A stretch of 64,000 bases of DNA from Bombyx mori. Lineage: Eukaryota; Arthropoda; Insecta; Lepidoptera; Bombycidae. The position numbers were made by a program, and so were the translations under genes. Of the stretch, positions 1 to 64,000 are shown one piece after another. The stretch lies in NCBI RefSeq assembly GCF_030269925.1, contig NC_085109.1:6200001-6264000 (forward strand), written 5' to 3'. The notes under the pieces were generated by a model. That model was not told where the DNA came from and did not search any database. It worked only from the letters and a program-made list of their open reading frames with translations. Each line of letters starts with the position of its first letter. Position 1 is the first letter of the stretch.

Positions 1-924
1 AAGGTCTGTTTGCTTGGTGATGCGTTAAAATTAGACTCGAGACCATTGTTATGACTTAAGCAGTTGTTTTATATCATTATGTCCTTCAGTTTGTTGTGCC
101 ATTAAAATATCTTGAAATGAATTTTAAAATATTAAAAGCATTAATATTTATTTGTTATAATAAACGATAGAAAAAGCGAACAGTAAGTACATTACATTAG
201 CAACGGTTAGTGTATTTGCTAGGAAAATCCTATTTACTTTATTAAATGCATTTTTGTGTTGCAAATGAAGCCGAGCTACATTGTAGCGGTTTGTGACCTT
301 TGTGCAGTGGACTATCGTAAATACGATAATAATATGGTCTCTTAACAAGCTGTCTCTATTAATTTGATTTTATTTAATTCAATGTTTAACCTAGTGAGAG
401 TATGATAATATCGCACATACGGTGCTATAAAGTAACTTATGCAATTTTTTGCTATTTGCCAACACTGAACTGAGTATGAGAAAATACATTTTTTAATAGT
501 TATTAGTGAGACGCGAGAGATGTTTGCTTTTACCGATAAAGCTTAAAGTTGTAGTTTAAATATTATTTTATTTCTATAATCTAGCAGATATATATGTATA
601 AGAATTATATAATAAGATGTTGAATTTTTCAACGTTTCTCATGAAAAATTACATAATTTGCATAAGTGACGTACCTATAGTAAGTACAGCGTAATATCTA
701 AATTTTTTTCCCAATGTTGAGCACATACTTATTCACTTAATACACGCAAATGTGGGCATAATTTTGTTCAAAGCAATCGTCTGTACTCCATTTTTAGTAT
801 AGTGAATCTTTATTCATATCTAATCGGCTCATCAAGATCAAGAGATTTTACAGCTTGTATTGAGTCTTGTCGGCGCTACTGATACTTGTATCAAAGCGCC
901 GAGTCTCTCTACTTTATAATAATA
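1..924. other. AT-rich DNA, no gene seen
   Basis: This stretch is AT-rich with no long or conserved reading frame, no recognisable transposon and no RNA gene. Short ORFs here read as low-complexity translations. Confidence 0.6.
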
Positions 925-1128
925 CTAGCGACCCGCCCTCGCTTCGCTTCGGAAACTGTAATTTATTATTGATTTCTCTACTATTTAATGGATTTTATTA
1001 TACATATAAACCTTCCCCTTCAATCACTCTATCTATTAAAAAAACCGCATCAAAATCAGTTACGTAGTTTTAAAGATTTAAGCATACATAGGGACAGAGA
1101 AGCGACTTTGTTTTATACTATGTAGTGA
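925..1128 (-). mobile_element. short non-autonomous Helitron
   Basis: On the minus strand the element starts with TC after an A and ends in CTAG before a T, the A/T insertion signature of Helitrons. The interior matches a short Helitron-like repeat common in Lepidoptera, with a 3' end that reads GCGGGTCGCTAG. It has no coding capacity and would depend on a Rep/helicase supplied elsewhere. Family assignment rests on the termini and on remembered similarity. Confidence 0.7.
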
Positions 1129-1490
1129 TTATAATAAAATGCGTTTATTTTAGTGACATTTTCTAATATCCAAGTACTATATAAATTCTTATAACTGTAA
1201 TCTCTATGACAAAGGAGGTTTTGTTCACTTAATCATAATAAGGAAAACAAATAAAAGACATAGGTGAAGTACCCAATCTATAAAATATAAAATAAAAACG
1301 ATAACATTACTTTGAATTTGGAAATTCCCAATTTCAGGCTAATCTTTTTAAATGTTCTATGAAAACGGCGCAGATAAATAGGATAGTCGATGTGACAGTA
1401 TGGAATAAAAGAGTTATTGTGCCAAATGTAATTTTATAATCTTTTTATCCACTTTGTATTAGTTAAAAGTTTGTACTGGGCTTATTAATA
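1129..1490. other. AT-rich spacer
   Basis: No coding region or recognised repeat is visible between the Helitron and the mariner relic. Confidence 0.5.
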
Positions 1491-1494
1491 GTTA

Positions 1495-2142
1495 TAATGA
1501 AACGTCTTCTGCTATGCCAAAAATAGCTGACCGTTCTCGTGGTGTTAGGAAAAAAATCCGACCCAGAAGCAAAGGATCTATCTTATTTAGGGAGATTAAT
1601 ATAACATATTTCAGAAGCTTCCTTAGAGCTTTGAGCATAAATACGGTCATTTTGTTTGTTAAAATGTTGCTCAATTGTAAAAAAATTCTCATCCGTAAAC
1701 AAAATTTTTCTATAACCTCCCTTTGCGTACCGCTTCAGTAGTTGTTTCGATTTTACCACCCTATTCTCTTTTAAATTATCAGTTAAGAAATGACCAGTAC
1801 GTCTCTTATAGGCTGCAAGTCCTAAGTAATCTTTTAAAATACGCGAAATGGTTCTAGGTGCAATCTTCATATCCCGAGATAAAATCTTTTGCTTTCGGAC
1901 AGATTTCTTCGAATTCTTTCCCTTACTGCTTTGACCACTTTTATCGTACGAACACTACGTGGACGGCCAGATCTTTTTCTGTCACAAACAGAGGAGGTCT
2001 CATTGCACCTATTAATAGCCCGGTACACAAATATTTTACTAAAACCAAGCGTATGGAGAATTTTAAAAATTACATTTGGCTCCATACCTTCTTTGTGTAA
2101 TGCAATCACAGCGATTCGGTTCTCTTTATCACCCCACTCCAT
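1495..2142 (-). pseudogene. frameshifted, truncated mariner-type transposase
   Basis: Two minus-strand frames together encode the N-terminal half of a Tc1/mariner transposase. The first (2142 to 1867) holds a helix-turn-helix region (GDKENRIAVIALHKEG, then SGRPRSVRT). The second (1870 to 1583) continues with a second HTH (APRTISRILKDYLGL), the KRRTGHFLTD segment, and KILFTDENFFTI, whose D is the first catalytic aspartate. The frame changes at about 1890-1905, so an indel broke the gene. After SSKEASE the protein stops making sense, and the second and third catalytic residues are absent. No terminal inverted repeat was identified, and the mariner subfamily is uncertain. Confidence 0.8.
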
Positions 2143-2170
2143 TTTAATATCGCAAAATATTGTACAATGA

Positions 2171-2861
2171 ATGTATTGGCGCCAAAATGAGAAAACTCAA
2201 TGAGCAATCATGTAAAAATGACAGATTCCAAATTCAAATTTTGTTTATTTTTATTTGTAACAGTATTTATGGCCAGACTAAGTATTAATGTACAATTCAA
2301 TGCATACTGCAGCAATGTAGGTTCCATGTACTCTTTATTTTCATTGCATAAACTTCTTAAATGATTGTCAGAGCCTATAAACATTACGATGTAAATACCG
2401 CCATCCACTTAGTGACATAAGATTGAAGTCTACTTTAATGGTCAACCCACTCTTTAAGTCGGTACGCATTACTGCTTCACGTTACAAATAGACAGGGTAA
2501 TAAAAGATAGAAGTTAATTTTTTTAATATTTCTACCATGCTTTATAGCAGAAATAGAAAAAAGTTACATCACCTTGTAATAATATTTATGGCAGGACTAG
2601 ATGCTTATTAAATTATAATTTTGGAATTTGATTAGATGATAAAGTTATATCTATCGATTCCTTTCTAAACAAATCCACTGTACGTATGTACAAATGATAT
2701 AACGAAGTTAGGCAATCAATTCACGTCGGACTTTCCGCTGTAATATTCTGTTAAGTCTGTCTGAATGTACTTGATAAAGGTACATATTAAAAAGTAATTT
2801 GATTTCATTTTTGTTTATCACAAAAATTACATTTAGTTCGTACAGCCGGCCCTTTCTCGTA
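2171..2861. other. AT-rich DNA with a weak SINE relic
   Basis: At about 2433-2505 a segment reads like a decayed Bm1 fragment on the minus strand (cgcattactgcttcacg followed by a degenerate caaatagacagggt). The rest shows nothing recognisable. Confidence 0.45.
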
Positions 2862-3121
2862 CATTTTTATTTTTTAATTTTTTTTGTTGCTTAGATAGGT
2901 GGACGAGCTCACAGCCCACAGGTGTTAAGTGGTTACTGGAGCCCATAGATATCTATGACGTAAATGCGCCCCCCACCATGAGATATAAGTTCTAAGGTCT
3001 CAAGCATAGTTACAGCGGCTGCCCCACCCTTCAAACCGAAACGCATTGCTGCTTCACGGCAGAAATAGGCAGGGTGATAGTACCTACCCGCGCGGACTCA
3101 CAAGAGGTCTTACCAACTGTA
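2862..3121 (-). mobile_element. Bm1 SINE, 5'-truncated
   Basis: The element lies on the minus strand: a T-rich tail at the left, then the tail-proximal Bm1 body (gagctcacagcccac, aaaccgaaacgcattgctgc, gaaataggcagggtg). It ends at the ctcacaagaggtc block and lacks the tRNA-like head. It is non-coding and was mobilised in trans by a LINE. The 5' truncation is typical of reverse transcription that stopped early. Confidence 0.9.
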
Positions 3122-3266
3122 AAAAATATGGATGGTGTTCGCGAAATTTCATTTAGAATTATCTGGGGATTCATCTAAAACGAAGGCTTCATTAATATCT
3201 CCCATAACATAAAATTGGATATGTCAAGTATGGAACTGATAATACAAATACGGATATTATAATAAA

Positions 3267-3634
3267 CTAGCTGACCCGGCAAACATTGTTTTGCCATATA
3301 TAAGATTTCTAGGGAATTTGTAGTGTAGAAAAAAGAACTAACTTATTGTAAGTGTGTATGGATGTGGTAAATGAGTGAAAGAGGTATGTAGTGCTGTGAA
3401 CGATGAAGGAATATATAATAAAAATAACAAAACCTCATTCAAAAATCAAAAATGTCCAAATAAAAAAAAATTTGTTAAGGGTGGACAACCCTAATTACTT
3501 AGGGGTATGAAAAATAGATAGTAGCCGATTCTCAGGCTTACTGAATATGCATAAAAAATTTCATGAGAATCGGTCAAGCGGTTTCGGAGGAGTATGGAAA
3601 CGACCATTGTGACACGAGAATTTTATATATTAGA
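3267..3634 (-). mobile_element. non-autonomous Helitron
   Basis: Read on the minus strand the element begins TCTAATATATAAAATTCTCG directly after an A and ends GCCGGGTCAGCTAG directly before a T. Both ends fit a Helitron family widespread in insects. The interior is AT-rich and non-coding. The 368-bp length is usual for non-autonomous copies. Confidence 0.8.
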
Positions 3635-4634
3635 TTTATAGGTGCGATGGTATAGCGCTTCTTTTTTCTGTGAAAAACCCCCTAAATCCGTACAGTGTAT
3701 GAATAATGCAGTATGTTAAACATGTAATGTATTACTGTGTTTCACGTGACCCGCGTGAATGATTAAGTACGAAATACGTACGTGTATCGATTTTTAAGAT
3801 TCTGCGATAAAATACTTTCAAACGGCATTTGATATTAGGTAACTCGTCGGTTCCCGCGAGTCACAAGCCTGAGTTATTTCAATTTGGATTTTAGAACGGC
3901 TCATTGATATAATCGCGTCGCTATTTTATAATATGCTCCAATAAGCTAACCTAAAAACAATAAGCACGCGAATCGAATTAATAAACACACACACATTGAT
4001 AAATCACGTCAACTATTATTCACCTAAAATGAAAATGATTAGTCACTAACATATTATTAATTTATTTATGAAGTTTAATTTTTAAAACGAAACTACAGGA
4101 AAATTTTCTTATCATATGTTGACAGATCAATGTAAACTTTAAAAATTTCCTAATAGTTTAAAAATAAAACACGTAGAAGACTAATACGGTATTGAAACGC
4201 ACGATTGAGAAACATTAGATCAAGGCAGCACTAGTTCATTTGTTAAACCAAGCGAATACTAATACCGTTATTGCTGCTAATCGCACTCAATTCGAATCCA
4301 ATTAAAATTTAGATGACGCTCAGTGAATATAAATATTTTTCGAATGTACCCAATGATTACGAATAATTTTGCAATTCGTAACGAACTCGCGATGCACGAC
4401 GCGAATGAATTGAACTTTTGTAGTCCTATTTCACCTGTGGTTACGTAACAACAGAATTTCGGACACGTCCTTCTATGAAATTTCACGTAATGACCAGTTC
4501 TAATGCCCGAGGTATTGTAATTTGCATTCAATTCACGAATTTATAAATCCTTGTGGCGGTATGCACGAGGCATAGTTGTGAATATCATCAACGCAAACTT
4601 ACCAGTAGATTGTTCGACTGGTTTATAGTTAGCT
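3635..4634. other. AT-rich DNA, no gene seen
   Basis: Nothing recognisable. The longest ORF (4277-4531, minus) has no similarity I recognise and no coding character. Confidence 0.5.
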
Positions 4635-4888
4635 TTGTTTTTTTTATTTTTATTGCTTAGATGGGTGGACAAGCTCACAGCCCACCTGATGTTAAGTGGT
4701 TACTGGAGCCCATAGACATCAACAACGTAAATGCGCCACCCACCTTGAGATATAAGTTGTAAGGTCTCAGTATAGTTACAACGGCTGCCCCACCCTTCAA
4801 ACCGAAACGCATTACTGATTCACGGCAGAAATAGGCAGGGCGGTGGTACCTACCCGCGCGGACTCACAACAGGTCCTACCACCAGTAA
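4635..4888 (-). mobile_element. Bm1 SINE, 5'-truncated
   Basis: A T-rich tail at 4635 is followed by the conserved Bm1 tail half and ends at the cctaccaccagtaa boundary. The tRNA-like head is missing. Few differences from the consensus-like copies suggest a fairly young insertion. Confidence 0.92.
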
Positions 4889-6374
4889 TAAAAACACGAC
4901 TTATGAATAAATATACTTATTATTGTTATTATATATTAATGTATTCATTGAATGATATTCTATAGTTGGCAAAACATTATGCAGAATGGTTCCTAAGATT
5001 GAACAAGCAAGCTAGGTTTATTTTCATTTTGCGTGGGTATTTGTCATTTTTTCCGTTGACTGTGTTTTTGATATGAGTGATATATAACCGATGTTTTTTT
5101 ATTTCTAATGTAAATCCGTTAGCTTCTGAATATTCACTGTTTGCTTCTGACATCATATTTATAAATCGGAGTAAAAAGGATGTGTTCATTGGTACGTGTG
5201 GCTCAAAGCCAGATTCGATAGGAGATTTCCTTGGCTCGGCGGCGAAAACATCAAATGTAAATGGGGAAATCAAAGTTATTATACGTGCCCGTTATTTCCG
5301 AAACTGTTTGTTAGCTTCAAACGTTAACATCCTGGTTATTTGCGAATTTATTTCAACCATCAATCGAACTTCGAATATTATAGGCGCGAAATTACCCAAC
5401 TGAGAGTTTTATGCAACATAAAAAATAAAAATAAAAACATTTGCGTTTTATTTTTCACAGCACACGCACAGAAAGTGGCAAATTGCCAATTAAATAGACT
5501 TAGTTTATCTACCTGTAGGTTTTGGCTAAAGTACTGTTTTGTCTTCGATTGAGCTATTCATTCCTATAATACATATATTATGGTTAGAAATATCAATACT
5601 CGATTGATTGATGTTTTGTATAAATAGTTTGATGAGAGTGTCGTTGAGAAAACAATTACTAAGACGGAAGTCGGTGAGGAAATGTAATTGTCATGTTTAT
5701 TTGTTTGTTGTTATATCGGTTATCGTTTAATGGAAAAATACAATATATACATCACTTCCATTAGATACAAACTGTATCTTCACAAAGCTAAGTAGGATGA
5801 GGATTTCTTCAGTGATTTCAATTATATTTATAACCTGGTTTTGTTCGTATCCTAACAAAGATATTACCTAATAAAAATGAAGTCTCAGATCGATGCAAAT
5901 GCAGAGTTTATTTCCATAGAGATACAACGCGCATACGTTGTTCATAATTTGCATAAACAATACATTGTATTAGTGGCAACGGATAGTCGTTGTATTTATA
6001 CGCGATAACTATTCAAATTTTGTTCCACATAACTGTGAATATTTATTTTTTTGCAATAATACAGACCTAAAAAGAAAAACAAGCGAATAAATTATTTGCG
6101 AATAGATCCGTCGAATAAAACTATATTTTCCTGTGAACTTGAAATTATTCAGAGCTAATGGTTGCGTCAGTAGAGATGTATGAGTCGCCATAATCGTTTA
6201 TTATGCAATTGAAATCAATTTTGCTTCGTAGTTTCATTCTCAAACAAAAAAAAAGAAGAGACATTTAAAAAAAAAAATGATTGAAGAAGTTTTTATTTCA
6301 GTGTGGTCTTTGTACGTGGATCATCCGATCCAATTTTCGTTATTCTTTTAGATGATCAGAAGAGCTCATGATCT
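4889..6374. other. spacer with no supported gene
   Basis: Two overlapping ORFs of about 100 codons lie on opposite strands at 4977-5403. Neither resembles a known protein, and overlap on both strands suggests chance. The 5160-5290 part has slightly higher GC and could be old transposon DNA. Confidence 0.4.
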
Positions 6375-6560
6375 ACCCGGTATTCACTGGTACCTGAATC
6401 CAATAGACACAATAATGTGATAACTGACAGATAGATGATCCTGAGATATATCGCAACCACAATTATTATGGTATATAATGGCTACCTCACTCAAATCGGG
6501 AAACATCACTGGCTCGCGTTAGAAATAGGCAGGTCAATGATGGCTTTCCATTCGCACTTT
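6375..6560 (-). repeat. highly decayed Bm1-like SINE fragment
   Basis: The order of blocks (cctgaatccaatagacac, gagatatatcgcaaccac, ggctacctcactcaaatcgg, gaaataggcagg) follows the Bm1 tail half on the minus strand, with many substitutions. It is an old copy. Confidence 0.55.
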
Positions 6561-6910
6561 TAATACGTAGATGCCATCAAAGTGTATTGTGTGTTTTATA
6601 GAAACATGTATCAAACATCTATCAAGAAAAAAACTAAAATATTCTGTTAAATATAGCATGGAATAGTAAAACAGAACAACATACGTTAGTAAAATGTTAA
6701 ATTCCACTTGTAATACTCAATTAAAGGACGGAATAGTTACAATTAATATTTTCGAATGATGATAATGACGATGATGAATTCGAATGATAATGTTGGTTCT
6801 CCTGTGAAAGCTCGACAGATGGAAAAATCTCAATCTCATATTTTTGTTCAAGGTTACTGAGTTAACTCCAGATGGGTTATGAGGTTGTTCAGTTTAGTTC
6901 AATAAGTTTG

Positions 6911-7349
6911 AAGTCGTCTTGGCCTAAAGGATAAGACGTTCGGTGCATTCGTGTTGAGCGATGCACAGATGTTCGAATCCCGGAGGCGGGTACCAATTTT
7001 TCTAATGAAATACGTACTTAACAAATGTTTACGATTGACTTCCACGGTGAAGGAATAACATCGTGTAATAAGAATCAAACCCGCAAAATTATAATTTGCG
7101 TAATTACTGATGGTAGAACCTCTTATGAGTCCGGACGGGTGGGTACCACCGCCTTGCCTATTTCTGCCGTGAAGCAGTGATGCGTTCCTGTTTGAAGGGT
7201 GGAGGCAGCCGTTGTAACTATACTGAGACCTTAGAACTTATATCTCAAGGTGGGTGGCGCATTTACGTTTTAGATGTCTATGGGCTCCAGTAACCACTTA
7301 ACAATAGGGCTCTGAGCTCCTCCACCCATCTAAGCAATAAAAAAAAAAG
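6911..7349 (+). mobile_element. full-length Bm1 SINE
   Basis: The copy reads 5' to 3' on the plus strand. The tRNA-like head has an A-box-like tggcctaaagg (6920-6930) and a B box gttcgaatccc (6971-6981), the internal RNA polymerase III promoter expected of a tRNA-derived SINE. Then come the central gtaccaatttt and acttccacggtgaagg blocks, the conserved tail half, and an A-rich end. About 440 bp is the full length for this family. Substitutions in the tail (aatagggctctgagctcctc) indicate moderate age. Confidence 0.92.
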
Positions 7350-8281
7350 GCAAGGAAACATACCCGTCTCTTATTAACCGCACAGAGTATTTTTATTAAC
7401 ATCATCTGACCATATTGCATTTTATTTATATATAATGGCCATGTGTACATCATGAGATCATCATGTTTATCTAACATAATCAACACGGCTCGGGACTTTG
7501 TTGACCCCGATATTAGAAGACGGTTAAACGTTAATTCATTGTAAACGTTTTTTAGTCTTAGCCCATTTCTTTATCAGATAAAATTGAATTGAATTTTTTA
7601 TTTGTTCAATCAAATATTTCTGTTATTTTTTTAACCCATTTGCTTTGTGTATATCATTTTCAATTTGGTACAAATACAATTTATTATGTTTAATAATGGA
7701 AATTAAAAAAAAACCCTTAGAATACACACGTCTTTGACAATTTGGTAATTCAATGAAACAAAAAATCCGCGTTTTTTTTTAATGATTTAAATGACTACAT
7801 GACTGAAAGTAGTTACAAAATAAAGTCACGTTTCATTGTGAAGGGGTCCGATAATGTCTTAACGCGAGATGAGTCGTGAGCTTGTCTGCGTCTGCTGTGA
7901 ACAAAACTTTAAAATCTTATAAGAAATAAGAGTTATTTTGGTAAGTTATTTAGAGGATATTTTATAGCGTCATGTGCATTATCAATCGTTGTTAATTTAA
8001 AAACGATATCGCCGCAGGTCTTTTGTGGTAGGTATCCTTAAGATATATCTTAACCTCCTTTGTATTTAAATTCGAATGTTAACAAATTTAAGCACAAGCG
8101 TAAAAAGCTTTTAGCACTGCGAGGATTGAGGTCGAAACGGTTTCGATTGTCGAGCCGGAGAGGATTCCGCAAATGACGTAATTATTTACTGAGCTATGTC
8201 GGTCAAAACCATTCAAGAACGAAACAAGTTTCTAAAATGCATTAGTGATTGATACAGATTACCCCATGGTAACTTCCATAA
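7350..8281. other. AT-rich DNA, no gene seen
   Basis: No recognisable coding sequence or repeat. An ORF at 7298-7486 (minus) runs out of the antisense of the neighbouring SINE. Confidence 0.5.
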
Positions 8282-9075
8282 GTTCTAGCACCTCGTTTAT
8301 TTCTGATGAAGTCATGCGTTTCGATTTGAAGGACTTGATTACCAGGCTACAGTACAATTCTGACTTCATGCCTCGAGGTAGATGGCGGAATTCGTAATCT
8401 GATGTCTATGAACTTCTGTAAACGCCAGATGTGAATCATTTAACCATCGTTAGCGCGATAAATAAAGAATAAGAAAAAAGTTTCTTGCATCTCGTTTATT
8501 TCTGATGAAGTCATGCGCTTCGATTTGAAGGACTTGATTACCAGGCTACAGTACAATTCAGACTTCGTGCCTCAAGGTAGGTGGCGGAATTCGTAATCTG
8601 ATGTCTATGGACTCCTGTAAACGCCAGATGCGAATAATTTAACCATCGTTAGCGCGATAAATAAAGAATAAAAAGAAAGTTCTAGCATCTCGTTTATTTC
8701 TGATGAAGTCATGCGCTTCGATTTGAAGGACTTGATTACCAGGCTACAGTACAATTCTGACTTCATGCCTCGAGGTAGATGGCGGAATTCGTAATCTGAT
8801 GTCTATGAACTTCTGTAAACGCCAGATGTGAATCATTTAACCATCGTTAGTGCGATAAATAAAGAATAAGAAAAAAGTTTCTTGCATCTCGTTTATTTCT
8901 GATGAAGTCATGCGTTTCGATTTGAAGGACTTGATTACCAGGCTACAGTACAATTCCGACTTCATGCCTCAAGGCAAGTGGCGGAATTCGTATTCTGATG
9001 TCTATGGACTCCTGTAAACGCCAGATGCGAATCATTTAACCATCGTTAAATAGCGCGATAAATAAAGAATAAAAA
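8282..9075. repeat. tandem array, four units of about 199 bp
   Basis: Four consecutive units start their ctcgtttatttctgatgaag block at 8292, 8491, 8689 and 8888, giving a period of 198-199 bp. Units differ by scattered substitutions, and each ends with gcgataaataaagaata. The unit aligns by eye with the Bm1 tail half: gaagtcatgcgtttcgatttgaagg corresponds to Bm1 gaagcagtaatgcgtttcggtttgaagg, followed in order by caggctacagtacaatt, ggcggaattcgtaatctgatgtctatg and a terminal aataaa. It is therefore a SINE-derived minisatellite or young satellite, not a CRISPR array. Confidence 0.85.
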
Positions 9076-9467
9076 TAGATTCAAATCTACGTGTATTTCC
9101 ACAATGTCAGACTATAAATAAAGCAAACGATGCGCTGTATACGAACATAATACGTGATTTATTTTAAATTTGTCGTTGTTACAACACAACCTATTCTATA
9201 TTTGGATTCGTAGATACGAACGGATTCGTTCGAGTTAGTCCAGTTATCGCTACCACATCCCCGACACCGGGCTATTTTTAGAACGGCTTTAGTCATACGT
9301 GACCATTAACATGGAGACATTGAGATGCAATGCGTGCGCGTTTGATGTTTACAGAAAGCACTGAACTGGATTTAAGAATTGTGTGGATAACGGATCTTTT
9401 TCAATTGGATGCGGAACACAAATACATCTTTACATACGTCCAAAATATGCACTATTATTGACTATTA
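9076..9467. other. spacer, no gene seen
   Basis: Unique-looking AT-rich DNA between the tandem array and the Helitron cluster. No ORF of note. Confidence 0.5.
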
Positions 9468-9526
9468 CTAGCGACCCGTTTCGGGTTCGTAGCGCGCTTT
9501 TTGATAATACGTTTCAATGTTATCTA
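9468..9526 (-). mobile_element. Helitron 3' end (outer, interrupted)
   Basis: The plus strand reads ACTAGCGACCCGTTTCGGGTTCG. On the minus strand this is a Helitron 3' terminus: a small hairpin (cgggt/acccg) just inside CTAG, followed by T. Only about 60 bp is recognisable before another Helitron interrupts it. Confidence 0.6.
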
Positions 9527-9924
9527 TCTATATATTAATACGTGAAGCAAAAACTTTGTACCCCTTTTTACGAAAATTGCGCAAACGGAGGAGTATGGAA
9601 TTTGCCACAGTTATAGAGAATATAGAGGATAAGTGCAAGGTGCTAATATATTTTTTAAATTTTGTATTAAAAATACATTAAATCAATGTCTTTGACACAC
9701 ACACATATACTCTTTGTTTATTGTCAAACTTTTGTTATTGCTAAAATCTGTAGTCAAATTTAGAATAGGTTAATATTGTTTATGTTTAATATTATTTGTC
9801 TATAGTGTAGTCTTGGCGAAATCTGTGATTATAGAAGTATAATAGAACAATATAACCATAATAATGTTCAAACTTATAATTTTAATTAATTATAGTCGAA
9901 GTTCGACTACTGGGGGACCACTAG
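9527..9924 (+). mobile_element. non-autonomous Helitron
   Basis: The element begins TCTATATATTAATACGTGAA after an A. It ends with the hairpin agtcgaa/ttcgact, a short spacer, then CTAG before a T at 9925. It is 398 bp and closely related along its whole length to the copy at 55145-55557. It carries no ORF. It appears to have inserted into an older Helitron whose 3' end is at 9468. Confidence 0.85.
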
Positions 9925-10080
9925 TATTTATATTATTAAGCAGCTCTGTTTACTATAATATAAAAATGTCATGCACATCTGAATGTGAAACACTTCTTAA
10001 TCTCCTAAATTACATACATTGAAAACGGCATTAATAATCGTCAAATAGCTTTGAAGCTTTGAATAAAGAGACGCAATAGA

Positions 10081-10519
10081 TTTGTGTTTAATTATTTTTT
10101 TAAGAGATTTTATGATCTGGTAACTAAGACCTTTAAGTCATGTGTTATTTTAATTTATACTCTTAATTTTATGAAAAATTATAATATGGAGTGAAATGAA
10201 ATGAAGATGATTAATTTGAGACATTAATCAACTGGGATGAAATGAAATGAAATGAGATGAGATGATATGATATGGGATGAAATATAATCTCAGTAAAATA
10301 GTGATCATTTACTGAGATTTTTTTTGTGGACTTTTTGGGGGATCCCGAGATGTTACGTCCAGCAGTTTTTTTTTTCATTTTCCCATATTTGTGCCCTTTT
10401 ACAGATATTAATCAATTAATAAACCACCGCTATTACACATTTAAATCTGAAGAAACACTAAATAGACAAAATAAAACAAATCACACAACTTCACTCCTCG
10501 CGTTCCCGCCAAAAAGTCA
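10081..10519 (+). repeat. 439-bp repeat, copy 1 (tandem)
   Basis: This is the first of two direct copies with a 439-bp period. Landmarks are tatgatctggtaact, a run of gaaat/gagat pentamers, a perfect 12-bp hairpin (aatctcagtaaa at 10286-10297 and tttactgagatt at 10308-10319), ggatcccgag, and gcgttcccgccaaaaagtca. The class is unknown and no protein is encoded. The ORF at 10326-10553 runs across the copy boundary and is not credible. Confidence 0.8.
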
Positions 10520-10950
10520 TTTGTGTTTAATTTTTTTTGAAGGGATTTTATGACCTGGTAACTGAGACCTTTAAGTCATGTCTTATTTTAATTTATATTC
10601 ATATTTTTATGAAAAATGATATTATGGAGTGAAATGAAATGAAGATGATTAATTTGAAACATTAATCAACTGAGATGAAATGAAATGAAATGAAATGGGA
10701 TGAAATATAATCTCAGTAAAATGGTGGTCATTTACTAAGATTTTTTCAGTGGATTTTTTGGAGGATCCCGAGAAGCTACGTCCAGCGGCTTTGTTTCATT
10801 TTCCCACATTTGTGCACTCTCACAGATATTAAACAGTTAATAAACCACCATTATTACCCATTTAAACCCGAAGAAACACTAAATAGACAAAATAAAACAA
10901 ATCACACAACTTCACTCCTCGCGTTCCCGCCAAAAAGTCATTTGTGTTAA
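10520..10950 (+). repeat. 439-bp repeat, copy 2 (tandem)
   Basis: A direct repeat of the preceding unit with dispersed substitutions. Its hairpin (about 10709-10742) has one mismatch (tttactaagatt). It ends gtcatttgtgttaa at about 10950, where the start of a third unit fades out. Confidence 0.8.
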
Positions 10951-12234
10951 TTTTTTTATCTTTGCATAGATTATACTGCGATTCAAAGGTACAAAATAAT
11001 ATTAATACGACGACGCGGTCATCTCACTAAGTAATGTCAATGTCACTCAAGAAAAGAGTATTTAATCGAAATGAAAAAATAAAAGAATTTAATTTTGTTT
11101 TACTTTAAAATGTATTATTAATTGCATATATTATTATGTGATTATTATAATCTTTAGCGTTGGCGGGAAACGTATGATTGCATTGTGTAGGGATGTGTCA
11201 TGTTCCAAGTATACGGGAACTTGTTAATGACTAGTAACCGTTCGGACAGCATACTCGTTTTAACATTAATAAATCATCGTTGCGTTCTGTTTTACGAAGC
11301 TAATTGAGTATGCAATTTGGTTTTTGTTGATATACAATTTCCGTCGACCACTATTGTAATTTATTGACATTTGTCTTTATTTATTGACATTTGTCTTTAT
11401 TACTCTATAATTAACGCCGTGAATCACAAATCATTGAGAATTCACCGATATATAACCAAAGGTGTTAATTAGGCAAGGACAGAACTGAAAAGCACAATTT
11501 CCATCTCTGTTTTTTTTTTGGTTAGTAATTTAAAAGTTATAAAAAAAAAGCTAAATCTTGAGGTGTTAGTCATTATAGTCGAATTTAGATTATTAGGCAA
11601 CTAGTTTACATAAATTAAGCCTAGAAAAATATTGCTCTAATATCTGAACACATATTAATAAAGTTTGAATTTTAATTTATAAATTCTCCATTGGTTGTCG
11701 AAAAATCCATTAAAATATATTATATTATACTTTATATTATTTACACAGAAGCATTTATATTTATAAAAAAGTTTTTTTTTATATTATCTCTTAATTTACG
11801 CCACAATGTCATAAAATAAGAAACTGTGCTTTTTTTTCCCTTTCTTTCACACGGTATCGTGTAGGGCGTTTAGAACGTTCCCAAAATCGAATATTCTCGT
11901 AAATAAACGAATATCCACATTTAAAAGTAAAGCCAATCTTCATTTTGTCATTACAAATACGTTTATTATATCTACTTTTGTTTTAATATTTCCAATCGAA
12001 TATGTATCTTACAGTTTTTGTGGTCACGGACGACTGTTTTAAGTCAACGTTTGAATATTGTATAAGGTTTGTTGTTAAATAATTAAAATAAAATTTATCA
12101 TGTAAAAATTAAGACAATTTTTGGATTGCCAAATAGCAACACTGTTGGTAGGAGCAATGGCACTAGTGGGGACATGACATAATAAAAAAAGCGGTAGTCT
12201 GAAAAAACGGGAGAAAAAGCGGTGTATTCTGTGG
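10951..12234. other. AT-rich DNA, small tandem duplication
   Basis: No gene seen. At 11361-11400 a 20-bp block, ttattgacatttgtctttat, is duplicated perfectly in tandem. Several poly-T and poly-A runs occur. Confidence 0.55.
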
Positions 12235-12670
12235 TGAGCACATATCTAATGATTTTACATGACTTTTTGGCGGGAACGCGCGGAGTGAAGTTGTGTGATT
12301 TGTTTTATTTTGCCTATTTAGAGTTTCTTCAGGTTTAAATATGTAATAACGGTGGTTTATTAACTGTTTAGTATCTGTGAAGGTGCACAAATGTGGGAAA
12401 ATGAAACAAAGCCGCTGGACATAACTTATCGGGATCCTCCAAAAAGTCCACTGAAAAAATCTCAGTAAATGACCACCATTTTACTGAGAATACTTCATCC
12501 CATATCATCTCATTTCATTTAATTTCATCCCAGTTGATTAATGTCTCAAATTAATCATCTTCATTTCATTTCACTCCACATGATAATTTTTCATAATAAT
12601 AAGAATATAACTTAAAATAAGAAATGACTTAAAGGTCTTAGTTACCAGGTCATAAAATCCTTTAAAAAAA
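12235..12670 (-). repeat. 439-bp repeat, inverted third copy
   Basis: The reverse complement reproduces the landmarks of copies 1 and 2, including ggatcccgataagtt, the ctcagtaaa/tttactgag hairpin (about 12460-12490) and gcgttcccgccaaaaagtca at the inner end. It lies about 1.3 kb from the tandem pair in opposite orientation. Confidence 0.8.
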
Positions 12671-12708
12671 AGATTGTACAAGTGGAGTTATAAATAAAGC
12701 AATACAGA

Positions 12709-12920
12709 TTTTTTTTTTTTGCCTAGATGTGTGGTCGAGCTCACAGCCCACCTGGTGTTAAGTGGTTACTGGAACCTATAGACATCTACAACGTAAATGC
12801 GCCACACACCTTGAGATATAAGTTCTAAGGTCTCAGTATAGTTACAACGGCTACCTCACCCTTCAAACCGAAACGCATTACTGCTTCACGGCAGAAATAG
12901 GCGGGGCGGTGGTACCTACC
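12709..12920 (-). mobile_element. Bm1 SINE, 5'-truncated
   Basis: A poly-T tail at 12709 is followed by the tail half of Bm1. It ends at ggcggggcggtggtacctacc, so it is slightly shorter than most truncated copies here. Confidence 0.9.
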
Positions 12921-13388
12921 AAAAATGGGCTAGATGACGTTAATGGTTTTGTTGACTCCATAATACTTCATGCGTAGTTAATAACGACGCGCTATATAGA
13001 ATTTTATTTTCGTTTTTCTGAAAAAAGGCCATAATGATCTAGGTAAAGACGTAATAAATTGTCCAAGGGTAGTTATAATTTGTGAAAATGTTTTTGTTGC
13101 ATAATATCTTATAGATATTAAAACATACTGATAATAAATAGCGTAATAACAAGACAGATATGGTAGTTCATGTCTTAAACGATATGCTTTCGTTTTTATG
13201 GACGCTTTTGATTAGATCACAATTATTTTTACAGATAATCAATTAATGATCGGCAAAACACTTAGGAACGACTTGTGCGATTTATTGATTTGTTTTAATT
13301 AGGTACACGGTTGATATGAAGTTATTATGATTTACAATTATATAGCATCAAAGTTCCAATGTAAAGGTTTCAAGTTGGTTTTTGCTTT

Positions 13389-13389
<1 letters not shown>
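12921..13389. other. AT-rich spacer
   Basis: No gene or repeat recognised between the SINE and the microsatellite. Confidence 0.5.
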
Positions 13390-13444
<55 letters not shown>

Positions 13445-13549
13445 TGCGTGCGTGTGCGTGCCTGCGTGCGTGCGTGTGTGTGCGTGTGCGTGTGTGCGTG
13501 TGCGTGTGCGTGTGCGTGTGCGTGTGCGTGTGCGTGCGTGCGTGTGCGT

Positions 13550-13595
<46 letters not shown>
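13390..13595. repeat. (TG)n / (CG)-interrupted microsatellite
   Basis: About 200 bp of alternating TG with regular CG interruptions (tgcg and tgtgcg sub-repeats). It sits exactly where the A-rich tail of the adjacent minus-strand Bm1 would be. ORFs over it translate to poly Cys/Val/Arg or His/Thr and are artefacts. Confidence 0.95.
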
Positions 13596-13597
<2 letters not shown>

Positions 13598-13818
13598 AAG
13601 CTCACGGGCCACCTGGTGTTAAGTGGTTACCGGAGCCCATAGATATACACAAAGTAAATACGGCCACTTACCTTGTGATATGCATTCTAAGGTCTCCGTT
13701 TTAACAATACAACGGCTGTTCTACCCTTCAAACCGAAACGCATTACTGCTTCACGGCAGAAATAGGCGGGGTGGTGGTACTTACCCGTGCGGACTCACAA
13801 GACGTCCTACCATCAGTT
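13596..13818 (-). mobile_element. Bm1 SINE, 5'-truncated, tail replaced by microsatellite
   Basis: The body matches the Bm1 tail half (aagctcacgggccacctgg ... gcggactcacaag). The normal poly-T/ttgcttag tail is replaced by the (TG)n tract. Divergence is moderate. Confidence 0.88.
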
Positions 13819-14325
13819 AAAAATAAAAGAATTTTTCTGTTATCAGTAAGCGGGTCTTCAAAAATGATATTTAATTAGTTTATTAGATAAATTTCTTTCG
13901 TATGGGTTACATACTCCTTATATGTTTAAATTTCTATAGTAAAAATATACAAATTAAAACAAATATCTGTTCAATAGACAGGAATCAATCCATACAAATG
14001 ACTTCTTGATTTTTCATTAATTATCTCAAAAATTACACAAGAATTCAGAGTAAGACGTAAAGCACTAATATTGCTTAGCTTGGTTCGTAACATTACTGCG
14101 TCTACCACAACAGATAAAAATTAAAAATACATTCTTATAGAAATTTAAATAACTATGTGTTTTATAAATTTGAATATAATTGCTAGCTTATAATTGCTGC
14201 TTAGAATAGCTAAGATGCTTGAATGTATGAAAAGAGTTTTTTATAGAAAAATAGACGGTAGTTAGCAAAATATTCAAATGTCGATGAATAACACTGCCCG
14301 TGGACAACGAAAACTGTGAAGTATA
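13819..14325. other. AT-rich spacer
   Basis: No gene or recognisable repeat. Confidence 0.5.
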
Positions 14326-14606
14326 AGAGTCGTCTAATAACAAAGGGGGCAATCTGTGCATTTGGACAAAAAAAAATTATTGATATGTCAATACAGATTG
14401 ATTTGAATATAATCGTCTCCTTCAAAGAATACGGTTCAAAACCTGCATTAAATAAAGGTTAATAGTTAACCTGTTATTTATCTAAGATGTCGTTCTGAAG
14501 AGTTTTGTGACTGCCAATGGAATACAAAGTCAATAATTCGTTTTTCTGATTTACCAATCATTGTTCAAAAGTCAGATTGCCGGCTTTGATAATAATAGTC
14601 GACTCA
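14326..14606 (+). mobile_element. MITE, left partner of an inverted pair
   Basis: An element of about 281 bp whose two ends are inverted versions of (T)GAGTCG(T/A)CTAwTATCAAAG followed by a GGCAATCTG-like block, flanked by TA on each side. This suggests a Tc1/mariner-type MITE. It encodes nothing. Its sequence recurs inverted at 14999-15276. Confidence 0.75.
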
Positions 14607-14998
14607 TAATTTGTACTAAACGATGCTCGGTATTGTTTTTTTTTTGATAAATTGTGTTTTTAGAAATTATATTTAAATACGAATTACATATTGATAAAAT
14701 GATGAAATATTCCAAGATCGTTTAGGCAATTTTAAGTGGATTTGGGTGGCTTAACAACGCCATCTGCTGAAATAGCTTTAGTGTTATTGTGTCTTTAAAG
14801 AAGTTATTATTCGCCAATAGATGTCGGGAAGAGTCATAAAGTTGATTATCGATAAAGTTGATTGTTGAAAACACAAATAAAACAACATATTCTGAAAATA
14901 AATCGTAGCTAGATCGATTTATCGCCCCCGAAATCGCCTGTATAAATACTAAATTTTATAAAAATAGTTGGTGCCGTTTCCGAGATTCTGATTATATA
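14607..14998. other. spacer of the foldback pair
   Basis: About 390 bp between the two opposed MITEs. It contains gccatctgctgaaatag and gccaatagatgtcggg motifs that also occur, diverged, near 26700-26810, so part of it is probably an older repeat. Confidence 0.5.
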
Positions 14999-15276
14999 TG
15001 AGTCGACTATTATCAAAGCCGGCAATGTGACTTTTGGACAATTATTGGTAAATCAGAAAAACGAATTATTGACTTTGTATTCCATTGGCAGTCACAAAAC
15101 TCTTCTGAACGACATCTTAGATAAATAACAGGTTAAGTATTAACCTTTATTTAATGCAGGTTTTGAACCGTATTCTTTGAAGGAGACGATTATATTCAAA
15201 TCAATCTGTATTGACATATCAATAACATTTTTTTGTTCAAATGCACAGATTGCCACCTTTGATAATAGACGACTCA
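14999..15276 (-). mobile_element. MITE, right partner of an inverted pair
   Basis: The reverse complement of the element at 14326-14606, about 278 bp and very similar by eye. It has the same TIR-like ends and TA flanks. With the left copy it forms a foldback of about 950 bp. Confidence 0.75.
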
Positions 15277-15403
15277 TATATACAAGAATTGCCCGTTTAA
15301 AAGTATAAAATTTGAAAGGTGGAATGTAATAAACGAGAGTTTTAACCGTAGAAGAAGTTCAGATTATGACTTCGACTCACCTAGAAACCGAAGACTGGTT
15401 TTA

Positions 15404-15811
15404 CTGGTAGTAGGACCTCTTGTGAGTCTGCACGGGTAAGTACCACCACCCTGCCATTTCTGCCGTGAAGTAGTAATGCGTTTCGGTTTGAAGGACGGGG
15501 CAGCCGTTGTAACTATACTGAGAGCTTAGAACTTATATCTTTTTTTATTTTTTTTACTGCCCAAACAGCCAGACGAGCGTACGGCCCACCTGATGGTGAG
15601 TGGTTACCGTCGCCCATGGACTTCAGCAATGTCAGGGGCAGAACGAAGCCGCTGCCTACCAAAGACCTATATCTCAAGATGGGTGGCGCAGAAGTCATGT
15701 CTCAGGGTGGGTGGCGGCATTTACGTTGTAGATGTCTGTGGGCTCCAGTAACCACTTAACACCAGGTGGACTGTGAGCTCCCTCACCCATCTTAGCAATA
15801 AATAAAAAAGA
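15404..15811 (+). mobile_element. Bm1 SINE, 5'-truncated, interrupted by a LINE tail
   Basis: The tail half of Bm1 starts at ggtagtaggacctcttgtgag and is interrupted at 15541-15667 by another retroelement. It resumes at tatatctcaagatggg with a small duplication of the gggtgggtggcg block, and ends in aataaataaaa. Confidence 0.88.
15541..15667 (-). mobile_element. CR1-like LINE tail nested in Bm1
   Basis: A 127-bp, 5'-truncated insertion with its T-rich tail on the left. The body gacgagcgtacggcccacc ... agccgctgcctacc is the same 3' end as at 29385-29690. Target duplication tatatct is present at 15534-15540 and 15668-15674. Confidence 0.85.
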
Positions 15812-16189
15812 GAATAGATAAAAACCCAAACGAAACTTACTATGTTTTGCATAGAGCGTTATCCAAAGACAAACAAAATATGGCTGCTAAAGATAACGCC
15901 TTGAGACTGTTTTTTGAGTTTTGAAAAACGCTTACGTAACTGATATGACCTTGTATGGAATTTTAATCCATTATTTCCATGGTTAGTAAAAACTGCTGCA
16001 AAAATTTGGCTACGACTTAAACGAGGCTTTACCTTAAGCTTATGATTTTTTTAAAGTATTATCATTACTGCCGGAGTGTAGGTATTCATTGCGACCGGTT
16101 TTTGAGAATCTGAACTCTGTCCGTATTAGATTTTAAGTATTAGTCCAAAAGGATCCAAGAAAAATAATATTTTGGAATAATATATTATT
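15812..16189. other. spacer, no gene seen
   Basis: No coding or repeat signal recognised. Confidence 0.5.
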
Positions 16190-16440
16190 ATCGTTTAGCG
16201 TGGTATGGACATGTGATGCATAGAGAGAAGATGCATGTGACTAGGAGATGTATGGAAATGGTAGTGCAAGGTAGAGGGGGAAGAGGTTTACCGAAGAAGA
16301 CATGGATGGAGTGAGCGAATGACAATATGAGAGAGAGAGGAGTGAGTGTTGAGATGACGGCTGGTAGAAGAGAGTGGAAGAGAAAAATTAGCTGTGCCGA
16401 CCCCACCTAGTGAGATAAGGTGGAGAAAAAGAAGAAGAAT
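16190..16440 (+). pseudogene. RTE-type LINE 3' end
   Basis: The plus strand encodes the C-terminal end of an RTE-like reverse transcriptase polyprotein: RWYGHVMHREKMHVTRRCM, then GRGLPKKTWME, where an in-frame stop follows. The 3' terminus is the simple gaaaaagaagaagaa tail typical of RTE-like elements. It is 5'-truncated. A second copy lies inverted at 31515-31768. Confidence 0.75.
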
Positions 16441-17002
16441 ACATTATCGTTTAGTTTTAGTCGGCTTCAAAGAGGAAGATGCTTCATTCGACTCCCATGT
16501 TCGTTTTTGTACCATGATCCGTAAATCCAAAAATCATACGTAGACTGAAGACTGTGGTAGGGTAGAGCAAACAAATCCATCTACCCTCGTTCTGATCCTT
16601 TTGTTGATATTTCCATTGAAACTCGTAACGACAATAAATACTCACGGTGTCATCAGTTTTCCCTTTAAATCATTGAATTAACCCATTAGTACATTATAAA
16701 TAGTAGTATTTATAATGTAATGTATATGTAATTATAAATAGTAGTATTTATAATGTAGTTAACCACGAAGGCTTAAAACAATTCGTAAATGAATATTCAT
16801 TTTTCGACTTCATACTTCACTACATTAAGAAATTGGTTCATTTTCGCATTATCTCTTTATTTAAAATCAAAATTTTAATAGAAGATCACACTTCACTTGA
16901 AGGTCAAAGGAAGTTAGATTGTTATTATTATTTTATTTTTGCTCAAATAGGCAAACGAGTTTACAGACTACCTGCGGAAAATGGTTTCAAAAGCTTACAT
17001 AC
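16441..17002. other. spacer with a duplicated small hairpin
   Basis: No gene. At 16693-16716 and again at 16731-16754 the sequence attataaata-gtag-tatttataat forms a perfect 10-bp stem with a 4-nt loop, repeated at a 38-bp spacing. Confidence 0.65.
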
Positions 17003-17013
17003 AACACAAAGCT
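17003..17013. repeat. LINE target-site duplication, left copy
   Basis: aacacaaagct is identical to 21633-21643 on the far side of the Jockey-type LINE. It lies next to the element's A-tail (T-run on the plus strand). Confidence 0.92.
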
Positions 17014-17221
17014 TTTTTTTATTTTTTTTTTTTTTTTTTATGATTGAAAGTTTACTGGTGGCCCGAAGGCCTTTCCAGTTTCACCAGGACAGGTGGGCGA
17101 GCAAAGGCTCAGCCAAGAGGGGTGGGATTTGCTAACAACTGCCCGAGCGCCTCCGAAGGAGACCTAACAACTCAAGAGCAATTGTTTCGCGAATGAATCT
17201 ACTACCGGATCGGAATCGCGA

Positions 17222-17255
17222 CCCGCTGAGAAGATCCGGCGAGAAACTCAGCGGG
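17222..17255. other. stem-loop in LINE 3' UTR
   Basis: cccgctgag (17222-17230) pairs perfectly with ctcagcggg (17247-17255) around a 16-nt loop, just downstream of the ORF2 stop. A related element at 46260-46293 has the same stem with a compensated base pair. Confidence 0.75.
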
Positions 17256-17267
17256 CTGATGCATGGG

Positions 17268-20150
17268 TTAGGTTGCACGTCGACCTCTTTGTCGAGTTCG
17301 ACGAGTACGGTTACCGGGGTCCCTAAGCCTGCCCCTAGTATTAGAGCTGAAGGCATCTAATGCAAATGTTATTGGATCTGATGGATCCGTAAGGACGTGT
17401 CTAGGGCGTCGACGGTGACTGGCTCCTGCATGATCAGGATTCGGGGAGTAGTCAGCGGCGGCAACGATAAGGCGATTATCATGACGCATAGCCTTATCGA
17501 AGTATCGTTCCGACGCTGACTTCATGTATTTCCGAATTGATTCGAGGCCCAGGTCGTCGTGTAGGTCAACGTTCCTCACGAACCACGGAGCCCCGACAGC
17601 TAACCTGCAAAAGCGGGATTGTAGGGATTGGAGGGTGTCTATGTGTGTGCGGGCCGCGTGAGCGAACACCACACTCGCGTAAGTCATGACGGGCCTTATG
17701 CAAGTTTTGTAAAGTGTCACCTTGTTCCGAAGGGACATTTTACTCCGCTTACAGATCATGGGGTAGAGTCTACCGAGAATAAACGCGGCACGGTCACGGA
17801 CTGATTTTATATGCGGGCGGAATGTCATCGATGCATCCAGGGTAACGCCCAGGTACTTGACCTTCCTGGCCCAGGGTATGGGTTGTCTAAAGAGATTAAT
17901 CGGGGGTGTGAGATTCCTCCTCCTAATCCGGGAGGAAATCCGTGTGGAGCTTCCCCTCTGAAATAGCACCGCAGTACTTTTCGCTGGGTTGATGTCTATG
18001 CGCCATTTTCGGAACCACTGTCCTAGGGCTAGGGCTGCGCTCTGAAGCTTCTTCGCGATTAGGGACTTATTTCTACTAGAATAGTAAACAGTCGTGTCGT
18101 CGGCGAATAAAGCTAAATGGGTCGGCGGCGACCGGGGAATATCGTTGACGAATAAGCTAAATAGGAGGGGTGAGAGGACAGAGCCTTGCGGGACTCCAGC
18201 TGTGAGAGGTCGTGGGGAGGAGCGGGTTCCCTCGACTCGATATCGAAAAGAGCGGTTCGACAAGAAGTCCCGTATGATGAGCACGAGACTATCCGGCACG
18301 CCCATGTTGAATAGTTTGAAAATCAAACCATTGTGCCAGACTTTGTCGAACGCTTTTGCGACGTCGAAGAAGAGAGCTCCCGTGTATAACGGTTTTGGTC
18401 GATTAAGCCCCACAAGAATGTGCTCCGTGAGGCGGTGCACCTGTTGAACGCATGAGTGATTTGTACGGAATCCGAATTGTTCATCGATAAGAATGCCCTT
18501 GGATGAGACGAAGTCTCTGAGGCGTTTGTAGAGCAGACGCTCATACAGTTTGCCTAGAGACATGAGGAGGCTAATCGGGCGGTAGCTCGTCGGATCATTT
18601 TTTGGTTTACCGGGTTTATGTATGCCGATAACGTCCGCTTCTTTCCACACCGCGGGAAAGATACAGTTCGCCATAGCGGCATTGAAAATAGATGCCAACA
18701 TCACGATGAGTTGGACGGGTAGAAGTTTAATAACGCGGTTAGATATACCGTCGGAACCGGGAGCCTTGCGAGGACGTAGGTCTTTGATCAAGTCTTTAAC
18801 TTCCATCGGGGTGACGGGTGGTAACGCATCCGAGGGTGGCAAGGAGGCTCTGCGTTCTACCTCACTGTCTACTAATTCTACATGTACAGGGTCCACGGAT
18901 TGAGTGCTGGGCGTGCACTGGGTTTGCAATGTATCGGCCAGCAGCTCTGCTTTTTCGTCATCATCGAACGCCGCGAGTCGGCCTGAGGGGCCTACGAGGG
19001 GGGGCATAGTTACTACCGTATCCGATTTGAGAGTACGAGCTAAGCGGTAGTAAGACCTTTGGGAGGGCGCGAGTCCTTCTAAGAAATCAGACCATCTGGC
19101 ATCTCGGACTTCGGCGATGCGAGACTTTACGTCGCGTTGTAGGGCACGCATTCGAATACGATTTTCCGCGGTAGGATACCTGTCGTAGGCGCGTATCGAG
19201 GCGTTCTTAGCTCTAAGAAGTTCCCTAATATCGTCGGACAATTTGAAGCGGTGAAGGAAGTCCTCCGCTACAACTTGTTTCGATGACCTATCTAATGTCG
19301 AGGTGATGTGTGACGTTAAGATGTCTATGGCTTCAGCGGTATCCTGAGGAGACGGGATAGAGTCCGGGTTAAACGGGAGCGATGGTGGATCAGATTCAGC
19401 CAGGCTGATGCCCAGCGTGTGCCAATCCACCACAGTCCTCGTGACGGGAACGGAATCGGGAGCGCGACCGAGCTTCATAACGACGGGACGGTGGTCTGAA
19501 TCTAACTCTGAAACTACTTCGATCGAGTGTAAGCGCAGAGTTACGTTTTTTAATAACGCTATGTCGAGTATATCCGGGCGATGCGCGATATTTAGCGGGT
19601 AGTGAGTCGGGGTTAGCGGAGCGACGATATCGAAGGCGAGATCATCGACTAACGCGTCAAGCCGCCTGCCATTCGGGGTTGTGGTGTGTGAGTTCCACCT
19701 GATGTGTTTACAATTTAGGTCGCCCGCCAGAATGACAGAGCTCCCCATACCGAGCAGCGCCTCGATATCACTGCTTAGAACGATCTTATCCGGTGGAAGA
19801 TAAACGGACGCGATAACGATCGGCGCGTGTCCCGTTAGTGAGATTCGGCACACTGATGCTTCGATATTAGCGAGCGCGGGAGGATCGAGCGGGACGCAAT
19901 GCAGGGCTCTTCTATAGTAAATGACGGTACCACCACCACGGGCAGAGAGCCTGTCGTTCCTGACCATGTTATAGTTCGCGATTTTAGGGTCACGGCGCGC
20001 GGGCTTAAGTAGGGTCTCCTGCACTAAAAAGATATCAATTTGGTGGTCACGCAAAAACTCAGAAACCTGATCACATTGATTTGCGAGACCGTAAGCGTTA
20101 AAAAATCCTATCGTTACGGATAGGGGCTTTATTCTACTTATATACGCCAT
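17268..20150 (-). CDS. LINE ORF2: endonuclease and reverse transcriptase
   Basis: An intact 960-residue polyprotein for target-primed reverse transcription. Residues about 11-225 form an APE-type endonuclease: FFNAYGL with N18, LVQET with E45, ILAGDLNCKHIRWNS, LDIAL, and SDHRPV with the catalytic DH. The reverse transcriptase follows: RKAPGSDGIS, YRPISLLMSLGKLYERLL, FFDVAKAFDKVWH, GVPQGSVLSPLLFSLFVND, and the catalytic LALFADDTTVYYS, then KYLGVTLDASMTF in the thumb region. No RNase H domain is seen. The protein acts in the nucleus, nicking target DNA and copying LINE (or SINE) RNA. There are no internal stops or frameshifts, and all key residues checked are present, so the enzyme may be active. 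The ATG lies just after the ORF1 stop, suggesting termination-reinitiation. Confidence 0.95.
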   Translation of the reverse strand: MAYISRIKPLSVTIGFFNAYGLANQCDQVSEFLRDHQIDIFLVQETLLKPARRDPKIANYNMVRNDRLSARGGGTVIYYRRALHCVPLDPPALANIEASVCRISLTGHAPIVIASVYLPPDKIVLSSDIEALLGMGSSVILAGDLNCKHIRWNSHTTTPNGRRLDALVDDLAFDIVAPLTPTHYPLNIAHRPDILDIALLKNVTLRLHSIEVVSELDSDHRPVVMKLGRAPDSVPVTRTVVDWHTLGISLAESDPPSLPFNPDSIPSPQDTAEAIDILTSHITSTLDRSSKQVVAEDFLHRFKLSDDIRELLRAKNASIRAYDRYPTAENRIRMRALQRDVKSRIAEVRDARWSDFLEGLAPSQRSYYRLARTLKSDTVVTMPPLVGPSGRLAAFDDDEKAELLADTLQTQCTPSTQSVDPVHVELVDSEVERRASLPPSDALPPVTPMEVKDLIKDLRPRKAPGSDGISNRVIKLLPVQLIVMLASIFNAAMANCIFPAVWKEADVIGIHKPGKPKNDPTSYRPISLLMSLGKLYERLLYKRLRDFVSSKGILIDEQFGFRTNHSCVQQVHRLTEHILVGLNRPKPLYTGALFFDVAKAFDKVWHNGLIFKLFNMGVPDSLVLIIRDFLSNRSFRYRVEGTRSSPRPLTAGVPQGSVLSPLLFSLFVNDIPRSPPTHLALFADDTTVYYSSRNKSLIAKKLQSAALALGQWFRKWRIDINPAKSTAVLFQRGSSTRISSRIRRRNLTPPINLFRQPIPWARKVKYLGVTLDASMTFRPHIKSVRDRAAFILGRLYPMICKRSKMSLRNKVTLYKTCIRPVMTYASVVFAHAARTHIDTLQSLQSRFCRLAVGAPWFVRNVDLHDDLGLESIRKYMKSASERYFDKAMRHDNRLIVAAADYSPNPDHAGASHRRRPRHVLTDPSDPITFALDAFSSNTRGRLRDPGNRTRRTRQRGRRAT

Positions 20151-20153
20151 TGA

Positions 20154-21274
20154 TTACCGGCGGAGTGAGGGGAGGACGTACGTATTTAATGACGCGTATA
20201 CGTCGGCGTATTCCTGCACAACGGCGATAAAGTGTTGTGCAGTGGAGGCAGCGCGAATGGCGTCGCCCAAAGCGTTAACGCGCTCAAAGTTGATCGACTG
20301 AAAGAAGTCGATCGCTAAAGCGAGATTGTCGGACGCGGTCGGAGGGCAAGTCGCGGGAGAGGGACGAGTCGCGGGGGCGGGACGAATCGCGGAGGAGGGA
20401 GTTGTAGCCGTGTTCGTGTACGGCAGCGGTTTTGCCCAGGCCGAGACACTGGGCACCGCCGCCGGAACGAACGCTGGCTTAGCCTGCGACGCAGAGGGTG
20501 CCGAGGCTTTGATGTCTGGACCGGTGTCCAGTGGTCGTCGGGTGTTTGAACCTTAATTTGAATGCCGTTCGCGAGGTTACGGGCATTCGTGAAATTTATA
20601 TTTTTGGCCTTAAGGGCCAGGCAAACTCGATCCCAAGCTGCCTTCTCCTGAAGGATAACCGGGGGAGGGGTCTGGGTTTTATTTTGTGCCACCGGACGCG
20701 GCGACGGAGTGGCACGGGCTGGGGGCGCAACGGGAGTCTGAGGGCGGGGGCGCGACGCGTTCACGGCTTTGCTAATTTTAGCGGCCGCGGGAGCTCGAGA
20801 CTCCGCGGCACGCTTCTTACCCTTCTGTACCAGGGTGAATCCATCCGTCGATGAGGCGGGGGCGAGGTCGACCTCCATGTCCGAGTCAGAGTCGGAGCAC
20901 GAGGAGGCGGGTGCAGGCGACCTACGAGCAAGTGTAGGTGTTTTAGAGGGCGCGACGGACGCCGCGGATGATCGCTCAGCTGAAACGATGGTCACGGCGG
21001 ACGACGCAGCAGCTTTTCTCGCCAGTATAGGCGACACGGGAGCGGCAGGCACGACAGAGGCTGCGGTGCTCAATGCAGAAGCTCTGCACGCAGGTACAGG
21101 CGACGCAGGAGCAGCGAGCGCGGCGGAGTCCTCGAGAGGGCTCGCAGTGTGATTGGCCTTGAAGGCCAGAAACTCTGAGGCGAGCTGTGGGTGGCGAAGT
21201 CGGAGGAATTCCGCGAATACAGCGTCCATGATCGCTGAGTACCCAGGTGGGGCGGCCCCGGGTCTTGAAAACAC
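20154..21274 (-). pseudogene. LINE ORF1 (gag-like), internally deleted and frameshifted
   Basis: ORF1 proteins of this group bind the LINE RNA through a PRE_C2HC region and CCHC zinc knuckles. Here the N-terminal 240 or so residues are present (FAEFLRLRHPQLASEFLAF, a Ser/Ala/Pro-rich linker, then AWDRVCLALKAKNINFTNAR, the start of the PRE_C2HC-like part). At about 20518-20535 the sequence jumps and changes frame. The C-terminal part continues in another frame (20456 to 20154), ending FFQSINFERVNALGDAIR and FIAVVQEYADVYASLN, a characteristic ORF1 C-terminus. No CCHC knuckle is present in either frame, so the deletion removed the nucleic-acid-binding core. The broken frame reads on into Arg/Pro-rich sequence to 20315. 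The exact deletion length cannot be given without a related intact copy. Confidence 0.85.
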
Positions 21275-21390
21275 TCGCCTTGCGAGGCCCCAACTTCTCG
21301 GACCTGAGCGGTTCTATTGAACACAGGTGGCAATGCGGCGCGATTACTACAGGACAAAGAAAAAGCACAACAAAACAGAAATTACGAAAA

Positions 21391-21531
21391 GAAACAAAAC
21401 AAATAAATACTTGCAGGAAACCACTTTGTCGGCAGATGTACCACGAACACAGAAACAACAAAAGGAAACAAAACAAATAAAAACTTCCAGAAAGAGCACT
21501 TAGTCGGCAGATGTACCACAAACACAGGCCG
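21391..21531 (-). repeat. two-unit 74-bp repeat in LINE 5' UTR
   Basis: gaaacaaaacaaataa starts at 21391 and 21465, and both units contain gtcggcagatgtaccac. Repeated 5' UTR monomers often act as LINE promoters, and that role is inferred here. The region just 5' of it (21532-21600) has a separate short repeat of gcgaacaa/gccgggc. Confidence 0.75.
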
Positions 21532-21632
21532 CGCGAACAATGGCCGGGCTAACAAAAGCCGGGCGAACAAAGACCGGGCGATCGAGTGGACGATGAGCAC
21601 GTCCGCACGTGACGGGTGCCTCTATCGGAATG

Positions 21633-21643
21633 AACACAAAGCT
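21633..21643. repeat. LINE target-site duplication, right copy
   Basis: aacacaaagct matches 17003-17013 exactly. Confidence 0.92.
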
Positions 21644-21707
21644 AATAACTAAGCTTTTCTATTGAAATGTGGCTGTGCTTTTTAAATTCCCTAAAAATAC
21701 AAGCACT

Positions 21708-22825
21708 CCATAAAGGACAATGCCCAAAAGTGGGCCAACTTTATGTCAAAACTATTTGTACTTGAAAAACTATGCCTTATTTTTTCACGTTGCTTAGTTT
21801 ATGTATCAACATTTCATTCAACCTGGCATTGTTTTCCAAAAAAATAAATTACTTAATTGATAACATCCCAAAACTATCCATGCCATAGTTTTTAAATTCG
21901 CCAATAGGCAAAGGGCTTCTTAGCCCATACAGCCTTATAGCAAATCTATATGCTGTCAAACGAAAGAGTTGTTTGTGACTTGATCAACAAATTAAAAAAA
22001 AATAGCTAATGCTTATAATTCACAGGTTTCTTAGTTTATTTTTGTTCAATTCAATATTTATTGTAATAATAATTATTACTTAAAACCATGAATTATTTAA
22101 TATTTTTAGATATTAATGATTCCATTAGTAAAAATATCAATGGCCTACCATTACTCTATTCTTATTATATATGATCAGAGAGTTTAGGCAGCAACCCGAG
22201 TGAAGCGTCACTTGAATTTTTATTTTAATGTTTTTTTAATAGTTTATTGTGTAATTTGTAGTATTTGTATTTGTAATATTGTGTATAAAAGGTCTGCGTA
22301 AGCTCATGCTCAGTCAATGTGGTATACGTCGAGTTGACGTCAAAACTCCCAAAAAGCAATAAAAAGAGATACACCGGCTTTTTATTGACATAAATAATAT
22401 ATAACTTCGACAGACTAGGCTGTATAGGCTACGCTCTTTGCCTGCTTATTGATGAATTTAAAAACAACAACAACAATATCGTTGCCTGCTTCCGGATTTT
22501 CATTTCATTTTATTATTATTATGAGGATATAATAATAATAAAATGTACGTAAGGGCTTATTTCTAGCAACATTAACCACAATTAACTTATTTAATACTGT
22601 AAATAATTATGAGAGCGATTATTGATTTCGAAGAAAACAATTAACACCTTAATTTAGCTGCAGAAAAAAACAGATTTCTCTTAAGCCTGGGTGAGAATAT
22701 AAAAATCGTTTTCTGAATATGAAACGATATTTCTTTGTCTATCAAATTAAGTTAAAACCATCATGACAGGACAACTTTTTTTAGGGGCCCAAACGCCCAT
22801 AGAAAATGGGCATTGTCCTTTATGG
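21708..22825. mobile_element. unclassified TIR element, about 1.1 kb
   Basis: ccataaaggacaatgccca at the left end recurs as its reverse complement at the right end (22807-22825), an 18-19 bp terminal inverted repeat. Each TIR is followed by a small hairpin around gccca/tgggc. No clear target duplication was found and no transposase frame is present. It is either a non-autonomous DNA transposon or a larger decayed one. A TATA/initiator pair lies inside. Confidence 0.6.
22284..22314 (+). promoter_or_regulatory. TATA box plus arthropod initiator
   Basis: TATAAAAGG begins at 22284, and TCAGT with its A at 22312 lies 28 nt further on, the correct spacing for an RNA polymerase II core promoter. 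An aataaaaag lies about 55 nt downstream. The TATA/initiator/polyA-signal arrangement resembles an LTR, but no LTR boundaries could be proved. Confidence 0.45.
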
Positions 22826-22921
22826 TTTGATACTTTTTATTAGGGAACTATTTGAAAACGTCCAGTCGTACAAGTAATTGTAATAAATACAAATAATTAT
22901 ACAGGGGTTTTATGGCTAGTA

Positions 22922-23370
22922 TTTTTTTTTTTTTTTTATTGCTTAGATTTGTGGACGAGCTCACAGCCCACCTGGTGTTAAGTGGTTACTGGAGCCCATA
23001 GACATCTACAACGTAAATGCGCCACACATCTTGAGATATAGTTCTAAGGTCTCAGTATAGTCACAACGGCTGCCCCACCCTTCAAACCGAAACGCATTAC
23101 TGCTTCACGGCAGAAATAGGTGGGGCGGTGGTACCTACCCGTGCGGACTCACAAGAGGTCCTACCACCAGTAATTACGCAAATTATAATTTTGCGGGTTT
23201 TGATTTTTACTGCACGATGTTATTCCTTCACCGTGGAAGTCAATCGTGAACATTTGTTGGGTACGTATTTCATTAGAATAATTGGTACCCGCCAGCGAGA
23301 TTCGAACACCGGTGCATCGCTCGATACGAATGCACCGGACGTCTTATCCTTTAGGCCACGACGACTTCAA
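22922..23370 (-). mobile_element. full-length Bm1 SINE
   Basis: From the plus-strand left: T-run, conserved tail half, central block, and the head with a degenerate B box (gattcgaacac on this strand) and taaggcc-like A box, ending near ctttaggccacgacgactt. About 449 bp. Low divergence. Confidence 0.92.
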
Positions 23371-23534
23371 CAGTAACAAGATTGATGGTAGTATCCGCTT
23401 CTTGTGAGCTTAAATCGCAACCTGCTTGACGCAAAATTCATAAGTTTCATAAGTTCAAGAGGAAGATTCATTGGCTTCCAAAGAGGCGGCGTCACAAAAA
23501 TTTACGCTAAATTGAAAATGAAAAAGGCTTTCAT

Positions 23535-23775
23535 CTTTTTTTATTGCTTAGATGGGTGGACGAGCTCACAGCCCACCTGGTGTTAAGTGGTAACTGGAGC
23601 CCATAGACATCTACAATTTAAATGCGCCACCCACCTTGAGATATAAGTTCTAAGGTCTCAGTATAGTTACAACGGCTACCCCACCCTTCAAACCGAAACG
23701 CATTACTGCTTCACGGCAAAATAGGCAGGGCGGTGGTACCTACCCGTGCGGACTCACAAGAGGTCCTACCACCAC
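23535..23775 (-). mobile_element. Bm1 SINE, 5'-truncated
   Basis: T-run and Bm1 tail half ending at cctaccaccactg. It is separated from the full-length copy by only about 165 bp and lies in the same orientation. Confidence 0.92.
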
Positions 23776-24270
23776 TGAAAATGTAGGTCATGTATGTAGG
23801 TCCCAATATAAATCGCTTTCAGTTAAGTGCGTTCGGTTGAGGTTGCATTGGTTGTATGGTATTTTTGCCTTTATCTAATCTAAAGATACAAAAAATTTCA
23901 GAGTGAAAACGTAAATAACAATAAATCAATATAAATCATTGTTGAAATCACGTCACATAACATCGTAATTCCTAATTACCTTTCCGATAGCAAAAACAAA
24001 CGGACATTTGGAAAAACATACTCAATTTTATTACATCTACGTTTAATATCATGTGATAGCATTTTTCGTTTCATACGCATTTACGCTAATAGATAATTAA
24101 ATTAGCATAATGCGGAAAATGGATAAATATCGGATAATTTAAGCACCGTATAATCTTGGTTGAGGTGTGGAGCAAAGTTTTGAGGCTCGAATCAAATTTC
24201 TTTTATGATTTGGCCGTGATGAAAAAGCATAAAACACATTTTAAAAGTAATGAATTTTTTAAACACATTT
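23776..24270. other. AT-rich spacer
   Basis: No gene seen. Confidence 0.5.
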
Positions 24271-24612
24271 TTTTTTAAGTGAAACTTCTTTATCGACGTA
24301 TGGAGGAAAAAACGTATGTAACGTTTTTCGGTTACGCGCCATCTTAATTTCTTCCGTTACGCGCCATGTTTATTTTATTTCTATTTTATTTGTTATCAGC
24401 AGATGTCGCTGCACGTAGATTCAACAATTCCTGAATCGCGGTTTGGACAGTTAATAGACGCTCTCGTATTTCTCTTGCTAAACGATACCTACCTGGCGTC
24501 CGGATACCGTGATCATGCAGGCGGTTCCCCCGGGGTGCGGCTGCTCCATTGCACTGCGCACTTGCGATTATTTTTATATTTTATAAGTTTCACTTCTACT
24601 GTGTGTGACTTG
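24271..24612. repeat. probable transposon-derived block
   Basis: agtgaaactt near 24279 recurs inverted near 24585-24595 (aagtttcact). The interior contains two cgttacgcgccat motifs and higher-GC sequence unlike the surroundings. I recall this motif from lepidopteran repeats but cannot assign a class. The short ORF at 24403-24639 is not convincing. Confidence 0.45.
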
Positions 24613-25358
24613 CACACACACACATTTTTTTTCTATTAAACCTAACGCACACAACACACAGCACATACCTACACTTAAAACACAATAAGTAAAAAATCTG
24701 TCTTATAACATAAGCCATGTAGCGCACGGTTAATTAAAATAAATGTGTTAAGTACAAAATCCTCCTTAAAAATATAGGATAAAATAATATGATAACGAAA
24801 ACTAATATCTAACTTTATTATCAACCAGAGGAAGTTAAAAAAAGGAAAGAAATTACACAGAACTAGAACACGTTATATTTTAGTAAATTAACCAAAACTT
24901 CTAACAGAATGTTATGAAAGTAATTCTATAATTCTAATTACATTAACATGCAAAAGTTTTTTTAATTTATCAATTTAATAGAATACGTTTCTTCCTCGAC
25001 AAAGTCAGCTGATGCTCATGAATATTGATATGCGCGAAATTAATGTGTGCTGCAAAACGAAACGACCATTTTAGTTTGTTAATAACAATACATAGTTTGT
25101 TGAGTCACGCATTCTATTTTCCTTTGGTTTTGTTTTGGCATGATTACGTTAGGTATATTATGTTGATGTAAACTACACAATGGCTCTAACATTCCGGCGC
25201 AATTATCGATACTAATAATATAAACGTGAGTTTATTTGTTACGGTTTCACATCTTAAAGAAAATTTAACGATGACCATGAACCTTTACATGCATTTGGTT
25301 AGAGGCACAGAAAAGGACATTGGGTACATTTATCCAGAAACATAACATACCTACTACT
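24613..25358. other. AT-rich spacer
   Basis: No gene or defined repeat recognised. Confidence 0.5.
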
Positions 25359-25366
25359 ATTCCCCA

Positions 25367-25673
25367 ACTCACTCTAACTGGCGCCATCTAGGCGGGCTTC
25401 GGATAGCCTGCCGACTGAGAGGGCTGATGGTCGTCGCGCCGACGACCACCGGTCCGGCGTCCCGAAGGGGAGGGTGATGGGAGAGATGTGCTCCGCACTA
25501 AACGCTTCACTTTCCCCCCTTTGTCTTTTCATGAGTTTTGTCTCATGCGAGGTTTGGACGTTGTTTGTTGAGCGACAGGAGGTTTTAGTCGGTTCGACTC
25601 CGTTATGCTCCGCCCGCCATCCCCAGTGGAGGGCGGAGGTCCGGCAATTTCCTTCTGACAAAAAAAAACTATT
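25367..25673 (+). mobile_element. retroelement fragment, GC-rich, with A-tail
   Basis: A GC-rich block starts at actcactctaactggcgcc and ends gacaaaaaaaaacta. It is flanked by attcccca at 25359-25366 and 25674-25681, an 8-bp target duplication consistent with retrotransposition. It contains ggttcgactcc, an exact B-box match, but no convincing A box. It is either a 5'-truncated LINE 3' UTR or a SINE. No protein is supported. Confidence 0.65.
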
Positions 25674-25796
25674 ATTCCCCAGAGGTGGTTTTTTTAAAAT
25701 ATTAACATGAGTAAATCTTCGCTAAAAACTACATATTTAATGAATTGCTGACATGAATTCGGATTCTAATCAAATACTAGGTTTTAGCTTTTGTTC

Positions 25797-25995
25797 AGCT
25801 GCCTATTTATGCCGTGAAGCAGTAATGCGTTTCGGCTTGAAGACTGGGGCAGTAGTTATACTGTAAAAACGGAGACATTAGAACTCATCTTTCGAAGTGA
25901 GTGGCAGCATTTAGATTGTAGATGTCCACGGGCTCCGGTAACCACTCAACACCAGACGGGCCGTAAGCTCGTCCATTTATCTAAGCAATAAAAAA
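25797..25995 (+). mobile_element. Bm1 SINE, truncated and diverged
   Basis: The tail half of Bm1 (ccgtgaagcagtaatgcgtt ... taagcaataaaaaa) with many substitutions. It is an older copy. Confidence 0.85.
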
Positions 25996-27834
25996 ACATG
26001 CCAGAGGTCATTATGAAATAATAGTGTTTTTCATATCGAAATAAACCTTAGAAGACGCCTTCGTGGCATACCCGTAGTAGGTACACGAATCGTAAACTTT
26101 CCGTCGTGTTATTCGAATTGTTATTGAGCGATAAGGAGTTGAATATTTTCTTGTTAGTTGTCGACTCGGCTGCGTATGCTTAGCATACACGCCCAGTCTA
26201 AATGCAGAACGTTTGGTATTTGAAATTTTAGTCCAGTAATTTAGTTTCAAAATATGAATTAGGTAATTTTAGCACGTTCCGCATAGAATTTGCGTAAGAT
26301 TGTTTGAATTAAAATACAAAAGGATTTGTATGTGCAGCTTGAAGTAACTAAATTCTAGAGAAAGAAGCATTCAAGTCATATTTAATCCGGTTCCCCATTT
26401 ATTATTGTTTTTAATAGGTGCTTATTATCTACTTAATTAATTTTTAATTATTTTTAATAGGTGCTTGTTACCTACCTACTTAATTAATTAGTAATACATT
26501 ACTTATGTAGGTACTAATAACTCGGTACTTCATTGTTTACGAGGTAATTGGAAATGCTTATAAAAATATATTCATAGACACCTGAATTAAATTATAATAT
26601 AATAAGTTGTACATAAAGATTTTCGAACTGACAGGAATTTCCTTTTTTTTTTTTGGCAACCGATATAATAATCGTTATACAAAATCACAACATAATTAAA
26701 TAGTGCCATCTATTAATATTTTTGAAGTTACATTATTGTTTTTGTTAATTTGCTATTCACCAATAGATGGCGGTTTGTGTAACGTTTTTTTATATAACGA
26801 TAGATGGCGTTACGACTCTAAAACAACGATGTTCTATTAAGTTTTCTAGTTTGCTATAAAAATATTCACTTGAATATTGCTACAAATTACAACTGTAAAA
26901 TAGAAATGAACAAGGTCGAATGTGACTAATGCAGAATGTGTCAGCTTCAAGAAATGAAATGCTCTATCTATCCAATAAATCTAATTTTGATGTTTCAGTC
27001 ATCTTTAGGCACGTGTTACAATTATTACCTAAAGCTTTTTAGATATTATCCAAAATCAAACATTACCGCCATAAAGAACGTCAAACTATATGTATCAGTT
27101 TTGAAATTTCTATTTACTAAAAATATTCGAATCTGGAATAAAAATCAAAGACTTATAGCATTTCGATTTAAAATATGGTAACAAAAAGGTGACGAATTTA
27201 TCATAATTATAATTCTGAAAAATATGGCGATTAACGAATACCTTTTATTTCTGTTAAACCAGATGTTGGATACTTTTTTTTAATATTTCTTAATTTTTTT
27301 ATTACTGAAGTATTGTATGTAAAAAAAAAACTAAAACATGTAAAGCTACAGATAAGAGAAGCATCTATCAGTTTAAAGTATCCACTTATTGAAATTTTCC
27401 TTCGAAACAATACTGTTACAGATAACAGTCAATTACTTCACATTTAAATCATAAACAAACATATGAAAAAGTACTTTTAGATTTCCGTATAATGTTTATT
27501 CCTCGAAAATTTACTTAAGATATATCATTAGATGTCGCTTGCCTAACTTGTGCGCTTATCGTTCATTTCTCGATTCACAGAGTTGCCAGACTCGATGTGA
27601 ATGCTTCAGATAACCAATTTTCTTTAACAGATTTCTTTGAAATATTTCCCGGATAAGATCTCTAATATGATGCTATTATGTTCCTGTTCTGTTTTTATTA
27701 TTAATTATATTGAATGTTCGTTTTATTGTTCAATAATACTGTATAACAGATGATACCTGTGTGACGCATTATTTTGATTTTTTTAACGGAACAAATGCGT
27801 TTTTCTAAATGTGCGGCTTTTTTAAATATATATG
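25996..27834. other. AT-rich DNA, no gene seen
   Basis: No coding region is supported. A local duplication around ttaataggtgctt occurs at 26410-26475. At 26700-26810 the gccatctattaat/aatagatggcg motifs are inverted and may mark an old short element. Confidence 0.5.
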
Positions 27835-28115
27835 TATATTTATTGCTTAGAATGGACGAGCTAATAGCCCACCTGGTGTTAAGTCGTTACTGGAGCCCAT
27901 AGACATCTACAACGTAAATGCGCCACCCACCTTGAGATATAAGTTCTAAGGTCTCAAGTACCTATAGTTACAACGGCTGCCCCACCCTTCAAACCGGAAC
28001 GCATTACTGCTTCAAACCGAAACACATTACGGCAGAAATAGACAGGGTGGTGGTACCTACCCGCGCGGACTCACAAGAGGTCCTACCACCTGTAATTACG
28101 CAAATTATAATTTTG
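27835..28115 (-). mobile_element. Bm1 SINE, truncated, with internal duplication
   Basis: The tail half extends slightly further toward the head (acgcaaattataatttt) than most truncated copies. Around 27987-28025 the block cttcaaaccg-aac-cattac is present twice, a small internal duplication. Confidence 0.87.
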
Positions 28116-29384
28116 TAATAAAATAATAAAAATAATAATCAGGTGAATATTAACATCATACCATTATTATACCATTCGACCGTGTGAATATTTTTCTTAG
28201 GGCAAGCCAGGGAGGCTTCTCATAGTTATAGCATCATACAGATTAGTCCATACTGAGTAATGAAGACGAATAACCATCGTCCAATATCATTATTTTTCAT
28301 AAGAATTGGTCGCTCAGAAGGTGATGAATCCGCTGAGATTTCTTACTCAATATATCAACTCGACGGTAATCTAAGATAAAACGTTGACATAGAATAAGTT
28401 CAACATACAACCAAACCAAAAAAATATGTTTTTGTCAGGAGAAATTTCCAGCATTTTCGTTTCCCTGAATTGGCAACCGTACAGTTTGTTAGCTGCATCG
28501 CATCTCGTAGACTACGGCCAGCAAATATTATATGTCCACACGTCTCTCCTCTGTCTTCCGCTATCAATTTAAATTTATTGTGAACTAGACTAGATCACGC
28601 GCTCCCGCCTCTGTGACATCCGATAAAAAAAAAACTAGTGCCGCAATCAGTGCCGATAAAGAGATTAATCGATTGGCGAAATCAGTGAATACATGAATAT
28701 AGTGTTGTGACGTTTGACGATATTGATAAAATATTGTTAGATTTATATCGATTGGTAAGTGCGGTTATTTTAGGTATTGTATTGTCGAAAAGCATACAAG
28801 AGTATATCGAATAAAGTATTACGATAAGTACAATTGCCACCGTTCGGGTGTTTTGCTTAGTGATACAAACATCGATAAAACAGATGTCCGCATTTTCAAA
28901 ATTATTGATTTTCATAATAATAAATTCAATATGATATTAATTTCAAGTAATTTGTCTCCTGTAATTACTTCCACCCAGTATGTAATTAATTATATGTAAC
29001 TAAATGTAATTAAAAAAAAATATTTTTCCTGTACGTAACTTAAATACGAGATGCAACACCCTCAACACATGTTAGATTCGTTTAGCTTAGGAAAAATGGT
29101 ACCGTATGATTTAAGCTCAGGTTTCTTACATGGACCACGGATGTTTCGAATATAATTTCTTGATCCTTTCTCGAAAATAAATAGCCCAAAAATAAACAAC
29201 CTTTTGTGTTTGTTGTTGATTTTTGTTTGTTCAGCATGAGCAAATGTGCCGGATTGACATTACAGAAAAATCTCTTCAAATCACGTCATAGTATCATGCA
29301 TTGATATTAAGTGTCAAAGTGAAATGATTCAGGAAATAAAACGTTTTTTGAAATTGCACTTCGTTTGGGGCGTTTGCTTAAACA
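28116..29384. other. spacer with a possible non-coding exon
   Basis: No coding gene is visible. A TCAGT initiator-like site and a GTAAGT donor near 28646-28760 are described separately. Confidence 0.45.
28646..28754 (+). promoter_or_regulatory. candidate TSS and non-coding first exon
   Basis: atcagtgc (TCAGT at about 28646) matches the arthropod initiator, and attg|gtaagtgc at 28755 is a strong 5' splice site about 110 nt later. Together they could mark a 5' UTR exon, possibly of the kinase gene at 57.7 kb, whose exon starts with an acceptor. This is inference, since such short motifs also occur by chance. Confidence 0.2.
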
Positions 29385-29690
29385 GATCGTACTGTGTTTT
29401 TGGCGTATGACGAAAACATCGGCGTGATAACATATCGAGGGGTGAAAAGCTCTTTGGTTTAAGCGATATTTCTCTTAAAACGCGACATTTTTGGCTATGG
29501 AATGAGCTCCCCTCCACGGTGTTTCCCGAGCGGTATGACATGTCCTTCTTCAAACGAGGCTTGTGGAGAGTATTAAGCGGTAGGCAGCGGCTTGGCTCTA
29601 CCCCTGGCATTGCTGAAGTCCACGGGCGACGGTAACCACTCACCATCAGGTGGGCCGTATGCTCGTCTGCCTACAAGGGCAATAAAAAAA
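29385..29690 (+). pseudogene. CR1-like LINE 3' end
   Basis: The plus strand encodes the typical C-terminus of a LINE reverse transcriptase: LWNELPSTVFPERYDMSFFK, then RGLWRVLSGRQRLG. A non-coding tail (gtaaccactcaccatcaggt) and aataaaaaaaaaa follow. It is 5'-truncated. The same tail occurs at 15541-15667, 30440-30556 and 40985-41105. Assignment to CR1 or a related clade is tentative. Confidence 0.7.
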
Positions 29691-29923
29691 AAAATAAGTG
29701 CGTTTTTATTTGGCATTACCATCAACAGTTCGATGTTTTAAATTGAACTTTAATTAAGCTTACTTACTACACTCAAATAGCTGAAGAAGTATTCTTGTTA
29801 TGATATTTTTTACAAATTTAAAAACCTTTAAATGGCTCTCCTGTAAATTTGCAAAAATGTCGCTTAAACAAATTAGCCTTATTACACCCCTCGATATTAT
29901 TCTTAAAATTATGTCTGAATAAA
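29691..29923. other. AT-rich spacer
   Basis: Nothing recognised. Confidence 0.4.
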
Positions 29924-30437
29924 TCTATATCTATAGTAATATATAAATCTACAGTGGTTTTTACGGATGCTCCGTTATAACTAACTGAACTATGCATCCG
30001 ATTGACTTGAAACTTGGTATCCATGTAAAATACATGTACTTAATGGATAGGCTAATATTTATATGAGTGTTGGACTCTCTACACCAGTTGCGGGGGCCTT
30101 AATGATCGTATCGTTGTGGGGGCGCTAATGTTCAAAAACGATAAATTTAAAATTGTAGCTTTTATCAACTTCTTATTGATCATTATTATTGTCATGTACA
30201 TTAATTACTATTATTATTAATTTTAATAAATTAAACTACATACTAACTTCATGTTTTTCTGTAGCATTAAAACTTTGTTTGTTTAAAAGTAAAAAAAAAT
30301 AGTTGATTTATTAATTAAAGAAAAGATTGATTTAAGACGGGAAGAGAAACTTAAATATTTTTTTTATAAAGAAACTGTAATAATGACAATAATTATTTTT
30401 ATTTTAAATGTCCAGCGAAGCGGGCGGGTATAGCTAG
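29924..30437 (+). mobile_element. non-autonomous Helitron
   Basis: Starts TCTATATCTATAGTAAT after A and ends gcgggcgggtatagCTAG before T. The 5' part (ctacagtggtttttacggat, ccgattgacttgaaacttgg) is the sort of sequence found in insect Helitron-like repeats. 514 bp, no ORF. A second possible TC start lies 7 bp inside. Confidence 0.72.
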
Positions 30438-30439
30438 TA

Positions 30440-30556
30440 TTTTTTTTATTGCCGATTTGGGCAGACGAGCATACGGCCCACCTGATGGTAAGTGGTCACC
30501 GTTGCTCATGGACGTCAGCAATGCCAGGGGCAGAGCCAAGCCGCTGCCTACCATAA
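30440..30556 (-). mobile_element. CR1-like LINE tail
   Basis: T-run then cagacgagcatacggcccac ... gccgctgcctacc. It is 5'-truncated and inserted immediately beside the Helitron 3' end. Confidence 0.8.
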
Positions 30557-31110
30557 AAATAAATAAATAAGTAAATTATAATTACGAATGGTGAGTTGGC
30601 AAATAATTCAAATACAACAAAGATTTTTTTGATTTCTTTCGCATGCACATAATGAAACACATATCTTTTTTTGTTTAACAAAGACGAACTATTCGGTAAA
30701 TGGCCGTTCGCGTACATTAACTAAATTGAGTTCATACTGTCATTCTATAAACCTGTTCTTTTGTTGATACAAAACAGACTATCAAATGCTTGAACCAGTT
30801 CTTATAATGTCTCTATTGATATTTTAATGTAATGCAATTAGAACGTTTCGTGTCTTATGACTTTTTCTGATAGCACGTTCACTTTTGTATGATGTCGACG
30901 AATGTACCGAGAATTAAAAATATTGTCTGCTTTTGTCGCTAAGTTATCACGCGTTTTGTTTTTGCACGATATGACTGTGCAGTGATCCAGAATCATCGTG
31001 ATTCAAAAATCGATGTAACGACACAGCGACACTAGAAAGAGACAAACGTATAACATTTATATGATTTACAGTGAGAGAGTGGGATACAATACTTTTGCAC
31101 GTGAGATTAT
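30557..31110. other. AT-rich spacer
   Basis: No gene seen. Confidence 0.5.
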
Positions 31111-31343
31111 CGTCGTTGTCAAACCAAAATCTGCTATGTGCACTTTTGACCTTTTCGTTTAGTTCACAGCCCTATCTACCGTCTAAAAAAACTGTTATAT
31201 ATAGCTTTAATATTTATCTATAGCTTTCATTTGATATAGTTCTTAAAAATTCACTTTCATGTAAAATTTTATACGAAAATGTTTTTACTCGTTAATTCAA
31301 AATAGAGTTTTTGCGCATAGCAGATTTTGGTTTGACAGCGACG
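31111..31343. mobile_element. MITE with 32-bp TIR and TTAT flanks
   Basis: The left end cgtcgttgtcaaaccaaaat (31111 on) and the reverse complement of the right end (cgtcgctgtcaaaccaaaat) match over about 32 bp with two differences. TTAT directly flanks both sides (31107-31110 and 31344-31347). The interior is AT-rich and non-coding. The TTAT duplication does not fix the superfamily. Confidence 0.75.
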
Positions 31344-31399
31344 TTATGGTTTATTGCACACTTTAAAATAGATACTAATTCGAATCGTATTATTATTAG

Positions 31400-31480
31400 T
31401 GGTATGTTGTATCCTGGCAATGCCTGGATGACTTCTCTGGGCGACGGTTTCCACTCATCGTCAGGTGTGTCGTATATACA
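31400..31480 (+). repeat. CR1-like LINE tail fragment
   Basis: ctggcaatgcctggatgac ... cgacggtttccactcatcg matches the CR1-like tail with substitutions. Confidence 0.55.
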
Positions 31481-31514
31481 AACTGCGGTCTGTTAGGGTT
31501 CTCTAAAGGTGACA

Positions 31515-31768
31515 AAGGTGATCTTCTTCTTTTTCTCCGCCTTATCCCACTAGATGGGGTCGGCACAGATAATTTTTCTCTTACATTCTCTTCTATCAGC
31601 CGTCATCGCAACACTCACTCACTCTCTCTCATATCGTCATTCACACACTCCATCCATGTCTTCTTCGGTCGACCTCTTCCTCCTCTACCTTGCACTACCA
31701 TTTCCATACATCTCCTAGTCACATGCGTCTTCTCTCTACGCACCACATGTCCATACCACGCTAAGGTG
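31515..31768 (-). pseudogene. RTE-type LINE 3' end
   Basis: The reverse complement of the element type at 16190-16440, with the same cttcttctttttctccgcc terminus and the same C-terminal coding segment. 5'-truncated. Confidence 0.78.
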
Positions 31769-31824
31769 AAAGAAGGTGATATACTCCCAAAAGTATATAA
31801 CCACCATACTGTCTATTTTTTGTC

Positions 31825-31890
31825 ACCCACCGTCATTCATGAGCATCAACAATGTCATGGGCAATGCCAAGTCGCTGCCTACTATGACAG
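31825..31890 (-). repeat. CR1-like LINE tail fragment
   Basis: cacccaccgtcattcatgag ... gccaagtcgctgcctac matches the same tail on the minus strand. Confidence 0.55.
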
Positions 31891-31935
31891 TGCTTTACAT
31901 GCATTTTGCACATCCGCGCGAAACTTGAATAGCCT

Positions 31936-32150
31936 TTTTTTTCCTACCTATGCTGAAAGCCTTGAGAGGCTATATCAGCGTTACCCTAGCGTGTAGGTGA
32001 GTTCTCGGGGCTCAAACCGGAGGTGTTGCTAACACTGGCCCTAGCAAGAGCAGTGCTTCGCAGAATCTACCACCGGATCGGAAACGCGACCCACTCAGAA
32101 GATCCGGCGAGAAACTCAGTGGGTTGTGTCTGTGGGAGAATACCTCCTTG
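31936..32150 (-). mobile_element. LINE 3' UTR, second Jockey-like family
   Basis: A T-run, then cctacctatgctgaaag ... ctagcaagagcagtgcttcg, and cccactcagaag/gaaactcagtggg, a stem with one mismatch. It is related to but distinct from the 17-kb LINE tail. Truncated before any coding sequence. Confidence 0.75.
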
Positions 32151-33835
32151 GTTACTTGCAAATAGGTAGGGAAAAAAATTCATGATTTGAAATAGCAAGA
32201 TGAGTACGGCCCACCGGGTGGGTGTTAAGTGGTTACCGGAGCCAGTATATGTAATAAGGCATTAGTTATTCCAGTACTGAGTAATTTTTCATAAAGTTTC
32301 GATAACTTATATTAGCATTCTATCTTATTTGTACGCATTTTCATTCCTAACAACCTACTTGCTATGACATATAGTATCTGCGTACAAAACATTTGCAAAA
32401 TAATACATCACTAAAATCTCTGATGATTACTGATTTAACAAACAGATTTATGATATTTAGTTATGTACAATACATTAAATGTGTTATTGTTGTGTGGGAA
32501 ATTAGTCACCGTAAAATATGTATATTACAATTTGCTGTGCTTCAACCTTGTCTACTAAAGTAGGTAATTGGTGTAGAATTACTCTGTCACGGAGGCTGGC
32601 TATTTATAAATTGTGTTCAAGTGATATCCTCATTATTGTAATGCATTCTTACAGTAATTTAGGAATTAAATTTTAAAATTTTAAAATTAAAATAAGAAAC
32701 AACGCGCTTTTGGTCCAGCACTGTATTCAAAAACGTCAATTTTCAATGTTTAGGGAAAAAACAAAACCAGATTAAATTGATTATATGCCTTTTTAATTAT
32801 TTTAAGATGTTCCTTGGAAACTTTTTATTGTGATATTGTAAAAATATATTGATAATATTTAACTATTTTAATCAGATTTCACACTTTTGAATGAGTATCG
32901 AATTTTGGTTTGGATAAAAAAAAATGTTAATGAAAATTTTACCGGAAAATCATCTCACAGAAACAAATCACCTTACAAACCTAGAAATATAATTATTTAA
33001 GATCATATGAAGCAAAACGTTGATAATATTTTATGTCCGCATATTGTTTTTACTGAAATCCAAAAATAAATGGCATCTAATATTAAAAATGTAACGAAAA
33101 CTAAAAGATACCTACTCTAAAACAAAAATTAAATAATAACCATAATAATAATATAAGCGCCACCAATATCATAGAAGATTTTTTAATTATATTTGTTTGT
33201 AATTTTGATGGGCCATCGAGCTTTTTTGTTCTAGGGTCGCTGGTATTTTGATTTTATGAAATCACTGTATTTTATATAATTTAGTAAATGGCTAAATGAG
33301 CTGAGCGCTGTGGCCCGTGCGAAGTAGGGAAAGAAAAAAAAAAAAAGAGTATAAGACAGAGAGAGAGAGAGCCCTATTGTCACTTTGACATCAGCTGTCA
33401 GTTGCGTTCTGAAGTTTAACGATGTTTTATTTTGAACAATTTATTTAATTAGATTCTTAATTGCGCATACATTTAAGGTCGGTCCCACATTATTAGAATA
33501 TTTGTTCATCACGTACACAGGGCAGCAGCTGTAAGATCATCATCTGCTCATCTAGTGAATGACAAACGTTCGAAAATCAACTAACACACGTCATCTAACA
33601 ACTCCGCGTTACGCTGCGGGTATACAAATATGAGCATAGTAAAACTGTTTCAATTGCGAACTGTGCGTAATAGATGTAGTTATGTATTCTGCCTGTTTAA
33701 AGTTAATATATCGATATCACGAGATTTCAATTACGTTGGGGACGCTAAACTGCGCGCCCGGACTTAGTGTCGCGACGACAATGCGTCATCAATTCACCAT
33801 CATTATTGATGATTTTTTATGTTTCAAAATTGTTC
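32151..33835. other. AT-rich DNA with minor SINE scrap
   Basis: A short Bm1 scrap occurs at about 32195-32245 (gagtacggcccaccgggtg). A (GA)n tract at about 33356-33372 lies just before tgacatcagctgtcagttgc. No gene is supported. Confidence 0.45.
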
Positions 33836-34271
33836 TTTTTTTTATTGCTTAGATGGGTGGACGAGCTCACAGCCCACCTGGTGTTTACTGGAGCCCATAG
33901 ACATTTACAACGTAAATGCGCCACCTACCTTGAGATATAAGTTCTAAGGTCTCAAGTATAGTTACGACGGCTGGCTCACCCTTCAAACCGAAACGCATTA
34001 CTGCTTCACGGCTGAAATAGGCAGGGTGGTGGTACCTACCCGTGCGGAACTCACAAGAGGTCCTACCACTAGTAATTACGCAAATTATATAATAATTTTG
34101 CGGGTTTCATTTTTATTATACGATGTTATTCCTTCACTGTGGAAGTCAATCGTGAACGTTTTTTGAGTACGTATTTCATTTAAAAAATTGGTACCCGCCT
34201 GCGGAATTCGAACACCGTTGCATCGCTAGATACGAATGCACCGGACGTCTTATCCTTTAGGCCACGACGAA
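33836..34271 (-). mobile_element. full-length Bm1 SINE
   Basis: T-run, tail half (with a short deletion after cctggtgtt), central block, and the head with B-box complement gaattcgaacacc and A-box-like ctttaggcca. About 436 bp. Confidence 0.92.
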
Positions 34272-35155
34272 TTCCTTTTATTATTGTTTCGAATTTGACG
34301 AATTTGCTGTGTATTGATGTTTTGTTTTACATACGCGAAATTGTGCCAAGAAGTTTGTTGTAAAAACTTTTTTAAAAATTACTCTATTTTATTGTGCATG
34401 TACCTACATATTATGCAGTTAACTTATAAGGGCCTTTTAAAGTTCCGATAACTCACCAAAAATAAGACTATTATACCTACTACTGAGTAAATTTAACACA
34501 GATCAGCTTGTTTTTCTCACTAAATCTCATTTCGTAAAGGAAGTGAGACATTCTACTCTATATGTCCTAATTGTATCATAATCATAAGTGATCTATCTTA
34601 CAAATCTGAAGGGATGACTGTTGCTACCTCTATGGGCTTGCAATTCACTTCAGCACCGATACAACTTATAGATACTTTTTTTTTCATTCAACAAATTCTC
34701 AATCAACGTTTTGTTTGAACTCACTTAACGGTTATATATCTGAACAAATGTCAGTGATAAAAATCTATGAAACACGATATATTAGTACCATCACTGTAAT
34801 TGTTACTATCGACACTACTAAAAGCGGGCCATTAATATAGTTCCGTGTGTAAATGTTGATCTTTTGTTTTAGTATAAGAACGACAAAAAAACTGTAACAC
34901 GAAAAAGACCGTATTACGCTTTAAGCGAACAAATTAAAACAAAATAATATGAAATTTCTTTTTAACTAATTATTAATTCCGGTAAATTGGAGGGTATTTA
35001 ATGTTTAATATTCAAAGAAATTATATATCAAGCCAACGTGAATATTAAATTTCAAATTTTACAATTAATATTCCCGTTTCAAAAAAATTTACATTAAATA
35101 AGTACATGTTTTAGCGAATTGATTTTTCATCTTAATTTAGAAAGCTTCACTATAA
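34272..35155. other. AT-rich spacer
   Basis: No gene seen. Confidence 0.5.
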
Positions 35156-35512
35156 TCTATATATGTATATAAAAGAAAGTCGTGTTAGTTACACTATTTA
35201 TAATTCAAGAACTGACTGAACTGATTTGGCTGAAAATTGGTGAGGAGGTAACTTAGAACCAGGAGAAGGACATAGGACACTTTTTAACACGTTCCCGTGG
35301 GACGTGACATAAAACGTGGTATAACAAAACGCAACTGATATGCAATAACAAAACGCAACTGATATGCAATAACAAAACGCAACTGATATAGAATAACAAA
35401 ACGCAACTGACAGCTAAACGTAATATATTCTATGGTTAATTAAAGTAGAATTCTGAAGTTGACGTGATTAAAACAAACAGTGTGGCCGAACAACGTTCGC
35501 CGGGTCCGCTAG
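35156..35512 (+). mobile_element. non-autonomous Helitron with internal minisatellite
   Basis: Begins TCTATATATGTATATAAAAG after A and continues aaagtcgtgttagttacact, a common lepidopteran Helitron 5' end. It ends gttcgccgggtccgCTAG before T. Between them, a 24-bp unit (taacaaaacgcaactgatat...) is repeated about four times at 35323-35410. 357 bp, non-coding. Confidence 0.85.
35323..35410. repeat. 24-bp minisatellite
   Basis: About four near-perfect tandem copies of a unit containing aacaaaacgcaactgata, located inside the Helitron. Confidence 0.9.
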
Positions 35513-36146
35513 TATAACAATATTATAGTACTAATCAACTAACAAAGAAATTTATAATTCGATATTTAAATCACAAGCTAATTGTATAAAGTTGTTCCGT
35601 TATCGCCATTAAAGTTTTTGAAATATTTCCTATAGCAACACATTCCAACTGTTCTCAAACCACTTAGTCCTTTTCAATACGATTAATCACGATCACAAAA
35701 TTAGGCAACCAAGTTTATGATAGTTAATCTATACATTATCTATCAGCATATCGATCGTGGTCACTGTTCACCCAGTATTCGGCGCTTACCAAAATATATA
35801 GACATCGTACAACCAGACCTATCAAACAAGATTACAACAGTTATCTAATCCTTCAACGCAGAAGGAAAGATCGGTTTGCTAAAATATTCCTATTCTCAAT
35901 TCTCGAATGAAGTTTGTATTAAATTAATTCGGCCCTAATCATTGACAACTCAAGGCATACATTGAAACCATATAGACAATTTTTATGTAGCTCATCTAAG
36001 AAAGTTACAACATAAAAAATATTCCCCAGAAATCACATTGACTTTAACCATTAATGTTATATTTTATTTAGATTTTGATTATCTACTCACAATTCTAGTT
36101 TTTTATGGCATACTTAATTTATTATTTTAATATTAAAACAATTATT
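35513..36146. other. AT-rich spacer
   Basis: Nothing recognised. Confidence 0.5.
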
Positions 36147-36376
36147 GGTGGTAGGACGTCTTGTGAATCCGCACGGGTAGGTACCACCACTCTGCCTATT
36201 TCTGCTGTTTCGGTTTGAAGGGTGGGGCAGCCGTTGTACTGTTAAAAGTGAGACCTTACAACTCATGTCTCAAGGTGGGTGGCAACATTTACGTTGTAGA
36301 TGTCTATGGGCTCCAGTAACCATTAAACACCGTGTGCGTTACGAGCTCGTCCAATCATCTAGGCAATAAAAAAAAC
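36147..36376 (+). mobile_element. Bm1 SINE, 5'-truncated
   Basis: ggtggtaggacgtcttgtga ... aggcaataaaaaaaac, the tail half, with a small deletion around the ctgtttcggtttgaag block. Confidence 0.9.
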
Positions 36377-36399
36377 ATGTTACACATTTCTTCATTTTA

Positions 36400-36500
36400 C
36401 TAACGTCCCGACGAGCTCTCGGCCCACCTGGTGCAAGTGGCTAAAAGAAAGGGAATCCATAGACATTACAGCGTGAATATCGTACCTTAATCAAGGACTT
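36400..36500 (-). repeat. decayed Bm1 fragment
   Basis: gacgagctctcggcccacct ... tccatagacattacagcgtg follows Bm1 order with many changes. Confidence 0.55.
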
Positions 36501-36519
36501 AATGTAATGTATAAGGGCA

Positions 36520-36780
36520 TCTTATAGCTGCGCTGCATTAGTTGGTAGGCGCAGGGTATGACGGATTCAATGGCCGAATTTGGTAAAGGCTGAGGCCGAA
36601 CATTTTAAAGGCCCATTAATTAATCGAATCCCCTGTACTCCCGACGCCCGATTCCAGTCAGAGACAGTACTCGGGTAATGGTAGTAGGGATTCCGCGCAA
36701 CCTTCCCAATGGACGCCCAGCCGACGAAGTCGTAGAGGCGATAGTCGACTATACGGCATAGTCTACGTCGGCCAACCGTT
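36520..36780. other. GC-rich block, probably LINE-derived
   Basis: GC-rich sequence (gccgaatttggtaaaggctg ... acgtcggccaaccg) unlike flanking DNA and directly abutting a LINE tail. Its origin is unresolved, and a LINE UTR is plausible. No ORF. Confidence 0.4.
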
Positions 36781-37160
36781 TTTTTTTAGGATTGACGGAT
36801 TACTGGTGGCCCGGAGGCCTTTCCAGTTTCACTAGGACAAGTGGGCGAGCAAAGGCTCAGCCAGGAGGGGTTGAATTTGCTAACAGCTGCCCGAGCGCCT
36901 CCGAAGGAGACCTAAGAACTCAAGAACAGCTGCTTCGCGAATGAATCTACTATAGGATCGGAATCGCGACACGCTGAGAAGATCCAGTGAGAAACTCAGC
37001 GAGCTGATTTAGGTTGGTTAGGCTGGGTTAGGTTGCACGTCGCTCTCTTTGTCGAGTTCGACGAGTACGGTTACCGGGGTCCCTAAGCATGCTTCTAGTG
37101 TTAGAGCTGAAGGCGTCAGGCCAACAGATATTTTGGTACCTGCGGGATCACTATACGCCA
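36781..37160 (-). pseudogene. 5'-truncated copy of the Jockey-type LINE
   Basis: This segment matches the 3' end of the 17-kb LINE: T-run, ggcccggaggcctttccag, the stem region (acgctgagaag/gaaactcagcgag, decayed), and gttgcacgtcg ... gagctgaaggcgtc. It includes the last codons of ORF2. Confidence 0.88.
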
Positions 37161-37988
37161 TATCATAAGTAGTAATTTCTGCTCCGAAGCAGTAATTAAT
37201 TCCTTTAATCAATTATAAACTTAATGTGAATATGACTGGACTCGACTTTACGTTTCAAGGTGAGCCGTGTAGTCGGGTGCTCATCTACGCTAATTAAGAA
37301 AAAAACTATTCAAACATGACTAATGAAACGTTTTATTAGTTTGACAGTAAATTAATTTAAATTAAAAATTACAGCGTCGTAAAGCTACATGTACATTTCC
37401 GTAATCAAATCATTAACCAAAACTATCAGACGCGCTAATACTCACGTAGTTCAAACACTCAAATAGGAAGTGCACATTAAAAATATTATTAGTAGTTTGA
37501 CAAGCTAAGAATGATCAATGAAATTTCGCACGCAATGTACTGATCTATTAATTATTCAAAATTAAGGAATAATCGACCTTAAACTATAGTTATTTCAGTA
37601 CGCTTTCGATTGTTATTGTGACAGTGCAGACCTTCTGTCTAACTCAATTCAATAAAGCCTATCTTGTAACGGCAAATTTTAGTCATTAAGTATTACTATT
37701 CTATGTTTGAATAATGTTTTGTATCACAACGGAATACAGCTTAGATTTCTTTGGCAATCGCCAATGTCGATGGTAGGCAATAAATAATCAAGTACCTGCA
37801 CTGAACAAGTGTCTAACAGGTGATACTTGGGTTTATGAAGGCATATATTACAACCTGTCTCGTTCTTGATTCAGGATACAAAACAACTAAATATTCATTA
37901 GCCTTGTAAAACTATTGTACGTATCTCATTTAGTCAGTGCAACAAACACAGGCACATTTTTGCATTATAGATCCTGAAGGGCTTGTTA
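37161..37988. other. AT-rich spacer
   Basis: No gene seen. Confidence 0.5.
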
Positions 37989-37996
37989 TTCTAAAC

Positions 37997-38253
37997 CAGG
38001 GGCTCCCAAACTTATTTTGTCTTCTGCCCACTTTGAGAATAAATTATTTGTTAGCGCCCACATTTTTTCACCTACTTAAAAACCACTATAGTGAGAGCTC
38101 AGTCGGTGTCTAAGAGTCCGTTTTGATGAAATTCCAACCCGCCTCCCAAGCCTCTACACAACGTCCCCCTTTTATTTCCTGGGTCTCTTACCGCCCCCCT
38201 TTAGACCTGCAGCACCCACAAGGGGGCGTTATCGCCAACCTTGGGAAAAGCTG
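37997..38253. mobile_element. hAT-type MITE
   Basis: The element starts CAGGGGCTCCCAAAC and ends GTTGGGAAAAGCTG-like (CAACCTTGGGAAAAGCTG), giving imperfect terminal inverted repeats beginning CAG. It is flanked by a perfect 8-bp duplication, ttctaaac (37989-37996 and 38254-38261). The CAG ends and 8-bp target duplication are diagnostic of hAT. 257 bp, non-coding, with a C-rich interior. Confidence 0.87.
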
Positions 38254-38261
38254 TTCTAAAC

Positions 38262-40044
38262 TTATGCTGTGGCAGCGCTAAATCAGCGCTATGCTGGTTT
38301 TCAGAAGTAATTTGCTGTCTTTCTTCCATTATATAATATTAGCCATGATTTCGTGCAGCGGCTTTTTAGAAAAGCATAGATCGATTTATTAAAATTAGAC
38401 GATAGACGATATGAATTTATCAATTTGACGATATGAATTTATCAAAATAACAGATGCATTTAAAAACACATTGGAAGCCACATTGCTCACTTCAGGTACT
38501 TTTAATAAATTTACCTGAATCTCAATGTCAAACTGAATGCACTGAATGCTTTATGATTTGACTGCACTCGAGAATACGTCTGACTTGTATTTACATTTAA
38601 ATGTGGTTGTTGACAACCGTATCTGGGGGGCTGTCGAACATCACAACATTACATAACGAATTGTCTATATTTACTTTGGTCACGCGCTTTAAACCTCCGT
38701 ATTGACAGTAGATTGTATGTCCATTGTATTGCAGACGTATGTCCTAAATACGAATGATAAATGTAGCGAAGCTGACGCATTCAATGCAAGCGATTGTATC
38801 AATTTTATTATGAGGTAGTTAAAATTATTTTACTTCATATAAATTTGATTTGGAATAAAAACGATTCCTTCTTTAATTATAAACAAAAAAAGGGTGCGTG
38901 TACTTATGTACGCGCGTACGAAGTTATGCTTTATTTTTATTAAACTTATTTCTTTTTCTTTATTTAAATTTCAATCAATTTGAAAAAAAATCGATTAAAC
39001 AACATCCTCAAACACGCATATTGGACATCCCTTTTCTTGACATCGTATAAATTCGGTAATTCTCGGTACGGTTCGGAAAGTTCACCTGCGGCTATATTCA
39101 GACTCGCCAAGACGTCGGTCGTATTGTAATGAGCGATTTAGTGGGCAACTTCATTCTGTTAATTTTGTGTCACGGTGCGCGCGCATCCTAAAATTTCACT
39201 CTCATCAATTTTTCATAACGCGCCTAAAGAAGTATAACTTCAAAAATATCGTATTTTGGGGATTATTATCTGATATTTTATATCAAAGTATATCTTAAAA
39301 TTTCTATGGTACGATATCTCGTCCCGTCTACTAATCGATGTAAAGGAGTTTCGTTTTTTATATAAACGTTCACAGATACACAAATAATTCTCGCATAGAG
39401 ATTTACACAGATCTAAATCTAAAAAGTGTTTATTTATTTTTTCTTTAAATAACAAGGACACAGGCTACTCGTCGTTTTGTTTACTGCCACGAAACACGCA
39501 CATCTCACATATGTAAAGTTTAACGGATAATTAATGTGATTTGTAACATTGATTGTGAATCGGAAAAAAAAACGATCGGGGTATCTGATGCAATCATTCG
39601 TGAAACAAATAAATTTAGTTAAAAATAACCGTTTTATTTTACTTCTCGTTTGATTGCTGCTACGCTGCGTTTAGTTTACTAATTTGTTTCTGGAAGTTTC
39701 TTCGCATTTGCACGTTTTAAAATAAAAATTGATGTTGATGGAGGATAATATTTATATCATGTTCTTATGTTTGTCTGCCTTTTAAAACAATGTATATAAA
39801 TGTTATTAGAACTATTTTACCCGTAGTTTCTGTGAATGCGATGAAGTTAAGCGTTATTCAAATTCAACTTTTAATACTGCGCAGCCATTTGCAGATACCT
39901 GAATTACTAAAAATTAGGCTTCACTCTGAACTTAAAAAATATTGCATTTTTATACATGAACAATAATTAGAGAGGAATTTTCCATAAATCAAAAATTAAA
40001 ACTAGAATTTCTATAATATATTATATCATCACATAAATATAAAA
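38262..40044. other. AT-rich DNA, no gene seen
   Basis: Some higher-GC stretches (39030-39200) contain no supportable ORF. No repeat was recognised. Confidence 0.45.
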
Positions 40045-40465
40045 AAAAGATATGCAGTGTCGTGGGACACCGGATAGGAACGAAGTTCCTTATTATAAAA
40101 ATATAATTATTCGGGTATACATTTTATAAGATTTTTTTATTGATAAAAAAGAAAGTACTTTACAAAGTTATCAATTTTATTTTATTCACAACGATTTATA
40201 AAAAATATGTTATAATAATATACAATATATATATAAGATTATAAGTAATTACTACTAACAAAATGTTATGGTTTTAAAAAAAACTGAATTAAAGTATTAA
40301 TAATAACAATATACAAAGAAACAGCTATTTATATAAATAATAAAACGGTCATCACGTAGACTATACATTAGACTCTGTATAGCCATCATACTAAGACTAT
40401 ACATAAATAATAAAAATCTTACGTTACGGACGTTTTTTCCCGGTTACCCATCCGCATCGTCCCAT
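40045..40465. repeat. direct repeat unit A, unclassified
   Basis: A block of about 400 bp from gtgtcgtgggacaccggat through ttacggacgttttttcccgg. It recurs in direct orientation at 42080-42475. The gap between the copies is about 1.6 kb. It could be a dispersed non-autonomous element or an LTR pair, but the interval has no gag/pol frame. Confidence 0.75.
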
Positions 40466-40758
40466 ACGCAGAAAAAACACATAATGTTACTTCATCGTTC
40501 GACATCGTTGCGATGTTTTTGGGACGTCATTTTTAAGCCGCCCTAGATATAAAATTACGCTTAGACGCTGTTTCAATTAAATAATGACGCATGCCGCGGA
40601 AGTCCCTTGTTCAGCTCCGAGCACGTCTTAGAGATTTCGGTGTCCAAATGGGCCATCGTTTAGTTTTATTATACGCACAGCGGAATTCCATCCCAATGGA
40701 ATTCGACTGATCAAAATATGCTAGGGAGACTATTTGAATCAGACTTAATTTTTTTCCT

Positions 40759-40870
40759 ATTTGGAGGACATCTTGTGAGTCCGCACGCGTAGGTATCACC
40801 ACCTTGCCTATCTTTGCCGTGAAGCAGTAATGCGTTTCGGTTTGAAAGGCCGGGCAGTCGTTATACTTTA
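40759..40870 (+). repeat. partial Bm1 SINE
   Basis: ggaggacatcttgtgagtcc ... gggcagtcgttatact: the middle block only, without a tail. Confidence 0.8.
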
Positions 40871-40909
40871 CAAACTTTTTGTTCTACATATTTTATGTTT
40901 ACTTTCTAT

Positions 40910-41190
40910 CAGCTAAAATGGACGAACTTACGGTTCACTTGAGGTTGAACAGTCACGGAAGCCATGAAATGTGAGATAAAAGTCTCTTATTTTTTTGCAT
41001 TTGCTGTCAGACTAGTTAACGGCCCAGCTGATGGTAAATAGTCACCGTCGGTCATGAATGTCAGCAATGCCTCGGGCATAGTCAAGCACTACCTACTAAT
41101 GGCGCTAACTCAATTACTGATACAGCGGCGTACCCTTTGAACCAGATCGCATTACTGCTTTGCGGTAAAAATGGACAGGATCATATGGAA
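40910..41190 (-). repeat. decayed Bm1 interrupted by a LINE tail
   Basis: Bm1-like blocks at 40915-40985 (gaacttacggttcacttgag) and 41125-41185 (accagatcgcattactgct) flank a CR1-like tail at about 40985-41105 (ggcccagctgatggtaaatag ... gcactacctac). The layout parallels the nest at 15404-15811 but is older. Confidence 0.6.
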
Positions 41191-41380
41191 TGTTTCTAGC
41201 CATGAGAGCTAGTAACTTGCTTCGCAAATAAGTAGAAATTAGGGGTTCAAGAAGCAAGGGACATAAATGCAAATAAAAACGAGTTCACTATTACATAATA
41301 TGAAGGCATTAATAACCCAAAGTCTATTTAGTCTTCATCTCTGAATTCAATACGTAACATAGCCGCTTACAATGAACCGA

Positions 41381-41465
41381 GCTCCACCTGTCCTGGTGAA
41401 ACTGGAAAGACTTCTGGGCCACCAGTAATAATCCCACATTCATAAAAATAAATAAATAAAAACAA
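41381..41465 (+). mobile_element. very short 3' end of the Jockey-type LINE
   Basis: cacctgtcctggtgaaactg ... gggccaccagtaa followed by an A-rich tail; only the last 60 bp or so of the 3' UTR was copied. Confidence 0.82.
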
Positions 41466-42079
41466 TAAATCGAAACGATCACTTAAATTGAATGAATAAC
41501 GACTTAAAAATTGTTAACATTTACAGACAGATCACAGCCACAACAAGACCACCGGGCACACGCGTTACTCAATCAATAAGCGACACTTATTTAGTTAAAT
41601 AGCAAATAAAACGCGTTTTCACTAAACCGCCACGTCATCCAGTTCGTTGGGTACTCGTAAATCACGTGATTGTACTTGTGACAACCCTCGGCACACTGGA
41701 ATTGAATTTAATTGGCTCCGATCTAAAAATAGTAAGACTGCACAGCTTATACAATGTTGTACAGTTAAATTAATGGTCCTCGCTCTTTGTACCTCGTAAA
41801 GTAAAGTGTATCAATTGATAGCCTTTTGTTATAACGTCTTTAAGTTGACTACATTTAATCGTAATTCAGTGGCATATGAAATTTGATTGGGCGTTCATGT
41901 GTGTTTCTGATTTCTAGGGATTGTTGAAGGCCTATTTTTCAAATCATATGGTGCAATGAAGGTTTTTAAGTGTAACCCAACCTTCAACTATAGAGTTTAG
42001 TCTTCGACTGCCTTGTGGAAATTTGGTAAATACTTAATACTAAGTCAGCTCTGGTTCGTCTAAAGCAAAACAAAAAAGA
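41466..42079. other. AT-rich spacer
   Basis: Nothing recognised. Confidence 0.5.
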
Positions 42080-42475
42080 TGTGTGATGTCGTGGCACACC
42101 GGATAGGAACGAAGTTCCTTATTATATTATAAAAATATTAATTTTAATTTCTATTCGAGGTATAAACAAAATAATTATACGGGTACACATTTACGGGTAT
42201 ATGTTTTTATTATGAGTTTTTTATTGAAAAAAATAAATAAAAAACTACTTTACAAAGTTATCAGCTTTATTTTATTCACAATGATTTATAAAAATGTATA
42301 TAATAATATACAGAGAAACAGCTATTTATATGAATAATAATAATAACCGTCATCACGTAGACTTTACATTAGACACTATAGCCATCATACTAAGCCTATA
42401 CATAAATAATAAAAATCTTACGTTACGGACGTTTTTTCCCGTTTACGGTACCCCTCCGCATCGTCTCATAAGGAA
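42080..42475. repeat. direct repeat unit B, unclassified
   Basis: The second copy of the 40045-40465 block, starting tgtcgtggcacaccggatag and ending ttacggacgttttttcccg, with indels in the AT-rich middle. Confidence 0.75.
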
Positions 42476-43785
42476 CTTAATTCTAAAAAAAATTATAATA
42501 ATATTTGAATTGTCAATTATGCTCTATGAATGTCAATTCCATTTCCACCATCCGCTTATAGGCAAGATTATATTTTTTATATTCCTATTTTGCAAATAAA
42601 TGAGATTAGTAGCCGGGTGGCAAGAAGTTTGCAACTGTTTCCTCATAGTTTTTCTGTTGTAGTTAGTATTGGTAGGGCATTTTGTGGTCTCGCAAAACTG
42701 ACCACAGCTGTCCTTTTTATAAATGCTCTCAGTATTGATGTTAAAAAGTATCTTTCAGGATAATAGTTATTTCCATGTAGCTTATAGTTTTATCGTGAAA
42801 TCATCTATTTACTTACATCTAAAATAAAATAGGAATTACCTACTGAACCGTCAATTCATGACCGATAAGTTTGATTGTTAAATTTAATGGGTTAAACATT
42901 TTGCCATTTTCTTTTTGTGAATGTAATTTAAACACCTGTTTGTCAATAAATACTTTATTCCAGATCTTTACACGATACTACATATCTATCTACATCAGCT
43001 CTACGTTATAAAAAATTACGGGAATTATTATAGAACTAAGAGGTATCTAAAATTATGAAGAGTTTACGGAGATGTCAAACTGACATCTAGCAAAAACAAT
43101 TTATCAATGAAACAAGCGGTATATGATATACATATATATAAGGCACAAAAAGTAATTATCAATTTACTTTAATTTAAAATCTAATATTTACTTTACTAAT
43201 TTTTGAAATAGGTATCAAGTAGATATAAAAGTTTCGGAGGATGAAACGGTATACAAGAATGTGACTTTAAAAACGTATCAAAATTACTTTTATTTTACCA
43301 AGCTTTTAAACTCTAGTGAGTTCCCATGGCAGATTGAAAATTGTCGTAAGGCCGATTAAATAAAAATATTTGTTGATTAGATAACCACGAAAGTATCAAA
43401 CAGCATGTGAATAGATATTTTTCAAAAATTTTGTCCACCGATATTTACGTTGCCTTTATTGAGAAAAGTTTAACGTTTTTACAGAACATTTTAAATTCGT
43501 TCATAATTTTAACAAAACTGGACTTGAGCGCACAATGAGCTGTACAAAATTCTGGAAAATTCCAGAAAGAATTTACAATGAACCACTACTAAATTAAAGT
43601 TTCACTTGTAAATCGTTTTTCGACCTTTAGTGTTCGCGTTTCGTTGTGAAGTAAATTTTAATGAGATGTGGTTCTGATAACACTGCGTTCCGAAATAATA
43701 TTACGCAACTTACTCGTAATAAGGCATTGTAAATCTCGATTTCAGATCAATTAACGAATGAATACGGCAACTAATTGTAATATAA
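42476..43785. other. AT-rich DNA, no gene seen
   Basis: ORFs at 42294-42599 and 42530-42763 are AT-rich chance frames. No repeat was recognised. Confidence 0.45.
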
Positions 43786-44092
43786 CATCAACATCATCAT
43801 CATCATCAGCCTTTATCTGCCCACTACTGGACATAGGCCTTCCCCAATGCCTTCCACATAATGCGGTCCTCCGCCTTCCGCATCCAACGACTTCCCGCCG
43901 TGCGCACTAAGTCGTCAGTCCACCTGGTTGGAGGACGCCCCACGCTCCTGGTACCCATCCGTGGCCTCCATTCGAGGACTTTCCTCCCCCACCTGGCGTC
44001 GCCGGCTCGACAGATGTGACTGGCCCATTGCCACTTCAGCCTGCTAACTTTGAGAGCTATGTTGTCGACTTTGGTTCTCCGTCGATGACGTG
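43786..44092 (-). pseudogene. RTE-clade LINE 3' end
   Basis: The reverse complement encodes a typical RTE C-terminus: KWQWASHICRAGDARWGRKV, then GRPPTRWTDDLVRTAGSRWM and KAEDRIMWKALGKAYVQ, with stops after. It ends in the (TGATGA)n-type tail (plus-strand catcatcatcatcag). Truncated at about 44092. Confidence 0.85.
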
Positions 44093-44327
44093 ACGCGGGA
44101 TGGGTGGGGATTCGATCGAACGCCCGGTGAAAATGAGCGAGCTAGAGGGCGTTACGCCGTGTGACAGGTCCTCGTAGATGGATTCACCAGATGGGGATTG
44201 TAACAAATTGCCTCATGCACGTTTCACCAGTTGTGCCGGAAGAAGTGGCGCGTAAAACTCGTCACTAAGCACGCGACCCCGTTCATTCTGTCAAGTATAC
44301 AGTAAAGAAGAAGAAGAATAATGTTTG
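44093..44327 (+). mobile_element. second LINE tail, head-to-head with the RTE fragment
   Basis: A plus-strand block with moderate GC ends gtaaagaagaagaagaat, the same tail style as the RTE elements at 16.2 and 31.5 kb. It meets the preceding fragment 5' end to 5' end. Confidence 0.5.
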
Positions 44328-44346
44328 TATGGTCTTACATACAGTT

Positions 44347-44592
44347 TACTGGTGGTAGGACCTCTTGTGAGTCCACGCGGGTAGGTACCACCACCCTGCC
44401 TATTTCTGCCGTGAAGCAGTAGTGCGTTTCGGTTTGAAGGGTGGGGCAGCCGTTGTAACTATACTTGAGACCTAAGAACTTATATCTCAAGGTGGGTGGC
44501 GCATTTACGTTGTGCATGTCTATGGGCTCCAGTAACCACTTGACACCAGGTGGGCTGTGAGCCCGTCCACCCATCTAAACAATAAAAAAAAA
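44347..44592 (+). mobile_element. Bm1 SINE, 5'-truncated
   Basis: ctggtggtaggacctcttgtg ... taaacaataaaaaaaaag, a well-preserved tail half. Confidence 0.92.
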
Positions 44593-45059
44593 GTTTGAAG
44601 TCTTTGACACCGGATTATCTCGAGCCTTTTCCCATGGAACAAATGGTCCAATTTCTGATAGGGTCAGATTCAGATGGGTCAGATTAAATTTATTTTATAT
44701 AATTAAGTAAAAAATTAGAATCATAATCGATTAACAAACAATAATTAAAAATGTATACCTGAACTGTTAAATGAAACAAAACCACCACTAAACAGCCAGA
44801 TTATTTATTTCTGTAAAAATCATTAATCACGGTAATGTAACCTTTTGTACATACCTACACTTCTCAAATAGTTTACGAGAGGTCCAGTCAAACTTGCAAT
44901 TAACGTTGTGACATGAAGTCGCGTGACATTTTAAAAGTAAAATAATGTATGTAAATAATAAAGTCAAGTGGAAATTACTCAGAACGTTCGCGAATAATTG
45001 AGGGGTTGAATAATGATTAATGATAAATTGATAAAGTATTTAATATACTTTCGTAAAAT
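44593..45059. other. AT-rich spacer
   Basis: No gene seen. Confidence 0.5.
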
Positions 45060-45225
45060 CTCGGTGTTAAGTGGTTACCCCGAGCCCTAGAGCATCAAGA
45101 ATTGAGAGATAAGTTCAAAGTAAAGTCACAATTTTACGGTACAACAGCTGCCCCACCCTTCAAACCGAAACGCATTACTGTTTCACCTTCCCGTGCGCAC
45201 TCAAGAGGTCCTACCACCAGTAAAA
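45060..45225 (-). repeat. decayed, shortened Bm1 SINE
   Basis: cggtgttaagtggttacccc ... tcaagaggtcctaccaccagt with internal deletions. Confidence 0.8.
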
Positions 45226-45348
45226 AATATTTTATAAGGGATCCACATAAATACAATCCCTGAATCCTTATCCTTGGGATTTTAGAATTTGCAAACGAAC
45301 TCAAGATACAATTGCAAACTTTGAACCTCACTAGGCCTTTGTTCCTAG

Positions 45349-45806
45349 TTTTTTTTTTTTTTTATTGCTTATATGGGTGGATGAGCTCACAGCTCACTTG
45401 GTGTTAAGTGGTTACTGGAGCCCATGGACATCTACAACGTAAATGCGCCACCCACCTTGAGATATAAGTTCATATAAGTTCTAAAGATCTCAGTATAGTT
45501 ACAACGGCTGCCCCCACCCTTCAAACCGAAACGCATTACTGCTTCACGGCAGAAATAGACAGGGCGGTGGTACCTACCCGCGCGGACTCACAAGAGGTCC
45601 TACCACCAGTAATTACGCAAATTATACTTTTGCGGGTTTCACTTTTATTACACGATGTTATTCCTTCACCGTGGAAGTCAATCGTGAACATTTGTTGAGT
45701 ACGTAATTCATCAGAAAAATTGGTACCCGCCTGAGATTCGAACACCGGTGCATCGCTCAACACGAATGCACCGGACGTCTTATCTCTTAGGCCACGACGA
45801 CTTCAA
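45349..45806 (-). mobile_element. full-length Bm1 SINE
   Basis: T-run, tail half (with a short catataagtt duplication at about 45470), central block, and the head with gagattcgaacaccgg and cttaggccacgacgac. About 458 bp, the longest copy here. Confidence 0.92.
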
Positions 45807-46252
45807 AGTTTCGTTTTAGTTTTTCGCAGAGCTACGTACGAACGCGACTATACATTTTAACAGACAAGATTGAAATAAATAATGATGATCACTCAGTAAT
45901 AAAAAACAAGAATGCATTGCACGCAAGATTATTGCGAATAAATGACACAAAATTGACAAGTGAGTTAGTTGCCCTTGACGAGTAACGTTAAAAATCAGTT
46001 CCGAAACATTTTATTACGTTACTAACACTTTTTTTAGATGTTTAGCATGAAATGTAACATTCATAAATAAAAACAAGTGACGCTCAAAACCGGCGTACCT
46101 ACTAAACAGAACGCTGGGGACGGCAGGTTATTTTTTTTGCGAAACATTGCTAATTCACAAAACAGGAAGCTATAATGTAACAAATAAATAAGTATTACGA
46201 AGTAAAAATTGTTAAGGGATTTACAGTTTATGCCCAAAAGTGTCGACTTTGG
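45807..46252. other. AT-rich spacer
   Basis: Nothing recognised. Confidence 0.5.
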
Positions 46253-46448
46253 AACCCTTCCCACTGAGTTTCTCGCCGGATCTTCTCAGTGGGTCGCGTT
46301 TCCGATGCGGTAGTAGATTCTGCGAAGCACTGCTCTTGCTAGGGCAAGTGTTAGCAACGTCCTCAGGGTAAAGCCCCGTGAGGTCTCCTATTTTCCCGGT
46401 TACGCTGGCATAACCCACTAGGTTACCAACTTTGGTAGGAAAAAAAAA
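46253..46448 (+). mobile_element. LINE 3' UTR, second Jockey-like family
   Basis: A plus-strand 3' end with the stem cccactgag (46260-46268) and ctcagtggg (46285-46293), then gcactgctcttgctaggg and a terminal aggaaaaaaaaa. 5'-truncated. Confidence 0.8.
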
Positions 46449-46862
46449 TCTTCAGAAAAAATCTTTTTACACCCTGTACATAGCTGTGCTCATTATTGTA
46501 CAACACAAATAGTAATTGTTTGCAAATAATAAGTCAAAACGTAATTACACACCGTTTTACAATACTCGATTTGTGTATTAATTACCCACAACAGACTACT
46601 TGTAGTTATTACAAAATAAATTACGTTAATTTATGTTTTTGCGGAGGATTGAAGATATTTTATTACATAAGACTCATGACACAAGAGATCTCATGTCAGG
46701 TTATTTGTTTGCAATGTTAAATTGATGACTAAGTTTTTGGTGATCAGATTTTCTGATAACTTTTAATTCGGGTTAAGATGAAATTATTTTAGTGGAATCG
46801 ATTTGTGAATATTTCACATACTCGTATATCGTTATCACATGCATTTGATTTATCATTTCTTA
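46449..46862. other. AT-rich spacer
   Basis: No gene seen. Confidence 0.5.
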
Positions 46863-47095
46863 CTGGTGGTTGGGCATTTTAGAAATCACATCGGGTAGGT
46901 ACCACCTCCTTGCCTACTAATACCGCAAAGCAATATTGCGTTCTGGTTTGAGAGGCGGAGTGGCTGTTATAAGATACCATTCTCTAAATAGGTGGCTAAA
47001 TTGAAGTTAAGTCCATAGGCGGCGGTAATCATTGAATACTAGGAGGGTGAGTCGTGAGCTGATGATTGGTCCGTGTAATAAAAAATAAATAAAAA
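46863..47095 (+). repeat. decayed Bm1 SINE
   Basis: tggtggttgggcattttag ... gtaataaaaaataaat keeps the Bm1 block order with heavy substitution. Confidence 0.75.
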
Positions 47096-48435
47096 ACAAA
47101 GAATGCTATGTGGTGTGAATAATCTAACCCAGATGATACTTTAGTTCCTTAAATACTTAAGTTAATCCTTGCCCTGATTTCTATTTTTAGTTCTAATATT
47201 TCTATAGAGCGTTTCTTGAGCTCGCAAGTAACACCTTCCTGTCTATTTTATCTAAGAATTAATCAATAATTTACTCCTATCTGGAGAACGGATTAGTCGT
47301 TTCAATTCAACCTTGACTTTGAAACTTTGACCCCGAGTCGCAAGCCCAAACCTATGGAATAAATCAACGCACTAACTTGAGTCTTTGATCGGCAAGATTA
47401 TTTGGTATCATCGTGAGCTTCACTTGCCTATATGCCTTAGCTCGATTGGCATCAATTACTTCGTACAAATTGACTTCTTTCTTAATTATTTAGATTGTCC
47501 CACGTAAACCCTACATAGACCATACCTTGTGATGGGATCATTATAAAATGAATACACACATAAAGTACAGAACTTATAAACTGCTTTGCATAAACGGTTA
47601 ATTACTGTACATCCTATATCATTTTGTCTCTTGCCTTAAATTAAAATTGAACGCTGATTTAAAGTAGCTCAGTGACAGATATTTCACATGGAAACATGTA
47701 AAGGGTTATCTATAACGATAAGTTGCGTCTGGTGTTAGATCAATATTACAATCATTTTACAAATCTAATATTCATCATTCAATGCCAAAATAAGTGACAG
47801 GGTACAGAAAAAGATCAGAACTTGTGACAGATTTTTATAAGCCTACACAGCAACATTAGCAAACAAAAGGGAGCGTACGAATTTTGCACACTGTACCATA
47901 CCTTGTTGTCCACCTAATGGAGTAAGGCAATCCTAAAAGCACAACCATGTCACGACTTAACTTGGAACTTCATTAGTCTTCTTGAGGTGGTCTTTGAACA
48001 GAAATACATCATAGCCACGAGAAAACCGAAGGAGAGAATTTTTGGAGGGAATTTAGAGGACATTCTCTGTTTTTTTCCGCTAAACTAGAGCTGGTATAAA
48101 ATATGCATAGCATAACTTTCGCGATAGAGCGTTCTCTGTCTAGCATAAAGGCACTAGTGGGCCGACTCGTCTGCCTTGCGTCTAAACATAAATGTTGTTT
48201 AAATGAATGGGTACTTAGATTTTTTAATGAAGCAGCATTTACTAGACCAACCAACAAGATACACGAAATGTGATCATGATTAGAAAATCTCGACACAACC
48301 TATGATATCGATGCACATTCAGTTCACAAATGTGAAGGTATTTGTTGGAAATGAAAATTGAATTTGACATGTAACAATGTGAGTTCATGAAAGTCTTTAC
48401 GGATATCAATATGGTGCCTGTTTTTGTCTCAATGA
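47096..48435. other. spacer, no supported gene
   Basis: An ORF at 48009-48296 (minus) has no recognised relatives and no flanking gene signals. Confidence 0.4.
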
Positions 48436-48550
48436 CCTAATTGAAGGGTGGGACAGCCCTAATACGATATAATGAAGATTTAGACTTTATGTCTCAGACG
48501 GGTATCGGAATTCACGTCGTGACGTCTCCGAACTCCGACTAAATAAAGCT
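48436..48550 (+). repeat. decayed Bm1 fragment
   Basis: gaagggtgggacagcccta ... tctcagacgggtatcggaat matches the Bm1 tail half in order, heavily diverged. Confidence 0.55.
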
Positions 48551-48750
48551 AACAAAAAGATTTTTTCAACTAACACGGTTAAACGTGTTTTCAGAATAGT
48601 AAAGTGCCGTTATGATGAGCGTTTAGTAAAAAAATATATCGTGCAACAAACTGTCTAATCACGTATCATATATGAACGTTATAGAAAACGATACGCCTAA
48701 GGGTTTCTACCAATTTCTGGTTAAATACCGTTGATCGCATAACAATTAAC

Positions 48751-49020
48751 GGCCGTCTGGTGTAGTGGTAAGTGACATGGTCACTACACAAGGGGGTCGC
48801 GGGTTCGAATCCCGCCAAGGGAAGATATTTGTATGATAAATATAAATGTATTTTCCAGGGTTATGGATGTATATTAAATATGTGTATGTGTATAATAAAA
48901 ATCTTATATTTATTTCCGTTATCTGGTATCTGTAACACAAGTTCTTTACGAACTTATCACGGGACCAGTTAACGTGGCGTGACTGTTAGTAAATATTTAT
49001 TTATTTACTTAAAAAAATAA
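48751..49020 (+). mobile_element. second SINE family with tRNA-like head
   Basis: The head has an A box tggtgtagtgg (48758-48768) and B box ggttcgaatcc (48802-48812), ideal RNA polymerase III promoter elements. The body continues gatatttgtatgataaata and ttctttacgaacttatcac and ends in a tttattta-type tail. About 270 bp. The head is not a functional tRNA gene, because ggccgtc at its 5' end cannot pair with the 3' arm (aagggaa). Confidence 0.82.
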
Positions 49021-49541
49021 AATAAAAATTGCATAATTACTGTTTATAACTGAAATGATTTGGCTCTTATAAAAAACTATCTTGAGCATTGAGACTTAAA
49101 GATAAATGACTTGCGCCGTTTAGACAATGTGCGATGATAAATTTGTTATCAGTCTACAAACCACACATACATATAAATGGAATATAAATCAATTAGCTAA
49201 CGAAGTTTATCAAAGACATAATTGATTGCCAAATACTAATAACTTATCTTAAAAATCTAAAGCGATATATTTATTGAAAACTAGCTGACCCGGCAGACTT
49301 CGCAGTGCCTCAATCGATAAATAAAAGACCTAAACTTTTGTATTCGACGGGGGACATATCAAAGGAAAAACAAAATTATTATTTTTATTTAATTCCGAGC
49401 ATTTTCATATTTATCTACCTTTTAAACCTTCTCTGGACTTCCTCTTCTCTGGACAAATAATTCAACACCAAAATTTGCCAAATCGGTCCAGCCGTTCTCG
49501 AGTTTTAACGAGACTAACGAACAGTAATTCATTTTTATATA

Positions 49542-50469
49542 CAGGGTGTCCCAGAATGAATGGATAATCTTTGAACCCCGCACGGGACAGCTCTCCAGCA
49601 CTCAGAAAAAAATATCTAAAAAAAAGAATTCCAAGTGATACCCAAAATATGATTTTTTTTAAAAAAACATACGTTATTTTTACTTTACTTCACATTCATG
49701 TGCACAACGGCCACAAAGTTATGAAATTTGTGGTGTTTTTGGTGTCATCTTGTTCCTGATAGACTATACTACTAGAAATACATTAAATAATATAAGTATC
49801 TATGATACTTTTTTCAAAAACAAAATAAGAACTTTAATTTTTAACCTGAAATTGGATACCAAAATAATTTTGGCGTAGTTTGAGAGTGTTTTATGTAAAA
49901 AAAAAGTATGCAAAAGTAAGTGGCCAGCTATTTAAAAAAAATGCGCAGCTCATACAGCTTATAAAATGGTATCATACATCATTTTATCTAATACCACTAC
50001 GAAGTTATTGCTATTGAAATGCAAAAAGAGTAAATACGACTAAAAATAAAAAATAAGTCTTAATAAATTCTAATAATAATAAAAAAAATCGGGTGTACAT
50101 AAATCAAGCTTTATTCACAACAGGTGTTCAAGTTGTCTGCCACCGACTCTAATACACGCTCGACATCTTCTATTAGAGGCTCTACTAAGATAACGTCCAT
50201 AGCGTTGTTTATTTGGAACGGTCAAAATGGGACCCAAACGACCAATCCATTTATTTGGATACGTGGCATTTAAATAAGAAGGGACGTTTGTACCATAATG
50301 TGCAGGACAGCCATCATTCTGTAGCCAATGGGATTCCCTTACCTTCTCAGGCACTTTTTCCACTAAGTTCAGGAGATCATTTTGCAAAACATTTAAATAA
50401 TTATGAGAAGATAAATTTACCGGCAGTTCGAAAGGACCAATTATCCCGTTCAATATACCAGTCCAATAA
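49542..50469 (-). repeat. foldback left arm, 928 bp
   Basis: Minus-strand translation of 50453 to 50115 gives GPFELPVNLSSHNYLN, KVRESHWLQNDGCPAHYGTN and PNKWIGRLGPI, the transposase C-terminal half. The frame then shifts at the same deletion as in the right arm. The outer 550 bp is AT-rich 3' flank. Confidence 0.92.
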
Positions 50470-50505
50470 GTCTTAATTATTGATCATGCCAATACTCAAG
50501 ACATT

Positions 50506-51470
50506 GTGCTTGACGAAATTCAGCAAGACCCCTCTGTAAGAACAATATCACGGCGTACTGGAATCCCGAAAACGACCGTGCACCGTGTACTGAAAATAAA
50601 TAAATATCATCCTTACCATATTAGACGCGTCCAAGCTCTGCAACCGAGAGATTACAATGCAAGATGGTTTTGTTGTCGGCAAATGCTTGCAAAAATAGAA
50701 GAAGATCCACAATTCTTTGGAAAAATTCTATGGAGCAACGAATCTACTTTAAAAAAAGACGGATACTTTAATATCGACGCTTGAAAGGCAAACGTGTCTA
50801 AGCGACAATAACTGCTTTGTACATAAATGATAGGCAATAACCATATTCGATGCGCAAAAAAAAAATATTTCTAGGTATATTAAAATAATTTCAATCCTAC
50901 AGCTACTAGCTAGATTCTACTACAGCTAGATTCGTTTAAATAAATTTTGTTTTCAGGTATTTCAACTTTAAATTAGTCTACTGTAAAGTTCACGCATTGT
51001 CGCTTAGTCACGTTTGTCTTTCAAGCGTCGATATGCATAATCTGCACAGCTGACAACTCTCGAATCCAAATTTAATGCGAGAAGAGAGGTCGCAATACCA
51101 GTTCAAAGCAAATTATTGGACTGGTATATTAAACGGGATAATTATTGGTCCTTTCGAATTGCCGGCAAATTTATCTTCTCATACTTATTTAAATTTTATG
51201 CAAAATGATCTCCTGAACTTAGTGGAAAAAGTGCCTGAGAAGGTAAAGGAATCCCATTGGCTACAGAATGATGGCTGTCCTGCACATTATGGTACAAACG
51301 TCCCTTCTTATTTAAATGCCACGTATCCAAATAAATGGATTGGTCGTTTGGGTCCCATTTTGACCGTTCCAAATAAACAACGCTATGGACGTTATCTTAG
51401 TAGAGCCTCTAATAGAAGATGTCGAGCGTGTATTAGAGTCGGTGGCAGACAACTTGAACACCTGTTGTGA
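50506..51470 (+). pseudogene. broken transposase gene of the foldback element
   Basis: The plus-strand reading starts in the centre: an HTH (IQQDPSVRTISRRTGIPKTT), then FCCRQMLAKIEEDPQFF and ILWSNES, where the first catalytic Asp is Asn. A MITE interrupts at 50775-51030. The frame resumes (HNLHS, a stop in place of a likely Trp, QLSNPNLMREERSQ) and enters the right arm: YWTGILNG, IGPFELPANLSS, HWLQNDGCPAH with the second Asp, and PNKWIGRLGPI. An internal deletion with frameshift then removes the segment that should contain the third acidic residue. In the other frame the genuine C-terminus is visible (PLIEDVERVLESVADNLN). With four separate lesions it cannot encode an active enzyme. Confidence 0.9.
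50775..51030. mobile_element. MITE nested in the transposase
   Basis: Terminal inverted repeats of 35 bp (50775-50809 and 50996-51030; cgacgcttgaaag...) differ at two positions. The flanks are atat on each side, equivalent to a TA duplication if the TIR starts with T. Excision in silico rejoins the transposase reading frame through FN-MHN. 256 bp, non-coding. Confidence 0.9.
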
Positions 51471-52043
51471 ATAAAGCTTGATTTATGTACACCCGATTTT
51501 TTTTATTATTATTAGAATTTATTAAGACTTATTTTTTATTTTTAGTCGTATTTACTCTTTTTGCATTTCAATAGCAATAACTTCGTAGTGGTATTAGATA
51601 AAATAATGTATGATACCATTTTATAAGCTGTATGAGCTGCGCATTTTTTTTAAATAGCTGGCCACTTACTTTTGCATACTTTTTTTTTACATAAAACACT
51701 CTCAAACTACGCCAAAATTATTTTGGTATCCAATTTCAGGTTAAAAATTAAAGTTCTTATTTTGTTTTTGAAAAAAGTATCATAGATACTTATATTATTT
51801 AATGTATTTCTAGTAGTATAGTCTATCAGGAACAAGATGACACCAAAAACACCACAAATTTCATAACTTTGTGGCCGTTGTGCACATGAATGTGAAGTAA
51901 AGTAAAAATAACGTATGTTTTTCTAAAAAAAATCATATTTTGGGTATTACTTGGAATTCTTTTTTTTAGATATTTTTTTCTGAGCGCTGGAGAGCTCTCC
52001 CGTGCGGGGTTTAAGGATTATCCATTCTTTCTGGGACACCCTG
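51113..52043 (+). repeat. foldback right arm, 931 bp
   Basis: The inverted partner of 49542-50469. It is contiguous with the central transposase sequence, so it is the original 3' half. It carries the C-terminal coding region to about 51470 and then the AT-rich flank ending at the gggacaccctg terminus. Confidence 0.92.
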
Positions 52044-52051
52044 TATATAGA

Positions 52052-52929
52052 TAAATAATCTTCATTCTTAATTTTTAAATCAATAAGGAAATCGTTCAGC
52101 TACAGAAACTGCCACAAGTGGTTGTTGTTTTTCAATGCGTACCTAAACTTGTTGAAAGAAAATAAGGGCTTATACAAACGCAAGGCCATAATCAAGTGCC
52201 TTTTTCAAGAGCCTTTTGTACAGTATTATATTGTTGTCTATGACGTGCTTAATAAGTGCCCTTTATATTAATATATGTACACCTACCGGAACTGCATAAT
52301 CAAAACGGGACAAGTACACCTACAAACTGGAGTAAGGCTGTTTTCTTTAGAACATTATCTTATGAATTATGTATTAATCCGGAATAATGAATCAGTATTA
52401 ACGATGATTTATGTTAGAATAAAAGAGCGCGGACAGAAGAGAATATTGAGCCTAAGTTGATAAGTTGATGGGATAAGATAGCACAAGAGGAATAAAAATA
52501 CCTAAATTATATCTAGATTCTCAGGAAATTGGAAAATTAGGTGGTCGTGGTTGTAACCAAGTTGAACGTATGCAATCTGACATTTGGTACATCCTTATAT
52601 ACAATTCTTCTTTCTGCTAAGAAAAACAATACATTTTTAGATTCTAATAAATCTAAAATATCATGAAAATATTCAAAATTACCAAATCAGTCCCACACAC
52701 CATTACGATTGTGTTACGATACATTGTCATGGACATAATAATCATTAGTCATTGACATCTACTAACTCAAAATCATTATTAAGGTCAGTTTAGACATTTT
52801 GGATAAAAAGTATAGAATACCACCATCCCATTTCTTTTGGTGGGTGCCGTATAAACGCTACCAAGGTATTTAAATTCTTGGAGTATTATAACAGCATAGT
52901 GGTATCGTTAGACTTTAGTCATTCGTTAT
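52052..52929. other. AT-rich spacer
   Basis: No gene seen. Confidence 0.5.
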
Positions 52930-53165
52930 AATTCTGCCTTTTTTGGCGCAAATATGTCATGCATTTCGGTTTGAAATCTGGGAAAGCCATAACTCAATGC
53001 CATTGAGTGTGACTGCGACTGCTTCAAGTGGGGGATTCGAATTTAAAAAAAATATCCAATGTTTTTATTTATTTATTTATTACACTTCATGAAAAATTTA
53101 CATTGGCGGACTTAATGCCTAAAGCATTCTTTACCAGTCAACCAAAGGTAGTGCAGAGTGGATAG
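52930..53165. repeat. decayed Bm1 scrap (+) and LINE/SINE tail (-)
   Basis: About 52930-53000 resembles a decayed Bm1 (atgcatttcggtttgaaatc). 53065-53165 reads tttatttatttatttatt then cattggcggacttaatgcc and ctttaccagtcaacc, which I recognise as a lepidopteran retroelement 3' tail in minus orientation. The class is uncertain. Confidence 0.5.
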
Positions 53166-53242
53166 TGGTAGGTGCAATGAAATTTATATTAAGTTACAAA
53201 AAGTATAATATACATACATACATACATAACAATGTTGTCTTT

Positions 53243-53516
53243 TCTATACTATATACTAATATTATAAAGAGGAAAGATTTGTTTGTTTGTTTGTATTGAA
53301 TAGGCTCCGAAACTATTGAACCGATTCGAAAAATTCTTTCACTGTTGGAAAGCTACGCTATCCCCGGGTGACATAGGCTATATTTATTATATTTTCAAAA
53401 AAATTAGGGATCCTTACTGAAACTCCAATAATGTAACCCAACGTGTAAAAAATTACATATTTTTTTTTTTACATCGCGTGCGCTGCTACCCATGCGAAGC
53501 CGGGGCGGGCCGCTAG
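53243..53516 (+). mobile_element. non-autonomous Helitron
   Basis: TCTATACTATATACTAATATT at the start, gaaccgattcgaaaaattc in the body, and gaagccggggcgggccgCTAG before T at the end, a very common lepidopteran family. The base before TC is T rather than A, so the 5' boundary is approximate. Confidence 0.75.
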
Positions 53517-53908
53517 TAGTAAATAAACTTGTTCTCCTAGTTAGTATACTTTTATTAATTCATATTAAGCTAAGATTATCTTTGAATAAGACACAAAGAT
53601 TTGGTGAATTGATGTACAGCGAATCCTTTGAAATACACAAAACGTTTTATTTATTAACCTCTCTTGGAGTTAGCGTGAATAATTCGCGTTATTATTGGCT
53701 TGGTGCCCTGACTTAGTTTAGTAATGGCACAACGTGTTTTTTCAGTTGAGAGCTTTTAAAATGATTTCTTTTATCGTGTTTATTTTCTATTTTTATCTTA
53801 ATTACGTGTTTTTAACTACCCGCTGGTTTCGGATTACGGTAATGGAACGTGGATTCTCATTTTAAAAATCATCTCCGATCTTTGTGTTTACTATTTAATA
53901 TAATTGCA

Positions 53909-54155
53909 TTTTTTTTATTGCTTAGATGTGTGGACGAGCTTACAGTCCACCTGGTGTTAAGTGGTTACTGGAGCCCATAGACATCTACGACGTAAATGCG
54001 CCACCCGCCTTGAGATATCAGTTCTAAGGTCTCAGTGTAGTAACAATGGCTGTCCCGTCGTTCAAACCGAAACGCATTACTGCTTCGTGGCCGAAATAGG
54101 CAGGGTGGTGGTACCTACCCGTGCGGACTCACAAAAGGTCCTACCACCAGTAAAA
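53909..54155 (-). mobile_element. Bm1 SINE, 5'-truncated
   Basis: T-run, tail half, ending cctaccaccagta. Moderate divergence (gtcccgtcgttcaaaccg). Confidence 0.92.
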
Positions 54156-55144
54156 ATTGGCATCTGGATTCATAGTTTTTATCTACATTCTTTTTTTAAG
54201 TGTGAAAGTTTATAGAAGAATAGACTGCTACTCAATCACGGTAAAATGGCTGAACGAATGTAATGGACTGAGATTGATAAAATGACAATTTTTTCATACC
54301 AAAAGAGATAACCCGTGCAACGTCAGGTATATCCGATTAACAAATACGGCCATGTGTTCGCAGCTTATAGACCAGTGCATGAAACAAGCAACTAACTAAG
54401 CATTGCATTTCTTAATTGCAACGTTAAAATAAATCAGATAAATTAGTGAAACTGTTGATATAATACTTAAATTAGTCTGCAAATTCTTCTTTACAATGAG
54501 GGTCTTCACTACTGCCATGTGATTTTACCCAAATTTAAAGACTCATAAACCATAATAGATTATCAATAGCTAATAAAAACAATCAAGTTCATAGCTCATT
54601 AGGTTTTAAGTAGTTACATGAATATTATCGTCCACATTGAGACACGGTGTCAATCTGAATTGTTTTGGAATAACTATTATAACATCATTTTAATCACGTA
54701 ATGGTCAACATGTTTATGGGTCATCTGGTGTTAAATTATTATCACTACATACCATGAGAGACGTAGTCAAGCCTCAATTGCATTGTCAAACATGGTGGTC
54801 GGATTGCACAAAACAGACCACACACTTCAAACAGGAACCTTATAATTTGCAAAAAAGAGCGTGCCACTAATAATACCTCCTTTCAAAACAATTCTAGAAC
54901 TCGGTAAATTAAATAATATAGAGCACTCATTACTGTCAGCTATAATAGGTTATTTATAGAAAATAAATACATCGGGTTTCCTTTTGTATAGAATGTTCAA
55001 ACGGAAAATTTGTGTCACGTGCATTAATATCGTATATAACTATTAGCTTTGAGGTCATCCGCATCGTTGACGTTGACACGTTATCAAAAGTATTAAGTAC
55101 TCGATGTTCCCGTCGACTTTGCTCGCTCTACCAACGAAAAATAA
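54156..55144. other. AT-rich spacer
   Basis: A very weak Bm1-like order is visible at about 54715-54850. No gene seen. Confidence 0.45.
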
Positions 55145-55557
55145 TCTATATATTAATACGTGAAGCAAAAACTTTGTATCCCTTTTTACGAAAATTGCGC
55201 GGACGGAGGAGTATGAAATTTTCCACACTTATAGAGAATATAGAGAAGAAGTGCACAATGCTAATTTTTTTTTTAAATAATGCATAAAATATACATTAAA
55301 TCAATAAAGAAAACATTACACACACTACATACCATGTATTTGACGCACACACGCATGCATACTATTTATTGTCAAACTTTTGTTCTTGACGTCTGTTGTC
55401 AAATTGAGAATAGATTAAATATTGTTTGTCTTTGTTAATATTTTTTATAGTGTAGTCTTGGCGAAATTTGTGATTATAGAAGTATAAAATACAATCATGT
55501 ACAAACTTACAATTCCAATTAATTATAGTCGAATTTCGACTACTGCGGGACCTCTAG
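55145..55557 (+). mobile_element. non-autonomous Helitron
   Basis: Starts TCTATATATTAATACGTGAA after A. The 3' hairpin agtcgaa/ttcgact precedes ctactgcgggacctCTAG, then T. 413 bp, sister to 9527-9924. Confidence 0.88.
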
Positions 55558-56585
55558 TAATAGTGAATTTCATAAACAATGTTCAACGGACTAGCGTACG
55601 TAGCTATTGACGTTAGGTCCATGAAAATGGGACATCGGTATAGGGAAATTTGTGAATCGATTTATAGAAGTATAATTGAGATTTCTGGTTCATTTTTCAA
55701 GACAGGTGACGGAATTCTCGCTGTGATGTTGCTTTTAAGTGGGCCGTCGTCTCGTCCAACAATCTAGCGCAATAAAGAAAATACATCTTTTAACGTAACA
55801 TCAAAACAATTAGATTTAATCTTCGCTTTGTTAAAATTAATTTTTATATGGAACCGTTTGTTATTGTTTGTCTAATTCTTAAGATCCTTGACACTCATAG
55901 AGAATATTATGTAGGGTAGCACAAAATTGATACAAATTGAACATTTATGCAAATTGCATTTATGGATATCCTGCAAAATGCTATTCTAATCTACATTTAA
56001 TTTTGATGTAGAGATGAAATATATGTTTGCATGAATGTAAAGGATCAAATGTAAATTATTCTATCATCATAAAACTTAGCAATTGTGAGTACACATCAGT
56101 CCAGACATAGTCCATCTAAAAACCTGATGGTGCTGCTGATGAGCTGATTTGATAATGTATCAGTAAGCTGGTTAGTGGAAGTCTTGGCTAAAATCATCGA
56201 CTACGGTTTCATTAGATTCGTCTTAACGATTACTACTCACAAAGCGTGTTCCTTTAGTTTAATCTATATTTACGTTATCTATATAGACCTCGCGTAATGT
56301 CAAACAGCAGTTGAAAAATGCTGATTAGATAGAACGGTCATGTGGAAACATTATCGCAACGAAATCAGGTGATCACAGATCTTTCTTACGTATGGAAAAA
56401 TGTTATTGATACACTATTTATCGTGGTGTAAAAGCGCGAGATAGCAACAGTTAAATTGTTACGGCAACCTCGAATTACAAAATAGGTATGTCGGCGTAAA
56501 AAGGTTTGAAAGTTTCCTTCAAAATCGATCTTCGGTTGCACGGACTAATTAATGTGAAAGATTATCATTTCACAACACTTGACTT
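55558..56585. other. AT-rich spacer
   Basis: No gene. The ORF at 55579-55767 is not convincing. Confidence 0.45.
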
Positions 56586-56830
56586 TACTGGTGGCAGGAC
56601 CTCTTGTGAGTCCGCGCGGCTAGGTACCACCACCCTGCCTATTTCTGCCGTGAAGCAGTAATGCGTTTCGGTTTGAAGAGTGGGGCAGCTGTTATAACTA
56701 CACTGAGACCTTAGAACTGATATCTCAAGGTGGGTGGCGCATTTACGTTGTAGATGTCCAAGGGCTCCAGTAACCACTTAACACCAGTGGGCTGTGAGCT
56801 CGTCCACCCATCTAAGCAATAAAAAAAAAC
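56586..56830 (+). mobile_element. Bm1 SINE, 5'-truncated
   Basis: actggtggcaggacctcttg ... taagcaataaaaaaaaa, a well-preserved tail half. Confidence 0.92.
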
Positions 56831-57217
56831 ATGTTATTTTAAAGATTTTCAAGAGACGTCGTCCGATATGTTTCGGGTGTTTTGAGAATACCGCGACCCG
56901 ACCTATTTCCGCTAAACCATTTAAATTTTTGTTTAGTTGAGACTGCTTTATTAAATCTCGTTGAATTCTCGTAATGTCTAAATTCTACAACATCGGTTAG
57001 GTTGTTAGCAGTTTGTCCATATACGATAATAAATGACGATGTTACAAACTACAAATATATTTCTGAATTATATAAAAAAATGTTTTTGTAAAAATAAACA
57101 TAAATATAAATAAAGCTACTGTGTGGTCTCGGCCTAAAGTAACATCGCCCGATTTCTTACCGTGGATGTCGGAAATGGTGACTATTCGGAGTGATCAGAG
57201 AATAGGACCCATAGACA

Positions 57218-57405
57218 AAGCCCACTGAGTTTCTCGCCGGATTTTCTCAGTTGATCGCGATTCCGATCCGGTGGTAGATTCTGCGAAGCACTGCTCTTGC
57301 TAGGGCCAGTGTTAGCAACACTCCCAGTTAAGCCCCGTGAGCTCACCTACTCGCCCGATCACTCTAACATAGCCTCTCAAGGCTATCAGCTTAGGTAGTA
57401 TTATA
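57218..57405 (+). mobile_element. LINE 3' UTR, second Jockey-like family
   Basis: cccactgagtttctcgccgg ... gcactgctcttgctagggcc ... ctatcagcttaggtag, the same family as 46253-46448, without a preserved A-tail. The 3' side of the stem is decayed. Confidence 0.78.
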
Positions 57406-57434
57406 CAAAAGTACCAGTGTACTCTGATCAACAA

Positions 57435-57605
57435 CCGAAGGGTGTAATGGAAGCCCGCAGATCCATACCACCCTGACTATTTGTGTCGCTGAACGGAGAG
57501 AAAATACGTTATACAAAATAATTGAGACTTCGATCTCATGTCTCAAGATAAGTACCGGCATCAAGTTGTCTATTGGCTACACTTAAAACCATGTGGACCG
57601 TGAAA
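57435..57605 (+). repeat. decayed Bm1 fragment
   Basis: gcccgcagatccataccacc ... atgtctcaagataagtacc ... gtggaccgtgaaaaaaag keeps Bm1 order. It ends about 65 bp before the kinase exon acceptor. Confidence 0.6.
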
Positions 57606-57668
57606 AAAAGATCCACGCACGGCGCCTACTATCAGCTGTTTATTTAAATGTGAAAAAAAATTCGTTTC

Positions 57669-57670
57669 AG
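57669..57670 (+). other. putative 3' splice acceptor
   Basis: aaattcgtttcag followed by atcgaggcgg: a pyrimidine-rich stretch with CAG immediately before a sharp rise in GC. It would make the kinase 5' UTR exon begin at 57671. Not proved without transcripts. Confidence 0.5.
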
Positions 57671-57927
57671 ATCGAGGCGGTGGCACGCACGGCTGAGAGC
57701 CACGATTGTGAGCAGCCGGCGCGCGAGTATCTATACACTACATCGCTCGTCCGCGATCGCGCCGCACGGCTCGCACACACGCTACCCACACATATCCTGC
57801 GCTTCCCCTGTGAACTCTGACCGCGAACTGTTACCGAACTATAAGTGCATCAACGCAACAACTGAACGTTTCCTTAAACCTTAACGTGATCCCTAGTGGT
57901 TACTCTCAGTGCTCGGTAGCCGAGTGA
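57671..57927 (+). other. 5' UTR of the cGMP-dependent kinase exon
   Basis: GC-rich, CpG-rich leader of about 257 nt ending in tga immediately before the ATG, in frame, which supports 57928 as the true start. It may instead contain a transcription start site, and no convincing TATA/initiator pair was seen. Confidence 0.55.
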
Positions 57928-58415
57928 ATGCGCGTGTGCTTCGACAACCTCTGCTTTGGATCGTCACAGCGCGGAGCTGCTGACGATGAGCCGAGAGCCT
58001 TAGTGAATACTGGTGGAGGAGCGCTTACCGTGGCGCCCACAGTCAACGGCGAAAGACGCGCGTTAGACGAAACGTATAGAGAGATCGAGTTAAATGGTAT
58101 AATGGGGACTCCTACAGCTATGAATGCGGAGTCGGAGAATTGCGTTGCCAATGCAACGATGGCGAATGACATGCAGCCCTTAATCGAACGGATCAGGGAG
58201 CTTGAGGCGTTGCTTAAGCAACGTGACCAGGAAATGTTGGAACTGCGCTCGCAGCTGGACAAACTGCAGAGCGTGTTCCCGTACCAGCAGTACGCCCGAG
58301 GATCGAGAGGTCCCAGAAAGCAGAGAGCTCAGGGTATATCTGCTGAGCCGCAGAACAGCGCATCGCTTCAAGATCTGACTCATCAGACCTTCCCTATTTA
58401 CGACAAAAGCGAAAC
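57928..58415 (+). CDS. cGMP-dependent protein kinase, N-terminal coding exon
   Basis: This exon encodes 162 complete codons (488 nt) of a PKG, the cytosolic Ser/Thr kinase activated by cGMP and known in Drosophila as foraging. Residues 1-10 (MRVCFDNLCF) match the conserved N-terminus of insect PKG long isoforms. Residues 83-116 (LIERIRELEALLKQRD then MLELRSQLDKLQSVF) form the leucine-zipper coiled coil for homodimerisation. RKQRAQGISAEP (130-141) is the autoinhibitory pseudosubstrate-type segment just before the cGMP-binding domains. LQDLTHQTFPIYDKSE leads to the next exon. The coding part ends in the middle of a codon at gaaac|gtgagt, a strong donor. The cGMP-binding and kinase domains are not in this window. 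An in-frame stop directly upstream supports the start. The stop at 58417-58419 is intronic. Confidence 0.92.
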
Positions 58416-58421
58416 GTGAGT
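58416..58421 (+). other. 5' splice donor of the kinase exon
   Basis: GTGAGT directly after gaaac. It defines the exon end, and the open frame stops 2 nt later. Confidence 0.85.
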
Positions 58422-61400
58422 ACCTACTTTTAATTATTATCTATCTACTCTAAACACTTAACATACTTCGTATTTTAGTCATGGTTTCGCTAGACACATC
58501 ACAATGATAATATCGCTCATAGTCAAAACACGACTAATTTGTGTGGAAAACCATCCGTTTTTTTTTTATTACACCGATATTTTTTATATGTTCAAATATA
58601 AAATTTTCCTCCCTTTAAAATGAGTGCTAAAGTTGTACTTCAATTTTCGATGTACACTTAACAATATATATCGAACTGATATATGTAGTTGTGAATGAAA
58701 TGTTCGGTGTGATAATAAATAGCACTGCATAAATCTGTCGGGCCGTGTTCGCATCTAATAAGAACGATTGAGGTACTATTCATACGTTCTATTTAAATGC
58801 CCATTCTGTCGTTTACATGAAGACGGATTGCGGTTTAATGAACAGTCTGCGAGAGTTGATCTGGAATAACAACTATAAATCAGTGTTACGTAACAAAAAC
58901 TTTTTATAATTTAATTGAACTTTTTTTTTTAATTGTTCGTGGCGTAGGTAGTTCTAAATTTTTAAACATAACAAAAGTCACAAATATTCAAAATGTCCAC
59001 GTTCGAATTAGTAAAGTAGGTAGGTATAAAACTCGTTCTATTCAATTGTCTGTTATTACATCGACATGTAAATTGTACGAATCCAGATAAACATGGCAAC
59101 GACCATGTTTATAATAGTAATAATTCGATAGACAAACGAAAAACCATTTTTACCCGTATTTTTATGGTTTTTGTTGGAAAATAACTTCACGATCTCAATT
59201 CGAAGCATCGAAAAAGGATTTTGTTTCTTCAGCTCAACAACTTGAAGAAACTAAATTTAGTAATAAATTTAAATTTTTAATTTCCATCATGAAAGACCTC
59301 GAAATATGATAAACAACAAAACAAATTTTATAGCGATCATAAAGTTAAAAAATAATAATTGAAACCTTTGCTCAATAAAATACGTATCATATTATTATGG
59401 ACATTAAAAATGTTGTAATGTCATAATATCCGAGTACAACTTACATGTATAGTATTACGTTTATACATCTTTTATGTATCAATACTTTACTGGTGGTAGG
59501 ACCTCTTGTGAGTCTGCGCGGCTAGGTACCACCACCCTGCCTATTTCTGCCGTGAAGCAGTAATGCGGTTAGGTTTGAAGGGTGGGGCAGCCGTGGTAAC
59601 TATACTTGAGACCTGAGAACGTATATCTCAAGGTGGGTGGCGCATTTACGTTATAGATGTCTATGGGCTCCAATAACCATTTAACACCAGGTGGGCTGTG
59701 AGCTCGTCCACCCATCTCAGCAATAAACAAAAAAATACTTAAAGACATTTCAAACTCAAAATTTGAAAGATTAATGTTATCAATTAGTTAAAGCTCAAAA
59801 AAAGTTAATATTTTTATTTTGTCTAAAGTTGATTTTTATTAATGTTACCTAACTCAACTGAGTTATGTATGGCTCTCTTTCCATCTGGCACTGGGTGGTT
59901 ACCCCCATAGATATCGCAACTAGAATAGGTAATAGTAGGAATCTGGTAAAAGCAAAGAATGCATAATTGCTTTGCGCCAGAAAGAAGCATGCGGGACCCA
60001 CCACGCTTTTAAATAGGTGGGATCTAGCTTCGCCTAAACCAGTACTTTCCGCGACTACCCCGTAAACACAATTATAGGTTGACCCTTTTGTTAAAGACGC
60101 CTCCTTTTGTCTTCACTCTCTTTGCCCAGTTATCAGCAATAGAGGCACTGGGCCACTGATTTGGTCTCTTATCTTTTTGGGTTGTTTCGAGTAAGCTGAG
60201 CGTGTGAGAACTGGCATATTTAGATAGAAACTGTCGCGTATAATATAGAGGGGATTTAAACTCCCTCGACCCTCTCAAAATTGCAACCACTGATTTATAA
60301 ACGAACAAATTTTTGACCTTGAGTTCATCTGACGTTTATGTGTTCATAAAATTACACCAGCTCTTTTCAATATGAAAATCAAATTAAGAAAATTAAAATG
60401 TTTGTTTTTCTCCTTGTAACTCAGCTTTGCGTGTTCAATAATGTACGTAACCTACATAATTATACTTTTGAAGTGGCAACGTTTTTTGAGTTTACAGTAA
60501 ATCTAAGATATTTACACTGAAGATAGTGTTAATGGAATATTCGTGACCGTAATATTTAAAATACATATTATACAAAAATTACTACAATACCTTGTATCTA
60601 GACAAGGGCATACAACAAATTTATGATTTAAAAGAATCTAAAAAAGCATGATTATATTTCATTTAGTGGAAACACAAAAATAGTGATTGAATAATTAATT
60701 AAATTATTATTCGCTATCGGCTTTAGATTGTTTTGTGAATGATTTTTATGCTGTCTATTGGTGGAAAAGCATATTTTTGTAAAATAACACTGAAATATCA
60801 GTCTGAAGCTATTTTGATTTTCATATATTCCTCCTATCAAATTTTAATGTAAATGACGATTTTTGTGATACGAACTATCAGATTGACATTTAAGATAAAT
60901 CAAAAGAAAAAAAACTGCCCTAATCTTGTTTATCTAAGCCGATAACTGTATTTATTTAACTATGTCACTCGGGTTTTGTATCAAACAAAACATTGCGCAC
61001 ACCATTCTTCTGCGGTTGAATTACGAATTGTTTAAATAAGATTTTCGTTCACTTATATAATAAAATATATAATTCACAGTGACACATCTTAATGAACCGC
61101 GCAAAAACTATTACAGTCTTTGTTTGACTATGATAAAGAAATGCAAGGACCAGTTACAAAAATAGCTCTTAATTTTAACTGACGGGAAAGCGGTAATTAA
61201 ATCTTTTATCATAATGAGGTTTGTTTAATATCATGCTGTAATAATTTTCGTTTGTAGAATTTAAGTGGACTTAAATAGCGTAATTTTAAGATGAAACATG
61301 AAATAATTTTCTCATTTATTTTTCAATTAATTGTGTGGTTAGTCGATTGATGGATACTTAAATGGTAATCATCAAATTACTCTCAAGATAATCTACTTAC

Positions 61401-64000
61401 GGAAATTCACTCTGTTATTATTATTATATTATAAAGGATAACTGATAAATTAAGTTTTGTTAATCGTTTTTTTTTTATTCTAGCGTTTCTAGAATAGTCC
61501 AAAATCATCAATGCATTAAATGAGTCCAGTGCTAAACAGAATTAATGTAACTTGAGTTACATAAAGTGTGATAGTTAAAGCGTGCTTGGGACATTAAAGC
61601 TATATGATATATAAACTTGGAAAACGCTTTGATAATCTAAAATGTGTATTTTCTTACCCGTAGAGTGGCATAGAGAACGCCGCCATTAGGCCGGCTACTT
61701 TTGCTGAATATTTTGTCAATCCTCGTTATAAGATTTTTATTGCACTATATTATAGCTTCTGAAATTCTTATTTTCTTTCATATTTACCCTAAAATCTAGC
61801 TTCTCTTCGACAATATAAAATTCCGTTACACGTTGCTTTGAAGATTAACGAAGATAGAACTTAAGCACATAATACTAATAGCACATTTAGGATTATAAAA
61901 GACATACACAGTTGGTTTTTTTTTTTGCGGGTTGCTTTACCAAATACGCATAATACTGAAACCAGATAATAAGATTTTACGACGAAAAAAGCCTTATTTA
62001 AGTAATGAGATAACCTTATAGTTGATATTAAAAACGCTAACATTCCTTTATTTTGACAGTGTAAGAGATTAGATTATTTCTTGGTCCATCTGGTGTTAAT
62101 CGTGCACCGGAGCCCATAAAGTTAATGGAGCCATTTATTTCAGTTTGAAATCTCAATTATATTAGAACGAGGAGACTCAGAATAAAATTAAAGAATATAC
62201 TACAAGTTGTTAGATTTTTTTCTGTCAAATCAAATTTTTCAAGCAAGAGCACTCAGATTCAGAATACCAAACATATTTAACAAAAACTCAGACATGGAAT
62301 CGAACACCTACTACTTTGTCATACAATGGTCTTACCACCACTTCTGATGTCAATTGATTATTAGTAAGTTTATTTACGTAATTATCTTAAATGAAACGGA
62401 CAACGGAAACTTTCTTTCTTATTTTTTGGATCTCTTCTCGTCTACTGGCGACCATTCACGGTAGCTTTGCAGGGAAATCCGATATTTCAAACTATTCCGG
62501 TATATTAATAACTGGATACTTTCATTTTCTTTACCGCATGATTATGTACGACTAGTCTTGCATTATGCTTATCATTTAGTCTGACACCTGTAGTTGTACT
62601 CACCGCGCTCGTAACAGGATTTATGTTGATTTCATTAGTGATTCAACATAATTCTATTAGCATGCATAAGATTTATTTCCCCTCAATGTGTTATTTATTG
62701 CTCGTTTACTTAACCATAAATATTCAGGTGCTCTGTTTTGATTATTTATTCCTATAACGATATAGGTATGCTATGCATCAGTAAGGGCTACACAGAATTT
62801 ATATGGCTTGCAAATTCAATTGGCCCAACTACTGAAATATCAGGAAAAACTTTTCCCGAATTTTGTGAGTCACTTTGCCTTATTATTATTACATTCCATT
62901 TCTGGCGTTTCTAATACTTTTTAGTTTAGCTTGTTGACGGACGTACTTAACCACGAACAATAAAGTGAGATTAAAACCTAAAAATACTTTTAAAATAAAT
63001 CTATTCTGTTTAGAGAATCTTCGAATTTACTGTACTATTTTCATTTGAATTTTTAGTCATAATCAAACTTGTGATTTTAAATCATGGCTATCACTTGGTT
63101 TTATTCATTAATCCTCAATAAAACACATTAAGCTTCATTAGTGCCGTAAACGAGACTATAGATTAGAAAATGAAATTGAGATTACGTGTGTTAATAAATG
63201 TTGCAACGGGTACTGAACTCTTATTTTAAAGATGTTCCTAAATTTGCCTTTCACCTGTTTGTATATTTATAGACCAAATTTTAGGCTAAGTACTAAGATG
63301 AGCCAGATAGGATGATACGGGTAATTCATTAACATTTAATTCCAATTTAGAAGTTCCATCAAAATTATTGGTTCAAGGTGAAAAGATAACCTTAATGATT
63401 GTCCTTATCGTGATGGGACAAACTCGTTTTATTCTTAGTACGTTCTTGTTCCGCAATGTCATTATTGAAATTAGGATGTTTCGGCTCAGAATTAGGGTAT
63501 TTATACGGCAATCTTCAAAGCTTTACCTCAATTATACTAAATTTAGCTGTTTGTCTTTCTCTTCAGTATTTCCTTAGGTCTATATTTACTTTGTTTGTGT
63601 TTATCCTCATTCCATCTTAGAAGTTTGTTTATAGAAACATGAACAAACGTTTAGAGATTAAAATTGGAATTCAAATGATTTAGTTTTCATGTCTAATAAT
63701 AAAGTTATTTTATTTGAGTTAAATGTTGCAGGCATAAAATAAAAAGTACTGTTTTTAGTAAGCCACTTACTATCATTTAACTGGTCACTAAATAACTTCT
63801 CCATATCACACGCCTCTGTCAAACATGTCCCGATACTGATATTTTGCCTACTAATCTTATTCATTTACGCATGTAGCTATAAATTGCCACCGTCAAGCTA
63901 AAATGAAGATTATGGAAAATTCTACATTTTCTCGTTAGTTGGAAATAAACTGTTGAAATAATCTCCTGATTCAAATACGTTATCAATGTACGATGGTTTT
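58422..64000 (+). other. first coding-exon intron of the kinase gene
   Basis: AT-rich throughout and open at the right edge. It contains one Bm1 copy and small repeat scraps. No further PKG exon (cGMP-binding FGELALLYNC-like or kinase motifs) was recognised. A 78-codon ORF at 60072-60308 (minus) is not recognised. A Bm1 scrap occurs at about 62080-62125 (ccatctggtgttaatcgtg). Confidence 0.7.
59487..59736 (+). mobile_element. Bm1 SINE, 5'-truncated
   Basis: tactggtggtaggacctcttg ... tcagcaataaacaaaaaa, a well-preserved tail half within the kinase intron, sense to the gene. Confidence 0.92.

Follow-up and report, generated by a model that had tools for sequence, protein, structure and literature searches.

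A multi-copy foldback family of probable DD41D Tc1/mariner descent in Bombyx mori, with arms evolving together as best explained by gene conversion

Long inverted arms that make up most of the element, a non-autonomous state and the occurrence in several copies are common to the foldback transposons FB, Galileo and Tetris and to the element described here, which lies in a stretch of 64,000 nucleotides of the Bombyx mori genome (NC_085109.1, positions 6,200,001 to 6,264,000; the window). The foldbacks of Drosophila belong to the Mutator-like or P superfamily, whereas the parent assigned to the present element is a Tc1/mariner transposon of the DD41D group. Furthermore, Tetris has a target duplication of 8–10 bp, in contrast to TA only here. 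The arms of FB and Tetris carry sub-repeats, whereas those described here consist of a transposase 3′ end without visible sub-repeat arrays; here, a search of window positions 48500–53000 returned only seven two-copy direct-repeat families of 21–30 nt, although diverged repeats may escape such a search. For two of the three complete Tetris elements, a homogenisation of the arm sub-repeats has been suggested in the available sections of PMC4079207. For the element described here, the case for conversion between the arms is built on sites private to single copies and on a tract that could be mapped.

In palindromes of the mammalian Y chromosome, the arms are likewise kept alike by gene conversion. 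Sex-chromosome palindromes are chromosomal segments and far larger than 2.5 kb, in contrast to the mobile element of 2.5 kb described here. For the sex-chromosome palindromes of willow, gene conversion that keeps the inverted arms alike is described in the accessible text of PMC7023750.

On anatomical grounds, the closest parallel is Mu killer of maize. Both Mu killer, as described in PMC3440606, and the silkworm element are derivatives in which one transposon end occurs twice and a segment of the transposase gene is inverted. Mu killer, however, derives from the plant Mutator family, is present at one locus and its silencing activity has been demonstrated, whereas the element described here occurs as several mobile copies, for which silencing would be at most putative.

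Within the parent lineage, DD41D elements have been described as rosa and LTIR, and rosa ends such as AAGGGTGTCTC resemble the end CAGGGTGTCCC of the element described here (PMC5490172, available sections). The TA duplication is common to the DD41D elements rosa and LTIR (Lsra) and to the present element. The terminal repeats of LTIR measure about 460 bp in the same sections of PMC5490172, in comparison to 930 bp here, and unlike those of LTIR the 930-bp repeat holds coding sequence from which the third catalytic Asp has been deleted. Among the titles and abstract openings surveyed, no description of a DD41D Tc1/mariner foldback in Lepidoptera was present, which does not by itself establish its absence from print.

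Structure and descent of the element

The element is a Tc1/mariner-type foldback of 2502 bp (window 49542–52043) with the ends CAGGGTGTCCC. When up to three mismatches are allowed, the 64-kb window contains its 28-bp terminal motif two times, at 49542–49569 (+) and 52016–52043 (−), and the motif was not obtained in any of 100 shuffles. The inverted arms of 928 bp (49542–50469) and 931 bp (51113–52043) are about 98% identical and make up most of the 2502 bp, which is the hallmark of a foldback. Their match extends over 909 nt with 98% identity, followed directly by 31 nt with 97%, and contains one 3-bp gap, and 19 substitutions were counted over 933 compared columns, the last four just outside the arm. 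The TA target duplication is present on the left (49540–49541), where the flank reads TATA and then CAGGG, and on the right (52044–52045), as seen from a comparison of the flanks of the copies. An earlier note on this DNA had described a foldback with near-identical arms of about 930 bp, retaining its ends and the TA duplication on both sides. The arm alignment it had proposed as a check, together with the positions of the terminal motif, confirmed this description with exact coordinates. Two separate insertions facing each other were considered as well and ruled out, since the terminal motif is confined to the two outer ends.

The arm comparison identifies the right arm (51113–52043, +) as the native 3′ end of the transposon and the left arm (49542–50469, −) as its inverted copy. 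Read leftward, the left arm contains a C-terminal piece of the transposase followed by the 3′ noncoding end, and the transposase piece appears as an open frame of 112 aa with an in-frame deletion (50115–50453, −). Between the arms, the middle (50470–51112, +) holds an earlier part of the transposase frame, a nested MITE and the continuation of the frame. The earlier part runs from about residue 73 through the HTH region to the first catalytic motif (50482–50773, +), and the MITE of 258 bp (50774–51031), which the earlier note does not mention, has inverted ends and a TA on both sides. A second open frame of 131 aa (51075–51470, +) spans middle and right arm and encodes the C-terminal transposase with the in-frame deletion. 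At the transposase stop, an AATAAA is present (51470–51475, +), which is mirrored by TTTATT at 50110–50115.

In comparison to full-length relatives, the middle begins near residue 73 and the later parts of the frame persist in it, so that about 73 codons and the 5′ noncoding end are missing. The suggestion that the 5′ half was replaced by an inverted copy of the 3′ half therefore holds with respect to the inverted 3′ copy but not to the extent of the loss, which comprises the 5′ end only. Similarly, the same transposase deletion after WIGRLGPI is indeed present on both window arms, but the frameshift that had been ascribed to it was rejected, since GPILTVPNKQRYGRYLSRASNRRCRACIRVGGRQLEHLL followed by the stop continues in the frame of the relatives on both arms. 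The deletion is thus in frame and, counted by eye, removes about 42 residues after GPIL, the third catalytic Asp among them. Downstream of it, the C-terminus RRCRACIRVGGRQLEHLL is read in frame through to the stop. The first catalytic motif reads ILWSNES in the window copy in comparison to SDES in the four other copies retaining this site; here, an Asn replaces the first catalytic Asp.

Lepidopteran sequences are found among the relatives of the transposase, and the full-length relatives share at most 81% identity with it. A motif pattern matched 42 of 110 proteins (the other 68 were unmatched), and in 42 of these 42 the spacing between the second and the third catalytic Asp is 41 residues. 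Judged from this spacing, the parent is probably a DD41D Tc1/mariner element, a membership that would hold for the foldback by descent only, since its own third Asp is lost. Within Pfam, the N-terminal piece gave HTH_IclR as the only family above the cut-off (23.8 vs. 22 bits), with weaker HTH families including HTH_Tnp_Tc3_2 below it, and no family was assigned to the C-terminal piece. Many of the full-length relatives carry PF01498, PF16087 or PF13358, of which PF01498 is HTH_Tnp_Tc3_2 and PF13358 is DDE_3. In viral contigs, 54 stretches matched the search pattern and none of them encodes a relative.

Copies in the assembly and the nested MITE

A search of the same assembly with the arm gave 46 matches, with the best 40 of 53 candidates scored. 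This search, which the earlier note had proposed as a check, gave five more foldbacks, which were fetched with their flanks and have the same two ends and a TA on both sides. These are located at C3:4189436–4191679 (C3a), C3:2184417–2186922 (C3b), C23:996697–998938, C25:3733442–3735265, which retains little of the middle and has one arm incomplete through loss, and C19:9446076–9448246, where part of the left arm is replaced. Including the window copy, three sites are thus on C3 and one each on C23, C25 and C19. In addition, a half copy is present at C11:7447317–7448258.

All six two-ended copies (6/6) have a TA on both sides, and their flanks differ. The inner left junction around CCAATAAGTCTTAATTATTGATCATG is alike, apart from point differences, in the five copies retaining it and in the half copy. 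The transposase deletion is present in 11 of 13 arm rows, the left arms of C25 and C19 being without that place. All surviving inner junctions resemble each other, so that a single formation of the palindrome, followed by its movement as one unit, is most likely. Such movement, one of two options named in the earlier note, is supported by the TA on both sides, the different flanks and the junction. On the contrary, the proposal that the deletion came before the palindrome is not forced, because conversion between the arms could have copied the deletion of one arm to the other; a shared deletion would then predate the amplification only and be compatible with either order relative to the palindrome.

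The left flank of the window copy matches the right flank of C3b with 80% over 280 bp, in opposite orientation and on one side only. A single duplicated locus or an inverted middle was rejected as the cause, since the other side differs, and we take it that the two elements each inserted into a copy of the same dispersed repeat.

The flanks of C3a, C3b and C23 also contain a dispersed repeat with a length of at least about 170 bp, which recurs within the window, for example at 22926–23098, 4637–4813 and 45352–45537. The right flank of C3a has matches to 22 pieces of the window.

The middle without the MITE (50480–50770) was found at seven places, with seven of seven candidates scored. Five of these places are foldbacks, one is the C11 half copy (53 bp) and one is a piece of 42 bp at L028. 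The latter is a diverged, truncated fragment, which keeps the stretch deleted from the foldback arms and represents the best non-foldback arm match with coding sequence (87–91%; best 40 of 53 candidates). Neither the arm search (40 of 53 candidates scored) nor the middle search (7/7) revealed an intact or active target element. Within the reach of these searches, whose counts are lower bounds, no form of substantial length other than the foldback thus survives in the assembly. Short end fragments with 92–96% are present at three further places (L027, L029 and L030). Weaker relatives (65–81%) include short elements with inverted ends of about 110 bp as well as L031, with ends that are 80% identical along about 143 bp.

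A further relative of 0.4 kb, L035:1497–1915, matches its own reverse complement over the full length at about 70% and may represent a foldback derivative of greater age within the wider family.

The inverted ends of the nested MITE comprise 39 nt at 95%, TA included. Judged from 35 scored copies elsewhere at 96–98%, which were among the best 40 of 1777 first-look candidates counted for the whole query containing the MITE, it belongs to a numerous family. The window copy and C3b contain the complete MITE, of which C25 retains the right part. The C23 copy (L024) has no MITE about 1230 bases into the copy and shows an extra TTA at the site, together with a neighbouring base that it has in common with the MITE-bearing C25. 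This extra TTA is likely the footprint of an excision of the MITE. At the same site, C3a has one extra A, and C19 is by appearance a plain empty site.

Arm similarity within and between copies

Over the six copies, all from one assembly, 30 copy-private substitutions are shared by the two arms of a copy and 35 are confined to a single arm, private sites being counted only where all other copies agree and more variable or gapped columns being dropped. Parallel mutation would be expected to yield about 0.21 both-arm cases in total. The both-arm and one-arm substitutions number 10 and 9 in the window copy, 2 and 5 in C3a, 2 and 8 in C3b, 2 and 5 in C23, 4 and 0 in C25 and 10 and 8 in C19, where C19 and C25 were compared over 604 and 683 columns, respectively, because one arm is damaged.

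In the window copy, all ten both-arm sites lie at columns 313–767 and all nine one-arm sites at columns ≤121 or ≥798, and the chance of a block this clean is 1.1 × 10⁻⁴. The difference between the arms is 5.6% in columns 1–125, 0.15% in columns 126–797 and 5.5% in columns 798–928, and 0 of 200,000 random placings produced a run of 676 columns in which the arms differ no more than once. At its widest, the putative converted tract covers arm columns 122–797 with one difference between the arms, which corresponds to 49663–50337 in the left arm and to the mirroring 51248–51922 in the right arm. The arms of C25 have no difference over 683 columns and carry four both-arm private variants.

A phylogenetic tree places the left and right arms as sisters with a support of 100/99 in the window copy, C19 and C25, and with 82/91 (core 94/88) in C23. 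The arms of C3a and of C3b are not sisters; here, the right arm of C3b groups with the C11 half copy (87/85), and the core differences of 1.2% in C3a and 1.5% in C3b are no better matched than average. Since C3a and C3b show no sister grouping of their arms and only two both-arm sites each were counted in C3a, C3b and C23, conversion appears unequal among the copies, being strong in three or four of the six and weak in two. An exchange between loci may add to the conversion between arms. Overall, the similarity of the arms fits arm-to-arm gene conversion, and ongoing conversion, which had been named as one possible cause of the arm identity, is favoured by the both-arm private sites, the tract pattern and the tree.

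The structure, the common inner junction, the several TA insertions, the both-arm private variants and the tract pattern are best accounted for by a DD41D foldback that most likely formed once, was mobilised in trans as a unit and has arms that convert each other, to which we assign a probability of roughly 0.85. In a DD41D Tc1/mariner element, the 5′ end would have disappeared and the final 930 bp would have been added a second time in inverted orientation, presumably in a single event via template switch or repair, and the product would contain the same 3′ end twice and no complete transposase. The ends, the TA and the absence of a complete transposase suggest that this unit was subsequently mobilised in trans by cut-and-paste to at least six genome sites. 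The arms, which in the window copy are separated by about 640 bp, may pair via a cruciform or via intra- or sister-chromatid repair and would then convert each other in place. For the window copy this would involve a tract of 455 to 676 bp and leave the remaining differences near the tips and the inner junction. The pattern of variants points to recombination repair as the copying process. Conversion within a copy would have the consequence that the copies diverge from each other while their own arms stay matched.

The same both-arm private variants would be predicted if the foldback had originated separately at each site from different full-length parents, the variants being inherited without any conversion. 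This is very improbable, since copies that retain the respective places agree in both their inner junction and their deletion, and a left/right difference at column 914 is retained in the window copy, C3a, C3b and C23. Furthermore, the middle was found only in five foldbacks, the half copy and one 42-bp fragment (7/7 scored), the nested MITE is whole or partial in three of six copies (window and C3b; right part in C25), and the sharp edges of the window tract would be left unexplained. That the palindrome is very recent and has not undergone conversion would agree with the arm identity of 98%, but is hardly credible at all: copies differ on the same side by 3.0% on average in comparison to 0–2.0% between the arms within a copy, which makes the palindrome older than the split of the copies. 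In addition, the differences along the window arms are not uniformly spread, with 5.5–5.6% at the ends as against 0.15% in the interior.

Long palindromes are hard to assemble, and one of the arms, or the agreement between the two, could have been created by the assembler or by polishing. We consider this very improbable, because the structure is present at six sites with different flanks and with the MITE present or absent, and left/right differences are kept in five of six copies, C25 having none. Moreover, an averaging of reads would not be expected to yield both-arm, copy-private changes limited to one tract.

If the single origin followed by arm conversion is correct, the copies represent a natural replicate experiment on inverted-repeat recombination in a mobile element. 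The DD41D lineage would reveal which end was copied, what went missing and that the element spread later, and the conversion tract would be mappable and comparable between sites and strains.

Putative role as a source of double-stranded RNA

Compatible with the conversion reading, the element may act as a source of dsRNA that silences its own transposase family in a manner similar to Mu killer. This role appears unlikely. In its favour, the folding of a complete transcript of the plus strand is computed to give 917 arm-arm pairs, and the anatomy resembles that of Mu killer in the doubled end and the inverted transposase portion (PMC3440606). However, an AATAAA is present in each arm (51470, +; mirror at 50110–50115), which would limit the read-through hairpin to about 373 pairs for a transcript ending 20 nt past the AATAAA by the transposase stop. 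Apart from the 42-bp fragment at L028, the middle was found in no non-foldback copy (7/7 candidates scored). Across the 16 loci that were fetched, 21-mers from the coding sequence of the arms were found only in the five foldbacks, the half copy and L028 (40 matches). Those of the noncoding arm are also present in L027, L029, L030 and L032–L035, with 8 to 89 each. The polyA signals and the lack of the middle in non-foldback copies thus weaken the putative siRNA role. The parallel itself is affected too, since in its available sections PMC3440606 shifted from the hairpin model toward short antisense transcripts for Mu killer: the plants in which silencing takes place show two short antisense transcripts and not the proposed long hairpin, while a minor longer transcript is left possible.

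A related and doubtful extension of the conversion reading is that the foldback has outlived its parent and, as the sole sizeable remnant of this transposase segment in the genome, now forms a separate family, which depends on another transposase for its movement and on conversion between the arms for its palindromic shape. It would then be a lasting source of dsRNA that targets little but itself and, if this were true, a self-limiting mobile element.

Elsewhere in the window, an open frame of 960 aa at 17268–20150 (−) is reverse transcriptase-like by eye, and another open frame at 20315–21274 precedes it. By appearance, the two together are a non-LTR retrotransposon.
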